From the NCBI RefSeq assembly GCF_003946335.1, contig NZ_RHNX01000004.1:62001-126000 (forward strand): DNA of 64,000 nt. The letters are read 5' to 3'. Positions 1-64,000 of this stretch are shown here, piece by piece. A program made the position numbers and the translations under genes. Under the pieces are notes generated by a model. The model saw nothing but the letters and a program-made list of their open reading frames with translations, had not been told where the DNA came from and made no database searches. Every line of letters begins with the position of its first letter. Position 1 is the stretch's first letter. Source of the DNA: Levilactobacillus fujinensis. Lineage in GTDB: Bacteria; Bacillota; Bacilli; Lactobacillales; Lactobacillaceae.

Positions 1-1021
1 ACTCACTAATAAAGGTCTCTGGATCATCCGTATCACCAGCCAATTGGGCAAATTGGGCGCCGCGTTGAACCTGAAAATCGTATCCAAAGCTGTCATCGAT
101 CACGTTAGCATCATATAACCGCAAATAGTTATCGCTGGTATCATTAAACAACAGGTCAAACATTAAGGACATCGCCACGCTGTAGTCTAACCCATCTCGA
201 CCACTTGGAACCTCATTGAAGCCCCGGATACCAATGCTGACCTTAGGCCGGGTCACAGACAAATGGCGCGTCATGGCTGGCACAATGTCGGCGGGCGTCG
301 CTTGGGGACTCGGAATTCGTTTGATTGGTTCGGCGGGTCCAAAGTCTTTGCCAGCTTGATTGCCGGTCACCCAGTCCAAAGTTTCCTCCGGATCAAGTTG
401 GCCCACGACCACTAAGCTCGTGTTGCTGGGCTGGTAGAACGTGTTGTAAGCCGCATACAGATCATCGGCCGTAATCTTATCGATAGACGCTACAGTCCCA
501 GCAATATCAATGTGTAGAGGCTCTTTGGGATACAATTGGCCAATCATTCCAAAATAACTCTGCCAGCCCGGATCATCGTCGTACATCTGAATTTCTTGGC
601 CGATAATTCCCTTCTCCTTGTTCACCGTTGCCGCCGTAAAGTAAGGCTGCTGAACAAAATCCAAAAGAATATTCAAATTTTCTTTTAAATGGCTCGTCGT
701 TGAAAACAGATAACTGGTCTGTGTAAAGCTGGTAAATGCATTGGCACTAGCCCCGTACTGACCAAAGAGATCAAAAGCATCATGATCCTTTTTCTCAAAC
801 AACTTGTGTTCCAAGAAGTGGGCAATTCCGTCTGGAAATCGCACGGGCTCTGTCTGTCCTCGAGGAACAAATTCGTTATCTATCGACCCGTAGTCAGTCG
901 TCATAATTGCAAACGTCTTATGAAAGCCCGCCTTGGGCATTAAAATCACCTTTAGCCCGTTAGCCAATGTGGTTTGATAAATGGTCTCGCCCAACCGATC
1001 ATACACTTGTTTATTCAGCAT
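1..1021 (-). CDS. ymfH: M16 family zinc peptidase, YmfH-like (C-terminus beyond window edge)
   Basis: This is the N-terminal part (about 340 residues) of an insulinase-type (M16) metallopeptidase. The ATG at 1021 opens a frame that runs off the left edge. The inverted zinc motif HxxEH is visible as His68-Phe-Leu-Glu71-His72, and a downstream GQEIQM stretch probably carries the third ligand, so this is the catalytic partner of the pair. It overlaps the end of the upstream ymfF by 11 bases, indicating translational coupling. In Firmicutes such pairs are thought to work together as one catalytic and one non-catalytic subunit; the substrate is unknown. The family call is secure, the function is not. 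Confidence 0.9.
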   Translation of the reverse strand, partial: MLNKQVYDRLGETIYQTTLANGLKVILMPKAGFHKTFAIMTTDYGSIDNEFVPRGQTEPVRFPDGIAHFLEHKLFEKKDHDAFDLFGQYGASANAFTSFTQTSYLFSTTSHLKENLNILLDFVQQPYFTAATVNKEKGIIGQEIQMYDDDPGWQSYFGMIGQLYPKEPLHIDIAGTVASIDKITADDLYAAYNTFYQPSNTSLVVVGQLDPEETLDWVTGNQAGKDFGPAEPIKRIPSPQATPADIVPAMTRHLSVTRPKVSIGIRGFNEVPSGRDGLDYSVAMSLMFDLLFNDTSDNYLRLYDANVIDDSFGYDFQVQRGAQFAQLAGDTDDPETFISE

Positions 1022-2291
1022 GCTGGGCACCTCCATGTAAGCAGTAAGTTGCTTGCAGCGTCACTTTTTGTGCGACGCGTTGAACGTCAGCGATTGTAAC
1101 GGCTGCCAAGCTTTCTTCCCATTCTTTTAAGGGTTCATTTAAATGTGTTAATTGTGAATTCAAGAGTCCTGTTAGCCGGCGCTGTGGGCTATCTAACCCA
1201 GCAAGACGGGCATTTAACAGACTCGCTTTTACCTCAGCTAACAGGTCGGACGTTAATTCGCCACGTTGCAAGGCCTTTAGCTGCTCGTCAATAATCGCCA
1301 CGACTCGATCCTGATTCTCGGCTTGAATTCCAGCCTGAACGGACAAAGTTCCGGTAAACGGGCTGTACCCACTGCTGGCATAATAGGCCAGACTCGCCTT
1401 TTCCCGGACATTCGTAAAGAGCAAGGATAACGGCGAACCGCCGAAAGCCGCATTAAAGACCACGGCAGGTAAGAAGTCCGCATCATCTCTGTAAACAGGT
1501 AGTTGATAACCTAAGTTGAGCTTGGCCTGGACAACGGGCGCTAAGTCGTCCCCATTTTGGACACGGTCACGCTTCTCCCATCGATAGTATAACGACTGAT
1601 CAGCCACCGTTCGGTCCATCAATGGCCAGTCAGCTAACGCGGTTTGGACCCGTTCAGGTGTGACATCACCAATAACCGCAACGTGAACCGCATCGTTAAC
1701 CAGCATATCATGATACGTCTGCAAAACGGCCGTAGCTGAGAGCTCACCAAGGGTCGTGATATCACCCAAGGCACTCATTGCTTGGGCTGGTTGACCGCTG
1801 AATAAGAGTTCCTGTAAACGTCGGTTGGCGAGGTATTGTTTATCATCATCCAACGATTTAATAGCCGTCAGTAAGTTTTGTCGTTGCTGCGTAAACGTTA
1901 TCGGATCAAAGCTACCTTGTGGCAACAACGGGTCAAATAAAACTGCCCTTAAGAGCGCCATCCCTTGTTCAAACAAAGGGATTTTATCCGTAAAATGGTC
2001 CAAATACTGTTCATCAACCACAGAGACAGTTAGTCGGATCACATGCTTAGTTCCTAACTTAATGACACTAATGCCAAAACTAGCCCCGTAGAGCCGGGAC
2101 AGTTGCCGCGCCAGTGATGTCTGTGTGGGATAAGCCGCAGTACTGGTCTCTAAAACCTGTGCCAGCAGTGCTCGCGCCGTAATCGCCGTTGCTTGCAGAG
2201 GCGCTACAAAGTCCACCTTGATACCAATAGTCTTGAATTGTTCAGTGGGTAACAAGTCTAATGTTACCCCATCTCGAATGCGAAAATGCAC
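1011..2291 (-). CDS. ymfF: M16 family peptidase-like protein, YmfF-like, non-catalytic partner
   Basis: A 426-residue protein of M16 type, starting at a GTG preceded by AAGGAGG with 8-base spacing. It has the two-lobe M16 arrangement but I see no HxxEH zinc motif in the N-terminal half, as expected for the substrate-holding or regulatory subunit of YmfF/YmfH pairs. A YYRWEKR-containing segment separates the halves. It lies immediately upstream of ymfH with an 11-base overlap. No signal peptide is visible, so the pair is presumably cytoplasmic. Substrate unknown. Confidence 0.85.
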   Translation of the reverse strand: MHFRIRDGVTLDLLPTEQFKTIGIKVDFVAPLQATAITARALLAQVLETSTAAYPTQTSLARQLSRLYGASFGISVIKLGTKHVIRLTVSVVDEQYLDHFTDKIPLFEQGMALLRAVLFDPLLPQGSFDPITFTQQRQNLLTAIKSLDDDKQYLANRRLQELLFSGQPAQAMSALGDITTLGELSATAVLQTYHDMLVNDAVHVAVIGDVTPERVQTALADWPLMDRTVADQSLYYRWEKRDRVQNGDDLAPVVQAKLNLGYQLPVYRDDADFLPAVVFNAAFGGSPLSLLFTNVREKASLAYYASSGYSPFTGTLSVQAGIQAENQDRVVAIIDEQLKALQRGELTSDLLAEVKASLLNARLAGLDSPQRRLTGLLNSQLTHLNEPLKEWEESLAAVTIADVQRVAQKVTLQATYCLHGGAQHAE

Positions 2292-2444
2292 GCGCTATTG
2301 CCTCCTTCAGCAAAAACCTAATCGGTGTTTAATTCTAAGGGAACCACGGCCTAAATACAAGCGACGACAACAAAAAATCACAGCTAAACCGGTCACCATG
2401 TCGCGGCCTAACTGTGATTATCGTCGATTACCTAGAATTTATTG

Positions 2445-2630
2445 ATAGCTAAATCAGAGCGAAATAGCATGCCATTTTCACGTTATGGCTGTCGGCGGCT
2501 TCGCTTGCTGTGGAAAACACCTTTAGTACTCTGCCGACCGGTAACGCGATGACTGGAGACATTGCCTAGTTTTAGTCTCAATAGCGTTGTGACAACAATA
2601 CTGAGCAGTTTGTAGAACTTGTAATCTTTA
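2445..2630 (-). repeat. MITE-like dispersed repeat, left-half copy (copy F)
   Basis: Read on the minus strand, this shares several blocks with the complete element at 40052-40325: a TCACAACG block, the segment ACTAAAACTAGGCAATGTC, and CCACAGCAAGCGAA. The right half has decayed. It fills most of the 364-base gap between ymfF and the histidine-type ABC importer. Borders are approximate. Confidence 0.6.
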
Positions 2631-2655
2631 GTAAGTAACCGTAATTTATCCTATT

Positions 2656-3504
2656 TTATTTAGAATCCAACAATGGGGTATCAACTTTCTTACCGAACCA
2701 CTTCTCATTGATCTTTTCGAGCGTTCCATTTTCAGCTAATTGCTTAAGACCAGCATTGATCTTACGCCGCATCGTAACGTCACCCTTTCGAAGACCCACG
2801 GCAAACTTTTCCTTAGGGAAGCTCCCAACGGTGATCCGGTAATCTTCAGGGTGTGCTTGGTGCTTGACGTAGTAGTTGGCGTAAGTGCTATCGATTAGTA
2901 GCCCCTTGATTCGACCCACGTTCAAGTCGATAAAGGCATTGGTGAAGGAGTCATACGTGACGGCTTCATGATTCTTGATTCGGTCCTTCAGCAGCTTCGG
3001 GTACGTATCGATATCTTGGGCGCCAGATGACCCAGTTTGCGCGCCTAAAACCTTGCCCTGCATGTCCGCAAACGACTTAATCTTGCTCTTCTTCAGTGTG
3101 ACCAACACTTGATCATTGTTGAGGTAAGTGTCGGAAAAAGCCACCTGCTTGGCCCGTTGCGGCGTAATCGAGAACCCATTCCAGATAAGGTCGATCGTCC
3201 CATTGTGAAGTTCCGTGACGTTCAGCGACCAATCAATCGTCTGAAAGTCGACCTTGATGCCGTAGAGCTTAAACACAGCCCGCGCGAGATCGATATCATA
3301 GCCGACTAATTTACCACTCTTTTGCCGAAATCCCATCGGTACAAAACTATCATCAAGCCCCACGACGACCTTCTTTTGCTTTTTGATTTGCGACCATTTA
3401 TCCGTATCGTTGGCCCTTTGCGTGACGGTCGTACACCCTGCCAGTACACCGCTGAGGCCAATCATCACGGCAATTAGTGTCCACATACGTCCTAATTTTT
3501 TCAT
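2656..3504 (-). CDS. Amino-acid ABC transporter substrate-binding lipoprotein (histidine-type)
   Basis: A 282-residue extracellular solute-binding protein of the SBP_bac_3 (polar amino acid) family. A signal peptide ends in the lipobox LAGC, giving a lipidated Cys24. The family signature around GYDIDLARAVF and the typical WNGFSITPQRAKQVAFSD stretch are present. It is the last gene of a three-gene importer operon (permease, ATPase, binding protein), 12 bases after the ATPase, with SD AGGAGG. The upstream T-box most likely reads a His codon, so histidine is the favoured substrate; the protein alone would only say polar amino acid. Confidence 0.9.
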   Translation of the reverse strand: MKKLGRMWTLIAVMIGLSGVLAGCTTVTQRANDTDKWSQIKKQKKVVVGLDDSFVPMGFRQKSGKLVGYDIDLARAVFKLYGIKVDFQTIDWSLNVTELHNGTIDLIWNGFSITPQRAKQVAFSDTYLNNDQVLVTLKKSKIKSFADMQGKVLGAQTGSSGAQDIDTYPKLLKDRIKNHEAVTYDSFTNAFIDLNVGRIKGLLIDSTYANYYVKHQAHPEDYRITVGSFPKEKFAVGLRKGDVTMRRKINAGLKQLAENGTLEKINEKWFGKKVDTPLLDSK

Positions 3505-3516
3505 CCGTGTTGCCTC

Positions 3517-4152
3517 CTAGTTCTTGGGTTCGACCCGCATCATCTGATCAGCGATGGCTTCAGCAAAGGGAATATCATGTGTGACCACAATCTGAGTAAT
3601 CCCTTCATCGCGGAGTTTCACAATAATCTGTTGCACCTCACGCCGTAAATCAGGATCCAGTGCCGACGTTGGTTCATCGTAACACAGCAACTTCGGGTGC
3701 ATCGCCAATGCCCGGACAATGGCAACCCGTTGCTTTTGCCCGCCGGACAATTCATACGGATACAAGTCTGCTTTATCACTTAAGTTCAATTGGTCCAGCA
3801 ACCGTTTACCTTCCCTTTTCGCATCGTTAGTTGATTGCTTCAACACCATCGTTGGTGCTAGCGTGACGTTTTGTAAGACCGTCAGATTTGGAAACAATTG
3901 ATAATCCTGGAAAACGACCCCAATAACGGCATCATTGTCCCGGTTAGTGGCCGGGTCAAATGTCTGACCGTCCAAAATAAATTTGCCACCGTCGACTTCA
4001 GCTAGACCACTGATACACCGAAGTAATGTGGTCTTCCCAGCACCAGAAGGTCCAACGATCGTTAAGATTTTACCATCTTCTACGGTAAGGTTAACGTCGT
4101 CCAAGATGGTCTTGCCACCGAATTTTTTCGTAATCCCTTTAAGCTCTAACAT
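3517..4152 (-). CDS. Amino-acid ABC transporter ATP-binding protein
   Basis: A 211-residue ABC ATPase that energises the importer. Walker A is GPSGAGKTT at residues 34-42, the signature is LSGGQKQR, and Walker B is LLCYDEPTSAL, followed by an H-loop in VVTHD. It is shorter than the usual ~240 residues, with little after the H-loop. It sits 18 bases after the permease gene and 12 before the binding-protein gene, so the three are co-transcribed under the tandem T-box leader. Confidence 0.93.
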   Translation of the reverse strand: MLELKGITKKFGGKTILDDVNLTVEDGKILTIVGPSGAGKTTLLRCISGLAEVDGGKFILDGQTFDPATNRDNDAVIGVVFQDYQLFPNLTVLQNVTLAPTMVLKQSTNDAKREGKRLLDQLNLSDKADLYPYELSGGQKQRVAIVRALAMHPKLLCYDEPTSALDPDLRREVQQIIVKLRDEGITQIVVTHDIPFAEAIADQMMRVEPKN

Positions 4153-4170
4153 ATATTGACCATCCTTTCC

Positions 4171-4812
4171 CTAGCGCCAAGCGCTGTAGTGCTTCTCCAA
4201 TTGATGCAAAGCTAACGTGCAGACGGCCGTTAACAGTAGGTAAATAACGCCGACGAGCAGCATTGGTGCAATCGTTACGTCTCGTGCCATGGCCACATTA
4301 CCGGCCCGCAACAAGTCGCCCAAACCAATAACATAAACCAGCGAGGAATCTTTGACTAAGTTAATTACTTCGTTGCCAATAGAGGGTAACACGATCTTAA
4401 CCACTTGTGGGATCACAATCTTCCGCAGTGTTTGCCACCGTGTCAACCGTAACACTCGGGCACTCTCATACTGACCAATGGGAATAGCTTGTAGCCCGCC
4501 CCGGAAGATCTCAGCGAAGTAAGCCGTGTAGTTCAGGATGAAGGCAAATAAAGCGGCATCGTAACGCTGGAAAACAATTCCAATAATTGGCAAACCATAG
4601 AAAACGAAAATCAATTGCAGTAAGAGTGGCGTCCCCCGCATCAGCCAGACATAAATGTCAATGAGCCACGTTAAGGGTTTAAACTTGGTCTTCATCCCCA
4701 ACCCAACTAAAATACCTAAGGGAACTGAGACAATAATGGTCCAAAAAAAGATTGATAACGTCATACCGGTTCCAGAAATCAATGACGGTAAAATTTCGCT
4801 AAAATAATGCAT
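4171..4812 (-). CDS. Amino-acid ABC transporter permease (His/Glu/Gln/Arg type)
   Basis: A 213-residue integral membrane permease of the HisMQ type with about five hydrophobic segments. The EAA-like loop around ESARVLRLTRWQTLRKIVIPQ is where the ATPase docks. It is the first gene of the operon, with a strong SD (AAAGGAGG), and follows the long T-box leader. Vitreschak-type comparative work named a T-box-controlled histidine importer HisXYZ in Lactobacillales; this operon fits that description, although I cannot confirm orthology here. Confidence 0.92.
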   Translation of the reverse strand: MHYFSEILPSLISGTGMTLSIFFWTIIVSVPLGILVGLGMKTKFKPLTWLIDIYVWLMRGTPLLLQLIFVFYGLPIIGIVFQRYDAALFAFILNYTAYFAEIFRGGLQAIPIGQYESARVLRLTRWQTLRKIVIPQVVKIVLPSIGNEVINLVKDSSLVYVIGLGDLLRAGNVAMARDVTIAPMLLVGVIYLLLTAVCTLALHQLEKHYSAWR

Positions 4813-4874
4813 CGTATGCTTCCTCCTTTAACAACTCTAACAGACAATCATTATGTAATTGGCATTTAGACGAC

Positions 4875-5257
4875 AAAAAACGCCCCTTGAGACTTTTATC
4901 TCAAGAGGGCGTATCAACGCGGTGCCACCTCATGTACTCGACGGGCTCACGCCACGTCGACTCAGCGAGTTGCTTGCAACATGGCCCCGATAAATAAAAA
5001 AGTCCCCTTAGGCCCAAAAGCCTAAGAGGACGATCACATCGTGGTTCCACCTCTGATTCGTCGTTCTATCACTAAAACGACCTCAGTGAGTTGCAAGCAA
5101 CTCCAGCGATAACGGGCTACCCCGGACCATCCTACTCATTTCAAACGGTCAACTCACAGATGTGGTTCGATTAACTAAGACTGCCCGTTTCCATCAGCGG
5201 GGCTTTCTGGTAAACCTTAGCTACTCTACTCTTCTGTTCAACGTCTTTTGTTTCATT
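4875..5257 (-). promoter_or_regulatory. T-box leader with one specifier domain and two antiterminator/terminator modules
   Basis: On the minus strand, a Stem I-like domain (about 5230-5150) carries an AGAGTAGAG element and a specifier region GAACCACATC, read as CAC (His). Module 1 has a Stem III hairpin (5101-5080), a T-box AGGTGGAACCACG at 5052-5040 and a terminator at 5031-5001 with a U-run. Module 2 follows at once: a related Stem III hairpin (4980-4961), a T-box AGGTGGCACCGCG at 4930-4918 and a terminator at 4911-4875. There is no room for a second Stem I. Uncharged tRNA-His should allow read-through into the ABC importer. CAC is my reading of the specifier; an ACC (Thr) frame is less consistent with the usual spacing. 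Confidence 0.85.
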
Positions 5258-5263
5258 GCCAAT

Positions 5264-5292
5264 ATACTACGATTAATTCTGGCCAGCGTCAA
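5264..5292 (-). promoter_or_regulatory. Sigma-A promoter of the T-box leader and ABC importer
   Basis: On the minus strand, TTGACG (5292-5287), a 17-base spacer and TAGTAT (5269-5264) give a good vegetative promoter. Transcription would begin near 5257, just before the Stem I domain. Confidence 0.7.
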
Positions 5293-5381
5293 GTCTTTAT
5301 TTTGACTCTGGCTTTAAAATGGTCGTTATTGGCTAAATTATGGGACACACCATTACGCATGCACCATCAGGTCCGGAATAC

Positions 5382-5617
5382 ACTAGCCATGGCGACGATT
5401 TTAGTCAGGTCTTTTCGACCTACATCGTACGACGATCTGAGGGACGCATGAACTTGGTGACTTTCAGGTAATCCGGAAGTCCGCCCCTTGACTGGAGGCG
5501 TTTCCCACCACAGTAAACGGAGTCCCTAGCAGCCGAAGTGCGCCCATTTTCACCGATTTAGCGACCCCAATCCGATTGTCGCAAGAGTAACGCGAAAATT
5601 TTAGTTTTCAGCCTACC
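5382..5617 (+). repeat. MITE-like dispersed repeat (copy A)
   Basis: The sequence from CTAGCCATGGCGACG to TTTTCAGCCTACC aligns through most of its length with the copies at 34660-34850 and 40052-40325. Shared landmarks are GACTTTCAGG, CTGGAGGCGTT, CAGCCGAAGTGCG and GTCGCAAGAGTAACG. It lies between the T-box promoter and the end of the methyltransferase gene. The left border is unclear. Confidence 0.75.
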
Positions 5618-5648
5618 GTAAACAACAAAAAGGGTTCCCGTTGTTTAC
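5618..5648 (-). terminator. Hairpin at the methyltransferase stop codon, possible terminator
   Basis: A 9-base inverted repeat GTAAACAAC/GTTGTTTAC encloses GGGAACCCTTTTT. On the minus strand it starts at the stop codon of the methyltransferase gene. The U-run falls inside the loop rather than after the stem, so termination is uncertain. Confidence 0.4.
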
Positions 5649-6367
5649 TGCTTAACGCCGTACACCAAATAACTGCTCATCCAAGGACCGGACCACCAGC
5701 CATTAACACCCAGAGAATGGACTTCGCGGATATCTAAATGACCTGTGTCGAGGGCCTGGCGATACTCAGCAGCATGGTGCCCGGTATCAATGATCACCAA
5801 CTGGCCACCTGGTTTTAATACCCGCATCGCCTCTTGTAGAGCCCGCTGTCGTTGTTGAACGTCATGAATATTATGTAGCGCGAAACTGGTCGTGACAACA
5901 TCAAACTGCGCATCCTGAAAGGGTAAGGCCACCATATCTCCAGTGACCAATTTGACCCGATCGGTAAGTCGTAAGGCCGTCACATTTCTCTGAGTGACCG
6001 CAGCAGCGTTATGCGATTGGTCACGTGAATGCCACAAATCCAGTCCAACTGCTTGCCCCGCTGGCTCTAACCGGCTAGCCAATCGTGTCAGCAAAGCACC
6101 GCGTCCACATCCTAAATCTAAAACCTGATCCGTCGCCTTTAGTCCGAGTCGCTCAGTAACCTGATCAAACAGGCGATACTTCCCCCGGATTGTGGTATGT
6201 AAAAAGAGTCCCCATTCGATGAACACGATGCCCGCCGCAATGACTTCCAGCAGAATTGGCGACGACGGCCGTAACACGTACCCCTGAACAAACAAAAAAA
6301 TTGCTGACAAGAGATACAAGATTAGAACGAGTGGCGCGTCGATCCCAAAATATTTCCAATTATGCAA
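5645..6367 (-). CDS. Membrane-anchored class I SAM-dependent methyltransferase
   Basis: A 240-residue protein starting at TTG behind a GGGGGTAGGGG ribosome-binding region. Two hydrophobic segments (about residues 11-32 and 38-58) precede a Rossmann methyltransferase domain with motif I DLGCGRGALL (about 105-114), an acidic VGLDLW loop and the post-I stretch TGDMVALPF. The layout matches small membrane-tethered Methyltransf_11/25 proteins that may act on lipids or quinones; the substrate cannot be read from sequence. It appears monocistronic, between two repeat- or terminator-rich gaps. Confidence 0.75.
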   Translation of the reverse strand: MHNWKYFGIDAPLVLILYLLSAIFLFVQGYVLRPSSPILLEVIAAGIVFIEWGLFLHTTIRGKYRLFDQVTERLGLKATDQVLDLGCGRGALLTRLASRLEPAGQAVGLDLWHSRDQSHNAAAVTQRNVTALRLTDRVKLVTGDMVALPFQDAQFDVVTTSFALHNIHDVQQRQRALQEAMRVLKPGGQLVIIDTGHHAAEYRQALDTGHLDIREVHSLGVNGWWSGPWMSSYLVYGVKQ

Positions 6368-6467
6368 AACCCCTACCCCCTATAATCTTTCACAGTTTCC
6401 CCAAGATTGATTCATTCAGTATAGCGTCCCCCTCGAAAAGCTGTAAAGGGCCTTTACTAAATCTGTA

Positions 6468-6506
6468 CAAAAAAAGAGGGCACAATTCGAAAGTGAATTG
6501 CCCCTC
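6468..6506 (-). terminator. Second strong terminator downstream of minD
   Basis: On the minus strand GAGGGGCAATTC and GAATTGTGCCCTC pair around a short loop and are followed by seven Us. It lies about 110 bases past minD and just upstream of the methyltransferase gene, so it is either a fail-safe terminator or an attenuator in that gene's leader. Confidence 0.7.
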
Positions 6507-6555
6507 TGAAATTCCTTCCATCAACACCGGTTGACAAAGAGTCCAAAGAACCGCA

Positions 6556-6594
6556 AAAAGACCAGTAAGTCACGTCAACACGTAACCTACCAGT
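6556..6594 (-). terminator. Terminator of the mre-min operon
   Basis: On the minus strand a 15-bp stem (four G-U pairs) with a GTTG loop is followed by CTTTTT, 23 bases after the minD stop codon. Confidence 0.75.
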
Positions 6595-6616
6595 CCCTAA
6601 TTTTTAATATTTTCTA

Positions 6617-7423
6617 TTAACCACGGTGGAACCAGCCACTGACCTTATGCCAGAAACCAGTATCCTCTTGCTCCGTGATCTTCATCAAAGGCACCGTTTC
6701 ACCCTCTAGACGACGAGCAACGTTGCGGTAACCTTGTGAAGCTGGATTGTCGGTCTGCATGACGATGGGTTCACCCTTGTTAGACGTGGTAATAACCGCG
6801 TCGTCGTCAAAGATGATGCCAAGCAATTCAATCCCCAGATGATGGGTGATCTCATCAATATCCATCATCGATCCATCCTGCATCATGTTCCGGCGAATCC
6901 GGTTGATCAGTAAGCGCGGTGCCTCAGTCAAGGGGTGTTGTTCTAACAACCCAACGACCCGATCGGCATCTCGTACCGCTGAAATTTCTGGTGTGGTAAC
7001 CACAATAGCGGCGTCGGCACCAGCAACGGCGTTCATGAATCCCTGTTCGATTCCGGCTGGACAATCGATCAGAACGTAGTCGTAATCCGGCTTCAATTCA
7101 TCCACGATTTCCTTGACCTGCTCAGGTTGGAGGGCCGTCTTATCGGTATTTTGTGCGGCTGGCAACAGGTAAAGCTTATCGTCAAAGCGTTTGTCTTTGA
7201 CCAGTGCCTGTGGCAACTTTGCCCGGCCCTCGGCGACGTCCACGATATCGTAAATAATCCGATTATCGAGGCCTAACACCACGTCCAGGTTCCGCAACCC
7301 AATATCGAGGTCCATTAGACACACCCGCTTGCCCATCAAGGCTAACGCCGTTCCAATGTTGGCACTCGTTGTGGTTTTACCAACACCACCCTTACCGGAG
7401 GTGATCACAATTGCTTTTCCCAT
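6617..7423 (-). CDS. minD: Septum site-determining ATPase MinD
   Basis: A 268-residue ParA/MinD-family ATPase that recruits MinC to the membrane to block division near the poles. The deviant Walker A GKGGVGKTT (about residues 10-18) is intact, as is the switch motif DLDIGLRNLD. The C-terminus (FWHKVSGWFHRG) is an amphipathic membrane-targeting helix. It starts 2 bases after minC with SD GGAGG and ends the mreBCD-minCD operon. No minE or divIVA lies alongside, which is usual for this operon in Firmicutes. Confidence 0.97.
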   Translation of the reverse strand: MGKAIVITSGKGGVGKTTTSANIGTALALMGKRVCLMDLDIGLRNLDVVLGLDNRIIYDIVDVAEGRAKLPQALVKDKRFDDKLYLLPAAQNTDKTALQPEQVKEIVDELKPDYDYVLIDCPAGIEQGFMNAVAGADAAIVVTTPEISAVRDADRVVGLLEQHPLTEAPRLLINRIRRNMMQDGSMMDIDEITHHLGIELLGIIFDDDAVITTSNKGEPIVMQTDNPASQGYRNVARRLEGETVPLMKITEQEDTGFWHKVSGWFHRG

Positions 7424-7425
7424 TT

Positions 7426-8094
7426 CTAAATTCCTCCAATCTGGTTATACAACTTCGGATTGATCTTCTTTAATTGCTCAAGCTTACCATACGACAAAAC
7501 GTGTAGGTCGTTGACGTAAGCGATGGTTTGCCGCGAATCAGTCAGCTGTGCTGGTTCAACGATGTCAAACTGTTCTGCAATGCGGACCTGTTGTGCCGTC
7601 TGAAGATTTCCCATAATCAGCTTGGATTCATCATCGGGATAGCCCGCTTGCAGAATTCCAGCGACGCTACCCATGGAAAAGATATTGCCACTTGTCCGGA
7701 GCTTACCACCTTCGTGAATCGTGCCCAGAAACAAGACGTCTCCTTGCATGACCACTTCTTGACCGTTACGAATTACTTTGCTCAATAGGTGAACGTTCTC
7801 CCGTTCGCGGAGTTGAATTGCATCCGCCAGCGTAATCACGTTCGCCGCAATCTTATGAATTTCAAATCGCGGATAACCCGCCACAAGTTGTTCAATTTTA
7901 GTTTTCTCATCGGCCGTCAAAATTCGGTCCTCAGTCAAGACGTCCAACGAAACCTTGGCGTCCATCGTCTGTGGATCGACCTTGAGGTTTTCCAGTAGTG
8001 CTTTTAAATCGACCAAGACTTGGTCCAAACTTGCCGACTGTTTGAGCACCAAATCATAGCCGTTTTGCGTTCCCCGTAATACGGCAGCTTGCAT
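7426..8094 (-). CDS. minC: Septum site-determining protein MinC
   Basis: A 222-residue FtsZ-polymerisation inhibitor. The N-terminal domain (VLRGTQNGYDLVL) binds FtsZ; the C-terminal beta-helix (LLSKVIRNGQEV... GNIFSMGSVAGILQAGYP) dimerises and contacts MinD. The start is taken as the ATG at 8094 (AAGGG upstream), which gives the normal MinC N-terminus. A GTG at 8112, immediately after the mreD stop, would add six residues and is less likely. It is transcribed between mreD and minD. Confidence 0.95.
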   Translation of the reverse strand: MQAAVLRGTQNGYDLVLKQSASLDQVLVDLKALLENLKVDPQTMDAKVSLDVLTEDRILTADEKTKIEQLVAGYPRFEIHKIAANVITLADAIQLRERENVHLLSKVIRNGQEVVMQGDVLFLGTIHEGGKLRTSGNIFSMGSVAGILQAGYPDDESKLIMGNLQTAQQVRIAEQFDIVEPAQLTDSRQTIAYVNDLHVLSYGKLEQLKKINPKLYNQIGGI

Positions 8095-8112
8095 AGCGTT
8101 CGTTCCCTTCAC

Positions 8113-8646
8113 CTATTTTAACCAATTATACACCCATCGAATGGGGAAATATAAAATTACAAACATTGCCAGGTTAAAGGCAAGCGTGGGCCCTAAGGTG
8201 TTCACTAAAAATGAGCTCCCAGACATCGTCGTTAAATGAATTGCCCGACTCGCCAGGTACCCTAGCGCTTCCACAATGGTAATGTCGATGAAATAGATTA
8301 ATAGACCGCTCAAAAAGTTAGGTCGAATGTACAGGACTAACCGCCGGGTGACGTAGATGACGACGGGGAAAACGAAGACGTATACCCCGAAAATACCGGT
8401 GTAATACAAGTCAAATACCGCTCCTGCAATAGCCGCCCACACCGCTAACGGCATAGGATATGCTTCCCCTTGGTCGGCTTCAAAAATGGCGCCGCAAACT
8501 AACCACAACACGACCAGATGGCTGACCATCGCCGACGGGTAGTGGAATAATTGCACACTAAAGCTCTGGCTAATCGAACCATCTAACAGTAACAGTAAGA
8601 ATAAACCGATGGGGAAACCGAAGCGTAACTTTGATAATCGATACAC
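8113..8646 (-). CDS. mreD: Rod shape-determining membrane protein MreD
   Basis: A 177-residue integral membrane protein with about five transmembrane segments and the MreD-type FDLYYTGIFGVYVFVFPVVIY core. It works with MreC, MreB, RodA and PBP2 in the elongasome. It starts at GTG with SD GGGGGGAT, 12 bases after mreC, and its stop codon abuts the minC start region. Confidence 0.93.
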   Translation of the reverse strand: MYRLSKLRFGFPIGLFLLLLLDGSISQSFSVQLFHYPSAMVSHLVVLWLVCGAIFEADQGEAYPMPLAVWAAIAGAVFDLYYTGIFGVYVFVFPVVIYVTRRLVLYIRPNFLSGLLIYFIDITIVEALGYLASRAIHLTTMSGSSFLVNTLGPTLAFNLAMFVILYFPIRWVYNWLK

Positions 8647-8658
8647 GACTTATCCCCC

Positions 8659-9510
8659 CTACTGTTTCGTAACGGCTACCGTCACAACGTTTAGGCTGCT
8701 CAGGTCCGTTGCAGGTGTGATATAAAGTTTAGTTGCCAAACCGTAATCAGAACCTGACGCCTTGGCCACAGTCCCGACATACAGACCCTTAGGTGTCACA
8801 CCACCGAGCCCACTCGTCACAACCTTGTCACCCTTACTGAGCTTAGCCTTGGTGGTAATGTTGTCCATTGTGATCTGGCCAGTCGTTGACTTGTAACCAC
8901 TCAACACCCCATTGACCGTGGTTCCGGACTTAGTGGTAATTTGAACGGCAAATCGGTTGGCAGAATCATTGTTATCCGTGATCAATTCAACCTTAGAGTT
9001 GGTCTTGTTCACTTCAGCAATTCGACCAATCAGACCGGAGCCTGACATCACAGGCATGTTCTTCTGCACACCTGCCGCGGAGCCCTTATTGATAACCACT
9101 TGGTTTTGCCAAGATGATGGTGTCCGCGTAATTACGGCGGCTGAAACGGCCGTGTAATCCGTCAATGACGCATTTAACTTGAGTTCTTTTTTCAACTGCT
9201 TGTTTTCTTTGGCGAGGGTCTGGTCCCGTACCTTAGTCTGTGCCAATTCGCTAACCTGTTGTTTGAGTTGTTGATTTTCTTGATACGTATTCAACAACTC
9301 CGAAATGGAACTAACTGAACCGCTCAGACCATTAGCAGGTAATGCAACGACCCGGTCGACCAGTCCGACAATATCATTGCCAAATTGCTGAATCAGTGGT
9401 GGCGTTGACTTCTTATTACGAATAGTTACGGACACCGTCATCAAAGCAAAGCTAACAATCAAGCAGACAATAATAATGACCAGTCGCCGATTGAAAGAAA
9501 ATTTCTGCAT
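8659..9510 (-). CDS. mreC: Rod shape-determining protein MreC
   Basis: A 283-residue protein with an N-terminal transmembrane anchor (about residues 9-28), a coiled coil (about 70-105: ELLNTYQENQQLKQQVSEL) and the extracytoplasmic MreC beta-domain with VVINKGSAAGVQKNMPV and VVTSGLGGVTPKGLYVG. It links the MreB cytoskeleton to penicillin-binding proteins. SD GGAGG. An 89-base gap holding a perfect hairpin separates it from mreB. Confidence 0.95.
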   Translation of the reverse strand: MQKFSFNRRLVIIIVCLIVSFALMTVSVTIRNKKSTPPLIQQFGNDIVGLVDRVVALPANGLSGSVSSISELLNTYQENQQLKQQVSELAQTKVRDQTLAKENKQLKKELKLNASLTDYTAVSAAVITRTPSSWQNQVVINKGSAAGVQKNMPVMSGSGLIGRIAEVNKTNSKVELITDNNDSANRFAVQITTKSGTTVNGVLSGYKSTTGQITMDNITTKAKLSKGDKVVTSGLGGVTPKGLYVGTVAKASGSDYGLATKLYITPATDLSSLNVVTVAVTKQ

Positions 9511-9572
9511 GTTTGACCTCCATCTTGTTCGGCATGTTAATTAGATTAATAAGCATACCGTCACAATAAAGA

Positions 9573-9594
9573 AGCGGGAAGCTGCCTTCCCGCT
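9573..9594. promoter_or_regulatory. Perfect intra-operon hairpin between mreB and mreC
   Basis: AGCGGGAAG and CTTCCCGCT form a 9-bp perfect stem with a 4-base loop, 5 bases after the mreB stop. On the minus strand it is followed only by TTCTTTATT, a weak U-tract, so it may be a leaky terminator or an mRNA stabiliser that lowers mreC-minD expression relative to mreB. Confidence 0.55.
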
Positions 9595-9599
9595 AGTCC

Positions 9600-10604
9600 C
9601 TATTTTTTCTTCATGACATCGATACTCTTTAAGGATTCACCAGTACCAGCTGCCACACAATCCAACGGATCATTTGCAATGGAGACCGGAACCTTGGTTG
9701 CATCAGCAATAACTTCTGAGAAGTTTTTGAGAAGGGCACCACCACCAGTTAACACGATGCCGTGATCAATCACGTCAGCAGCGATTTCTGGTGAGGTTTC
9801 TTCAAGTGTTTCTTTGATTGCCGTAATAACTGCCTGAACGGGTTCTTGGATGGCCTTCGCCACGTCGACCGCTGAGACTTCAATTGCTTTTGGCAAACCG
9901 GTAACTAAGTCTCGGCCGCGAATCGTCGCACCCTCGATCTTAGCGGCATCTTCAACTGAAGCGGAACCAATGTCCATCTTCAGCTTTTCAGCCGTCCGTT
10001 CACCAATCAACAAATTAAAGTTTGAGCGGACATACGTCGAGATGGCGTCATCCAACTTGTCGCCAGCCATTCGGATTGAACGACTAGAAACGATCCCACC
10101 TAAGGAAATCGTGGCTACGTCAGTCGTCCCACCACCAATGTCGACAACCATACTACCGGTTGGGTCCATAACGGGCAACCCGGCACCAATGGCCGCAGCA
10201 AATGGTTCTTCGATGACGTATGCATCACGAGCACCAGCAACACGGGTTGCGTCAATGACGGCCCGCTTTTCAACTTCCGTTACACCGCTTGGTACACAAA
10301 CCATGACATAAGGCTTACCGCCTGAGCGACCAACTGTCTTGTCGATGAAGTACTTCATCATGGCAACCGTTGTATCGTAATCGGCGATAACCCCATCTTT
10401 CATGGGCCGAATGGCAACAATGCTTGCCGGAGTCCGGCCAATCATTGCTCGAGCGTCTTCACCAACGGACACAATTTCCCCAGACTTTGTGTTCTTGGCG
10501 ACAACAGAAGGTTCGCGAAGAACGATTCCTTTACCGTCAACGTACACAATCGTATTGGCGGTACCTAAATCGATCCCAATATTTTTCGTTCCTAATCCGA
10601 ACAC
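9600..10604 (-). CDS. mreB: Rod shape-determining actin-like protein MreB
   Basis: A 334-residue actin-fold ATPase. The phosphate-1 motif is [10 protein letters not shown], phosphate-2 is [12 protein letters not shown] and the adenosine motif is TGGGALL. It polymerises under the membrane to direct side-wall synthesis. It starts at GTG after GAAGGGATG and is preceded by its own extended -10 promoter. A second paralogue, mbl, lies at 42850-43857. Head of mreBCD-minCD, possibly also read through from folC-radC. Confidence 0.97.
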
Positions 10605-10668
10605 TGTGTTTCATCCCTTCATTGTCAACAAAATATTAATATGCTTTGTCTTATTCATTGATAGACGT

Positions 10669-10677
10669 ATTATAACA
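10669..10677 (-). promoter_or_regulatory. Extended -10 promoter upstream of mreB
   Basis: The minus strand reads TGTTATAAT (TGn-TATAAT), about 65 bases ahead of the mreB start. No good -35 is present, as is usual with an extended -10. A short ACGTG/CACGT inverted repeat lies just upstream. Confidence 0.6.
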
Positions 10678-10755
10678 TACCTATCTACGTGAGAACACGT
10701 CGTCAATGTCAAGAATACCGAACTTTTAACGAGAAAGAAATAGCAAAAAGCGATT

Positions 10756-11421
10756 TTAATCAGTTTTTAAAGGTTCTGACTCATTTGCCCCCTGGCCTAT
10801 CGGTAATCGACCGGTCTCACGGAGGCTAAAATAGGTGGTTAGCCCAATTACAAAACCATCTAGTAACGGAATACCCATCAATTCTCCACAATGAGCTAAC
10901 CGCCGCATAAAGCGTAGATCATTCCCCGATGGTTCCGCGACCCCACTGGGATGATTATGCGCAACCACAATGGCCGCGCCGCCTGCCAGAACGGCAACTC
11001 GGAAAATCTCGCGGGGATGAACTGGACAGCTGTCCAACGTCCCCTGAAAAACGATCTGCCGGTCAATAATCTGGTGTTTGGCATCGACCACTAACACCTC
11101 TAGACGTTCCTGAGGGACATAACGCAGATCATCCATCAAGAGTTGGCCAAGTTGACTGCTAGCCAATACCTCGCCTAAGATCAATCGGGGAGCTTGTTGT
11201 GCCCACCGTCCAAGATCAATGGCCGTTAGTAAGGCACGTCGTTTCCCATGGCCGGCCACATAACGCTGCGTCTGTAAACGACTTGCGTACCGTAAATCGG
11301 CCACGCTATGAAAGTAGTGAAAGAAACGATCTGTCTCTTTTGTGGTAGGCAATCCCAATTGTGTCAGAATCTGCCCAACCAGCTGGCGTTCTGTATGACT
11401 CGTTACCTTTACTCGTTGCAT
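10756..11421 (-). CDS. radC: RadC family JAB-domain protein
   Basis: A 221-residue protein with an N-terminal helical region and a C-terminal MPN/JAB domain. The metal-binding HxHx10D set is intact in HNHPSGVAEPSGND. The usual following LLDH is here LLDG, a small deviation. The family was named after a radiation phenotype that proved wrong; its role is unsettled. The start is taken at ATG 11421 (SD AAGGGGATGAG) rather than the TTG three bases earlier. It lies 41 bases after folC and upstream of mreB, the common Firmicutes order. Confidence 0.9.
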   Translation of the reverse strand: MQRVKVTSHTERQLVGQILTQLGLPTTKETDRFFHYFHSVADLRYASRLQTQRYVAGHGKRRALLTAIDLGRWAQQAPRLILGEVLASSQLGQLLMDDLRYVPQERLEVLVVDAKHQIIDRQIVFQGTLDSCPVHPREIFRVAVLAGGAAIVVAHNHPSGVAEPSGNDLRFMRRLAHCGELMGIPLLDGFVIGLTTYFSLRETGRLPIGQGANESEPLKTD

Positions 11422-11462
11422 CAACTCATCCCCTTACGGTTAACTCCGTAAAAGAGAGCAAA

Positions 11463-12785
11463 TTATTCGTCAGTTTCTTTAAAATATTGCCGAACTTCCG
11501 AAATAAAGTAGAGCGAGCCCGTTAATAGAATCAAATCATCGGCTGAAATGTTCGCCATGGCTTCCTTTAAAGCACTCGGCCAATCAGCAGCCATTGTGAC
11601 TCGTCTGTTCGATGCCACCGCATCTTCCAGCGCTTGAGGTGTCGCGGCTGTCCGTTTTCCTGGCCCTTGAAACTGTGTCACGATGATGTGTACGTTCGGC
11701 ACTTTCAGCAAGGTCTGCACCATCTTCTCATACTGCTTGTCGGCCAATACTGCCAGTACAATATAAATGTCGTGTTGCTTAAAGTGCTGCCGTAAGAGCC
11801 GAACCATTTCAACCATCGCTGGCTCGTTGTGTGCACCATCGATAGCAATCAGAGGTTCGTTCGTTAACCGTTCAAACCGACCTGGCCAGACAGTGTGCTT
11901 AAAACCCACACGAATATCGGCAATGTCATACGGCAGTTTTCGCAACTGATGATACGTGATAAATGCCGTAAGAGCTGTTGCCGCATTGTCGATTTGATAT
12001 TGCCCCAACAAATCGATTTCTAAATGATGCCAGCGTAAATCATTCCAAGCATAGTCAAAGCGTTCACCCCACCCGGATTCAGGCTGGTCCTGAACGTGGA
12101 AATCCCGGTTCAACGCGCGAACTTCGGTCTGGTTCTTCGTGGCCGTCTGGTCCATAACATCCAGTGCATCCGGCGTTAACCGGCCACAGACCACCGGTAC
12201 ATTGGGCTTAATGATACCCGCCTTTTGTGCAGCAATCTTCGGAATCGTGTCACCCAAGATTTTCATGTGATCCATGCCAATCGTAGTGATTACGGACACT
12301 GCTGGTTGAATGATGTTGGTCGAATCATACAACCCACCCAACCCAACTTCAACGATCACAATATCCACAGGATGACTGGCGAAGTAACAGAACATCAGGG
12401 CCGTATCGATTTCAAATTCCGTTGGACCCTCTTCAGCTAATTCGGCATCTAACCGTGTCACTACGGGCTGAATCCGATTGACCATGGTGACTAAATCAGC
12501 ATCACTGATTGGTTGGCCATCCGTGCTGATGCGTTCGTTAAAACGTGTAATGAACGGAGAGGTAAAGGTCCCAACTGTCTGGCCCTCAGCCATGAACAGG
12601 TCCCGTAAAAAGGCAACCGTGGACCCTTTACCATTGGTACCGGCAACGTGAATCGTATCCTTCAACTGTTCCTGCGGGTCCCCCAAGATGTGCATAAACT
12701 GCCGCATCCGGTTCAGCGTGGGCTTCTTCTTAAAGCGGTCTCTGCCGTGAATGAACTGCAGAGCCTCAGCGTAAGTTTTTACCAA
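11463..12785 (-). CDS. folC: Bifunctional folylpolyglutamate/dihydrofolate synthase
   Basis: A 440-residue Mur-ligase-family enzyme that adds glutamate to folates to retain them in the cell. The ATP-binding loop is HVAGTNGKGST (about residues 46-56). Further conserved regions are TSPFITRFNERI, EVGLGGLYDSTN and the C-terminal-domain start WPGRFE with IDGAHN. The start is TTG with SD GGGAGG. valS lies upstream across a 458-base gap, radC downstream. Nothing separates it from dihydrofolate synthase activity in the same polypeptide. Confidence 0.93.
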   Translation of the reverse strand: MVKTYAEALQFIHGRDRFKKKPTLNRMRQFMHILGDPQEQLKDTIHVAGTNGKGSTVAFLRDLFMAEGQTVGTFTSPFITRFNERISTDGQPISDADLVTMVNRIQPVVTRLDAELAEEGPTEFEIDTALMFCYFASHPVDIVIVEVGLGGLYDSTNIIQPAVSVITTIGMDHMKILGDTIPKIAAQKAGIIKPNVPVVCGRLTPDALDVMDQTATKNQTEVRALNRDFHVQDQPESGWGERFDYAWNDLRWHHLEIDLLGQYQIDNAATALTAFITYHQLRKLPYDIADIRVGFKHTVWPGRFERLTNEPLIAIDGAHNEPAMVEMVRLLRQHFKQHDIYIVLAVLADKQYEKMVQTLLKVPNVHIIVTQFQGPGKRTAATPQALEDAVASNRRVTMAADWPSALKEAMANISADDLILLTGSLYFISEVRQYFKETDE

Positions 12786-13004
12786 AATTAAAACCTCCCG
12801 AATAATCGCTATTTCTCAGTCTAGCAGATTTTTTGGGCTAGGGAAGTGTTAATTGGTTGCCCGGATTTAAATTACCGATTACTTTTTTCTCAATTCGTGT
12901 CAATAGGGCCCGAATAGCAACCAGGATCATCACTGCACTACCACTACCTACTCTCGGCTTGCTTGCAGTCGGTCAGTCTAAACAATCCAAGACGTAAAAG
13001 TGAA

Positions 13005-13169
13005 ATTGGGACATAACTCAAAAAGTTGTTCCTTTCAGAATCTAATAATTCTGAAAGGAACAACTTTTATTTACGCCACCATAATACCGAAACGTGCGCC
13101 ATAAGGCATTATTGTCCTTAATCCGATAGCAGAAATTATGCTCGCAAACTAACCGCCTTATGTCCCAAT
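13005..13169 (+). repeat. Short TIR element with covarying hairpin (copy 1)
   Basis: The element is bounded by a 12-base perfect inverted repeat, ATTGGGACATAA (13005-13016) and TTATGTCCCAAT (13158-13169). Inside is a perfect 21-bp stem (13021-13041 with 13048-13068) with a 6-base loop and flanking A and T runs, able to terminate transcription on either strand. An internal CATAAGGC (13100-13107) can pair with GCCTTATG at the right end, competing with the terminal pairing. It lies between valS and folC. A related copy is at 55135-55334. Confidence 0.85.
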
Positions 13170-13243
13170 CTAATTTTCGTTTCTCAAGGGACTAGTCACG
13201 TCACAGCACTAATCTTACTAGGCTTCACTTATATTTTTAAAGC

Positions 13244-15910
13244 TTAAAGTTGTGCTTTGATGTCAGCTAACCGTTGTTGCGTAGCTGACAGCTTCTTTTC
13301 GTTGTCCGCTTGCTTTTCTCGTTCGGCGTTGACCACGTCTTCTGGGGCGTTGGCAACGAAACGTTCGTTACCAAGCTTTTTGGTTGCCCGTTGAACTTCA
13401 GCCGTGTACTTATCAACTTCTTTGTCCAAACGCTTAACCTCATCATGAAGGTCGACCAATTCGGCTAATGGTACGGAAACCTCGGCACCCGTGATAACAC
13501 CGGTCATGGCTAACTTAGGAGCAGTTAAGTTGGCACCGATCTCCAAGTTTTTGGGATGAACAAACCGATCAATGTAGTCACGGTTATTTTCAAAGACACC
13601 TTGAAGTTGATCGTCGCTGGTCTTGATCTGCAAATCGATTGGTGTTGACATTGGCGCATTGGCCTCAACCCGGATGTTCCGGACAGCCTTGATCAAATCG
13701 ATTAGGCTAGTCATGTCGTCTTCCGCCGTGGCGTTGTCAAATTCTGGATGGTCGATTGGGTAAGCCGCTGTTACCAGTGATTGCCCGTCATGTGGCATAG
13801 CTTGCCAGATAGCTTCCGTCACGAATGGCATGATTGGGTGTAACAAGCGTAAGGTTTGGTCCAGAACGTATGCCAACAGGTCCTGCTTGTTCGCCTTAGC
13901 CGCCTCATCATCGCCCGTCAGGACTTCCTTACTCATTTCAATATACCAGTCACAGAAATCATTCCAAATGAAGTTGTACAATGCGCGACCGGCTTCACCG
14001 AATTCGAACTTGTCAAACATTTCCGTTACGTGCTTAACCGTGTTATTCAAGCGACTTAAGATCCACTTGTCGGTCAGGTCCCACTCGTCAGTAGCAGGCA
14101 CTTCTGGTTTCGTGTTTTCGCCTAAGTTCATGATAACAAATCGGCTGGCGTTCCAGATTTTGTTGATGAAGTTCCAGGCCGCATCCATCTTATCATAACT
14201 GAATCGGACATCTTGCCCCGCCGTCGAACCGGTAGATAGGAACCATCGTAGCGCATCGGCACCGTATTTGTCGATCACATCCATTGGGTCGATCCCGTTA
14301 CCGAGCGACTTGCTCATCTTCCGACCATCTTCGTCCCGCATTAAACCATGTATGAGTACGTGTTTGAACGGTTTCTTGCCAGTAAATTCGAGGCTTTGGA
14401 AAATCATTCGGGAAATCCAGAAGAAGATGATATCGTAACCAGTAACCAAGGTGTCGGTGGGGAAGTAACGTTTGTAATCGGCGCTATCTTCGTCCGGCCA
14501 ACCCATCGTCGAAAATGGCCACAGGGCACTGGAGAACCAGGTGTCCAAGACATCAGGGTCTTGTTCCCAATTTTCAATATCCTTAGGTGCTTCCTCGTTG
14601 ACGTAAACTTCGCCGGTCTTCTTGTTGTACCAGGCTGGAATCCGGTGACCCCACCAGAGTTGACGGGAAATAACCCAGTCATGGACGTTTTCCATCCATT
14701 GCGTAAAGGTATGTTCGAACCGTTCTGGCACGAAATCAACCGCATTGTCACCCGTTTGATTCTTGATGGCAGCTTCGGCAAGGGGCTTCATCTTCACAAA
14801 CCATTGCGTTGACAACCGGGCTTCGACTTGAACCCCAGTTCGTTCGGAGTGACCAACGGAGTGGACGATCGGGTCGATTTTAATCATTAACCCTTGCGCG
14901 TCTAAATCAGCGACCATGGCCTTCCGCGCATCGAAACGGTCCATGCCAGCATACTTACCGGCCTTGTCGTTCATAGAAGCATCTTCGTTCATGGTATTGA
15001 TGCGTTCGAGGTTGTGGCGATTGCCCACTAAGAAGTCATTAGGGTCGTGGGCTGGTGTAATCTTCACCATCCCGGTCCCAAAGTTAATATCGACATATTG
15101 GTCGGCAATAATCGGGATTTCACGGTCGGCTAATGGCAGGATAACCTTCTTACCAACTAAGTCCTTGTACCGATCATCGTCAGGATTAACGGCAACAGCA
15201 GTATCCCCCATCATGGTTTCTGGACGAGTCGTCGCAATTTCGATATAGTGCTTGCCGTTAAATGTATCATCCGGGTTCGCGAATGGGTACTTAACGTGGT
15301 AGAAGGCGCCCTTGTCGTCTTGGTGAATAACTTCGATATCAGATAGCGCCGTCCGTGCTTGCGGATCCCAGTTAATGATGTACTCACCACGGTAGATCAG
15401 GCCCTTCTTGTACAACGTCACGAAGACCTTTTTAACGGCATCGGATAAGCCTTTGTCCAAAGTGAACCGTTCACGGGAGTAATCCATGGACAATCCCATC
15501 TTAGCCCATTGTTTATGAATGGTTGCGGCGTATTCGTCCTTCCATTCCCAAACCTTGTCGACGAACTTTTCACGACCTAAATCATAACGCGTGATTCCTT
15601 GTTCGCGTAATCGCGCTTCGACCTTAGCTTGCGTGGCAATTCCGGCATGGTCCATCCCTGGAATCCAGAGTGTATCATAACCCTGCATCCGCTTTTGTCG
15701 AACAATCATGTCTTGTAAGGTCGTATCCCAAGCATGGCCTAAATGGAGCTTCCCGGTCACGTTTGGCGGCGGTAACACGATGGAATAAGGGGTGGCTTTC
15801 TTGTCACCGCTGGGTTTGAAAACATCTTCATCAAGCCAAGTTTGATAACGACCAGCTTCAACGGCGGTCGGATCGTACTTGGTTGGCATATCGATTTGCT
15901 TATCAGCCAT
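13244..15910 (-). CDS. valS: Valyl-tRNA synthetase
   Basis: An 888-residue class I synthetase charging tRNA-Val, with post-transfer editing. HIGH motif: [34 protein letters not shown]. The CP1 editing domain includes [17 protein letters not shown], and a C-terminal coiled coil spans about the last 60 residues. Full length for the family. It follows a Val T-box leader and has SD AAGG. Confidence 0.98.
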
Positions 15911-15957
15911 TTGTAATCAATTCCTTTCTTGTCTAAACAAAGTTAACTTCTGAAGGT

Positions 15958-16192
15958 ACAAAAAATCTTCATCCTAAAGATTAGGACGAAGATTTCTTCG
16001 CGGTACCACCTAAATTGGGCGTTCATGCCCCACTTAACTTCTTTGTTAACGGAGAGTGCTCCGGTCCGGACTTACTACTGGTTCAGTCCGTCAGCTCGCA
16101 AGCTACTTTCACGTTAGTCTACCCACCGGTTTCCAGCAATTCCGGCTCTCTATGCGGTTTAACTAACACTACTCACTTGTTCAACGCCACTT
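15958..16192 (-). promoter_or_regulatory. Valine T-box riboswitch leader of valS
   Basis: On the minus strand a Stem I domain contains a GAGAGCCGG element and a specifier region GTGAAAGTAGC with Val codon GTA. The T-box AGGTGGTACCGCG is at 16011-15999, and a terminator (AGAAATCTTCGTCC / GGATGAAGATTTTTT, 15998-15958) precedes valS by about 50 bases. Uncharged tRNA-Val should stabilise the antiterminator. Unlike the leader at 4875-5257, this has a single antiterminator module. Confidence 0.9.
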
Positions 16193-16198
16193 TCACAT

Positions 16199-16227
16199 AG
16201 TGTACTCAATTTTAGCCTAAAGGTCAA
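16199..16227 (-). promoter_or_regulatory. Promoter of valS T-box leader, overlapping the end of tpx
   Basis: The minus strand has TTGACC (16227-16222), a 17-base spacer and TACACT (16204-16199). The -35 lies inside the last codons of tpx, so the two genes are packed tightly but valS has its own start. Confidence 0.65.
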
Positions 16228-16726
16228 CACGTGGGACTAACTTTTCGAGGGCGTTAATGGCAGCCAAGTAATCTGGTTCACTCGATTGTTCCTTGACGAT
16301 TTGCCGATAAACGATCTTACCAGTGTCATCAATGATCCAGATAGAACGCGCCAGGTTGCCCAGGTTAGGAACGTATAGGCCCATCTCGTACCCAAATGAT
16401 AATTCTTCATCGGATAACAGGTCAACATTTTCCACACCCTGAGCGGCACACCAACCAGTTTGTTCTGCAATCGAATTGTTTGAAACTGTACAGAATCTAG
16501 CATCTGGATAATGGTCTGCCTGCTGAGTAAACTTCCGCGTCTGAATCGTGCAAACGGGCGTATCGAGGTCCGGAACAACACTAATCAAAGTCACCTTACC
16601 AATTAAATTAGCAGTTTTAACTTTGACATTGTTCTGATCAAACACCTTAAACTTTGGTAACTGATCCCCTACTTCTGGCAAGTCGCCGGAAAGAGAGAAT
16701 GTATCGCCGAGTCGTGTAACTTCCAC
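16217..16726 (-). CDS. tpx: Thiol peroxidase (atypical 2-Cys peroxiredoxin)
   Basis: A 169-residue peroxiredoxin that reduces hydrogen peroxide and alkyl hydroperoxides with thioredoxin. The peroxidatic Cys59 sits in DLDTPVCTIQTRKF and the resolving Cys93 in GWCAAQG; there is an extra Cys79. The start is taken as GTG 16726 because AAGGGG lies 9 bases upstream and the product then begins MEVTRLGDTF, as normal for Tpx. An in-frame ATG at 16780 would add 18 unlikely residues. TPVCT replaces the common TPVCD. Confidence 0.92.
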   Translation of the reverse strand: MEVTRLGDTFSLSGDLPEVGDQLPKFKVFDQNNVKVKTANLIGKVTLISVVPDLDTPVCTIQTRKFTQQADHYPDARFCTVSNNSIAEQTGWCAAQGVENVDLLSDEELSFGYEMGLYVPNLGNLARSIWIIDDTGKIVYRQIVKEQSSEPDYLAAINALEKLVPRVDL

Positions 16727-16859
16727 GCAGATCAACCCCTTCGAGATATTTATCGGTTCTTCACCGATTAATTGCTTCAATTATCGCGCATTCGGCGGGT
16801 GAAAGACAAGCTTTTTGATAGAAAATACTAAAAAAGTAATAGGCAAGCAATTAGAGGGA

Positions 16860-16975
16860 CTACCGTTCACACTATTTTCCAGCTCATATCTGCCGACTGG
16901 TAAGGTGAAGACCGGTCTACGTTACCTAATTTCAGTTTCGGGATTGCTATTCCAAAAGTCATCATAATTATTGGG
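16860..16975 (-). repeat. Decayed MITE-like repeat, left-half copy (copy G)
   Basis: Read on the minus strand, the blocks AAACTGAAATTAGGTAACGT and TTACCAGTCGGCAGA match copy F (2445-2630) and the left half of the complete element. No right-hand terminal repeat is recognisable. Confidence 0.45.
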
Positions 16976-17170
16976 GAACCTTCTTTAGCTGAAATGCTGT
17001 GAATAGAACGCCATAAACACGTCACAAAGAGCGTCTTTGTCTCAAAAGTCTAGCTACTACTGGACAATCAGCTGCCATAATTTCTTCGCAAGAACATCGA
17101 CAATTATTTTTAATATTTTAGTCTTACATATAGTGCCCCATCAAAATGTTCACCTCTACACAAAAAGTTC

Positions 17171-17199
17171 TTGCAAAAACAATCACAAGAGCTTAGTAT
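17171..17199 (+). promoter_or_regulatory. Sigma-A promoter of the pfoR-like/D-LDH operon
   Basis: TTGCAA (17171-17176), a 17-base spacer and TAGTAT (17194-17199). The predicted start is near 17206, six bases before the palindrome at 17212. Confidence 0.75.
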
Positions 17200-17211
17200 T
17201 TATCTCGAAAA

Positions 17212-17238
17212 CAGAAATGGAACACTGTTCCATTTCTG
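17212..17238. promoter_or_regulatory. 13-bp perfect palindrome, probable IclR-family operator
   Basis: CAGAAATGGAACA, one central base, then TGTTCCATTTCTG: 13 perfect base pairs placed at about +6 to +32 of the promoter. The core AATGGAACA-N-TGTTCCATT resembles sites of the IclR family (KdgR sites are of the form AATGAAACA...TGTTTCATT). The IclR-type gene lies three genes on. Bound here, a repressor would block promoter clearance. Confidence 0.7.
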
Positions 17239-17266
17239 AAATTAAATTAAGCGAGGCGTTCAAATT

Positions 17267-18319
17267 ATGAAAGAACTACGACAATATAAAATGGGTGAGT
17301 TTTGGAACAAGTTGCTCTCTGGAGTTGCTATGGCAATCGTTGTTGCCGTTACGCCAGGTGCCATCATCGCACCATTCATTAGCGGTCTAGCTCAAAACAG
17401 TAGTTTCTGGGCAACCATCAATACCGCAACCAACATGGGAACCTACATTGTTCCGGTTGCTGCTGCCGCATTAGCCGCAGATCAATTTGGCTTTACGATG
17501 ATTGAAAAAGCCAGTGTCGCTCTGGCAGCTATCGCCGGAAGCGGGGCCGTTGTTTATTCAAAAGGGACTTGGACGCTCGTGGGCATGGGCGACCTGATTA
17601 ATACCATTCTCATTATTGCTTTAGCCATTGTTGCTATTTTCCTAGTAAGAAATTACGTCGGGAGCTTCTCAATTATTTTAGAACCTATCCTCTGTGGTTC
17701 AATCATCGGCGGCTTTGGGATGTGGTCCTACACTTACGTTCACATGATCTCAATGGGTGTCGGTAGCATTCTCAATTCATTCACCAATCTCCAACCAATT
17801 CTGCTCTGCACACTAATCGCCATGTCTTTTGCCATCATCATTGCCACGCCGCTTTCCACCGTTGGACTAGCTTATGCTATTGGGATAAATGGCATCGCCG
17901 GCGGTGCCGCATCCGTTGGTGCAACCGCCTGTTTCATGATGGTTGCCGTTGCGACCTATAAAATGAACGGTAAAGGCGTTTCATTCGCTATGTTCTGGGG
18001 CGGTGTCAAGATGATGCTCGCTAACTTCGTTAAACATCCCCGGATGCTACTGCCTATCGCCGTGGTTGGTGCCTTGACAGGATTTACGGATTCCTTCTTA
18101 AACATTAAAGCCGGTTCTGCTTATGCCGGGTTTGGTCAACCCGTTGGTCCAATCAACTCATTTACTTATATGCAGGGATCAGTAATTTATAACGTCATCG
18201 TCCTAGCACTAATCTACTTCATTCTGCCAATCATCTATTCCCTAGTCGTTTACTTTATCTTCAAGAAGCTTCCTAAGGTATACAACGAAAACGATTGGAA
18301 AGTGGACTTGAGCAAATAA
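17267..18319 (+). CDS. PfoR/PTS_EIIC_2-family membrane protein
   Basis: A 350-residue polytopic membrane protein with roughly nine to ten hydrophobic segments, rich in Gly and Ala. It matches the PfoR group, a family related to PTS EIIC permeases (PTS_EIIC_2). It has no EIIA or EIIB domain and none lies nearby, so it may transport without PTS phosphorylation or act as a regulator. It is co-transcribed with a D-lactate-dehydrogenase-type gene 17 bases downstream, suggesting a 2-hydroxy or 2-oxo acid substrate; that is inference only. SD GAGG at 17253. Confidence 0.75.
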   Translation: MKELRQYKMGEFWNKLLSGVAMAIVVAVTPGAIIAPFISGLAQNSSFWATINTATNMGTYIVPVAAAALAADQFGFTMIEKASVALAAIAGSGAVVYSKGTWTLVGMGDLINTILIIALAIVAIFLVRNYVGSFSIILEPILCGSIIGGFGMWSYTYVHMISMGVGSILNSFTNLQPILLCTLIAMSFAIIIATPLSTVGLAYAIGINGIAGGAASVGATACFMMVAVATYKMNGKGVSFAMFWGGVKMMLANFVKHPRMLLPIAVVGALTGFTDSFLNIKAGSAYAGFGQPVGPINSFTYMQGSVIYNVIVLALIYFILPIIYSLVVYFIFKKLPKVYNENDWKVDLSK

Positions 18320-18336
18320 CTTTGGAGGAATTAAAA

Positions 18337-19323
18337 ATGAAATTATTCTGTTACGCTGTGCTCCCCGTAGAAAAGCCTTACATTACGGCTTGGGCCAAAG
18401 AAAATAATGTTGACGTCGAAATGATCAGTGATGAACTCAGCAAGGACAATGCTACTCTGGCTGAAGGATTCGACGGCGTATCTTCAGAAGGTATCACGCC
18501 AGTCGACGAAAGTGTCTACGCTACCTTTGAAAGATTCGGCATCAAGCAGTTAGCCATCCGACAAGTCGGCGTGGATAATCAAGACCTCGCTGCTGCTAAG
18601 AAACATGGAATCACCTTAACCAACGTGGCTTCCTACTCACCACGTGCCATTGCCGAGATGGGCGTCACGCAAGCGATGTATCTCCTGCGAAAAATTGGCA
18701 TCTACCAACAACGCATGGCCGCTGGTAACTTTGCTTGGGACGAATCAACAATCAGTACGGAAATTTTCAATTGTACAGTCGGCTTGGTCGGCGCTGGTCA
18801 TATTGGTAGTGCCACTGCACAAATTTACAGCGCCCTCGGTGCTAAGGTCTTAACCTATGATCCCTTCTATGATGCGGCACTGGAACCTTACACGACCTAT
18901 GCCGACTTAGACACTGTGTTAAGAGAAGCGGATATTATTTCGCTACATACTCCCCTGCTCCCGTCAACAAAGAATATGATTGCTGCTACTGCCTTTCAGA
19001 AAATGAAGCCTAACAGCATTCTTATTAACATGGCCCGTGGTGAACTTGTTGACACAGGTGCTTTAATCACGGCGCTCAAGAACAAGCAGATTGCCGGCGC
19101 TGGTCTAGACACTTTAGCCGATGAAATCGACTTCTTCGGTCTACAGAAGGACTGTCAAGAGACGCCAAGTGACTATCAAATACTCACTCAAATGCCCAAT
19201 GTCTTGGTGACGCCACATGTGGCCTTCTTCACCAAGCTAGCCATCAAGAACAGTATGGAAATCGCACTGAATGACGCGAAGACCATCATCAACGGTGACC
19301 GTAGCCACAACACGGTTAACTAA
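18337..19323 (+). CDS. D-2-hydroxyacid (D-lactate) dehydrogenase, paralogue 1
   Basis: A 328-residue NAD-dependent enzyme of the D-LDH family that interconverts 2-oxo acids and D-2-hydroxy acids. The nucleotide motif GAGHIG is at 152-157 with Asp175 at the end of beta-2, and the catalytic triad is Arg234 (ARGELVD), Glu263 (LADE) and His294 (TPHVAFF). The start is ATG 18337 with GGAGG nine bases before; a longer in-frame start is inside the upstream gene's end. It is 78% identical by hand count to the gene at 20543. It could be a D-2-hydroxyisocaproate-type enzyme rather than a true LDH. Confidence 0.87.
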   Translation: MKLFCYAVLPVEKPYITAWAKENNVDVEMISDELSKDNATLAEGFDGVSSEGITPVDESVYATFERFGIKQLAIRQVGVDNQDLAAAKKHGITLTNVASYSPRAIAEMGVTQAMYLLRKIGIYQQRMAAGNFAWDESTISTEIFNCTVGLVGAGHIGSATAQIYSALGAKVLTYDPFYDAALEPYTTYADLDTVLREADIISLHTPLLPSTKNMIAATAFQKMKPNSILINMARGELVDTGALITALKNKQIAGAGLDTLADEIDFFGLQKDCQETPSDYQILTQMPNVLVTPHVAFFTKLAIKNSMEIALNDAKTIINGDRSHNTVN

Positions 19324-19390
19324 AAGCCGCCGCTCCACAGAAGATGGTTGTTAATTGAAGACAATGTCGCTATCATTTAGGTAGCGTAAG

Positions 19391-19421
19391 AAAAAGTACA
19401 CCTCATCGTGTACTTTTCTTG
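19391..19421 (+). terminator. Terminator after D-LDH paralogue 1
   Basis: AAAAAGTACAC and GTGTACTTTTC pair across CTCATC, followed by TTGATT. It separates the pfoR-ldhD pair from the regulator gene. Confidence 0.75.
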
Positions 19422-19448
19422 ATTAAGCTTTAAGGAGATGACTACCTC

Positions 19449-20198
19449 ATGGCTGACGAAACTAAATTAAACAAAACAGTTATTCATGTCTTTGACATTT
19501 TAGATGCGATTAACGCCGCCGATACCTCAATTGGGGTAAGTGACTTAACACACCTGACCAAATTGCCTAAGACTACGGTTTTCCGCTTACTAACTACCCT
19601 AGAAGCAGTTAACGCGGTGGACAAAAATGCAAATCAACAATATAAAATCGGTCCCCGCTTAATTCCCTATGCCAAGAGTGTGGAACACCAAAATCTACTC
19701 GTGCAAACGGCAATTCCGTTCATGAAAGACTTTGTTAAGCAAACCAAGGAAGACATTAACCTCGGTGTCCTCTACAAGGATCAGGTCCTTTACCTACATT
19801 CTGAACAAGGAGATAAGTTCCGGCTTCAAGTCAACCTATTCCCAGTTGCTCCGCTCTACTGCAGTAGTCTTGGCAAGATATTTCTAAGTGAATTCTCACC
19901 GACTGATTTAGATACCTATCTAGCCCAGGAAGAACTTGACGAGCGAACAATCAATACGATTGTCGATCCGGATAAATTAAAGGTGGAAATTGCGGCAGCT
20001 AAAAAAGACCAGCTGGCCTATGATAATGAAGAATACGAGTACGGTCTAACCTGCATGGCCGTTCCCCTCTATCAAGACGGTAAAGTGGTCGCTGCCGCCA
20101 GTGTTTCCGGTCCAACGTCACGCTTAAGAGTTCGTGGCTGGGATAACGTCAAGGAGAGCATTATCGGCTTTGGGCAAACGCTGGATAAACTCCTGTAA
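19449..20198 (+). CDS. IclR-family transcriptional regulator
   Basis: A 249-residue regulator. The N-terminal winged helix-turn-helix (about residues 10-60, with LTHLTKLPKTTVFRLLTTLE) and the C-terminal IclR effector domain (GPRLIPYA, SSLGKIFLSEF, EYEYGLTCMAVPLY) are both complete. SD AAGGAG. It lies between the two D-LDH paralogues and probably controls both flanks. The palindrome at 17212-17238 is the obvious operator. The effector is likely a small organic acid by family precedent. Confidence 0.9.
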   Translation: MADETKLNKTVIHVFDILDAINAADTSIGVSDLTHLTKLPKTTVFRLLTTLEAVNAVDKNANQQYKIGPRLIPYAKSVEHQNLLVQTAIPFMKDFVKQTKEDINLGVLYKDQVLYLHSEQGDKFRLQVNLFPVAPLYCSSLGKIFLSEFSPTDLDTYLAQEELDERTINTIVDPDKLKVEIAAAKKDQLAYDNEEYEYGLTCMAVPLYQDGKVVAAASVSGPTSRLRVRGWDNVKESIIGFGQTLDKLL

Positions 20199-20235
20199 GT
20201 CTGCGACGTCAATAAAGCTGACTACTATCCTAAAC

Positions 20236-20275
20236 AAAAAGTGCGCATTCGACAGTTGCCGGATTCGCATTTTTT
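20236..20275 (+). terminator. Probable terminator after the IclR-family gene
   Basis: AAAAAGTGCGCATTCG and CGGATTCGCATTTTTT form an imperfect stem ending in six Ts, about 40 bases past the stop. The following 270 bases up to the next gene show only a small CCGAAAG/CTTTCGG hairpin (20454-20471) and no clear promoter. Confidence 0.55.
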
Positions 20276-20542
20276 GATTTCTTATTTCCACATGTTTTTT
20301 AGCGTTTCTCGAGCCATTTAAACAATCCCCACTGACTCACGTAAATAGCTAGAACAATTCCACCAAACGAAATATAATTGTCACACACAACAAGATGGCG
20401 ATATTCAATTGCGTTATTAGTTTGGCCGACAGCTATGTCCAAAATAAATTCCACCGAAAGCCACCTTTCGGCTTGCACTCCCCACCCTCTCTGTAGTTCA
20501 ATTAAAGAAAGCGGTTTAAAAATATAATTGGAGGCTTTCAGA

Positions 20543-21529
20543 TTGAAAATCTTTTGTTACGGCGTCTTATCCGTCGAAGAACCCTATGCACAAGCGTGGG
20601 GCAAAGCAAACCACGTCGAAGTTGGCACCACTAGTTCAGAACTCAGTGCTGACAACGCTGAATTAGCGAAGGGATATAACGGTGTCTCCTCTAAAGGAAT
20701 CACGCCCGTCACTGAAGGGGCCTATGCAACCTTTGAAAAATTTGGCATTAAACAGCTAGCCATTCGTCAAGTCGGTGTCGACAACCAAGACCTCGTGGCC
20801 GCCAGCAAACACGGGATCACACTGACGAACGTGGCCTCCTACTCCCCCCGCGCCATTGCGGAAATGGGCGTGACACAAGCGATGTACCTGCTGCGTCACA
20901 TCGGCGTCTATCAAGAACGCATGGCCGCCGGCAACTTCGCTTGGGATGGGTCCACCATCAGTACCGAAATCTTCAACTGCACGGTCGGCCTGATTGGCGC
21001 CGGTCACATTGGCGGGGCCACCGCACAAATTTATAGCGCATTGGGGGCTAAGGTCTTGACCTACGACCCCTTCTACGATGCGGCCTTAGAACCCTACACG
21101 ACCTACACCGACTTAGAAACAATCTTAAAGGAAGCCGATATTATCTCGCTGCACACGCCACTCTTACCATCGACCAAGAACATTATCGACGCGGCCGCCT
21201 TGAAAAAAATGAAAGCCAACGCGATTCTGATCAACATGGCCCGTGGCGAATTGATTGATACGCAAGCATTGATTGACGCCCTCAAAGCCAAAGAAATTGC
21301 TGGTGCCGGTCTGGATACGTTGGCTAATGAAGTCGGCTTCTTCCGTCTCAAGAAACCATACGCCGAGACACCGAAAGACTTCCAAGAACTAAATGCCATG
21401 TCAAATGTGGTCATTACACCTCACGTGGCCTTTTTCACCAAGTTAGCCGTTAAGAACGGTCTCGAAATCGCGCTGAACGATGCTAAAACTATCATCACTG
21501 GTGGTCGTAGCCGTCACGCAGTTAACTAA
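20543..21529 (+). CDS. D-2-hydroxyacid (D-lactate) dehydrogenase, paralogue 2
   Basis: A 328-residue D-LDH-family enzyme, the same length as the paralogue at 18337, with the same GAGHIG dinucleotide motif, Arg234, Glu263 and His294. The start is taken as TTG 20543: GGAGG (20530-20534) lies 8 bases upstream and the N-terminus MKIFCYGVL then matches the paralogue. An earlier TTG at 20528 includes the ribosome-binding site and is not credible. By eye its third codon positions are more G/C-rich than those of paralogue 1. It ends at a strong bidirectional terminator shared with thiI. Confidence 0.87.
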   Translation: MKIFCYGVLSVEEPYAQAWGKANHVEVGTTSSELSADNAELAKGYNGVSSKGITPVTEGAYATFEKFGIKQLAIRQVGVDNQDLVAASKHGITLTNVASYSPRAIAEMGVTQAMYLLRHIGVYQERMAAGNFAWDGSTISTEIFNCTVGLIGAGHIGGATAQIYSALGAKVLTYDPFYDAALEPYTTYTDLETILKEADIISLHTPLLPSTKNIIDAAALKKMKANAILINMARGELIDTQALIDALKAKEIAGAGLDTLANEVGFFRLKKPYAETPKDFQELNAMSNVVITPHVAFFTKLAVKNGLEIALNDAKTIITGGRSRHAVN

Positions 21530-21541
21530 ATTTCGGTATAC

Positions 21542-21574
21542 AAAAGAGCTGTGCAAATTTTGCACAGCTCTTTT
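21542..21574. terminator. Perfect bidirectional terminator between D-LDH 2 and thiI
   Basis: AAAAGAGCTGTGCAAA, one base, TTTGCACAGCTCTTTT: 16 perfect base pairs between convergent genes. Confidence 0.88.
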
Positions 21575-21664
21575 CTACGTCTTTGATTGGGCTAGATGGC
21601 CCATGTGCCCAGAGGGAAACAGGTTACGTTTAAACCTGCTCAATACGCCTTGCACATTCTCTGT

Positions 21665-22882
21665 TTACAATAGTTCCGCAAATACATCTTCATTTTGGTT
21701 CAGGTAGTTGTCCCCTGGCCGGATCTCCGTGATAGTAATCCCGTCGAGTGCTTCCTGCATCAGCCCCTCAACGTCAATGTAGCCTTCATACTTCCGTGAC
21801 TTTTCCAAGTCGGGATGCGTCTTGGGTGCCGGTGGCGTGAAAATCGTGCAGCAATCTTCGTATGGCAAAATCGACAGGTCATAGGTGTCGATATTTTTGG
21901 CAACCTTAATGATTTCCGTCTTATCCATCGACAACAATGGCCGCAAAATCGGCATGGACGTAACATCATTAATGGCAGCCATGCTTTCCAACGTTTGTGA
22001 TGCCACTTGGCCCAAAGATTCTCCGTTGAAGATCCCTTTGGCGTGACGCTTCTCAGCAATCGCTGCCGTCAACCGTAACATCAACCGACGTTGCACCGTC
22101 ATCAGGTAACCCTCGGGAACTTTTTCCTTGATAGTTTCCTGAATCTTAGTGAACGGTACCTGGATGAATTGGATACCACCAGAGTACCCTGCCAACCGTG
22201 CCGTTAATTCCTTTGCTTTAGCCAAGGCTTGTTCGGACGTGTAGGGTGGACTAAAGAAGTGGACCATGTCAATCTTAACGCCCCGCCGTAAAGCGTAGTA
22301 GGACGCAACCGGTGAGTCAATCCCACCAGAAAGCATCATCACGGCCTTACCGCCAGTACCCACAGGCAATCCACCGGCACCTTGGACGGTTTCGCCGGAT
22401 AAGAAGACCCCGTTCATCCGCACTTCGACCCGTAATTCCAGATCAGGGTGCTTCATTTTAACGGTCAATTCGGGAATATTTTCGAGTAGCGTGCTCCCCA
22501 GAATTTCGTTCATCTGATAAGTGTCGTACGCGAATTCTTTATCTTGACGTCGCGTATTGATTTTAAAGGTCATACCTGGTTTGAAGGCTTCCTTAACCAT
22601 GGCCACGGCCGTTTTCTTGATGGCGTCGATATCCTTATCCACCTTGACCGATGGCGAAAAGTTTTCGATACCAAAAACACCCTTCAAACGTTTCATAACG
22701 GCCTCTGAATCCGCCCCGTTTAAAGTAACGTGTAGGCGGTCGTGTTGTGCCTTGACTTCAATACCCTCAAAGGTACTGAGCGCCTTGCGGACGTTTTGGC
22801 CCAACTGCTTGATGAAGTCTTTTTTGTTCTTTCCCTTCGTCGACAGTTCGCCGTAACGGACCATAATTTCGCTGTATTCCAT
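21665..22882 (-). CDS. thiI: tRNA 4-thiouridine synthase / sulfurtransferase ThiI
   Basis: A 405-residue enzyme that adenylates U8 of tRNA and inserts sulfur. It has the NFLD and THUMP domains (about 1-165), then the PP-loop [11 protein letters not shown] (about 184-194). It lacks a C-terminal rhodanese domain, as in other Firmicutes, and so depends on the dedicated cysteine desulfurase encoded just upstream. The 30-base gap to that gene indicates an operon. SD AAAGGGG. Confidence 0.95.
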
Positions 22883-22912
22883 TGCGCGACCCCTTTCGTT
22901 TTGTAGTTGAGC

Positions 22913-24058
22913 TTAGTTTAATTTTGCAAATTGTGTGTACAAGTCGTCAAACACGCGGTTGAATTCTTCGGCTTCCGCCATGGTGTTGTGTTCATCTAGT
23001 GAGATTCGCACCGCACTCGTGGCAATACCATCATCGATCTTCATGGCCTGTAACGTGCTAGATTCTACATGCTTCTTAGAAGAGCAAGCACTGGTTGTTG
23101 AGATGTAAATATCGTGTTCCTCAAAAGCATGAACGATGGTTTCGCCCCGGACACCAGCGATGGCAAAGCACAGAATGTGCGGTGCGAAAACGGGTAAATC
23201 CTTGGAAAAAATTGTCACGTTCGGGAACTTTTCAACGTGATGCAGAATGGCTAACCGAATCTCGCGTTGCTGTTTGACCTTAGCTGCCTCATTATCAAGT
23301 AACAGGCGCAAAGCCTTCGCCATGGCAGCGATAGCCGGTAAATTTTCGGTTCCAGAGCGCAGATTACGTTCCTGCCCCCCACCGGCCATTAACGGTGCCA
23401 ACTTCCGGCCCTGCCGTTTGTACATGAAACCGATACCGCGTGGTGCGTGAAATTTATGACCAGAAAAGGTAACAAAGTCGACTCGGTCGTTAAAGATCTT
23501 GTCAGCCAAACCCTTCCCGATTCCTTGAACAGCATCGATGTGCCAATGAATCCGAGGAAAGTCACGTAGGACCGCTGCAATCTCATCAAGTGGCTGCACG
23601 GCCCCAATTTCGTTGTTCACGGCCATCGTGGACACCAAAATCGTCGATGGTTTAATGGCGGCCCGCAAATCTTCTGCGGAAACTCGTCCATTCTCATCAA
23701 CTGGTAAATAAGTGACTTCAAACCCCAACTGCTTGAGCTGTTCCATGGAATTATGAACCGCTGGATGTTCGACCTCAGTCGTAATCAAGTGGTTCCCAAA
23801 TTCTCGTTTCGCCATCGCTGTTCCCTTGATGGCCCAGTTATCGCCCTCGGTACCACCACTGGTGAACAGGATTTCACTGAGTTTGACGCCTAACAGATCA
23901 GCAATCTGTTGCCGGGATTGTTCAAGCAGGTTAAAAGCTTGTTCCCCAAACTTATGTAAGCTTGAAGGATTACCCCAATAGTTTGCGCTAACCTTTGCAT
24001 AAGTATCAACGACTTCGGGTGCTGCCTTAGTCGTTGCACTGTTATCAAAATAAATCAT
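22913..24058 (-). CDS. Cysteine desulfurase (NifS/IscS family, NifZ-like)
   Basis: A 381-residue PLP enzyme releasing sulfur from cysteine as a persulfide. The PLP lysine is Lys202 in TFSGHKFHAPRG and the catalytic Cys325 sits in TTSACSSKKH. It is paired with thiI, the NifZ-ThiI arrangement of Bacillus, so its main role is probably tRNA thiolation. SD AGAGGG. Confidence 0.95.
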   Translation of the reverse strand: MIYFDNSATTKAAPEVVDTYAKVSANYWGNPSSLHKFGEQAFNLLEQSRQQIADLLGVKLSEILFTSGGTEGDNWAIKGTAMAKREFGNHLITTEVEHPAVHNSMEQLKQLGFEVTYLPVDENGRVSAEDLRAAIKPSTILVSTMAVNNEIGAVQPLDEIAAVLRDFPRIHWHIDAVQGIGKGLADKIFNDRVDFVTFSGHKFHAPRGIGFMYKRQGRKLAPLMAGGGQERNLRSGTENLPAIAAMAKALRLLLDNEAAKVKQQREIRLAILHHVEKFPNVTIFSKDLPVFAPHILCFAIAGVRGETIVHAFEEHDIYISTTSACSSKKHVESSTLQAMKIDDGIATSAVRISLDEHNTMAEAEEFNRVFDDLYTQFAKLN

Positions 24059-24517
24059 TCAGAACCCTCTTATCTCTTTTCTATTGGTTCGACTCCGATA
24101 GAAATTCTTTTTCATTATAAACACAAACCTTACGAACCACAAGTGGTGCGGCCTAAATCTCATGGCTTTCTGATGAATTCTAATTCCGAAATATTAGGTG
24201 TGCTTGGTCGGACAAGCTGGCGATTTACCCGCTGTCCGGTTTACGTTGAAGCCCTATGACAATTGAGCCAGCATGTTTAGAGGCCGCCCCCAATAAGAAC
24301 CAAAATTAGGCGTTACCCACAGATTCACGAAGCCATTTAATTCACGTTGAATAAGACCCCTACAATGGCAGCCCCAAATCGGCCATCAGACGTATAACAC
24401 CCCAGTTTGATAAGCAGTCAAATCACACAACCTGTTAATCAAAAGAAGCGCCACGCCAATTAGACTATCCGCTCATAGTCATCCTGCCGTAACGCCCCTG
24501 TTCATTTTAAAATCAAC
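24059..24517. other. 459-base intergenic region without a recognised gene
   Basis: It holds the upstream region of the nifS gene and the downstream region of ezrA. There are short repeats of AATTAGG type that might be remains of the MITE-like family, but I could not align them convincingly. No clear terminator for ezrA and no ORF with a ribosome-binding site were seen. Confidence 0.5.
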
Positions 24518-26245
24518 TTATTCTGCGCCCCGCTTAGGTTTAGCCGTTCCCTTACGTTGGTAATAGGCGTCTTCCAAGCGTTTGTACGAGCCAGGTTCCA
24601 CGTCATCTAATACCGTAGCGATAGTTTCCAAAGCTTGTGCGTATTGGTGGTCCTTTTCAAACAGCTCGGCGGCCTTCTTGCTGGCTTCGGCGACGTTTTC
24701 GTGACTCGTCTGGTAGCGGTTAGCGTATTGTAGAAGTTGTTCCGCTAACTGTGCGCTATCGATCAAGTCATCCGTCTTTTCCTGTAGGGTGTCCAGATCC
24801 GTTTGGATGATCAACAATTGCTTGGTGATGCGTTCCATGTCGATCTGTGGCTGATCCATATCAGTCGCTAACTGTGCCACTTCATCCCGAACAACGAAGA
24901 AATAATCCAAGTAATCCTGAGGAATTCCAGGAAGATTTAAATTCTCCACCTGGCGCCGTAAACTATGTAGATTAAAGTCGAATTGTTGTAAGGTGTCGCG
25001 GGCTTGCCGCTCTTCATCGGCCAAACCAGCTACGCTATTTAAAATCTGTGCTTGCTGCTCTTCAATTTGCTTCAAATCTTTTTCTTGTTGTTTTTGATGT
25101 TCCAAGACATGTGAATAGGTAGCTGTCTTCCCCGTCAAATCTTGCACATCACGCTGATAAATGCCATCGATGGTCCGCAACTGTTCGTTAAGTTCACGTG
25201 CCGTTTCCAATTCTTGATGGTCCAACGTGTAGTTTTGGCTCAACCGGTCCAACTCATTAAGCAGCGTGTGGCTTTGATTTTGGGCGTGGGCGATAAACTT
25301 GGCAACGCCGTCCAAATTAGCTTCGACTGGGTCCTTGGCATCAATTTCCGTTTGCATTAAATCATAGAGCTGATCAATCTGGCCTGAAATGCGGTCATTA
25401 ACGACTTTGGCATCATCCGGTCGTAGCTTACTCAGGGTTTCTAAGTTTTCACTGATGTGGTCAGCAACCTGTTGAATCAGTTCCGAAATATTTTCATCGC
25501 CAAATTGATAATGATCGGCCGTCAATTGTTGATAGCCACCCTTTAATTCCTTCACCTGGTCAGGGTAAACGACGGTCAAATCTTTATACAGTGGTGGGAT
25601 GGCCTTGATGAGGTCTTCAAGGTCTGCCGTATCGTCCTGTAATTGCGTCAATACATCAGCAGCCCGCTCGTGGTCTCCCGATTGGGTCAATCGCGTAAAC
25701 GTGTCAAAATTATCTTCTAGTTGACTGAGCCGTTCTTCGAGACCATCAATGCTGGGACCAAACGCAAAGTTTTTCGCAAGTAACGTCTTCCGTAAATCCT
25801 GATACTTTTGTTCCAGGTCACGAACAGCTTGCCGATGCTGCTTGTCGACTTCTTGTAAAGCCGCCAATTTTGCTTGGACAGATTGAACGAGTTCGTCCGT
25901 TTGGTTAACCAACTCAGCAACCTTAGTGAGGTCACGACGAAGGCCCACCAGATTTAGCCCCCGCGAATCTTCGGTCAACTTCGCCAGCTGCTGATCGATT
26001 CGGGTAAATCGGTTCTCGGTAATGTCAGTAAAGTCCGCCTGCAACTGTTGGTATTGCGCCAACGACTGTCCAGTCAGACTTAACTGGCCAACGAGATCAA
26101 CCTCGTCAGCTAGTGGAATTGCCACCATGGTTTCCTTTTTTGCGGTTAACGCCGCCACCTGTTGTCGTATTCGTTGCTGGTAAACGAGTACACCGACGTA
26201 GACGATAACCGCCAATACGACGACTCCGATTAGAACACCTAACAT
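24518..26245 (-). CDS. ezrA: Septation ring formation regulator EzrA
   Basis: A 575-residue single-pass membrane protein: an N-terminal transmembrane helix (MLGVLIGVVVLAVIVYVGVL) followed by a cytoplasmic spectrin-like coiled coil through to the end. It binds FtsZ and prevents extra Z-rings. The start is taken at ATG 26245 because AAGGATGGGG lies upstream; ATG 26263 would add six residues with a poor SD. The length is typical. It appears monocistronic. The C-terminal QNR patch known from Bacillus EzrA is not obvious. Confidence 0.92.
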   Translation of the reverse strand: MLGVLIGVVVLAVIVYVGVLVYQQRIRQQVAALTAKKETMVAIPLADEVDLVGQLSLTGQSLAQYQQLQADFTDITENRFTRIDQQLAKLTEDSRGLNLVGLRRDLTKVAELVNQTDELVQSVQAKLAALQEVDKQHRQAVRDLEQKYQDLRKTLLAKNFAFGPSIDGLEERLSQLEDNFDTFTRLTQSGDHERAADVLTQLQDDTADLEDLIKAIPPLYKDLTVVYPDQVKELKGGYQQLTADHYQFGDENISELIQQVADHISENLETLSKLRPDDAKVVNDRISGQIDQLYDLMQTEIDAKDPVEANLDGVAKFIAHAQNQSHTLLNELDRLSQNYTLDHQELETARELNEQLRTIDGIYQRDVQDLTGKTATYSHVLEHQKQQEKDLKQIEEQQAQILNSVAGLADEERQARDTLQQFDFNLHSLRRQVENLNLPGIPQDYLDYFFVVRDEVAQLATDMDQPQIDMERITKQLLIIQTDLDTLQEKTDDLIDSAQLAEQLLQYANRYQTSHENVAEASKKAAELFEKDHQYAQALETIATVLDDVEPGSYKRLEDAYYQRKGTAKPKRGAE

Positions 26246-26431
26246 TTTGACCCCATCCTTCATCCGCTTTTAAACGTTTAACGAGTTGCAAAATAACTCG
26301 GTTCATTTTACAATTTAATCTAATTTCGATTATAGCATAACTCACGCCTACGCTTCACTAGGTTTTCACGATTACCTTAACCTTTTTTCCTATATGCAAT
26401 TACCAAAATCATCCACAGGAGGTCTTTTTAA

Positions 26432-26899
26432 ATGAGTGACTCAATTAACCCTTTAATCACTGAGCAACTTGACGCGCTTTTGCATGAAGAAACCAACACC
26501 ATTGCAAACCTGTCTAATGCCTCAGCACTTTTGAAACAAACCCTAGACGATGTCAACTGGACCGGCTTTTATTTGTACCAGCCAGAAACTGACGATCTGA
26601 TCTTGGGACCCTTCCAAGGCAACGTCGCCTGCATGCACATTGAAAACAATCGTGGTGTGTGCGGGACAGCCTTAGCCACACAAGAGACCCAACGTGTAGC
26701 AGATGTCCATCAGTTTGCTGGTCATATTGCGTGTGACTCGGCTAGTAACGCGGAAGTCGTTGTCCCCCTGACCACAGCAACTGGCAAGTTTGGTGTCATG
26801 GACATTGACTCCCCCAGTAAGGACCGTTTCTCGACCGCTGACCAAGCTGTTCTTGAGGAATTTGCCCGCGTTTTGTTAAAACACATTGACAAAGACTAG
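26432..26899 (+). CDS. Free methionine-R-sulfoxide reductase (GAF-domain protein)
   Basis: A 155-residue single GAF domain of the fRMsr (YtsP/YebR) family that reduces free L-methionine-R-sulfoxide. The conserved cysteines are present in VACMHIENNRGVCGTA and HIACDSASNAEVVVPL, together with WTGFYLY. SD GGAGG. The rpsD promoter is embedded at its 3' end. Confidence 0.88.
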   Translation: MSDSINPLITEQLDALLHEETNTIANLSNASALLKQTLDDVNWTGFYLYQPETDDLILGPFQGNVACMHIENNRGVCGTALATQETQRVADVHQFAGHIACDSASNAEVVVPLTTATGKFGVMDIDSPSKDRFSTADQAVLEEFARVLLKHIDKD

Positions 26900-26915
26900 C
26901 TATTCTGGTTATACT
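26886..26915 (+). promoter_or_regulatory. Promoter of rpsD
   Basis: TTGACA (26886-26891) lies inside the last codons of the fRMsr gene, and TATACT (26910-26915) follows after 18 bases. The predicted start near 26922 leaves a leader of about 175 bases. Confidence 0.75.
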
Positions 26916-26921
26916 GGTGTT

Positions 26922-27084
26922 TGTGTAAAATAATGCAGCGATAAGTGGTAAGCTCGTCAACAGATTGTTGCCGTTCAATTGGTTCAGGAAGTAACCTGCG
27001 GCTGCATACGGTGAAACCTGCAAAGCAATCTGCACGAATACTAAACTTATATACAGCTTATTTTACTCCAAATAATATTTTATT
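26922..27084 (+). promoter_or_regulatory. Long rpsD leader, candidate S4 autoregulatory region
   Basis: Firmicute rpsD genes are autogenously repressed by S4 binding a structured leader. This leader is long enough and has complementary blocks (AGATTG near 26959 and CAATCT near 27030) plus repeated ACCTGC. I could not establish the pseudoknot by hand, so this is a candidate only. Confidence 0.35.
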
Positions 27085-27097
27085 GGAGGAACTATCT

Positions 27098-27703
27098 ATG
27101 TCTCGTTACACTGGCCCAAGCTGGCGTATTTCCCGTCGTTTAGGGGTATCCCTTTCCGGCACTGGTAAAGAATTAAACCGTCGTCCTTATGCACCTGGTG
27201 ATCATGGTCAAGGTCGTCAAAAGAAGCTTTCTGAATACGGTACGCAATTGCGTGAAAAGCAAAAGCTCCGGTTCACTTACGGCATGACTGAACGTCAATT
27301 CTACAACTTGTTCAAGCGTGCCGGCAAGATCAAGGAAGGTACCCATGGTACTAACTTCATGATCTTACTCGAACGTCGTCTGGACAACGTGGTTTACCGT
27401 TTAGGTTTGGCAACGACTCGTCGTCAAGCTCGTCAATTGGTTAACCATGGTCATATCACTGTTGATGGCAAGCGTGTTGACATCCCTTCATACGAAGTCG
27501 AAGTTGGCCAAGTTGTCTCAGTTCGTGAAAAGTCCAAGGACATGACCATCATCAAGGGCGCTGTTGAAGCCGTTGTTGGTCGTCCACAATACGTCCAATT
27601 CGACGCTGACAAGCTGGAAGGTTCCCTTACCCGCTTACCACAACGTGAAGAATTAGATGCAGAACTCGACGATTCTCTTATCGTTGAATACTACAACCGT
27701 TAA
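27098..27703 (+). CDS. rpsD: 30S ribosomal protein S4
   Basis: A 201-residue primary 16S rRNA-binding protein. It begins [16 protein letters not shown], and the S4 domain ([30 protein letters not shown]) is intact. The start is ATG 27098 after GGAGG; upstream in-frame sequence belongs to the leader. There are no zinc-binding cysteines (C- type). Monocistronic with its own terminator. Confidence 0.98.
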
Positions 27704-27725
27704 GATTAAGGTCTTAATTGGTTTG

Positions 27726-27757
27726 AAAAAAGCCTTGCCTACTGGCATGGCTTTTTT
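27726..27757 (+). terminator. Terminator of rpsD
   Basis: AAAAAAGCC..TGCC pairs with GGCA..GGCTTTTTT, 23 bases after the stop codon. Confidence 0.85.
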
Positions 27758-27988
27758 ATTTGCCGTGAAGTTAGACTGATTATCCCCATTTTGTGGGAGA
27801 TTTATCGGATGTCACCGTGAATTATAGAAACGCACGACTTTAAAAATGGTTCACAAATCATTGCGCACTTTTCTAAACTCGTCAACCTATGATAGGATGT
27901 AGAAGATTCAATTTTACGACTTGTAGATTAGGCTTACAATCTGCTGACAGCTACGTGGTCAACAGAAATACATACTGGAGGCTTCATT

Positions 27989-28189
27989 ATGCCTATCCTA
28001 AATATTGTCATGAGTGTTTCATTCATTCTAAACATTCTACTCGGTCTGGCCGTTATTGCCCTGCTCATCGTTTTTATTCTGTGGTTACGCGACCGGCACA
28101 GCAAAACACCTAAGGTTACTAATAAAACGTTGGCTTATTATGCTGGCCTACTGATTATTTTTATAATTGCCAAGTTACTCGTTCACTAG
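27989..28189 (+). CDS. Small two-helix membrane protein, unknown function
   Basis: A 66-residue protein with SD GGAGG 8 bases before the ATG. Hydrophobic segments are at about residues 6-32 and 48-64, joined by a short charged loop (WLRDRHSKTPK) ending before NKTLAYY. It has its own terminator and about 285 bases of upstream region, so it is very likely a real gene. I do not recognise a named family. Confidence 0.75.
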   Translation: MPILNIVMSVSFILNILLGLAVIALLIVFILWLRDRHSKTPKVTNKTLAYYAGLLIIFIIAKLLVH

Positions 28190-28198
28190 CTCCGACAA

Positions 28199-28248
28199 AA
28201 TAAGCTTAGCATTCCCCGACTCACTTGGGGTGCTGAGCTTATTTTTTT
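28199..28248. terminator. Bidirectional terminator between the small membrane protein and AI-2E-family genes
   Basis: AATAAGCTTAGCA..CCCC pairs with GGGG..TGCTGAGCTTATT followed by a T-run; it also carries As for the opposite strand, between convergent genes. Confidence 0.85.
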
Positions 28249-28251
28249 GGA

Positions 28252-29298
28252 CTACTTTTTATCTGCCAGTTCTTCTGATGTAATCCGTTTCGGCTTCAGT
28301 TGCACGTCAAAGACATCTAAGAAAAATGCTACCAGGGGTACCCCAACCAGTAATCCCCAGGCGCCAAAGATACGCTCGCTGACGATCAACGTAATAAAGG
28401 TCACAAAAATCGGCAGGTTCGTTGCGTTTGCCATTAACCGCGGATGTAAGAAGTACGATTCGAACATGTGAATCAAAATAACCAGTACCAACACAGCCAA
28501 GACCCGAATCAGCCCACCCGTGATAAAGGCCACGACGGTGAGTGGAATCAGCGAAATTAACACCCCAGCAACCGGAATCAAACCTAGGAAGAAGACTAGA
28601 ATTCCTAATATCAGTAAACTTGGCATGCCAATTGCCCACAGCCCTAAAACCATCAGCAAGGTATTGATCGTACAAATCACCAGCTGTGTCTCAATAACCG
28701 TTCCGAAGATGTGAACAAATTTTAAAATCAGTTGTCCCATTGGCACGAACAGACCGGCAAACCGACTCCGCGTAAAGGCGTGGGCAAACGTCTTCAACTG
28801 ATTCTTCGTCAGGTTAAAAATAAAGCTGAAGAAGAAGGCCAAAATAATTGTTTCCACACCCGAGCTTAAACGTGACAGCTTGCCGATACCACTGGAGAAT
28901 AGCATCTTACCATTGCTGATGACCGACGCATTTTGCGACAGGTTCTTCACTAACTTGGTCACGGACGTCTCCAATTGTGGGTAGGCCTTGATCAACGCGT
29001 CTAACGTGTGCGGTAAGCTAGATGCCTCCGACACTAGCGGTGGAATAATCTGACCAAATGCCGCTACCAGAATACCCAGGAACAGGACATAGACCAATAA
29101 CGTCGACCACAAATGATGCAGGTGCACGTGTCGCTCGATACCCATAATGGCCGCATTCCCCAGATAAATAAATATAATCGTAAAGAGTGCTAACGACAGA
29201 AAATCGCGCACCTCCCACGCAATGATGATCAGTATGACCAACGCCAAGTAATACGTTGTTAGCGGGTTTTGCCACCATCGTTTCAGTATCTCAATCAC
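28252..29298 (-). CDS. AI-2E family (PerM/UPF0118) membrane protein
   Basis: A 348-residue polytopic membrane protein with about seven to eight transmembrane helices and the family's C-terminal region containing GLIPVAGVLISLIPLTVVAF, LIHMFESYFLHPRLM and LLVGVPLVAF. Members have been linked to export of small molecules or Na+/H+ antiport; the substrate is unknown here. The start is GTG with SD AAGGGGGAT. Monocistronic. Confidence 0.9.
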   Translation of the reverse strand: MIEILKRWWQNPLTTYYLALVILIIIAWEVRDFLSLALFTIIFIYLGNAAIMGIERHVHLHHLWSTLLVYVLFLGILVAAFGQIIPPLVSEASSLPHTLDALIKAYPQLETSVTKLVKNLSQNASVISNGKMLFSSGIGKLSRLSSGVETIILAFFFSFIFNLTKNQLKTFAHAFTRSRFAGLFVPMGQLILKFVHIFGTVIETQLVICTINTLLMVLGLWAIGMPSLLILGILVFFLGLIPVAGVLISLIPLTVVAFITGGLIRVLAVLVLVILIHMFESYFLHPRLMANATNLPIFVTFITLIVSERIFGAWGLLVGVPLVAFFLDVFDVQLKPKRITSEELADKK

Positions 29299-29416
29299 TA
29301 AAAATCCCCCTTCGACCCCAGTTACGTTTCAGCCTACACATGTCACGCAGCAATTGCAATCAACTACTAGCCTCCCCAAAAGCCTGAAAACTAACCACCA
29401 AACTTTCCTAGCAACA

Positions 29417-30016
29417 CTAAATCCGAATCAACTGATCATACAGCGGTAACAGGGACCGCACGGTGTCTTGAATCACCCGCGTCTGTTCGATGGCCGGCAG
29501 CGTAAAGAAGTCGCTGCCCCGCATAAAGTTGCGGCCAACCTGCCATTCAGCGTGCCGGTTTGTCTGTGTCACCATCAACGCCTGATAGTTTTCCCGCGTC
29601 AAGGGTACCCCACAGTTCTTATCTGTATGGTCACCGCCGCACGCAAATCCCACTGGCAACTGCATGACCGTATCTTCCTTTAAACTACTCAACAAGGCTT
29701 GCCGGTCCTTAGCCTCCTGTAAGACAGCTAACCAAATAAAGAACCGGTCATCCCAAAAGCCAACCTCGATGTGCGGCAACATTTTGTACCCCCGTTTGGA
29801 TGTGCTAAATGCAACCCAGGTATCCGGTGGTGGATTCTTCGAACGGCGCCGATGCAACGAAACATGGTCGTAAATCGGCAGAGCAAGCGTCGCGAAAACT
29901 GGTGCTAGTTCCGTGACCGTTTGTGCAAATTTTGGATCGATCTGCGCCCGAATTTTCCCCAATCGTCCTGGCAATGTCTGGTCGTCCCATACGTGAAAAT
30001 CTTGGTCCTGATACAT
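29417..30016 (-). CDS. YktB/DUF1054 family protein
   Basis: A 199-residue soluble protein of the YktB family. Conserved stretches are HVSLHRRRSKNPPPDTWVAF and KRGYKMLPHIEVGFWDDRFF. The start is ATG 30016 with AGGAAGGGGG 8 bases upstream; an in-frame ATG 36 bases earlier has no SD. Function unknown. The next gene is divergent, with only 74 bases between the two start codons. Confidence 0.88.
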   Translation of the reverse strand: MYQDQDFHVWDDQTLPGRLGKIRAQIDPKFAQTVTELAPVFATLALPIYDHVSLHRRRSKNPPPDTWVAFSTSKRGYKMLPHIEVGFWDDRFFIWLAVLQEAKDRQALLSSLKEDTVMQLPVGFACGGDHTDKNCGVPLTRENYQALMVTQTNRHAEWQVGRNFMRGSDFFTLPAIEQTRVIQDTVRSLLPLYDQLIRI

Positions 30017-30090
30017 CCAAAGCCCCCTTCCTAATCGTCTGTTCAATTCCATGTTATACTAGTAAAACCAACTTGAAAAGAGGGAATCCC

Positions 30091-30546
30091 ATGGCAGAGA
30101 AGAGTCAAATGGAACAACATTTACAAAATTCCGTCTACGGCACACCGAAAATCAATCCCGATGAACAGCGCCACTACTTGGGGACGTTTCGTGAACGCGT
30201 CTCACTAGCAATGACCATCGCCGAAGTCACAGACCGTGATAATTTGGATCCATTTATCACGGAAATCAGTGCCCACCCAAACTATCAGGTCATCCTAAAT
30301 GGTCACGTTGACCAAGCCGACCTCGCACCGTATCTCAAGTTGGCGAGTCAACACAACCTGAAATTCACCATTCGTCAAGATACCATTTATGGCGTCAACG
30401 GTAGCGACCTTGGTCTAGTTGTGGCTAGTGACCACGCTATCGATCAGAGTCCCATCGCCCTCAGTAGGAAGTATCCCCCCAAGTCACCAACAACTCCCGA
30501 GCAACCCGCTAAAAAGGGTTGGCTCGACAAACTGTTGGGGCATTAA
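30091..30546 (+). CDS. YueI family protein (DUF1694)
   Basis: A 151-residue protein with the YueI layout: an N-terminal QNSVYGTPKINPDEQRHYLGTFRERV, an alpha/beta fold and a positively charged KKGWLDKLLG tail. The start is ATG 30091 behind AGAGGG. Function unknown. It is followed 17 bases later by rarA, so the two are co-transcribed. Confidence 0.88.
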   Translation: MAEKSQMEQHLQNSVYGTPKINPDEQRHYLGTFRERVSLAMTIAEVTDRDNLDPFITEISAHPNYQVILNGHVDQADLAPYLKLASQHNLKFTIRQDTIYGVNGSDLGLVVASDHAIDQSPIALSRKYPPKSPTTPEQPAKKGWLDKLLGH

Positions 30547-30563
30547 GAAAGGAGTCCCCCTTT

Positions 30564-31838
30564 TTGGCACAACATCCGTTAGCCTACCGCATGCGGCCCC
30601 GTCGCCTAGAAGAAGTCGTTGGTCAGCAAGACCTCGTCGGCCCCGGGAAAATCATTGCCCGTATGGTGGCAGCTAAATTGCTTTCGTCCATGATTCTCTA
30701 CGGACCGCCGGGCACCGGTAAAACCAGTATTGCCAGTGCCATCGCTGGTTCCACCAAGTACGCCTTTCGTAAATTAAACGCTGCAACTGATACCAAAAAA
30801 GATCTCCAAGTTGTCGCTGAAGAAGCTAAAATGAGTGGCACCGTCATTCTCCTGCTCGATGAAATTCATCGATTGGACAAAACCAAGCAAGACTTCTTGC
30901 TACCCCATTTGGAAAGTGGTCGTATCATCCTAATCGGTGCAACGACCGAAAACCCCTACATCAACATTAATCCTGCCATTCGAAGCCGGACACAGATTTT
31001 TGAGGTACATCCGCTCTCATTGGATGCTATCAAGACTGCCTTGCAACGGGCCATGGCGGACGACGAACGGGGACTCGGTAAACTGAATCTAACCGTCGAT
31101 GATGACGCACTGGGCTTCATGGCCGGTGCCACCAACGGTGATTTGCGGAGTGCTCTGAATGGTCTAGAATTGGCCGCGCAGTCCACACCCCCTGCCGAAG
31201 ATGGTGAAATTCACGTTACACTGAAGATAGCTGAAGCCTGTTTTCAACGTAAGGCCTTGATGGGTGATAAGAATGGGGACGCCCACTACGACGTGATCTC
31301 CGCTTTTCAAAAGTCGATTCGAGGCAGTGATACCGATGCCGCTCTCCACTACCTAGCACAACTAGTTGCCGCTGGCGACCTCCCCTCAATTTGCCGGCGG
31401 CTCATGGTGATTGCCTACGAGGACGTGGGCATGGCCAATTTACCAGCTGCTGGCCGAACGGTTCAAGCCGTTCAGGCCGCCCAACAATTAGGGTTACCTG
31501 AGGGCCGAATTCCATTAGCCGATGCCGTCATTGAGCTGTGCTTATCACCGAAGTCCAACTCCGGGATTCTAGCAATGGACGCCGCCTTGGCTGATGTCAT
31601 GAATGGCCATAACGGTGCCGTGCCGGACCGCTTAAAAGATGCCCACTACAGCGGTGCTAAAAAGCTCGGTCATGGTACTGATTATCAGTATCCCCATGAC
31701 TTCCCAGGCGATTGGGTCAAGCAACAGTACCTGCCCGATGACCTCAAACGCGCCGAATATTACCAGCCCAAAACCAATGGTCGTTTCGAAGCCCAGCTGG
31801 CCGAACAATACCGCCGACTCCGGCAAGCCAACCGGTAA
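30564..31838 (+). CDS. rarA: Replication-associated recombination protein RarA (MgsA)
   Basis: A 424-residue AAA+ ATPase of the clamp-loader family acting at stalled replication forks. Walker A is GPPGTGKTS (47-55), Walker B is LLLDEIHR, sensor 1 is GATTEN, and the C-terminal tetramerisation domain contains CLSPKSN. The start is TTG 30564 after AAAGGAG with 9-base spacing. An upstream TTG at 30519 lies within yueI. 6S RNA follows, an arrangement known in several Firmicutes. Confidence 0.95.
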   Translation: MAQHPLAYRMRPRRLEEVVGQQDLVGPGKIIARMVAAKLLSSMILYGPPGTGKTSIASAIAGSTKYAFRKLNAATDTKKDLQVVAEEAKMSGTVILLLDEIHRLDKTKQDFLLPHLESGRIILIGATTENPYININPAIRSRTQIFEVHPLSLDAIKTALQRAMADDERGLGKLNLTVDDDALGFMAGATNGDLRSALNGLELAAQSTPPAEDGEIHVTLKIAEACFQRKALMGDKNGDAHYDVISAFQKSIRGSDTDAALHYLAQLVAAGDLPSICRRLMVIAYEDVGMANLPAAGRTVQAVQAAQQLGLPEGRIPLADAVIELCLSPKSNSGILAMDAALADVMNGHNGAVPDRLKDAHYSGAKKLGHGTDYQYPHDFPGDWVKQQYLPDDLKRAEYYQPKTNGRFEAQLAEQYRRLRQANR

Positions 31839-31846
31839 TGGAAAAA

Positions 31847-31875
31847 TTGTATTTTTATTATTTATATGATAATAT
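31847..31875 (+). promoter_or_regulatory. Promoter of 6S RNA
   Basis: TTGTAT (31847-31852), a 17-base spacer and TAATAT (31870-31875), starting 9 bases after the rarA stop. Confidence 0.75.
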
Positions 31876-31879
31876 ACAA

Positions 31880-32113
31880 GTGGTTCTAAGGTGTACGCGT
31901 TGTCTCACTACAAGTTGCCGAACAAGTAATTCTTAAACGGGAACGCCTAACGATATCGTAGCTGACATGCCTTTTCACTTGGAAGTCAAAAACTTTATCA
32001 GACGCTCCCCCCTGCATTGTCATCGCGGGTCAACATGACTGGACAATTAACGGCACCACTTAGATCAACCAAAGCCTTGTGCTTTGAAGGCCATTCCATT
32101 GAATGGCCTTTTT
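31880..32113 (+). ncRNA. ssrS: 6S RNA
   Basis: A non-coding transcript of about 190-230 bases with its own promoter and terminator, directly downstream of rarA, the usual site of 6S RNA in many Firmicutes. The 5' end GGTT-CTAAG-GTG pairs with CACC-A-CTTAG-GAT-AACC near 32054-32070, making the long closing stem typical of 6S RNA, with a large irregular interior. A perfect terminator hairpin AAGGCCATTC/GAATGGCCTT with T-run sits at 32087-32113. 6S RNA mimics an open promoter and sequesters the sigma-A holoenzyme. The identity rests on position and architecture, not a database match. Confidence 0.8.
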
Positions 32114-32381
32114 CTTTTGCCCATTAATCTTTCTTAGGTGCCCTTTGGTGCTATGAGACCTGCTAAAAATAGCTACACTCTGGCTCCGATTGATGCATGA
32201 AGCCAGCTAGCCGTGTCGACAATGTGTTGGTGCCCTTGGGCTGACATCGTGGCACAACCTAGCTAGATTCCTGCCCTTTAAAAAGCAGGCGTTTCTATCT
32301 ACACTAATTTCAACAGCCTACTGCTTTTAGGCTTGGACTCGGGTATACTAAGCAATAGATAATTTAAGGAGGAATCCTCTC

Positions 32382-32669
32382 TTGGCCATAACGATTTTAA
32401 TGATTTGCTACACCCTGATTTCCTTTGGCCTTGGCTGGTACTTTTTCAGTCATCGTCAACGTCCCTTTCTCGTCTTCCATCCCGAAGAAAGCCGTGAGTT
32501 GCAACGGGTTTTGTCTATCGGTGGAATTCTGATGATGATCATCGGCGTGTTCTCGGCTGCCGCCACTATTATGAATAATACAATTTTTCTGGCCGCCGTT
32601 TTACTCGTTGGGGTTATCGCCATCATGGCAATCCAACTCATCTTATTGCACTGGTTTCCTAAGGGGTAA
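32382..32669 (+). CDS. Small three-helix membrane protein, unknown function
   Basis: A 95-residue protein starting at TTG with SD AAGGAGG 9 bases upstream. Hydrophobic segments lie at about residues 3-22, 44-65 and 67-91, with a charged cytoplasmic or external loop HPEESRELQR. It resembles DUF3784-like small membrane proteins only in general form. It is preceded by about 270 bases that hold an imperfect AGCTAG-bounded inverted repeat (32201-32269) and nothing else I can name. Confidence 0.7.
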   Translation: MAITILMICYTLISFGLGWYFFSHRQRPFLVFHPEESRELQRVLSIGGILMMIIGVFSAAATIMNNTIFLAAVLLVGVIAIMAIQLILLHWFPKG

Positions 32670-32765
32670 CCGGTTACAACTTTCAGTACCTTTTTTACCA
32701 TTTTGCTTTTTATTTCGCGGTAAATAACGTATGATAAGAGTATAAAGTAATGAGAGGTGAACAAT

Positions 32766-33245
32766 ATGTTACAACAATACAAGCACATTTTAGTTCCAGT
32801 TGACGGATCCTACGAAGCCGAATTAGCTTTTAAGAAGGCGGTCGCTGTGGCTAAACGTAACGATGCTGATTTACATCTCGTTCACGTTGTTGATACGCGG
32901 GCTTTCCAAAACATTTCTAGCTTCGATACCAGCATGGTTGAACAAGTCACGGAAACAGCAAAGAAGACACTCGACAAGTACGTTGCCGATGCAAAGGCTG
33001 ATGGCCTGCAAAGCATTGACTACGCGATTGAATACGGGGCGCCTAAAACCATTATTGCTCGCGACGTTCCCCGGGATAACGACACCGACCTGATTATGAT
33101 CGGTGCTACTGGACTGAATGCCGTTGAACGGCTCCTCATCGGTTCTGTGACTGAATACGTGACCCGGACAGCTGTCTGCGACGTTATCGTTGTTCGGACT
33201 GATTTGAACAACCAACCAGCCAAGGTTACGAAACCAGAAGGCTAA
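32766..33245 (+). CDS. Universal stress protein (UspA family)
   Basis: A 159-residue single-domain Usp. It starts KHILVPVDGSYEAELA, and the ATP-binding signature GATGLNAVERLLIGSVTEYVTRTAVCDVIVVR (Gx2Gx9GS pattern) is intact, so it is an ATP-binding UspFG/MJ0577-type member. The start is ATG 32766 with GAGAGGTG upstream. Monocistronic, own terminator. Confidence 0.93.
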   Translation: MLQQYKHILVPVDGSYEAELAFKKAVAVAKRNDADLHLVHVVDTRAFQNISSFDTSMVEQVTETAKKTLDKYVADAKADGLQSIDYAIEYGAPKTIIARDVPRDNDTDLIMIGATGLNAVERLLIGSVTEYVTRTAVCDVIVVRTDLNNQPAKVTKPEG

Positions 33246-33261
33246 GTCATTTTGAAACAGC

Positions 33262-33295
33262 AACACCGCCACCAAATTTGGTAGCGGTGTTTTTT
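33262..33295 (+). terminator. Terminator of the universal stress protein gene
   Basis: AACACCGC.ACCAAATTTGGT.GCGGTGTTTTTT is a near-perfect stem with a T-run. Confidence 0.85.
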
Positions 33296-33304
33296 GATTT
33301 GTAA

Positions 33305-33340
33305 ATAAAAACCAGCCGAAATAGGTTAATTCGACTGGTT
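33305..33340 (-). terminator. Terminator of the Rgg-like regulator gene
   Basis: On the minus strand AACCAGTCGAA pairs with TTCGGCTGGTT, followed by a TTTATTT run. Confidence 0.75.
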
Positions 33341-33357
33341 TCCTTATTTATTCAACT

Positions 33358-34215
33358 TTAATCGGCCACTGCACCTAGTGGCGACGTCATCAGCCGCTCC
33401 TGTAGGGCCACATTGTGCGTCACTAAAGCTAACGTCTTGGCAATCGTCAAGCTTCGTTTGGCAGCAACTGTCGCCAACAAGGCTTGCTCGGCCTGTCCCC
33501 GTACCTCGTACAACACATCGATCAGATACAAGGACGCTTGCTGCTTCACAGCGATCAATGCTGCTTCAACATTGTCAATGACAAGTTGCGGTTGGTCCAA
33601 TTCCAAATACATCAGTGCAATCTGGTAACGCGCCCAGACTAACCGTTTAAAATTAGCCTCGTCGTGCCATTCGAAATCGTCCAAGTACCCGGCTGCCTCG
33701 TTCAAATAATAGTGGGCCTTATCGAACTCCTTACGCGCAACGTAAGCTGAAGCCATCCCCACATTCCCCACAATTGCGTACAGATCCCATGGCATCCGGT
33801 ATGACCGGTGTAATAATAAATTAAAATGGAAAATAGCTTCATCCGGCCGGTTGTGCGTATTCAACTCAATAAATCCCCGATAGTAGTGATACCGTTCCCG
33901 GTCAAACGAGTTCTGCACATTAGTCATATTGATTTTGGTCAATAACTCTCCCGCAGTTGGGTAATCATCGTGCCGAATTGCCTGAGAAATAGCCTCGAAC
34001 TGATCATCCATGCTGCTTCCCAGACCAGACAAAATATCTCCTAGTGACACGTTCAACCGCCGACAGATCTGTAAAATGATCTTGATACTAGGCACCTTAT
34101 TTTTCTTCTCCATCAGACTAACAGTCGCTTGCGTACAGATTCCTTCGGCGAGCTCCTGTTGCGATAAATTCTTTTGCTTACGGTATTGTTTGATCTTATT
34201 CCCTAGTAAACGCAT
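33358..34215 (-). CDS. Rgg/MutR-like XRE-family regulator
   Basis: A 285-residue regulator with an N-terminal XRE helix-turn-helix (about residues 6-60: LSQQELAEGICTQATVSLMEKK) and a long helical repeat domain of TPR type (KAHYYLNEAAGYLDD, YQIALMYLELDQPQ). This is the layout of RNPP quorum-sensing regulators (Rgg, PlcR). No short secreted peptide gene was found alongside. The upstream region is AT-rich and carries a 13-bp palindrome. Target genes unknown. Confidence 0.8.
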   Translation of the reverse strand: MRLLGNKIKQYRKQKNLSQQELAEGICTQATVSLMEKKNKVPSIKIILQICRRLNVSLGDILSGLGSSMDDQFEAISQAIRHDDYPTAGELLTKINMTNVQNSFDRERYHYYRGFIELNTHNRPDEAIFHFNLLLHRSYRMPWDLYAIVGNVGMASAYVARKEFDKAHYYLNEAAGYLDDFEWHDEANFKRLVWARYQIALMYLELDQPQLVIDNVEAALIAVKQQASLYLIDVLYEVRGQAEQALLATVAAKRSLTIAKTLALVTHNVALQERLMTSPLGAVAD

Positions 34216-34475
34216 CTCATCTCTCCCTCACGAATCGTGATGCTGGGCAACTTACCAATTTATGATAAAAACCGAACATTTGTCTAAGCAATCACCAGTA
34301 ACCGTTCCCCGACCCGTCACACGATTTACCGGTAATCTTCCCCTGATGATGATTATAACCGTCCGGTCGCTTCATCATTAATTATTATAATAAGCGATTT
34401 ATAAGGAATTACAAGCAATAAACTAGTTTATGAAGGAACTCTAATCTGTCTATACCATTTTATCATTTTAAAATA

Positions 34476-34518
34476 AATAAATTTATATTAGCGGTCTCCT
34501 ACCGTATATAAATTTATT
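34476..34518. repeat. 13-bp AT-rich inverted repeat upstream of the Rgg-like gene
   Basis: AATAAATTTATAT (34476-34488) and ATATAAATTTATT (34506-34518) are perfect inverted copies, with an inner CGGT/ACCG pair around CTCCT. It lies in an AT-rich stretch (34380-34570) about 260 bases upstream of the regulator's start. No T-run follows outside the stem, so an operator is more likely than a terminator. Confidence 0.6.
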
Positions 34519-34659
34519 AATGGAACATAATATTCGTCATTAATCTATTCAGTACCTGCCATAAATTTCCACTTCATTTGGGACCGAATTCTTCTTTCCT
34601 TGCGAGCCTGGATCAAAACCCTGGACTCCTTTGGTATCTCCGAATTTATATTGCTGAAA

Positions 34660-34850
34660 CGTGGGACGACCTGGGAGACGCCTGATTTTGGCGACTTTCA
34701 GGCGAGCTGGAAGCCCGTCCTTTGGCTGGAAGCGTTCCCCACAGCAAGCGGAATCGCTGGCAGCCGGAGTGCGGCTGTTTTCGCTAATTTAGCCGTGATA
34801 ATGCCTACTGTCGCAAGAGTAACATGAACATTTTGGCTTTCAACCTTTAG
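34660..34850 (+). repeat. MITE-like dispersed repeat (copy B)
   Basis: From GGGACGACCTGGGAGACG to TTTCAACCTTTAG it aligns with copies A, C and E. It keeps a perfect CAGCCG-GAGTG-CGGCTG hairpin (34761-34777) and the right terminal repeat TGGCTTTCAACCT. The left terminal repeat is missing. Confidence 0.8.
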
Positions 34851-34939
34851 CTGATAATCAAATAATCAAAGCCCAGGATTATTCGGTTATCAACCTTAAT
34901 GCTCGCCAGCTAATCGCCCTCCGTCCCACTCTCACAGTT

Positions 34940-36541
34940 TTAAATGTAGCTCAAAATAAAGTTCTGAATGACTGCCCACCAATTAGCCGCCGGATTCTGC
35001 TGGGTCACCGCTCGTAACCGCGTTAACTCATTGGTAATCTGACCATCGGCCCCTAATGCCCAGACCCGAGTCATCGCTGCATGTGAGTCTGGCGTCCACA
35101 CGTAGGCCGGCGCCCCCGTACTATGAGCGGCCGCCAAAAATTGTTGGCTCATTGATATCCGTTGAAAAGAATAAAAATCAGCTGGTACCGCATTAGGTGC
35201 CACCCAATTGAATGGCGTGATATATCCCACGCTTAACCCTGGCACCGCTTCTCGCAATTGCCGGACGACTCGATAGTCCAATGAATGCACTGACGAGTGA
35301 TCATGGACTAACCGCTGACCGTATTGTTGGGCGAATCGCCGAGTCATTCCCCGTGAATCTTGTGGCGTCGTTTTGATTTCGACTAGTAAGCGCTGATGCA
35401 ACCGTTCGGCTGTCCGTAGATAGGCTGGCCATCCCGCTAATTTTGCTTGATGCCCATCCTCACGTAATGTGAGTCGCTGCAATTGATGTAAGGTCAATTG
35501 ATGCGGTGTGACCCGTTTCTTCGCAAGCACCTGCAGATTTTCATCATGTAAGACCACCCATTGATGATCCTTCGTCTCGTGCAGGTCCATTTCCACGTAA
35601 GTCGGGCGTTGCCGATGAATCAACCGCAGCGCCGTTATCGAATTCTGCACGGCCTGATGATGATCGACGCCCCGGTGACTGATCAGAGCAGTGGTCGTAA
35701 ACTGCGGCGTCTGCGTCACAGTCTGGCCGACGACGGCTAAACCGACAATACTGGTCATGACAACCAGTCGCCAAAGTGGCCGGCGATAATATCTGGCCCG
35801 CTGCGGTTGCTGCCCTGTCCAGCTCCAGATGATTGTAATCACCGTCAAGATGGCCACCAAGGTAAAGCCCATTAGAATCAGCCACAGGGACCCACTAGCA
35901 ACCGCTAAGTGATTCATCTTGCCCAGATGACCGACCCAGACGTTAGCGCCCACCAACAGCTCACTAGCGGTCAACCACAGCAGGGTCAACCCGCCGCCCA
36001 TCACTAGACCCGTAAGCATTTGCCAAACTGACCCCGGCTGCGTTAATTGCGGTGTAAGTCGCCGAAAGTAATGCGGTCCACGTAACAGGACGACTCCGGC
36101 AATTAGAAAATAAATGACCGCCGCAACGACTAAGACCGGCCGCCGGTTGAGACCGACAAAGTTGACCCAACCGGTGGGCACTGGAAGACGTACCAGCAAC
36201 CGACTGCTTAATCCCCATAACCCCCACGGCACCGTTAAAATGACCACGGCAACTAGGACACCGCACCATGTCATCCAGTGCTGTGTGACTAAACGATAAC
36301 TGACACGGCGATCACTAACCGGTACGTTGGCTAGAGTCAATGCTAACTGGGTAAGTTGCACAGCACTGGTCACTAATGTTGCCACCAAGACCATCACGAG
36401 TGCAACGGACCATCCCGGCCGTGTCGCTAACAACCGTAAGCCATTGAACTCTAGGATCAGTAGCCCCCATCCCCGCAATAAGCCTGGCGATGTTAGCCCA
36501 CGTCGCCAACTCTGCCGCAGCTGCCGCCATTCTTCACGCAT
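34940..36541 (-). CDS. Membrane-anchored glycerophosphodiester phosphodiesterase
   Basis: A 533-residue protein: an N-terminal membrane domain with about seven or eight hydrophobic segments (roughly residues 1-280), then a GDPD TIM-barrel. Catalytic landmarks are HRGVDHHQAVQNS, VEMDLHETKD and VVLHDE, followed by LLVEIK. It should hydrolyse glycerophosphodiesters such as lipoteichoic-acid units or deacylated lipids near the membrane. SD GGGAGGG. It lies next to ddl but a terminator intervenes. Confidence 0.9.
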   Translation of the reverse strand: MREEWRQLRQSWRRGLTSPGLLRGWGLLILEFNGLRLLATRPGWSVALVMVLVATLVTSAVQLTQLALTLANVPVSDRRVSYRLVTQHWMTWCGVLVAVVILTVPWGLWGLSSRLLVRLPVPTGWVNFVGLNRRPVLVVAAVIYFLIAGVVLLRGPHYFRRLTPQLTQPGSVWQMLTGLVMGGGLTLLWLTASELLVGANVWVGHLGKMNHLAVASGSLWLILMGFTLVAILTVITIIWSWTGQQPQRARYYRRPLWRLVVMTSIVGLAVVGQTVTQTPQFTTTALISHRGVDHHQAVQNSITALRLIHRQRPTYVEMDLHETKDHQWVVLHDENLQVLAKKRVTPHQLTLHQLQRLTLREDGHQAKLAGWPAYLRTAERLHQRLLVEIKTTPQDSRGMTRRFAQQYGQRLVHDHSSVHSLDYRVVRQLREAVPGLSVGYITPFNWVAPNAVPADFYSFQRISMSQQFLAAAHSTGAPAYVWTPDSHAAMTRVWALGADGQITNELTRLRAVTQQNPAANWWAVIQNFILSYI

Positions 36542-36555
36542 AAAATCCCTCCCAT

Positions 36556-36595
36556 CAAAAAAAGCCGACCAGAACGTTTCCGCTCCCAGCCGACT
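36556..36595 (-). terminator. Terminator of ddl
   Basis: On the minus strand AGTCGGCT.. and ..GGTCGGCT form a wobble-rich stem around GGAGCG/CGTTCT with a GAAA loop, then a seven-T run, 12 bases after the ddl stop. Confidence 0.65.
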
Positions 36596-36606
36596 TGTTG
36601 TTTCTG

Positions 36607-37749
36607 TTAGTTCTTTGGCTTATACGTTGAGGCCGCCGAGTTGTCGCTCAGTGGAATAAAGTCGTAGGCCAGTTGATCTTGCACCTTGAACTCGTCTAAA
36701 GCGAGCTGAATCAGGCGGTCAATCAGGTCGGCATAGCTAATCCCCGTTGCTTGCCACAGTTGTGGATACAAGCTGATGTTGGTGAACCCAGGTAAAGTGT
36801 TGACCTCACCCACGTATGGCACCCCATCCTTGGAGACTAAGTAATCGATACGAGCCATGCCCTTAAGGCCCAACGCCGCGTAGGTTTGGAGACCCATTTG
36901 CGTAATCTCTTGTGTCAGGTCTTCGGGCAATTCGACGGGTACCTCAAAGGTCACGCCACTAGCATCGACAAACTTATTATTGTAGTCGTAGAAGACATCT
37001 GACTTTGGTACCCGGATAGCACCCAACTTAGAGGCTTCCTGATGTTCGTTACCCAAAATGGAAATTTCGACTTCCTCAGGACCGTCGATTGTTTGTTCAA
37101 CCAGCACCTTGTAATCGTACCGGAAAGCATCAGCAATCCCCTCGTTATACTCTTGGGCGTTACCTGCTTTGTGAATCCCAACCGAAGATCCTTGGTTTGC
37201 GGGCTTGATGAAGACGTTATCGCCTAATTTAGCTTGAACCGTGGCGTAATCAAATGCGTCGCGGTTATCCGGCGTTAACACCACGTATTTCGTGTTGCGA
37301 ATGCCATGAGCCGTCAAAACCTGCTTCGTCATATCCTTATCAAAGGACACAGCCGATGCCAAGACGCCACTCCCCACATAAGGCTTTTTCAATAAGCGGA
37401 AAAGCCCCTGGATCGTACCGTCTTCACCCAAGTTACCATGAATAATTGGGAAGAAAACATCGATGTCCTTTGCCTGAGATAAATTCCAAATGGGTGCCAA
37501 TGGGTTGGAAGAGTCTACCTTGGTCTTTTCCTCAGTCGCAACGGTAGCTTCATCTTCGCCATCGAAAACGCGTCGTGAAGCTGCGTCACTTAGTACAAAG
37601 CCATCTCGCGTCAGTAAAAACAAACTGACCTCATAGTTGGCTTTATCCATTGCATCGTAGATGTTGTGGGCAGAACGCTTAGACACATCATGCTCCGAGG
37701 AATTACCACCGAATAATAGACCTACGTGTAACTTGCTTTTCGTTTCCAT
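36607..37749 (-). CDS. ddl: D-alanine ligase, Phe-type (predicted D-Ala-D-Lac)
   Basis: A 380-residue ATP-grasp ligase. Landmarks are FPIIHGNLGEDGTIQG, the ATP-grasp loop KPANQGSSVGI and the metal-binding GEVNTLPGFT. In the omega-loop the motif reads FYDYNNKF, with Phe260 where D-Ala-D-Ala ligases have Tyr. In Leuconostoc and lactobacilli this Phe marks D-Ala-D-Lac ligases and goes with intrinsic vancomycin resistance. The start is taken at ATG 37749; an ATG at 37761 would add four residues. Terminator downstream. Confidence 0.92.
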   Translation of the reverse strand: METKSKLHVGLLFGGNSSEHDVSKRSAHNIYDAMDKANYEVSLFLLTRDGFVLSDAASRRVFDGEDEATVATEEKTKVDSSNPLAPIWNLSQAKDIDVFFPIIHGNLGEDGTIQGLFRLLKKPYVGSGVLASAVSFDKDMTKQVLTAHGIRNTKYVVLTPDNRDAFDYATVQAKLGDNVFIKPANQGSSVGIHKAGNAQEYNEGIADAFRYDYKVLVEQTIDGPEEVEISILGNEHQEASKLGAIRVPKSDVFYDYNNKFVDASGVTFEVPVELPEDLTQEITQMGLQTYAALGLKGMARIDYLVSKDGVPYVGEVNTLPGFTNISLYPQLWQATGISYADLIDRLIQLALDEFKVQDQLAYDFIPLSDNSAASTYKPKN

Positions 37750-37823
37750 GTTGTCACTCATCCTATCGTATATATTTCGGTTAGCCTTCAGTATACCATT
37801 TCTCCTAAAAATTGAGAATAAAA

Positions 37824-38792
37824 TCAGCCTAAAAAATCGATAGTTGAGTTCAAGTATTCACGGAGCTTCACTGGCAAATCTTGGTGTAAACGTAACGCAT
37901 CCACCAATCGTTTACGATTAAAAAACTGATTCCACCCGGCGATAGTATCAGGCCGCCGCTTATAGGCCACTTGCTGACGCCACTGTTTCAGCGTCATCAA
38001 GAAGGTCGTCTCGTACAGTGGGTGTCGATTGGCTAATTCAACTAAGTAAGTCGCCATGCGGTCATTTTCACCATAAATTAAGGGCGTGGTCAGTCGCTTC
38101 AGGCGTTCCATCAGTGTCACCAATAGAAATAGTTTGTCGGCTCGTGGTAGGTCGCTGTTTCCAGCCAGGACGGCTAACAGGTCCGTAATGGCCGTGTAGG
38201 CGTGTGCCCAACCCTGATGATTCACAAATCCCCGCGTATCCGTCTCCAAGCAAATATAGGTCGCTGTGAGAAGTACGATTGGCCGCAAATCCACGTCACG
38301 TGAATTGATGGGATCCATAAAGTGAAGCAGGACCGCAAGTAATGCCAACCGTGCAGAACGGCCAAAGACAGCCGCATTAGCCGGTTCGAGAATATGATCA
38401 AACAGGTCCTCCTGTTGCGTTAAACGCTCGAATAAGTACTTCATCTGTGCAGAGTCAAACGCATCTTGCTGCAAGGCATCATACACGGAAAAATTGATGC
38501 CATTGTAGCGAATCTGAGGGTCAGTTGAAGATAAGTGATCGATCAAAACGCCTAGCTTTTCCCGCGACAAAGTCACAGGAACGTTTTCGCCTAGTTGACG
38601 TGTCAGCTCGGTCAGAATGTCCTTCACCCCATCATTGTCGTCTGGGAGTGTGACGGGCGTCCGTCGTTGCCGGTGAATGCCGTCCATTACTTTGCCCAGC
38701 CGTGTGCCTAAAGATTGGTAGACCTCACCGCTTCTGACCTGTTCATTTAGCGTCGCAAGTTGCTGCATGACCGCACCTATCTGCTCATCCAT
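37824..38792 (-). CDS. DUF2785 family protein
   Basis: A 322-residue mostly helical protein with the DUF2785 hallmark TDTRGFVNHQGWAHAYTAITDLL in the second half and RSARLALLAVLLHFMD before it. Function unknown. The start is ATG 38792 after GGAGGG rather than the TTG one codon earlier. It follows the SPFH gene by only 21 bases, so the two form an operon. Confidence 0.8.
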   Translation of the reverse strand: MDEQIGAVMQQLATLNEQVRSGEVYQSLGTRLGKVMDGIHRQRRTPVTLPDDNDGVKDILTELTRQLGENVPVTLSREKLGVLIDHLSSTDPQIRYNGINFSVYDALQQDAFDSAQMKYLFERLTQQEDLFDHILEPANAAVFGRSARLALLAVLLHFMDPINSRDVDLRPIVLLTATYICLETDTRGFVNHQGWAHAYTAITDLLAVLAGNSDLPRADKLFLLVTLMERLKRLTTPLIYGENDRMATYLVELANRHPLYETTFLMTLKQWRQQVAYKRRPDTIAGWNQFFNRKRLVDALRLHQDLPVKLREYLNSTIDFLG

Positions 38793-38813
38793 CAAAAACC
38801 CTCCATCATTTAA

Positions 38814-39665
38814 TTACGATTCGATCTTTCCCGTGTTGATCACCGGTTGCGAACCCCGTTCATTAATTATTGAAACCATCATGTTATTGATCAATTGTAG
38901 TTTTTGGTTATCCGTTAATTTCAAATCCGTTTCGGCACCCAACCGGTCGATGGCCCCTTCCGTAATGGAAACGGCCCCCTCGACGATAATCTTCCGGGCA
39001 GAGAGGATAGCTTGCGACTGTTGTCGTTGCAACATGGCCGAAGCAATTTCGGTGGCATAGGCCAAATGTGTCAGTCGTGTTTCAATGATTTCAACACCAG
39101 CCACATTCAATCGTTCCTGCAGCTCCTCGGTCAACCGATTCGACACATCGGTTGGATTGCTTCGCAGCGTTAACTCCTTGCCATCACCAAAGTTGTCATA
39201 AGCGTATTCGGAAGCCACATGTCGAATGGCAGATTCGCTTTGAATCTCCACGAACTGTTCGTAATCTTCAACTGAGAATAACGCCTTACTGGTATCAACC
39301 ACCTTGAAGACGATGACTGCCGCAATTTCGACGGGGTTTCCTTGAAGATCGTTGACCTTTAAAATTGCACTGTTAAAATTACGAACTCGCAGTGACACCG
39401 TCGACTTATTCGTCAGCGGTACCGTCAAGTAAAGACCCGCCTCACGAATCGTCCCAATATAACGGCCAAAAAACGTCAACACTTTAGACTGATTAGGGCT
39501 GATAATGGTCAGACTACTGGCAGCTAAAACGGCCACGACAATGATCAGGCCACCCAACACGATCATCGTACCGGTCGCAAGTAAAAAGCCACCCCCGATA
39601 ATTAATGCCAAAACTATGACTAACCCCAGATACCCGTTGATATGAAAAACATTTTTTTCTTCCAT
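38814..39665 (-). CDS. SPFH/Band 7 (prohibitin-like) membrane protein
   Basis: A 283-residue protein with an N-terminal hydrophobic hairpin (about residues 11-55) followed by an SPFH domain (TIISPNQSKVLTFFGRYIGTIREAGLY ... VEIIETRLTHLAYATEIASAMLQRQQ) and a short helical tail. It resembles slipins/QmcA rather than long flotillins, and probably organises membrane domains or regulates membrane proteases. Head of a two-gene operon with DUF2785. SD GGAG. Confidence 0.9.
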   Translation of the reverse strand: MEEKNVFHINGYLGLVIVLALIIGGGFLLATGTMIVLGGLIIVVAVLAASSLTIISPNQSKVLTFFGRYIGTIREAGLYLTVPLTNKSTVSLRVRNFNSAILKVNDLQGNPVEIAAVIVFKVVDTSKALFSVEDYEQFVEIQSESAIRHVASEYAYDNFGDGKELTLRSNPTDVSNRLTEELQERLNVAGVEIIETRLTHLAYATEIASAMLQRQQSQAILSARKIIVEGAVSITEGAIDRLGAETDLKLTDNQKLQLINNMMVSIINERGSQPVINTGKIES

Positions 39666-40051
39666 GTCACTCGCTCCATTCCCCTAAATTTAAAAACCGC
39701 TGGTTGGCTGACCACTAAAATTCCCAGTCAATAGTATGTATTATCTAAACAATAGCGAAGCGAAAGCTGGCCCGCGCTTCGACTGCGAGACAAAACCTCA
39801 GACACCTCGTTCATTCCTACCTAAAACGCATTCACCCATTTTCCAGACCAATAGCAGCTGTTTTAACCAGCGGAACCAACACTTACGAATTTCCAGATGC
39901 CATTTAGATGGCTCTAACAAACCATCAAACAGCTAGTTAACCGTCCTTACTGAAGAAGCTCCACTAACTGCTACTATTCTCATTATACCCGACCAACGAT
40001 AAAAACCCTAAGTATCTACTACAATTATCGTTTCAACCGATTAAGGATATG
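39666..40051. other. Intergenic region upstream of the SPFH gene, no gene seen
   Basis: It contains the SPFH promoter region and CT/AC-rich sequence. No ORF with a ribosome-binding site, hairpin or clear repeat was recognised before the MITE-like element begins at 40052. Confidence 0.5.
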
Positions 40052-40325
40052 ATCTGAGGTTGAAAGTTTCAAAATACTCATTATGACTGTTATCACAACG
40101 ATACGAAGACTAAAATTAGGCAATGTCGTCCAGCCATGTCGACGATGTTAGTCAGTGTTCTTCCGGCTTTCAGGCGAACCGGAAACCTATCCTTTGGCTG
40201 GAGGTATTCCCCCACAGCAAGCGAAATTTCTAACAACCGGAGTGCGACCAGTACCATTAATTTAGCGGTGACAATTCCTACGGTCACAAGTGTAAGGTAA
40301 CTATTTTGACTTTCAACCTTCAGAT
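40052..40325 (+). mobile_element. MITE-like element, the most complete copy (copy C)
   Basis: About 274 bases bounded by imperfect terminal inverted repeats: the left end ATCTGA-GGTTGAAAGT..CAAAATA and the reverse complement of the right end ATCTGAAGGTTGAAAGT-CAAAATA agree over about 24 positions. No coding potential with a start and SD is present. The left half shares TATCACAACG..ACTAAAATTAGGCAATGTC with copies F and G; the right half shares CTTTGGCTGGAGG, CACAGCAAGCG, CCGGAGTGCG and TTTAGCGGTGA with copies A, B, D and E. No clear target duplication was seen. Confidence 0.8.
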
Positions 40326-40531
40326 AATCTCAACTTCGCTTCCGTTGCCTTAGTTGTACAACCCAATTAGCAAAATTGTAACTAACAAAAATGTATTTAA
40401 AGCCATTGACTTCGTGATTGAAATTAGCCAGCCAGCACAGCAGGTGCAGTCCTGGCCAATCAGACTTAGCGAATTCATGGTGCTAAAAAAGCGTCATCCC
40501 CGTAAGGACAACGCCATGCTTCAATTCGTGA

Positions 40532-40834
40532 TTAGTCTTCTTGGACGTCAACGAACCATGCAGCATCTACATCGCTACCGTTTAAAGCATCGAAACCGTT
40601 GGCTAATGCTGGATTAACGGCCGCAATCTTACCAGAAACAGGACTAGGAATGTCAGAAACCGCTTTGTCAGCTTCAACGCTCAACAGGTTTTCACCCTTC
40701 TTCACGTCGTCACCAACTGCTGGTAGTTTTGCAAACTTAATCGTCCCAAGTTCATCTTGGCCCTCGGTCGTTAAACCAATTCGCGTACCATCGCTAACAG
40801 CTTTAGTCCAGAAATACTTTACCATTTCACTCAT
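40532..40834 (-). CDS. Stand-alone lipoyl-domain protein, GcvH-like
   Basis: A 100-residue protein of the glycine cleavage H family, somewhat shorter than usual (~125). The lipoyl-lysine region SVEADKAVSDIPSPVSGKI is present with Lys57 as the modification site. No gcvP or gcvT lies nearby, so a role as a lipoyl carrier in lipoate relay is more likely than glycine cleavage. The start is taken at ATG 40834 (AAGGAG 11 bases upstream); a TTG at 40840 is possible. It lies 17 bases after rodA and is probably co-transcribed. Confidence 0.82.
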   Translation of the reverse strand: MSEMVKYFWTKAVSDGTRIGLTTEGQDELGTIKFAKLPAVGDDVKKGENLLSVEADKAVSDIPSPVSGKIAAVNPALANGFDALNGSDVDAAWFVDVQED

Positions 40835-40851
40835 GTGCAAACAGTCTCCTT

Positions 40852-42057
40852 CTACTTAAACGATTCGTTACGACTAAACATGTAACTCTTATAATGATAC
40901 CGCATTGACATGATTAAGCCAATCCCTATCAGGTTCCCAATCAATGCAGATCCCCCTTGACTAACAAACGGCAACGGAATCCCCGTTAATGGCAAGAGTC
41001 CAATACTCATTCCAATATTTTCAAACACGTGGAAAAGAATCATCATGATAACGCCGGTTGAAATGTAGGCGTAAAACACGTTTTTTGTATCAAACGTCAC
41101 GCGAATCATTTGATAGATCAGGAGGAAGTATAGGAAGATCAGGATACAGCCCCCAATAAAACCAAAGTTTTCTCCCACTACGGAAAAGATCATATCGGAT
41201 TCACGGACTGGGACGTAAACGTGAGACACGTTGAACCCCGTCCCAAAGATACCACCTGAACCAACCGCCTTCATACTTTGCCAGAGTTGATACCCGGAAT
41301 TTGATGTATCGGATGACGGATGCAGCCAGTTATCGACACGCGAGAATTGGTAAGCCTGGAATCCGACCCGCTCCAAAATTTTACGGCCCCAGTCAGTCGT
41401 GACCAAGGTCAATGCGCCACCACCCACGACGGCAACGGTACCGAACGCCGGCGCAATAATTTTCCAGGTGATTCCCGAAACCAGAATAACGCCACCAACG
41501 ATGGCAAAGAACACCAGCATGGTCCCGAAATCATTTTGCAGTTTCAGCAAAACAGCAATCGGTACCGTCCACAGAATTAATTTCCCAATCAATGCCCAGT
41601 CCGTTCGCACCAGGTGAAGTGGATTGGCATTATTGTGTTCCGTTACGACCCGAGCCAACATCAAGATGAAGGCAGGTTTCATGACTTCTGACGGCTGAAA
41701 AGTCAGTGAACCAATGGCAAACCAACTTTTCGCCCCCGTATTTTGGTAGTATGGCCGACTATAGAGCACCAACACAGATACCAACAGGAAGATGCCCAAC
41801 CAGTAAAGCACTGGTGCTACCTTCCACAGTTGCTCTGAATCAAATTGCATAATAATCACGATGGCGACCGTCCCAATGACGTACCACATTATTTGAGAAA
41901 CTACGGCAGACGTAATACTCGTCGCACTACTGTCATGGGTTGCCGCCACGTAAATTGATGCTAGCCCAATCAGCGCTAACATCAGGACACAGAAGATGAT
42001 TCCCCAGTCGATTCGGGAATCAGGCTCGCTGCGTTGTTCCGTCGCATTCTTTGCCAC
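40852..42057 (-). CDS. rodA: Rod shape-determining peptidoglycan polymerase RodA (SEDS family)
   Basis: A 401-residue SEDS glycosyltransferase with about ten transmembrane helices. Characteristic stretches are KSWFAIGSLTFQPSEVMKPAF, LQNDFGTMLVFF and LTGIPLPFVSQGGSALIGNLIGIGLIMSM. It polymerises glycan strands in the elongasome with a class B PBP. FtsW is the alternative, but the placement downstream of mbl and the sequence ending favour RodA. The start is GTG with AAGGAG. Confidence 0.9.
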   Translation of the reverse strand: MAKNATEQRSEPDSRIDWGIIFCVLMLALIGLASIYVAATHDSSATSITSAVVSQIMWYVIGTVAIVIIMQFDSEQLWKVAPVLYWLGIFLLVSVLVLYSRPYYQNTGAKSWFAIGSLTFQPSEVMKPAFILMLARVVTEHNNANPLHLVRTDWALIGKLILWTVPIAVLLKLQNDFGTMLVFFAIVGGVILVSGITWKIIAPAFGTVAVVGGGALTLVTTDWGRKILERVGFQAYQFSRVDNWLHPSSDTSNSGYQLWQSMKAVGSGGIFGTGFNVSHVYVPVRESDMIFSVVGENFGFIGGCILIFLYFLLIYQMIRVTFDTKNVFYAYISTGVIMMILFHVFENIGMSIGLLPLTGIPLPFVSQGGSALIGNLIGIGLIMSMRYHYKSYMFSRNESFK

Positions 42058-42239
42058 AATGATTGCTCCTTAATTCAAAATAGATTGTTTCCTGAGCACC
42101 TGCCCGTAATTCGTCCGCCGTGTCTAAACTATGCTAACAACGGACGACCTCAGTCACAGACTCAGTTACCAAGACGACCAGTCCGCCACCCTATCATGCA
42201 GCGACCAAACTAGCCTCTTCGGCTATACACAATGTAAGT

Positions 42240-42278
42240 ATAAAGGCCGAAGTGTACGATAACGTCACACTCCGGCCA
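42240..42278 (-). terminator. Terminator after the DUF2969 gene
   Basis: On the minus strand GGCCGGAGTGTGACG pairs with CGTACACTTCGGCC (one bulge) and is followed by TTTATA. It separates mbl-yidD-DUF2969 from rodA-gcvH. Confidence 0.7.
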
Positions 42279-42294
42279 ACTTTACTAAAATTTA

Positions 42295-42519
42295 TTAACC
42301 ACGATGCAGGTGGTAATCCCGCAACAGGAGTTCGACACCTTCGTCGACCGTCTTAACGCGGTAAACGTCGCCGTCATTCAATTGGGCTTCGAAACGGTCG
42401 TCCATTGGCGTAACTGTTCCAATCGTTTCATCGCCAATCTTCAACACGGACATCGTGCCACCATCCGGCAACTTTTGATCGTCAACGGTGACTTCTACTG
42501 ATTTTTCTCGTTTGCTCAT
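42295..42519 (-). CDS. DUF2969 family protein
   Basis: A 74-residue acidic protein of the DUF2969 family found in Lactobacillales near mbl and rodA. A beta-rich core (VEVTVDDQKL, MSVLKIGDETIGTVTP) ends in LLLRDYHLHRG. SD AAAGGAG, 12 bases after yidD. Function unknown; the location suggests a tie to envelope growth. Confidence 0.8.
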   Translation of the reverse strand: MSKREKSVEVTVDDQKLPDGGTMSVLKIGDETIGTVTPMDDRFEAQLNDGDVYRVKTVDEGVELLLRDYHLHRG

Positions 42520-42531
42520 GCCAACTCTCCT

Positions 42532-42825
42532 TTACTTGATGGGGGGTTCTTGATCCAATTTCATGGCTTCACGGTATTTCTTCTCCGCTGCCACATTACG
42601 CTTCAGGGTGAAGTGATCCGGTACTGGATCCACGCCACCCCGAACGAACGGCTGACATCGTAAAATACGTGCGATGCCCATCAGGCTTCCCTTGAACGCG
42701 CCATGCTTCTCTAAGGCCTGTAACATATAGGTCGAGCAGGTCGGATAATACCGACAGGTCGGGGGAAACAGTGGTGAAATAAACCGCTGATATCCCCGCA
42801 CTAAGAAGCTTAGTAGGCGACGCAT
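42532..42825 (-). CDS. yidD: Membrane protein insertion efficiency factor YidD
   Basis: A 97-residue YidD protein. The family core [29 protein letters not shown] with its three conserved Cys is present, followed by [17 protein letters not shown]. It assists YidC-dependent insertion. SD AAAGGGGG, 24 bases after mbl. Confidence 0.95.
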
Positions 42826-42849
42826 CGCCAGTCCCCCTTTAATGACTTA

Positions 42850-43857
42850 CTAGTCGTTGTTTTCCTTAGCCGTCTTCGTGTCCATGTGCTCCAGCAGAAC
42901 GCCGGCACCCTTAGCCACGTTATCCAGTGGGTCTTCAGAAATGATGACAGGCACTGTTAGGCGTTCTGAGAACAACTTATCGATACCGTCTAACAAAGCA
43001 CCACCACCAGTCAACATAATGCCCCGGTCAATGATATCAGCGGCTAACTCTGGCGGTGTCGTTTCCAAAACAGCCATGGCAGCCGAAACAATTTGTTCAA
43101 CGGAATCATGAATGGCTTCCTCAACCTCAGCGGCGGTAATCGTCACTTCGGTAGGCATCCCACTAACGGAATCTCGGCCACGGACATCCATTGTCTTGTC
43201 GCTGTTACCAGGCTCTGGATACGCTGTCCCAATCTTAATCTTAATGGTTTCAGCGGTCCGTTCTCCAATAACCAAGTTGTGGTTACGCTTAACGTAGTTG
43301 ACGATTTCAGAGTTCATTCGGTCACCAGCAACACGAATTGAACGGCTAGCCACGATGTCTCCCAGCGAGAGAATCGCAATATCACTAGTTCCCCCACCCA
43401 TATCGATAACCATGTTACCACTAGGCTTAAAGATATCCATGCCAGCACCCAGAGCGGCTACCTTAGGTTCAGCCTCCAAGTAGACCTTTGCGCCACCAGA
43501 CTTCTCGGCAGCCTGAACGATGGCTTTACGTTCGATTTCCGTGATGTTCGTGGGTGCACAGATCATAATGTTGGGTTTGGATAAGAAGCCTTTGACACTA
43601 AGCTTGTTAATAAAGTAGGAGAGCATAGCTTCGGTAATATCGAAATCAGAAATGACCCCGTCCTTAAGGGGACGAATTGCCCGAATGTTACCTGGTGTCC
43701 GTCCAACCATCCGGTAAGCTTCTGAGCCTACCGCTAATACCTTATCCGTCTTGGTATCGATTGCCACAACGGACGGTTCGTTTAATACAATACCCTTACC
43801 GACCACGTAGATTAAAACGTTCGCGGTTCCTAGGTCAATTCCAATGTCTTTCGCCAT
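42850..43857 (-). CDS. mbl: MreB-like actin homologue Mbl
   Basis: A 335-residue actin-fold protein, paralogue of mreB at 9600-10604. Phosphate-1 is [14 protein letters not shown], phosphate-2 is MVIDMGGGTSDIA and the adenosine motif is TGGGALLDG. Its location in front of yidD and rodA and behind murA is the usual place of mbl in lactobacilli. SD AGGAGG. Confidence 0.93.
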   Translation of the reverse strand: MAKDIGIDLGTANVLIYVVGKGIVLNEPSVVAIDTKTDKVLAVGSEAYRMVGRTPGNIRAIRPLKDGVISDFDITEAMLSYFINKLSVKGFLSKPNIMICAPTNITEIERKAIVQAAEKSGGAKVYLEAEPKVAALGAGMDIFKPSGNMVIDMGGGTSDIAILSLGDIVASRSIRVAGDRMNSEIVNYVKRNHNLVIGERTAETIKIKIGTAYPEPGNSDKTMDVRGRDSVSGMPTEVTITAAEVEEAIHDSVEQIVSAAMAVLETTPPELAADIIDRGIMLTGGGALLDGIDKLFSERLTVPVIISEDPLDNVAKGAGVLLEHMDTKTAKENND

Positions 43858-44001
43858 ACTTATGCGTCCTCCTGATTTTTAATGCCAATTTTCAACATTT
43901 CATTATACCATAATCCTTGCGAACACTAAATGATTTCTCGGAGAATGTTCGGTTAAGCCCCTTTGTTACCGTTTTCTTTACGTAATCTAAGGGTACAGGC
44001 C

Positions 44002-44135
44002 CAACGTTACTCTTGCGCCAGTAAAAATTATCACGGCTAAACTAGTGAAAATAACCGCACGCCGGCTGTCAAGAATCCCGCTTGTTGTGGAACACCTCCA
44101 GCCCAAGAACAGGCTTTCTGCTCGCCAGTCAACAG
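44002..44135 (-). repeat. MITE-like dispersed repeat, internal fragment (copy D)
   Basis: The minus strand reads GGGCTGGAGGTGTTCCACAACAAGCGG, then CAGCCGGCGTGCGG, TTTAGCCGTGATAAT and GCGCAAGAGTAACG (shown in pieces), matching the right half of copies B and E. Both terminal repeats are missing. It sits between murA and mbl. Confidence 0.75.
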
Positions 44136-44170
44136 CCCGTTGTTGCCTTTCCATATCTATGGTTCTAAAC

Positions 44171-44193
44171 AAAAAGGCGGCAACCCTGCCACC
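44171..44193 (-). terminator. Terminator of murA
   Basis: On the minus strand GGTGGCA-GGGT-TGCCGCC is followed by five Ts, 11 bases after the murA stop. Confidence 0.8.
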
Positions 44194-44204
44194 TCATAAA
44201 TTAC

Positions 44205-45512
44205 TTAATTATTAACATGTGTATTCTTCAGAACAACGGTATCGTCGTCAGGGACATCGATCCGTTTAACTTCAGCACCTAGCGCGGTCAACTTCTTGTG
44301 GAAGTCATAATAACCACGATCTAAGTACTTCAAGTTTGTAACCTGTGTATAACCATCGGCAACCAAGCCAGCGAGAACCAAAGCAGCTGCGGCACGTAAG
44401 TCCGTCGCGGCCACTTCAGCGCCGTTAAAATCGGTTGGTCCGTGCATAACTACGGTGCGACCGTTAATTTGGAACTGTGCGTTCATCCGCCGCAATTCTT
44501 CCAAATGCATGAAGCGGTTTTCGAATACCGTTTCAGTCATGGTACTCGTTCCTTCAGCGGCCAATTGCAGAATGGTCATCTGTGGCTGCATATCAGTTGG
44601 AAATCCAGGATACGGTAACGTTTTAACATCCGTTGGCTTGAGCTTGTCTGGCCCGATAACACGGATACCAGCAGGTTCTTCTGTCACTTGAACGCCCATT
44701 TCCTGCAGTTTTGAAATTAAAGGTTTGTTATGTTCAACGATGCCATCCTTAATCAACACGTTCCCGTGAGTCAGGGCAGCGCCAACCATAAACGTCCCAG
44801 CCTCGATTCGGTCTTGGACCACACTGTGTTCTGCACCGTGCATCTTTTCGACCCCATTGATCCGTAACGTTTCGGTTCCTGCACCACGTACCCGTGCGCC
44901 CATCTTGTTTAGGACGTTTGCCAAGTCCACGATTTCTGGTTCACGGGCAACGTTATCGATCACAGTTGTCCCATTAGCCAAGCAAGCCGCCATCATAATG
45001 TTTTGCGTGGCCCCAACGCTTGGAAAATCTAAGTAAATGTGACTACCTTGTAACCGATCAGCAAATGCTTCGATATAACCATCATGCTGTTCAATTCGAG
45101 CACCCAAAGCTTCGAGACCCTTCAGATGCAGATCAATTGGTCGCGTGCCAATAGCGCAGCCACCAGGTAAAGCAACCCGTGCGTGACCGAGACGAGCCAA
45201 CAACGGTCCCATGACGACGATAGAAGCTCGCATCTTGGAGACATATTCAAACGGTGCTTCACTGGAAACCTGCTTCGTAGCATCAATTGTCACTTCTCGT
45301 TTGGCTTCGTCAAAATCGACGCGCAAGTTTAAGAAGCGGAGAACTTTATTCATTGTATAAACATCAGACAAAACCGGAACATTTGCTAAACGAGTGAGTC
45401 CGTCTTGAGCCAGAATGGACGCTGCTAGGATTGGCAACACGGCATTCTTGGCCCCTTCAATGTGGACCACACCAGATAAGCGGTTCCCACCATGAATAAC
45501 AATTTTTTCCAT
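44205..45512 (-). CDS. murA: UDP-N-acetylglucosamine 1-carboxyvinyltransferase
   Basis: A 435-residue EPSP-synthase-fold enzyme performing the first committed step of peptidoglycan synthesis; it is the target of fosfomycin. The catalytic Cys119 is present in [15 protein letters not shown], so it is not of the Asp-type resistant class. GGNRLSG at the start and [15 protein letters not shown] near the C-terminus are typical. The start is ATG 45512 after GGAGG; an in-frame start 30 bases earlier includes the SD. Downstream of the atp operon and DUF1146. Confidence 0.96.
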
Positions 45513-45542
45513 GGGATACCTCCAAAGATTTTTATAGGCCAA

Positions 45543-45770
45543 TCACAATAGATAGCCCAGATTACGAACGTTATTAATGAAGTCCAAAAAGAATGAGCTA
45601 CAGGCGAAGCCGACCGCAACCGCTAACATCACAATCAAGACACGAGATTGCCGCGGATAAAACGTCATTAATCGCTCAATGTGCAATGCCGAAATCGCCC
45701 AAAAAGCGAGCGCGATAAAAGACAAGTGACTGATGATCGTTAATATAGCCTGTAGCCCAATGAGTTTCAT
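45543..45770 (-). CDS. DUF1146 (YwzB-like) membrane protein
   Basis: A 75-residue protein with two transmembrane segments (about 8-28 and 44-66) and the conserved end DFINNVRNLGYLL. It lies between atpC and murA, the YwzB position in Bacillus and lactobacilli. Function unknown. It is 30 bases before murA and probably co-transcribed with it. Confidence 0.85.
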   Translation of the reverse strand: MKLIGLQAILTIISHLSFIALAFWAISALHIERLMTFYPRQSRVLIVMLAVAVGFACSSFFLDFINNVRNLGYLL

Positions 45771-45914
45771 TACCTCAATCCTTCCTAAACATTCTCACTA
45801 ACTATAGCATAATTTTTCGTGTGTGTCCTTGCGATTCCTTTAAAAACGGCATTTGTAATATTACAATTATTTTTATTAACCACGTTAACTGAACGAACCT
45901 GACATGATGGTACC

Positions 45915-45948
45915 AAAAAAGCGAGCACTTCGCAATGGAAGCACTCGC
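45915..45948 (-). terminator. Terminator of the atp operon
   Basis: On the minus strand GCGAGTGCTTC and GAAGTGCTCGC pair (two G-U), followed by six Ts, 34 bases after atpC. Confidence 0.82.
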
Positions 45949-45981
45949 CTAAAAGCAAACCAAAAATGGTTTACACAATAT

Positions 45982-46401
45982 TTAATGATTAGCGACGTTA
46001 ATCCGGTTGATGGCACGTCGCAAAGCAACTTCAGCACGTGCCAAAGTATCTGGATCATGGGACTCTTGTGCCTTCTTGATCGTCGCTTCAGCCCGTTGAC
46101 GAGCACTTTGCGCCCGGTCAACATCAATATCGTTTTGACGTTCCGCACTGTCTGCAACAATGGTTGCCACGTTGTCGGAGAACTCGATGAAACCACCATT
46201 AACGGCAATTTCGTCTTCGTGATCGCCTAATTTCACCCGCGTCTCATCAACCTCTAGTGAAGCGATAAGCGGCACGTGATTCGGCATGATCCCTAATTCA
46301 CCAATTGTCGTTTTGACAACTAATAAATCACTATCTCCTTCATAGACGCGACCATCAGGGGTAACGATACTAACAGATAACACTGATTGATTATCAGCCA
46401 A
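45982..46401 (-). CDS. atpC: ATP synthase epsilon subunit
   Basis: A 139-residue central-stalk subunit that couples rotation and can inhibit ATPase. An N-terminal beta-sandwich (VSIVTPDGRVYEGDSDLLVV, GELGIMPNHVPL) is followed by a C-terminal helical hairpin rich in Ala and Arg. The start is TTG with SD GGAGGG. Last gene of the operon, 13 bases after atpD. Confidence 0.95.
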   Translation of the reverse strand: MADNQSVLSVSIVTPDGRVYEGDSDLLVVKTTIGELGIMPNHVPLIASLEVDETRVKLGDHEDEIAVNGGFIEFSDNVATIVADSAERQNDIDVDRAQSARQRAEATIKKAQESHDPDTLARAEVALRRAINRINVANH

Positions 46402-46414
46402 TTAGAATCCCTCC

Positions 46415-47836
<1,422 letters not shown>

Positions 47837-47852
47837 TTAATTCCTCCCGTCA

Positions 47853-48752
47853 TTAGTTATTTAAGGCTTCCTGCCCACCAGTAATTTCGGTGATTTCAGT
47901 CGTGATCGCTGCTTGACGCGCACGGTTATAGTGCAACTGCAGGGTCGCAATTAAATCATCGGCATTATCAGTAGCAGACTGCATCGCGTTAGTACTTGAT
48001 GCATGTTCGGCCGTCTTAGCGTCCAAAATCGCACCGTAAACTAAGCTTTCTGCGTATTGTGGCAGTACGACCTGTAAGACGCCCTCTTCAGAAGGTTCTG
48101 TGTCGTATTCAGCCGTTAGCGGTGTTGTTTTCGTATCGTTTGCCGCATCAGTAGACAGAGCTTCCCCATCGACTGGCAACATTTTTTCAGCCCGAAAACG
48201 GGATGAAATCCGGTTAACAAAATGATTGTAGCACACGAAGAGTTCATCGAAGACTTCGTTATTGAACATCGTGGTAACCGTCTTGACAATTTCCCGAACT
48301 TCATTAAATTCAGGAACGTCACTGACACCACGATATTCATAAGCTACGTTAACGCCCCGATGCTTATAAAAGTCAGCACCAGTGCCCCCAACGGCTAACA
48401 CCATGTAGTCGTCAGGATTAGGCGTCCGTTCTTTAATGAACGCATTAGCATCCCGTAAAACGCTGCTATTGTAGCTCCCAACCATTCCACGATCGGAGGT
48501 GATCACTAAATATGCGGTTTTCTTTACTGGACGGTTCGACTGCAGGCTACTTGAGGAATTATCCAACAGATGAGACTGCGAAAGATGCATGACGACAGCC
48601 TTAACTTTAGAAACATAGTCTTGGTAGCCGACTGCTTGTTTCTGAATCTTATTTAACTTCGCCGTCGAGACCATGTGCATCGCCGCCGTAATTTGACGGG
48701 TTGCTTTCGTGGACGTAATTCGACGTTGAACGTCATGAATTGATTCAGCCAT
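47853..48752 (-). CDS. atpG: ATP synthase gamma subunit
   Basis: A 299-residue rotor shaft. The N-terminal helix ([27 protein letters not shown]) and the C-terminal helix ([29 protein letters not shown]) form the coiled coil; the central Rossmann-like domain contains [12 protein letters not shown]. Between atpA and atpD. SD GAAGGATG. Confidence 0.96.
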
Positions 48753-48782
48753 TATTTCTCACCATCCTTCCTTCAAGTACTC

Positions 48783-50339
<1,557 letters not shown>

Positions 50340-50354
50340 TTATCACCGAATTCG

Positions 50355-50897
50355 TTATGCTAGCAGTTGCTGCCGTAAACGATTAATTTTAGTTCGTAAG
50401 CTACCGTCAAGAACCGTATCAGCAGCCTTAACGATGACACCACCAATCACAGCTGGGTCGACCCGGCTGCTCAAAATGACTTTTTCGGCACCCACGCGCT
50501 TAGCGTAAGCAGTCTCAATCTGTGACTTTTGATCATCAGATAATGTAACTGCCGTTGTAACCTGTGCATAAACCGTGTGATGTAGGTCATCATATAAGAC
50601 CTGGAATTGATCGATAATTTCGACCAAATTTTCCACGCGACCGTAGTCGTAGACCATTTGAATCAGGTTCTTGATATACGGTGATGCTTGCTTCAACAGT
50701 GGTTGAAGTAACGCTTCGCGATCAGCAACCTGCAGGCTAGCGTCTGAGAGCATCGTGCTCAATTTTGGGTTGTCCTGGAAGATACGCCGAAGTTCTTGTA
50801 ACTCTGTGTAGCCTGACTCCAGTTGGTCTTTTTCGGACAACAAATCAAATAATGCTTTAGAGTAGCGCTTGGCTACCGTTGCCCTATTAAGACTCAT
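50355..50897 (-). CDS. atpH: ATP synthase delta subunit
   Basis: A 180-residue peripheral-stalk subunit joining F1 to the b dimer. The start is ATG 50897 ([17 protein letters not shown]), which overlaps the end of atpF by 11 bases; an upstream in-frame start lies within atpF. The conserved [21 protein letters not shown] and a C-terminal [29 protein letters not shown] (in parts) are typical. Confidence 0.95.
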
Positions 50898-51402
50898 GTT
50901 GCTTCCCCAACCCTTCGATATAAGAATCAATTAACGCCTTTTGATCGTCAGCCTTCAATTCTCGTTGAATGATCTTGGAAGCAATCTCAATAGATAAATC
51001 CGCCACATCGTTACGGGCATCGGACAGAGCGTCTTGACGTTCTTGTTCAATATCCTTTTGGGCATTTTGCTTCATCGTTTGAACGTCCGCTTGTGCTTGC
51101 GTCACGATTTGATCGCGTTGCTGTTGACCATTGGACTTGGCATCGCTCACAATCGTTTGGGCTTCAGAACGAGAATTTGACAAAGCTGCTTGGCGTTTTT
51201 CAACCAAACTTGCGGCATCGGTACGGGACTTTTCTGCTGAGTCAATATCATTACTGATTTTGTCAGCCCGGTCCTGCATCATCTTCGTCACTGGACCCCA
51301 TGCAAAGATCTTAATGATCCACATTAAAAGTACGAAACTAAGAATGTAGAAAAGCGAATCTCCAAAGTAAAGCGTCTGACCAACTACTAAATGTGAGAGC
51401 AT
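50887..51402 (-). CDS. atpF: ATP synthase b subunit
   Basis: A 171-residue stator subunit: an N-terminal transmembrane helix (about 13-32) followed by a long charged amphipathic helix (about 40-165) with Ala/Gln-rich heptads. SD AAGGAGG. It overlaps atpH by 11 bases, suggesting translational coupling. Confidence 0.95.
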
Positions 51403-51462
51403 CTATTGACACCTCCTTTTGCTATCAGATATTTACAAATTTTTACCGGTTGTTCGTTGTAA

Positions 51463-51696
<234 letters not shown>

Positions 51697-51707
51697 TTAG
51701 ATAAAAC

Positions 51708-52427
51708 TTATTCCTCGAGTTCTAGCTTTTGAGAAATATAAACTGATGACAACGTAACGAAAACGAACGCTTGGATAGCCCCTAAGAACGCGGAGAATCC
51801 TTGCCAAGCCATTTCGATTGGCAATGCAATAATCATCGTTACAATACCGTGTGAAACTGCCAGATCCCAGATTACTCCTAATAGCATTTCACCAGAGAAG
51901 ATAACCCCGAAAATACGAAGACCCAACGTCAAGAAGTTCGTGAATTCCTCAAAAATACTGATTGGAAGCCAGAACACAAAGGGTTTCATGTAGTTTGCAA
52001 AGTGCGCCTTGTAACCTAATTTCCAAACTCCTGCGAATTGGGCAATCATCATCGTCATCAACGAGAACGTTAACGTCGCGATAGGATCTGAAGTTGGACT
52101 ACGCATAATCGTTGCCCCACTTCGGGTCGCCACCTGGATAAACAACCCAATTTCGTTAGAAAGAAAGAGAAACAGGAACAGAGTGAACCCCCACAAACCG
52201 AACTTACCGACATCGCCGGCAGGAATGGATCCCTTCAAAATTCCGTTGGTAAAATCAATCAACCATTCCAAGAAGTTTTGCCCCTTGGTCGGCTTCATGG
52301 CCAATTTCCTAGAAGTGAAAAAGACGATTGCCACTACCAGTAGGAAAACAACCAAACCGGATACAACGTTAGCAGTACTAAATGTCAGTCCCAAGAACTG
52401 GAAGGTTGAAACTGGATCATCACTCAC
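51708..52427 (-). CDS. atpB: ATP synthase a subunit
   Basis: A 239-residue stator membrane subunit with about five or six helices. The essential arginine lies in TLGLRIFGVIFSGEML. The start is GTG with SD AGAGGTG. First gene of the operon; no atpI gene precedes it. Confidence 0.96.
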   Translation of the reverse strand: MSDDPVSTFQFLGLTFSTANVVSGLVVFLLVVAIVFFTSRKLAMKPTKGQNFLEWLIDFTNGILKGSIPAGDVGKFGLWGFTLFLFLFLSNEIGLFIQVATRSGATIMRSPTSDPIATLTFSLMTMMIAQFAGVWKLGYKAHFANYMKPFVFWLPISIFEEFTNFLTLGLRIFGVIFSGEMLLGVIWDLAVSHGIVTMIIALPIEMAWQGFSAFLGAIQAFVFVTLSSVYISQKLELEE

Positions 52428-52552
52428 CGAATATCACCTCTTTTCAACACTATGTGGACGCAATTCCTAAGGTGAACCCCCTCATGCAAGCGGTTCTCTC
52501 ATGAAAAGCGGAATAGCGAACGAAGCGAGTGCTCCATTCAAATACACTGGAA

Positions 52553-52581
52553 ATGATACCACCAATCCTAATAAAAAACAA
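52553..52581 (-). promoter_or_regulatory. Promoter of the atp operon
   Basis: On the minus strand TTGTTT (52581-52576), a 17-base spacer and TATCAT (52558-52553). Start near 52546, giving a leader of about 120 bases to atpB. The rest of the 345-base gap shows nothing else except the upp terminator. Confidence 0.6.
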
Positions 52582-52730
52582 AACAATTTTTCACAGGCTA
52601 AACATTCTCAACTAATGGGGGAAAGCTCAAGCCCTAAAAGGATAGTTAACGCTTTCACAGTCTATTTGCGTGCGCAATTGCCCCGCTAAAAACATGACCC
52701 AAATCATTAAAAAACTGACCTTACTGAAAT

Positions 52731-52766
52731 AAAGAAGAGACTCGGCCAAATTAAGCCGAATCTCTT
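52731..52766 (-). terminator. Terminator of upp
   Basis: On the minus strand AGAGATTCGGC and GCCGAGTCTCT pair around TTAATTTG and are followed by TCTTTATTTC, directly after upp. Confidence 0.75.
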
Positions 52767-52772
52767 TAAAGT

Positions 52773-53402
52773 TTACTTCGTCCCAAACAGCCGGTCACCG
52801 GCATCGCCGAGACCAGGTACAATGTAGCCGTCTTCGTTCAGGTGGTCGTCAAGTGCCGCCGTGTAAATGTCAACGTCGGGGTGCTTCTCTTGCAAGGCCT
52901 TGACCCCTTCAGGAGCGGATACTAAGCAAACAAACTTAATATTGCTAGCACCACGCTTCTTTAAGGCATCAATTGCCATGATTGCAGAGCCACCGGTTGC
53001 CAACATTGGGTCCACAACAAAGACTTGTCGCTGATCAATATCGGACGGCAACTTAACAAAATATTCATGAGGCTGGAGTGTTTTTTCGTCCCGGTACATC
53101 CCAATGTGACCAACCTTAGCAGCCGGAATCAACTCAAGGATACCATCGACCATCCCAATCCCAGCACGCAGGATCGGAACAATAGCTACTTTCTTACCGG
53201 AAAGCTCTTTGGCCGTCATCTTAGCCACTGGCGTCTCGATCTTCTTATCTTGCAGCGGCATATCGCGTGAAACCTCATATGCCATTAAGGTCGAGATTTC
53301 GTTGACAACCTCCCGAAAACTGCGGGTCCCACAGTCTTTGTTCCGGATAATCGTCAGTTTGTGTTGAATCAACGGGTGGTCAAGTACTTGAAACTTCCCC
53401 AT
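52773..53402 (-). CDS. upp: Uracil phosphoribosyltransferase
   Basis: A 209-residue salvage enzyme making UMP from uracil and PRPP. The PRPP loop is [17 protein letters not shown] (about 127-143) and the uracil-binding [17 protein letters not shown] ends the protein. SD AAGGAG. It follows glyA and precedes the atp operon. Confidence 0.97.
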
Positions 53403-53500
53403 GAATAAACGCTCCTTTATGATTTCTTACAATTGTACCATTATCTACGCTACCAAAACGGACAAATTTTAAATGAAAACGTTTTTTCTAAAACTTTTTT

Positions 53501-54742
53501 CTAGGGTAAGGCATTTAACGGGTGAGCACGCGTTAATTCATGGACCCGCTGCCGGACATCGACTAAGACTTGTTCGTCGTCAGGGTGCGTAATCGTCTGG
53601 ACAATCAGACGCGCCACTTCGCGAGATTCATCAGCGTTAAAGCCCCGAGTGGTGATGGCTGGCGTCCCAATTCGGATACCAGATGTCTTGAATGGGCTCA
53701 ATTTTTCATTGGGAATGGCTTCCTTGTTGGTGGTAATCATGACGCTGTCCAGCAAGTCCTGAGCCTGCTTCCCATTAAGCGTCGTTGCCGATAAATCAAG
53801 TGTCATCAAGTGATTATCCGTACCGCCGGAAATAACACGTACGCCTGGTAGCTTCATGAACTCATCGGCCATCGCATGGGCATTCACGATAATCTGCTTG
53901 GCGTAATCTTTAAATTCCGGTTGCAGGTCTTCAAAAAATGCCGCCGCTTTTCCAGCAATCACGTGTTCCAACGGTCCGCCCTGTGTTCCTGGGAATACCG
54001 CCGAATTGATGCGTTTGGCGTTCTCTTCTTGAGAGAGGATCAGGCCGCCTCGTGGGCCCCGCAACGTCTTATGCGTTGTCGTGGTGACCACATCCGCAAT
54101 TCCCACTGGACTAGGATGTAGTCCGGTGGCAACTAGCCCCGCAATATGGGCCATATCAACCATCAGGTAGGCACCCACTTCATCCGCGATTTCACGGAAG
54201 GCATTCCAGTCAATAAACCGTGAGTACGCAGAAGCCCCGGCAACAATCATCTTCGGCTTCACCTTCTGTGCCACTTCTCGAATCATGTCGTAGTCCAGGA
54301 GTTCTGTGTCTGGATTCAATGCATAGCTATAGGCATTGTAGATCTTACCAGAGAAATTAACCTTGGCACCGTGAGTTAGATGTCCTCCAGCATCGAGGCC
54401 CATCCCCAGAATCGTATCGCCAGGCTTCAAGAATGCCGCATAGACGGCCTGATTGGCTTGCGACCCGGAGTGGGGTTGGACGTTCGCATATTCGGCGTGA
54501 AACAGCTCCTTTGCCCGGTCAATGGCAAGCTGTTCAACCACGTCAATGTACTGGGTACCTCCGTAGTACCGTTTGCCCGGATAGCCTTCAGCATACTTAT
54601 TCGTCAATACGGACCCTTGTGCTGTCCGTACAGCTTCACTCACAATGTTTTCGGAAGCAATCAATTCAATCGTATTTTCTTGTCGTTGCTCTTCCTTCGC
54701 AATGGCGCCCCATAAAGCTGGATCCTTTTCTTTAAAATTCAT
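53501..54742 (-). CDS. glyA: Serine hydroxymethyltransferase
   Basis: A 413-residue PLP enzyme interconverting serine and glycine with tetrahydrofolate. The PLP lysine is Lys225 in [27 protein letters not shown] and [12 protein letters not shown] are intact. It provides one-carbon units and glycine. SD AGGAGGG. Separated from tsaC by about 600 bases containing two repeat elements. Confidence 0.97.
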
Positions 54743-54954
54743 TGGCGATCCCTCCTGAACTGTAATTGGTTTTATTCTACCAAACTTTCTGGTGCCGTGG
54801 GGACACGATGGCTTATTTATCTTTTTATGACAGCTGTTGTGGTATATCCCCTACAAACTGACCTGATTGTTCACCACGTTAGTTGCCTCTTGAACTAAGA
54901 AACTCTGAACAACCCTCATGCTCCGACCCAGAAAATCAATCTATGTCGTTGAGC

Positions 54955-55047
54955 CGATTAGTCGCTGACAACTGGCGTGCGACCATTGCTATTAATAATT
55001 TCATCGTCAAAAGAGTAACGTAAATAACTTGACCCTTAACCTTTGGC
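54955..55047 (+). repeat. Decayed MITE-like repeat, right-half fragment (copy N)
   Basis: The blocks GACAACTGGCGTGCGACCA, AAAGAGTAACGTAAAT and CCCTTAACCTTTGG line up in order with the right half of copies B and E. Similarity is weak. Confidence 0.4.
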
Positions 55048-55134
55048 CAAATCAACTTCTATCTTCGCCGTTCCCACATCAGGCGATGCCCCGGGAAGGC
55101 ACGTGCAAGCCAATCATCATAGTTTCTTATTGAC

Positions 55135-55334
55135 TGGGACATCACTCAAAAAGTTGCGCCTTTCAGAATTGTTGGATTCTGAAAGGCGCAACCTTTATTT
55201 ACACCATTATGGTGGCAAAACGTGCATCATAAGGGCAGTTTGTTGCGCTTAACCCGATAGTAAAAGTTATGCCAGAATCAGGTACAATCCCTGCTATCAC
55301 ATTAATGCTCGCAAACTAACCGCCTTATGTCCCA
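55135..55334 (+). repeat. Short TIR element with covarying hairpin (copy 2)
   Basis: The ends are TGGGACATCA (55135-55144) and TTATGTCCCA (55325-55334). It has a perfect 17-bp stem, 55153-55169 with 55176-55192, around a 6-base loop. Compared with copy 1 (13005-13169), two stem base pairs differ and both partners have changed. It carries an extra segment of about 37 bases (after 55270) flanked by similar TTATG/TAATG. It lies between tsaC and glyA, facing the same way relative to the genes as copy 1. Confidence 0.85.
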
Positions 55335-55348
55335 CTCTGCCAATTTAT

Positions 55349-56365
55349 TTACTTTTCAAAATGTTGCTGCCCGGCGGATTTATTCAACCGGTTCATATAA
55401 GCCGCACCTAGTCCCTTAGCTGCAAACCCCTGCGCAAGGATCCCCGTCACGGGTGACTCCAGATCAAAGTGACGCAGACCCGCGAACAAGCGATGACTAG
55501 CACTAGTCATGTCAGCACCCAGTGAGAAAGCTTCTGTATTTACTGGTAACTGGTCAGCCACTAGAATATGGTCTAGCGCCATGACCCCAATCGTGCCATC
55601 CTGCTGTGCTGCCCACGCTAGTGCTGCTGGCCAGTCGGTCTCATCGTCAACAATAGTGACCTGTGCATTAGGCGCATAATGTTTGTACTTCATTCCCGGA
55701 GCCTTAGGAATCTCACCCTTGCCAACCTTGTGATGGTTCGATTGAACCGTCCCAATCACCGCTTCCAATTGTTCCTCGGTCACACCACCTGGACGCAAGA
55801 TTGTTGGAATCTCAGTCGACATATCAAGAACAGTCGATTCAACGCCAACCTGAGTTGGTCCGTCATCCAAGATACCAGCAATTTTGCCATTCAAATCATG
55901 ATAGACGTGCTTGGCCAAGGTCGGACTTGGTTTCCCCGACGTATTCGCCGAGGGACCAACCAACGGTACACCGGCAGCTTTGATCAAGTCCAAGGTCACT
56001 TGGTTATCAGGATTACGAAAAGCGGCCGTGTTCAACCCCCCAGTGACAGCTTTAGACAATTTCCCGGGCTGTAAGGTGAAAATCAACGTTAAGGGCCCCG
56101 GCCAGAACGCCTTGATTAGTGCCTCAGCCTTATCGGACAGTGGCTGCGCATATTGCTTGACCGTGTCTTCACCCGTGACGTGAACGATCAATGGGTTGTC
56201 ACTCGGACGGCCCTTAGCCATATACACCTGCTTAACGGCCTGTTCGTTGGTTGCGTCGGCGCCTAAGCCATACACGGTCTCGGTAGGGAAAGCCACCAAC
56301 TGACCCGCACGAATAGCGGCGGCCGCTTCACCAATTTCATTTGGTTGAAAAATTTTCGTTTCCAT
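55349..56365 (-). CDS. L-threonylcarbamoyladenylate synthase (Sua5/YwlC type)
   Basis: A 338-residue protein that makes threonylcarbamoyl-AMP for tRNA t6A37. It has an N-terminal YrdC domain (about 1-205, with PTETVYGLGADATNEQAVKQVYMAKGRPSDNPLIVHV in parts, and SANTSGKPSPT) and a C-terminal Sua5 domain, making it the long form. It lies 20 bases after prmC, the Bacillus order prfA-prmC-ywlC. Confidence 0.94.
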   Translation of the reverse strand: METKIFQPNEIGEAAAAIRAGQLVAFPTETVYGLGADATNEQAVKQVYMAKGRPSDNPLIVHVTGEDTVKQYAQPLSDKAEALIKAFWPGPLTLIFTLQPGKLSKAVTGGLNTAAFRNPDNQVTLDLIKAAGVPLVGPSANTSGKPSPTLAKHVYHDLNGKIAGILDDGPTQVGVESTVLDMSTEIPTILRPGGVTEEQLEAVIGTVQSNHHKVGKGEIPKAPGMKYKHYAPNAQVTIVDDETDWPAALAWAAQQDGTIGVMALDHILVADQLPVNTEAFSLGADMTSASHRLFAGLRHFDLESPVTGILAQGFAAKGLGAAYMNRLNKSAGQQHFEK

Positions 56366-56385
56366 TAATTCTCTGATCTCCCATT

Positions 56386-57228
56386 CTAACTTTTCAATTG
56401 CACGCGAACCATGCGATCATGACCGTTAATATCCGTCTTGACCGTCACCGTGGCGGTCGGCAAAGCCAGCGCAAAGATTTCACGTACCGCCGCACCCTGA
56501 TGGTAGCCAATTTCAGCGAAGAACTGACCACCCGGCCGTAAAACCGCGATCAGCTCAGCTGCAAAGCGTCGATAAAATGCCAGCCCGTGGTCATCCGCAA
56601 ATAGTGCCGAATCCGGTTCGAAACGTTTAACGGAGTCGTCCATGACAGGCAACTCCGCGCGATCAATATAAGGTGGATTCGACACGACGATGTCAAAGCG
56701 CTGACCCCGTACCGGTTTCAACAGGTCTCCCACGGCAAATGTAATCGACGCCTGCAGCTGCTGGGCATTCTGTTGCGCCACGGTGACTGCCGCCGCAGAA
56801 ATATCCGTCGCGGTGACCGTCCAGTCTGGCCGTTCTGCCTTGAGCGAAATGGCGATAGCGCCACTTCCCGTCCCCACGTCTAAGAGGTCGAGTCCCGGCT
56901 TGGCGACGCTTAATACCCACTCGACCAATTCTTCCGTCTCTTGACGGGGAATCAGCGTTGCCGGCGTCACTCGGAATTCTCGCCCGTAAAACGGCGCGCG
57001 TCCCAAAATATACTGTGCGGGCTCACCAGCACAGATTCGTGTGATCTGATCCTGATAAGAGGTCGTCAACTCGGTTGGTACGTCCTCACGGTAATGCTGA
57101 ACCAGCGTGGTAAACGTCCACTGTTGGCCTTCCAGTAAAAGGTACTGGGCCGCACTGGCGTCTTGTCCAGCAGCAGTTAATTGTTGCTCACCTGCTTTTA
57201 ACAGCTGAAAGAACGTCAACTTAGCCAT
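56386..57228 (-). CDS. prmC: Peptide chain release factor N5-glutamine methyltransferase
   Basis: A 280-residue SAM enzyme methylating the GGQ glutamine of release factors. An N-terminal helical domain precedes the Rossmann fold with DVGTGSG (117-123) and the catalytic NPPY (184-187). It overlaps prfA, its substrate gene, by 8 bases. Confidence 0.96.
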
Positions 57229-58306
57229 TGTTCTTCAAGTCTTCAAGCTTAGCGGCTTGGTCTGACAAAATCAAAGCGTCGATGATATCATCCAATTCGC
57301 CGTTCATGATGCGGTCAAGCTTATTTAACGTTAACCCAATACGGTGATCGGTCACACGGTTTTGTGGGTAATTGTAAGTCCGAATCCGTTCAGACCGATC
57401 CCCAGTCCCCACGGCAGACTTCCGTTCCGCATTGTAGGCACTTTCTTCTTGTTGCTTATAGTAGTCGTAAACCCGCGCCCGTAAAATGGTCATGGCCTTT
57501 GCCCGATTTTGCTGTTGTGAACGTTCGTCTTGCATAGCAACGACGATTCCGGTTGGCAAGTGGGTCATCCGAACGGCAGAAGACGTCTTGTTGATATGTT
57601 GACCACCGGCACCGGATGACCGGTATACATCGGTCCGAATATCCTTAGGGTCGATGTCGATATCAACATCCTCTTCTTCAGGCATCACCCCAACGGTCGC
57701 GGTACTAGTATGTACCCGGCCAGCAGACTCGGTAACGGGTACCCGTTGCACACGGTGCGCCCCATTTTCATATTTTAACTTGGAATAGACTTTATCGCCG
57801 GAGATCATCATAACAATTTCCTTGAACCCACCAACTTCGGTAGCATTCTCGTCAACGACTTCAATCGTCCAGCCTTGGCGTTCGGCATATTTGGAATACA
57901 TACTGAACAGATCGGCAGCAAATAAACTGGCTTCATCCCCACCAGCTGCCCCATGAATTTCCATGATGATGTTCTTGTCATCGTTCGGATCCTTAGGCAA
58001 TAGCAGAACCTTGATGTCTTCTTCCAACTTAGCCTTTTGGTCGTTAAGATCCTTCAGTTCCTCTTTAACCATAGCATCCATGTCGTCGTCAAGTTTTTCA
58101 CGCAACATTTCATCGTCGTCAGCAATCTGCTTGGTCACGTCTTGGTACTGGTGGTACTTGTCGACGGTCTCGCGCAATTCCCCTTCTTCTTTGGAGAGTG
58201 CCATAAATTTTTGCGTGTCCGCAATCACGTCAGGGTCACTGATCAACTCATTTAATTCGTCATAGCGATCCGCCACGGCTTGGAGCTTGTCAAACATTTC
58301 ATCCAT
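57221..58306 (-). CDS. prfA: Peptide chain release factor 1
   Basis: A 361-residue factor reading UAA and UAG. The codon-recognition tripeptide is PVT (190-192; PAT in E. coli), and the GGQ catalytic loop (234-236) is in [11 protein letters not shown]. Full length. SD GAGG. Followed by overlapping prmC. Confidence 0.97.
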
Positions 58307-58374
58307 TCGATTTAACCTCGTTTCAATTTGTGGAACTACATTTTTTGGTGTTTTATTACTTCTTCAATTTAGGT

Positions 58375-58530
58375 ACTGATAACAGGGTGACTTTGGCGAC
58401 AGGTGTTCCTCACGTCAAAAACGAGGTGAAAGACCTCTCTTCGTCTGGAGATGTTCTCCCACAACAGGTGAACCGCAGTACGGTGAATCTAAACGTACCT
58501 GCTCTCAACCGAATACCGCTATATTCAGAA
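58375..58530 (+). repeat. Possible decayed MITE-like repeat (copy O)
   Basis: GGTGACTTTGGCGACAGG, TCTGGAGATGTTCTCCCACA and GAACCGCAGTACGG follow the order of landmarks in copy A, but with many differences. It fills the 272-base tdk-prfA gap. Confidence 0.35.
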
Positions 58531-58578
58531 GTGTCAGTTTATCACATTTATCCGGCCAAGCCGAGCCTATTTTCACCG

Positions 58579-59169
58579 CTAGTCCTTCTTACCGAACTGG
58601 TCTAATGGTGGATTGAAGTAATGACGCCGGCAAACCGGGTAGTAGGCCTCGTTACCACCAATTTGAACCTGCTCGCCCTCGTAGACTGGCTTGTTGTCGT
58701 GGAAACGTAAGTTCATGATAGCCTTCTTGGTACAGAACCAGCAGATAGTCTTCATTTCTTCTATTTTATCCGCGTACAGCATCAGGTACTTAGAACCCTC
58801 GAACAATTCGTTACGGAAATCATTTTTCAGGCCAAAGGTCATCACTGGAATGTGTAAGTCATCAACGACCTTCGCCAACTGTAGCACGTGGTCCTTGGTC
58901 AGAAATTGGGCTTCGTCAATCAATACACAGTTAGCTTGCGAGTCGATGCGCTGAATCTCATCGTACAGATTAGTCTCTTTAAAAATTGGGTGCGCCTTGC
59001 GCTTGAGCCCAATCCGACTCGTAATGTAACCAACCTCATCACGGGTATCCAGCCCACTCGTCATAATAATGACTCGCTTATCTTGTTCCTCGTAATTGTG
59101 AGCGACCTTAAGAATTTCAATGGTCTTCCCACTGTTCATTGCGCCATAACGGAAAAATAGCTGCGCCAC
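58579..59169 (-). CDS. tdk: Thymidine kinase
   Basis: A 196-residue type II thymidine kinase for dTMP salvage. P-loop GAMNSGKT (about 8-15), catalytic region VLIDEAQFL, and zinc cysteines in ICWFC and YYPVCRRH. The start is GTG after GGTGGGAG. First gene of the block leading to the atp operon; murT is divergent. Confidence 0.95.
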
Positions 59170-59375
59170 GTTACTCCCACCTTTTTGACAGTTTCTATCT
59201 ATTATAGCTGATTAGCTGGTAAAATTCGACCGTCACGCTAGCAAACTTTCCTTGCGATTTCTCAAAGTTCAAGCAAGGTCCTCCCCTAAACGCTTAAAAA
59301 ATGCTAAAATTAAGGCTTGAATATTAAGGTACCCGACACTAAAAAATCTTGTCGCGATTAAGGAGCGAAATATCC

Positions 59376-60725
59376 ATGTCATTCAGAAGCGGCGTAGCCA
59401 CCTTCGCGGGGAAATCCTCTTACTGGTTTCTCCACACGTTTCTTCACGGGGGGAGTTCTCTCCCAGGAAAAATTACATTAAAACTCGACCCCAACATTTT
59501 ACGAACCTTGGGAGCCAAATACGACGTCATCGTCATTACCGGAACGAATGGGAAGACACTGACAACCGCGTTAACGGTCTCCGTGCTCCACGAAAAATAC
59601 CCGTCAATTTTGACCAATCCGACTGGGTCCAACATGGAGCAGGGAATCGTAACGACCTTTCTAAATGCCAAAAACCCGAAGACTGGACGACCACTAGCCG
59701 TCTTGGAAGTCGATGAAGCTAACGTCATCAAAGTGACGCAGTACATTGAACCCAAGGCCTTCGTGTTCACCAACATTTTTCGCGATCAAATGGATCGCTA
59801 CGGTGAAATCTACACCACCTATCAAAAAATTTTGGATGGTGTGGCGCTGGCACCGAACGCGACCATCATTGCCAATGGCGACTCACCGATTTTCCACTCG
59901 AAAGAACTCCCGAACTCGATTCAATATTACGGTTTCGATAACGAACCCGACAGTGACTTCAAGGCCAAGCCCAACACGGACGGTGTCCTGTGCCCCAACT
60001 GTGAGCACATTTTACACTATCACTCCCTGACCTACAGCAACCAAGGTAAGTACTTCTGTCCAAACTGTGGCTTCTCGCGGCCGGAATTGACCTATCGCCT
60101 AACTAAGCTGGGAGAACAAACACCGACATCTTCGAAATTCGAGATCGACGGTCATCCCTTCAAGATTCAAGTTGGCGGAACCTATAACATCTATAACGCA
60201 CTAGCAGCTTATGCCGTCGGTCGTTTTATGAACGTTGACCCCGAACAGATCAGTGACGCGTTTAACGCGAATCAACAGGTCTTCGGTCGGCAAGAAGTCA
60301 TCGACGTTGCTGGCAAACGCGTCACGATTATCTTGGTCAAGAACCCCGTGGGTCTTGACCAAGTGCTCCACATGATCGGTACGGACACGCATCCATTCTC
60401 TCTAGTTGGCCTGTTGAATGCCAATTACGCTGATGGTATCGATACCAGTTGGATCTGGGATGGTGACTTCGAACAGTTAACTGACCGCGAGATTCCTGCT
60501 GTCATCACCGGTGGTGAACGCTACAAGGACATCACTTTCCGGTTGAAAGTTGCTGGAATTCCAGATGACAAGCACATTGTCGAACCCAATTTAGAAAAAG
60601 TGGTTACTCGTATCACCGAGGTGCCGACCGAACGCGTTTACGTGCTGGCTACTTACACAGCCATGCTGCAACTACGGAAGATTTTAGCGACTAAGGGCTA
60701 CATCAAGGAGGGTCTTGGCGTATGA
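59376..60725 (+). CDS. murT: Lipid II isoglutaminyl synthase subunit MurT
   Basis: A 449-residue Mur-ligase-like subunit that activates D-Glu of lipid II for amidation. The ATP loop is ITGTNGKTLTT and a Zn-ribbon inserted in the central domain has cysteines in LCPNCEH and FCPNCGF; a DUF1727 C-terminal domain follows. The start is ATG 59376 after AAGGAG. It overlaps gatD by 4 bases. Confidence 0.95.
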   Translation: MSFRSGVATFAGKSSYWFLHTFLHGGSSLPGKITLKLDPNILRTLGAKYDVIVITGTNGKTLTTALTVSVLHEKYPSILTNPTGSNMEQGIVTTFLNAKNPKTGRPLAVLEVDEANVIKVTQYIEPKAFVFTNIFRDQMDRYGEIYTTYQKILDGVALAPNATIIANGDSPIFHSKELPNSIQYYGFDNEPDSDFKAKPNTDGVLCPNCEHILHYHSLTYSNQGKYFCPNCGFSRPELTYRLTKLGEQTPTSSKFEIDGHPFKIQVGGTYNIYNALAAYAVGRFMNVDPEQISDAFNANQQVFGRQEVIDVAGKRVTIILVKNPVGLDQVLHMIGTDTHPFSLVGLLNANYADGIDTSWIWDGDFEQLTDREIPAVITGGERYKDITFRLKVAGIPDDKHIVEPNLEKVVTRITEVPTERVYVLATYTAMLQLRKILATKGYIKEGLGV

Positions 60726-61426
60726 CTTATGAATTAAACGTCGCCCATCTGTATGGCGACCTCATGAACACTTATGGTGACGTCGGCAATATCTTGGCAC
60801 TGAACTACTACGCTAAACAAATGGACGTCCACTTAAACGTTAAGGTGGTCAGCCTAGAGGAAGACTTCAAAGCGGCTGACTACGATCTGGCCTTCTTTGG
60901 TGGCGGTCAGGACTTCGAACAGACCATCGTGTCCCAAGATATTCAGACCAAGAAAGCCGAACTGACCAAGTTCATCGAATCTGACGGCCCCCTGCTGGCC
61001 ATTTGTGGTGGCTTCCAGCTCCTCGGTCATTACTACATCGGCGCTGACGGTGAAAAGCTACCCGGCATCGGCGCGTTGGACCATTACACGCTAGCACAGG
61101 ACCACAACCGATTCATCGGCAACATCATCATTAAAAATCAGGAAACTGGCGAGACGTATCATGGCTTTGAAAACCATCAAGGCCGGACGTTCCTGGGCGC
61201 GGACGAACGCCCCCTGGGCAACGTGGTCTCCGGTAAAGGAAACAACGGCGAAGACGGAACGGAAGGCGCCATTTACAAGAACGTCTACTGTTCCTACTTC
61301 CACGGTCCGATTCTCACCCGAAATGGCGACATCGCCAAACATCTATTGGTGGCGGCCCTACAACGGAAATATCCGGATACCGATTTCAGCCAACAAGCAG
61401 CTTTATCGATTCCAGCAACCTTTTAA
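60722..61426 (+). CDS. gatD: Lipid II isoglutaminyl synthase glutaminase subunit GatD
   Basis: A 234-residue class I glutamine amidotransferase that supplies ammonia to MurT. The nucleophile is Cys95 in LLAICGGFQLLG and the partner is His194 in SYFHGPIL, matching Cys94 and His189 of S. aureus GatD. It starts within the murT stop (ATGA). Own terminator. Confidence 0.95.
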   Translation: MTYELNVAHLYGDLMNTYGDVGNILALNYYAKQMDVHLNVKVVSLEEDFKAADYDLAFFGGGQDFEQTIVSQDIQTKKAELTKFIESDGPLLAICGGFQLLGHYYIGADGEKLPGIGALDHYTLAQDHNRFIGNIIIKNQETGETYHGFENHQGRTFLGADERPLGNVVSGKGNNGEDGTEGAIYKNVYCSYFHGPILTRNGDIAKHLLVAALQRKYPDTDFSQQAALSIPATF

Positions 61427-61435
61427 TCCACAAAC

Positions 61436-61480
61436 AAAGGACGTTATCCCTGCCATTTCTGACGGGACAACGTCCTTTTT
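61436..61480 (+). terminator. Terminator of murT-gatD
   Basis: AAAGGACGTT.TCCC pairs with GGGA.AACGTCCTTTTT, just after gatD. Confidence 0.83.
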
Positions 61481-61491
61481 CGTATGCTCAA

Positions 61492-61622
61492 CTAAAGGTT
61501 GAAAGCCAAAATGTTTGCGTTACTCCTGTGACAGTAGAAATTATCACGGCTAAATTAGTGAAAACAGCCGCACTCCGGCTGCCAGGGATTCCGTTTGCTG
61601 TTGGGAATGCCTCCAGCTACTG
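61492..61622 (-). repeat. MITE-like dispersed repeat, right-half copy (copy E)
   Basis: The minus strand runs from GTAGCTGGAGGCATTCCC through CAGCCGGAGTGCGGCTG and TTTAGCCGTGATAAT to the complete right terminal repeat TTTTGGCTTTCAACCTTTAG. It is the copy closest to copy B, and the CAGCCG/CGGCTG hairpin is perfect in both. The left half is absent. Confidence 0.82.
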
Positions 61623-61647
61623 TCTGATATTTTTAACAGGTCCGAAC

Positions 61648-62670
61648 TTACCTACTTTTTTCAGCCAAGTAAGTCCCAATCACTGCGTTACGTTGGTCCA
61701 AATAAGGCAGATTTGGTGCTACCGGGTGGACGCGGTTCGTTAAGAATACCATGGCCTGCTGGCGTTGCTGGTCAATGACCAAGTAAGTGCCCGTGAAACC
61801 GGAGTGCCAGATAACCCGATGGGGATGTGGCCACTGACTCGCGGTCAATGCCCAGCCTAGTGAGCGGCCAGCCTGTCCCGTGGGTGTCCAATCTTCGGTC
61901 ATTCGGTGGAGCCATGTTGGCGGCAACACTGCCGGACAGGTCTCAGGATGTAAATAGGCTTGACAGAACGTCGTCAAGTCTGCCGCCGTACTGAACAGGC
62001 CCGCGGAGCCACACCGGCGTTGCAAGACGTAGCCTTTGGGATCGTGAACCTCACCACGAACCAAGCCCCGACCGGCCGTAATGGCCGTAGGTACACACTG
62101 CTGTGGGTCAACCGGCGTAAACGTGCTATGGGTCATCCCCAGTGGTTCCAAGACCCGTTGCTTGGCCGCCACCTGAACCGGCACCCCCAGAACCCGTTCA
62201 ACGATCCAGCCCAAGAAGATGTAATTGACGTCCGCATAGACCATTTGCCGATTAAACGTCGTCCCCACGTGCAAATGGAGCAAGGCATGGGTTAGATCCA
62301 CTGCATTCAACTGGTTACGATTGGGAATGTAGCCGACAATCCCCGAAGTATGGGTCAACAAGTGCCGCAGCGTGACACGGCTGTCCTGCCATTCTGGTAG
62401 CCACTGTGAAACCGAATCTGTCAGTCGAAGGCGACCTTGATCTAAGAGTTGTAGAACCACACTAAGTGTCCCCACAACTTTGGTCAGTGAAGCCACGTCA
62501 TAGACCATCCCCGGTCGCAGGATTTCTGGCTGGGGCACTAACGCCGCCGCCCCCATTTCTCCAGTTTCCACGCGATCACCGTCAATCAATGCATAGCTCA
62601 CGCCCGGAACCACCTTTTCAGTCACCAATCGCCGCAACGCCGCCTTTGTTTGTGGATAAGTCATCGCCAT
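61648..62670 (-). CDS. Class C beta-lactamase-family serine hydrolase
   Basis: A 340-residue penicillin-binding-protein-like serine hydrolase. The nucleophile motif SLTK lies in YDVASLTKVVGT. The usual YxN is YAD in MVYADVNYIFLG, and the third motif is WHSGFTGTYL. No signal peptide is visible, so it is more likely a cytoplasmic esterase/DD-peptidase-like enzyme than a secreted beta-lactamase. It starts with ATG 62670 or 62664. Substrate unknown. Confidence 0.85.
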   Translation of the reverse strand: MAMTYPQTKAALRRLVTEKVVPGVSYALIDGDRVETGEMGAAALVPQPEILRPGMVYDVASLTKVVGTLSVVLQLLDQGRLRLTDSVSQWLPEWQDSRVTLRHLLTHTSGIVGYIPNRNQLNAVDLTHALLHLHVGTTFNRQMVYADVNYIFLGWIVERVLGVPVQVAAKQRVLEPLGMTHSTFTPVDPQQCVPTAITAGRGLVRGEVHDPKGYVLQRRCGSAGLFSTAADLTTFCQAYLHPETCPAVLPPTWLHRMTEDWTPTGQAGRSLGWALTASQWPHPHRVIWHSGFTGTYLVIDQQRQQAMVFLTNRVHPVAPNLPYLDQRNAVIGTYLAEKSR

Positions 62671-62788
62671 CGCCTCTACTTTCTCTAGTTTTCATTGTAC
62701 CCACAGCGGGACTGCAGACGCAATTTTCCAGTGAGAATAACAGTAAAATCTAAACTTTTTATTTGATTGACCACCACTTATGTAGTCT

Positions 62789-62836
62789 AAAAAAAGCGTC
62801 ACATCAAGGATCTTCATCCTCAGTGTGACGTTTTTT
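62789..62836 (-). terminator. Terminator of the ABC exporter gene
   Basis: AAAAAAGCGTCACA.. and ..TGTGACGTTTTTT form a long stem with an inner GGAT/ATCC pair; on the minus strand it follows the ABC gene by 8 bases. Confidence 0.82.
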
Positions 62837-62844
62837 CTCAAGTA

Positions 62845-64000
62845 CTAAGCCAAATTATTTCCTGTAAACTGGCTGTTGTACAAATCGGCGTAGAAACCAT
62901 TTGCAGCTAACAAACTGTCATGATTCCCCGTTTCAACGATATGACCATGGTTCATGACCACAATGTTTTCAGCATTTTGAATTGTGGATAATCTGTGCGC
63001 AACCACGAAGCTCGTCCGACCAGCTAAAAGCCGTTCCATGGCGTGCTGGATCAGCATTTCCGTCCGCGTATCGACCGAACTCGTTGCTTCATCCAAGATC
63101 AAGATGTCCGGATCAGCCACGAAAGCCCGGGCAATCGTCAACAATTGCCGTTGCCCTTGCGAAATATTCGTCGCCGATTCATTCAAAATCGTATCATAGC
63201 CATCTGGCAACTGGCGAATGAAGGTGTCGGCGTGAGCAGCCTTAGCCGCTTTGTAGACCTCGTCATCCGTTGCGTCTTCACGACCATACTTGATGTTGTC
63301 GAAGATACTCCCAGTGAATAACCAGGTATCCTGTAGTACCATGGCAAAGTTCCGCCGCAAACCAGCTCGGTCAACATTACCGGTGTTTTGGCCCCGGTAC
63401 TTGATCTCCCCGGACTTCACATCGTAGAACCGTTCGAGTAGGTTGATAATAGTCGTCTTCCCAGCACCAGTCGGACCAACGATGGCAACCATTTCACCCG
63501 GTTTAACCTTCAGATTGAAGTCGGCAATCAATGGATTGTTTTCCACGTATTGGAAAGCCACGTTATCAAATTCGATAACATTTTCCGCCGGCGTCGTTGC
63601 TGCTGGAACTTCAGCCGTCGCCGTATCGGGCATATCGTCCTCATCCAAGACAGCGAAAATCCGTTCAGCAGATGCAATCGTCGCCTGAATCGTGTTGGTC
63701 AAGTTCGCCATTTGCGTAATGGGTTGTGAGAATTGGTTCGTGTATTGCAGGAAGGCCTGCACGTTCCCCAAACTAACCGTCCCGTTAGCAACCTGAATCC
63801 CACCAATAACCGCAACGGCTAAGTAGTCCAGGTTCTTGACGAAGTTCATTAGCGGAAAGATCAAACTAGAAACAAATTGCGCCTTCCACGCTGATTGATA
63901 ATACTTTTGATTATGCTCTTCAAACTCTTCTTGGGTCGCACCTTCGCGGTTAAAGGTCTTAACAACCGTATGTCCAGCATAGGTTTCTTCAACCGTATTG
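62845..64000 (-). CDS. ABC exporter, fused permease-ATPase (N-terminus beyond window edge)
   Basis: The frame is open from 64000 down to the stop at 62845, giving at least 385 residues of a type I ABC exporter half-transporter. The last part of the membrane domain is followed by a complete nucleotide-binding domain: Walker A GPTGAGKTT, Q-loop VLQDTWLFTGSI, a signature read as ISQGQRQ (instead of LSGGQ), Walker B ILILDEATSSVD and H-loop VVAHRLST. The variant signature is typical of one half of heterodimeric multidrug exporters such as LmrD or BmrD, so the partner gene is expected just beyond the right edge. Confidence 0.9.
   Translation of the reverse strand, partial: NTVEETYAGHTVVKTFNREGATQEEFEEHNQKYYQSAWKAQFVSSLIFPLMNFVKNLDYLAVAVIGGIQVANGTVSLGNVQAFLQYTNQFSQPITQMANLTNTIQATIASAERIFAVLDEDDMPDTATAEVPAATTPAENVIEFDNVAFQYVENNPLIADFNLKVKPGEMVAIVGPTGAGKTTIINLLERFYDVKSGEIKYRGQNTGNVDRAGLRRNFAMVLQDTWLFTGSIFDNIKYGREDATDDEVYKAAKAAHADTFIRQLPDGYDTILNESATNISQGQRQLLTIARAFVADPDILILDEATSSVDTRTEMLIQHAMERLLAGRTSFVVAHRLSTIQNAENIVVMNHGHIVETGNHDSLLAANGFYADLYNSQFTGNNLA

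Follow-up and report, generated by a model that had tools for sequence, protein, structure and literature searches.

A repeated element of about 200 bp, found in the window (the whole 64,000-nucleotide stretch of DNA that was analysed, from a Levilactobacillus genome of 3.0 Mb in 103 contigs), is probably a non-autonomous, MITE-like mobile element that replaces transcription terminators and carries a two-way terminator of its own. At the level of sequence, this reading draws on the wide spread of the element, the structural constraint on its core, its placement 3' of genes, the terminator found in a relative where the element now sits, the absence of a target duplication, and ends similar to those of IS1182. 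The original prediction offered a structured RNA or a mobile terminator as alternatives; the structured element and the mobile terminator both stand and seem to be joined in one, the core of which may act as DNA or as RNA. If so, the element links covarying structured nucleic acid, miniature mobile elements and transcription terminators, which are usually treated apart, and provides natural before-and-after pairs for the study of stem-loop-replacing transposition.

Both copies originally noticed in the window exist (Table 1), with TGGGACAT...ATGTCCCA ends, the hairpin arms that had been named (GTTGTTCC/GGAACAAC in copy 1 and GTTGCGCC/GGCGCAAC in copy 2), and CTCGCAAACTAACCGCCTTATG close to the right end. 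Copy 1 lies between valS (13244-15910, minus strand) and folC (11463-12785, minus strand), 76 nt past the valS stop codon, and lacks 38-39 bp of internal sequence in comparison with full copies. Copy 2 begins 14 nt past the gene for an L-threonylcarbamoyladenylate synthase (55349-56365, minus strand), counted from its stop codon, the next gene downstream being that for serine hydroxymethyltransferase (53501-54742, minus strand). Their folds are far beyond chance, with z scores of -8.8 for copy 1 and -7.2 for copy 2 (0 of 200 shuffles for each). The idea of a two-copy element, on the other hand, had to be given up, as BLAST with copy 1 as the query returned 89 rows in this genome, from which 40 distinct places were taken as a working set, and a covariance model of the core gave 106 matches that correspond to 80 distinct places (150 candidates scored; a palindromic place may be matched on each of its strands), 55 of them at 75 bits or above; a third copy lies even inside the window. 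Exact 8-bp ends are present on both sides at 11 places in the genome.

Table 1. Copies of the element and their parts in the window, with the method by which each was located
Feature	Position	Strand	Located by
Copy 1 (161 bp), with an internal deletion	13007..13167	-	Original prediction, confirmed
Terminator hairpin of copy 1, including A and T tracts	13020..13068	.	Terminator scan (minus strand, 13066-13023)
Structured core of copy 1, degenerate through internal deletion	13084..13172	-	Covariance model, 47.7 bits, E 1.3e-11
Third core copy, truncated, missed in the original prediction	34814..34933	-	Covariance model, 40.3 bits, E 2.1e-9
Copy 2 (200 bp), of full length	55135..55334	-	Original prediction, confirmed
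Terminator hairpin of copy 2, including A and T tracts	55148..55196	.	Terminator scan (plus strand, 55153-55192)
Structured core of copy 2	55212..55339	-	Covariance model, 106.7 bits, E 5.5e-29

On the minus strand, the element starts with the end GAGNGTGGGACANAA, continues with a hairpin core of about 125 nt that has invariant loop motifs and then with a terminator hairpin, and finishes, in this species, with an inverted copy of the end, the terminal inverted repeats being GAGNGTGGGACANAA / TTNTGTCNCANNCTC. Full copies typically measure 199-200 bp from TGGGACA to TGTCCCA, and in many of them the ends are extended outwards by GAGAG/CTCTC. The core, a 125-nt inverted repeat that runs from the GAGNGTGGGACA end to CACGTTTC and is common to the relatives in the genus, is the region that had been described only as lying outside the hairpin. 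The hairpin noticed at that time sits downstream of the core, is flanked by A and T tracts and looks like an intrinsic terminator, its stem containing G+C and leading into a run of T at the end of a gene; it is a predicted terminator in both window copies. Other species have, by eye, a different terminator-like hairpin at the equivalent position. Since an inverted copy of the left end lies past the terminator, the left end has two possible partners, the inner repeat, with which it closes the core, and the distal end. The proposed competition between the inner CATAAGG and the left end for pairing with CCTTATG is indeed real, and in their minimum-energy folds both window copies have the two ends paired with each other. 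Another, longer intergenic repeat (...GGCAGCCGGAGTGCGG... / ...CCTCCGGCTC...) was seen by eye at 34665-34835 of the window; it adjoins several elements (L046, L025) as well as gene ends in several species, where it follows stop codons (L202, L218, L235-L237, L245).

Evidence for the replacement of terminators comes from the comparison with close relatives, among which L. andaensis, L. koreensis, and L. enshiensis gave the nearest hits with the serine hydroxymethyltransferase protein. In L. andaensis (1.6 Mb compared), the two flanks of 14 of our 40 copies align side by side, and 12 of these 14 comparable gaps hold a terminator scoring at least 13.5, against 23 of 400 random 180-nt L. andaensis segments, a difference that is partly one of base rate, as the test gaps lie at gene ends and reach about 320 nt in length. 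The terminator scan missed L025, which fits by eye only, and L048 does not fit terminator replacement. In our genome, the same scan found the flanks to be terminator-free at 13 of the 14 sites, the exception being L046, which has a variant of its own element's terminator there. Junction matches of at least 12 of 14 nt, for which the chance count was 0 of 400, were found on the left at L004, L010, L014 and L038 (3, 6, 2 and 0 nt from the L. andaensis stem base, respectively) and on the right at L004 and L006 (-2 and -1 nt), whereas weaker matches, such as those of 10 of 14 nt seen at L042 and L049 (46 of 400), are no better or hardly better than chance. The element thus begins or ends within 6 nt of the stem base at five sites with firm junctions, all against one relative species, in agreement with the stem-loop replacement without duplication published for IS1272. 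Outer A and T tracts are common to the filled and the L. andaensis sites, as at L004. A target-site duplication, such as a 3-bp ANT site, was dropped as an idea, since exact repeats in 29 copies reach at most 3 nt with nothing consistent among them. Complementary remnants of a stem in the flanks were not above shuffled pairs (p 0.37 to 0.78).

The two sites in the window were also followed individually. Where copy 2 lies, the three nearest relatives (L. andaensis, which is G002, G018 and G041) have, by eye, a plain terminator immediately behind the corresponding stop codon, and 26 of 30 loci of the genus are without a core match. Core matches are present at this site in the more distant relatives G003 (122.3 bits, in the other orientation), G019 (53.7 bits) and G047 (28.9 bits). 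We read this as the repeated use of one site by different copies, even though these three matches may instead reflect an old copy that was later lost in the nearest species. At the valS site, a core match beside the stop codon was found in our genome only among 30 loci, and the distance of 76 nt between that stop and copy 1 speaks to some degree against terminator replacement there.

The core was analysed in two alignments. The first (A1) was limited to the genus and contained 63 copies, which were what was left of 90 core copies after those more than 95% alike had been dropped (64 copies) and the internally deleted L014 had been omitted. In this alignment, RNAalifold predicts 40 pairs, 27 of which have double changes, and 96.4% of the cells pair; the covariation score was 0.468 compared to 0.181 for shuffled alignments (0 of 500), and slid partners gave no more than 0.103. 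The second alignment (A2) comprised 50 matches at E <=1e-13 out of 48 chosen loci, 44 of the 50 being from other genera, and in it 36 of the 40 pairs had double changes with a score of 0.830 compared to 0.196 when shuffled, although its pair counts lean towards structure because the alignment was fitted to the model. The stems differ between genera, and the motifs around GAGCAUUAA, UUAAGCGGA, CUGCC and CACGUUUC are largely kept. By these patterns, the core is under structural constraint.

As to how far the element extends, DNA searches gave matches in 23 of the 24 genomes of the genus that were searched, our own included, and in 1 of 16 outside the genus, at E 9e-4. The covariance model R1 had matches in 184 of 397 genomes of the family (22 of 40 genera) and in 74 of 395 genomes of the order (26 of 80 genera), with 45 of these 74 outside the family at E values from 4e-4 to 5e-17; both searches stayed within the order Lactobacillales and scored 8 candidates per genome under strict filters. 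The same core plan is recognisable, with lower scores, in other Lactobacillales families, as seen in genomes selected for an earlier match. In 16 chosen genomes from 15 genera, R1 gave 1 to 111 matches per genome, these genomes having been picked for earlier matches and a palindromic place being able to enter these counts of model matches twice, once for each strand. The search of related genomes with a covariance model that the original prediction proposed has brought many more copies and further covariation in the core. Tandem arrays of the core, with 3 to 5 units spaced about 122-136 bp, were seen at G549:C1:263414-264031 and 3011030-3011397, and in L301 at 1501-1896. A known RNA family is excluded at the gathering score of Rfam 15, which the element did not reach (three matches in the whole window, none on the element), and a search of 15 element loci with E up to 5 returned sub-threshold matches of unrelated families only. 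The Rfam matches in the window are a T-box upstream of valS (15979-16193, minus strand), a second T-box (5023-5250, minus strand) and a 6S RNA (31880-32070, plus strand).

Placement relative to genes was assessed with simple ORF calls in 114 copies, of which 8 lie inside ORFs, 6 at edges, and 100 could be classified; short, multi-copy, mostly intergenic, and bounded by terminal inverted repeats, the element has the features of a MITE. More than half of the classifiable copies (59 of 100) start within 30 nt past a stop codon on the same strand. A co-oriented upstream gene was present for 20 of 24 classifiable copies in our genome (18 of the 20 within 30 nt of the stop, median 15.5), 39 of 54 in the genus set (28 of 39, median 13) and 15 of 22 in other genera (13 of 15, median 9). 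L. andaensis has 36 core places in the 1.6 Mb, with 15 convergent sites, 11 and 7 tandem sites in the two orientations, 1 divergent site, 1 inside an ORF call and 1 at an edge. Convergent sites are enriched (15 of 34 elements against 145 of 753 intergenic gaps, p 0.0015) and divergent sites depleted (1 of 34 against 146 of 753, p 0.012). Placement at random relative to gene ends, which the original prediction had named as one of several findings that would together speak against it, is not what was observed, as the copies are mostly just 3' of genes. The orientation of the element at tandem sites shows no clear bias, with 3 versus 4 in our genome, 17 versus 12 in the genus, 11 versus 7 in L. 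andaensis, and 5 versus 6 in other genera, which fits a two-way terminator and is mildly against a purely cis-acting RNA role.

The proximity to stop codons, together with an RNA-like pattern in which stems are replaced between genera and the motifs near GAGCAUUAA, UUAAGCGGA and CACGUUUC are kept, would also agree with a functional cis-acting 3' UTR RNA or a small-RNA family, the core of which would be kept for a role in the transcript, such as mRNA stability or protein binding, and the copies of which would have spread with it. We regard this explanation as unlikely in view not only of the lack of a clear orientation bias at tandem sites, but also of the very uneven numbers of model matches in the 16 chosen genomes, of the 213 of 397 family genomes in which none was found with 8 candidates scored per genome and strict filters, and of the site of copy 2, where 26 of the 30 genus loci show no match to the core.

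The terminator hairpin tells a different story from the core. It could be read in 38 of the 40 copies of our genome and has perfectly matching 16-bp inner arms in only 22 of these 38, so that the hairpin is not always perfect as had been thought. Its 10-nt loop lies one way in 21 copies and the other way in 17, both loop types being found both ways. Across 21 copies, placed in a tree by the remaining sequence of the element, there are 6 orientation changes compared to a mean of 7.0 for shuffled orientations (29.5% of shuffles have 6 or fewer); hence no tree signal was seen for orientation in these 21 copies, the changes being scattered as at random in a tree of short, similar sequences with low resolution. 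Template switching has been reported to invert loops and fix stems (PMC8794818), and such switching, or the flipping of a hairpin, can copy one arm onto the other without selection, so that paired changes would be expected here without selection. This alternative, absent from the original prediction, can explain the paired change between the two window copies, which had been put forward as direct evidence of selection on the fold and, with the loop in both orientations, is weak evidence for it. The study by Monttinen and Loytynoja (2022, PMC8794818) describes inverted loops together with multi-base compensatory changes of hairpins, as seen here, although complete loop inversions are given there as very rare in rRNA, whereas both orientations are common in this element.

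One could go further and propose that the element is a mobile or duplicated intrinsic terminator only, with the core as baggage that stays paired because template switching and gene conversion act between the arms of the palindrome, an explanation that agrees with the scattering of both loop orientations over the tree and with the reported effects of template switching on loops and stems (PMC8794818). We find it improbable, however, because unpaired, non-complementary motifs have stayed at fixed places in the core from genus to genus even as its stems changed, and copying from arm to arm would be expected to erase such asymmetries. With the asymmetric bulges of the core surviving, the argument made for the terminator hairpin does not carry over to it, and the stronger evidence of constraint lies in the core hairpin. 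Within one element, then, perfect compensatory changes in the terminator hairpin need not mean selection on an RNA, and the covariation of the neighbouring core does point to constraint.

With regard to how a mobile, terminator-replacing element could move, no transposase gene was seen inside the 200 bp. IS1182-family transposases or fragments of them were found in 19 of 35 genomes of the genus at E 1e-3, 3 of them above the curated cut-off, and the ends of the IS1182 loci of the genus are of the type GAGNCTGNGACANAAGTC, close to the ends of the element. All of 10 such loci match the right end of the element at 12-15 of 18 positions on at least one side (shuffled means 10.2-11.0), none being identical; this similarity is short, with shuffled maxima often at 13 and singly at 14-15, several of the 10 loci are near-copies of each other, and similarity on both sides within 700 nt is limited to 3 of the 10 (L131, L132, L138). 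L138 (G041:C34) has, by eye, an IS1182-family derivative at about 1310-2420 with the ends GAGGCTGTGACATAA / TTATGTCACAGCCTC, which sits between two tail-to-tail remnants of the element, where one would expect the terminator hairpin. An IS1182-type transposase of our own genome was dropped as the mover, as no full-length one was found there with PF13751 and the two matches with NF033551 were weak and partial. A REP/ERIC-like element moved by other means, for instance by a Y1/RAYT-type transposase acting on single-strand hairpins, would share the imperfect palindrome with conserved bulges, the high copy number, the extragenic position 3' of genes and the lack of a target duplication, but the IS1182-like inverted end repeats and the loss of the old stem-loop fit IS1182 better, and we give this origin little credit.

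We propose that the element would be moved in trans by an IS1182-type transposase that replaces stem-loops in the manner suggested for IS1272, which we take to be a member of the IS1182 family. Wan et al. (2017, PMC5678879) report that IS1272 replaces target inverted repeats without duplication; it also has terminal inverted repeats, as here, whereas our element is without a transposase gene and has a terminator of its own and a conserved hairpin core. The terminator hairpin at the target would be removed and its A and T tracts left behind, and the insertion would be tolerated because the two-way terminator of the element restores termination. The conserved shape of the core may then be a substrate or recognition structure for mobility, as a cruciform or single-strand DNA, or as RNA. 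Mobilisation in trans, taken as a step by itself, is one that we favour by a small degree, as the element has no transposase gene, our genome has no full IS1182, and the mover is deduced from relatives. A bolder version, in which we place less trust and which we put forward tentatively, is that of an ancient superfamily that extends over the whole order, its core kept by shape and not by sequence since the transposition machinery reads the folded hairpin, and that replaces terminators across the Lactobacillales with dozens of copies per genome and about 80 places in this one. Where a genome has dozens of copies, the element may have rewritten many of the gene ends by its insertion.

Among known systems, the closest kind is probably that of the Enterococcus faecalis repeats (EFAR), reportedly described by Venditti et al. 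in 2007 as miniature insertion sequences of about 170 bp with two independent stem-loops, the empty sites of which are said to be stem-loops mostly deleted upon integration. Two adjacent stem-loops and a stem-loop target are also seen in our element; in comparison with EFAR as described, it occurs in Lactobacillaceae and other families of the Lactobacillales, has a defined covarying core, and replaces stem-loops that are terminator-like and at gene ends. The Efa-1 family of E. faecalis (163 bp, 65 copies) is similar to our element in size, in its predicted pair of adjacent stem-loops, and in being of the intergenic type, but belongs to one species, and neither an insertion mechanism nor terminator replacement is given for it in the available part of the text (Cozzuto et al., 2008, PMC2267715), where Lac-1 of Lactobacillus johnsonii is placed within coding regions. 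SPRITE, RUP, and BOX of Streptococcus pneumoniae are small non-coding mobile repeats, with SPRITE being terminator-like; they are likened here by description alone, and terminator replacement is not mentioned in the part of that source available (PMC10969869). A description of this element in lactobacilli was not found in the literature searched, a weak negative given that subscription papers were mostly outside reach. If EFAR and Efa-1 belong to the same superfamily, the kind is known, and what is new is its reach across the Lactobacillales, the covarying core, the fact that Rfam lacks it, the likeness of the replaced stem-loops to terminators, and the presence of the loop in two orientations.

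Plasmids were searched as well. A search with the L. brevis copy L113 gave no match, and one with L418, an element from another Lactobacillales genome, matched 110 records, 107 from Enterococcus and 3 from Lactococcus, with no E. faecalis record among the matches listed (15 and 40 of the 110). Of these 110 records, 85 are predicted to be conjugative. Among the matches listed, the related stretches, of which NZ_CP027401.1:157007-157124 is an example, cover at most 63% of the query and have no annotated feature beneath them.
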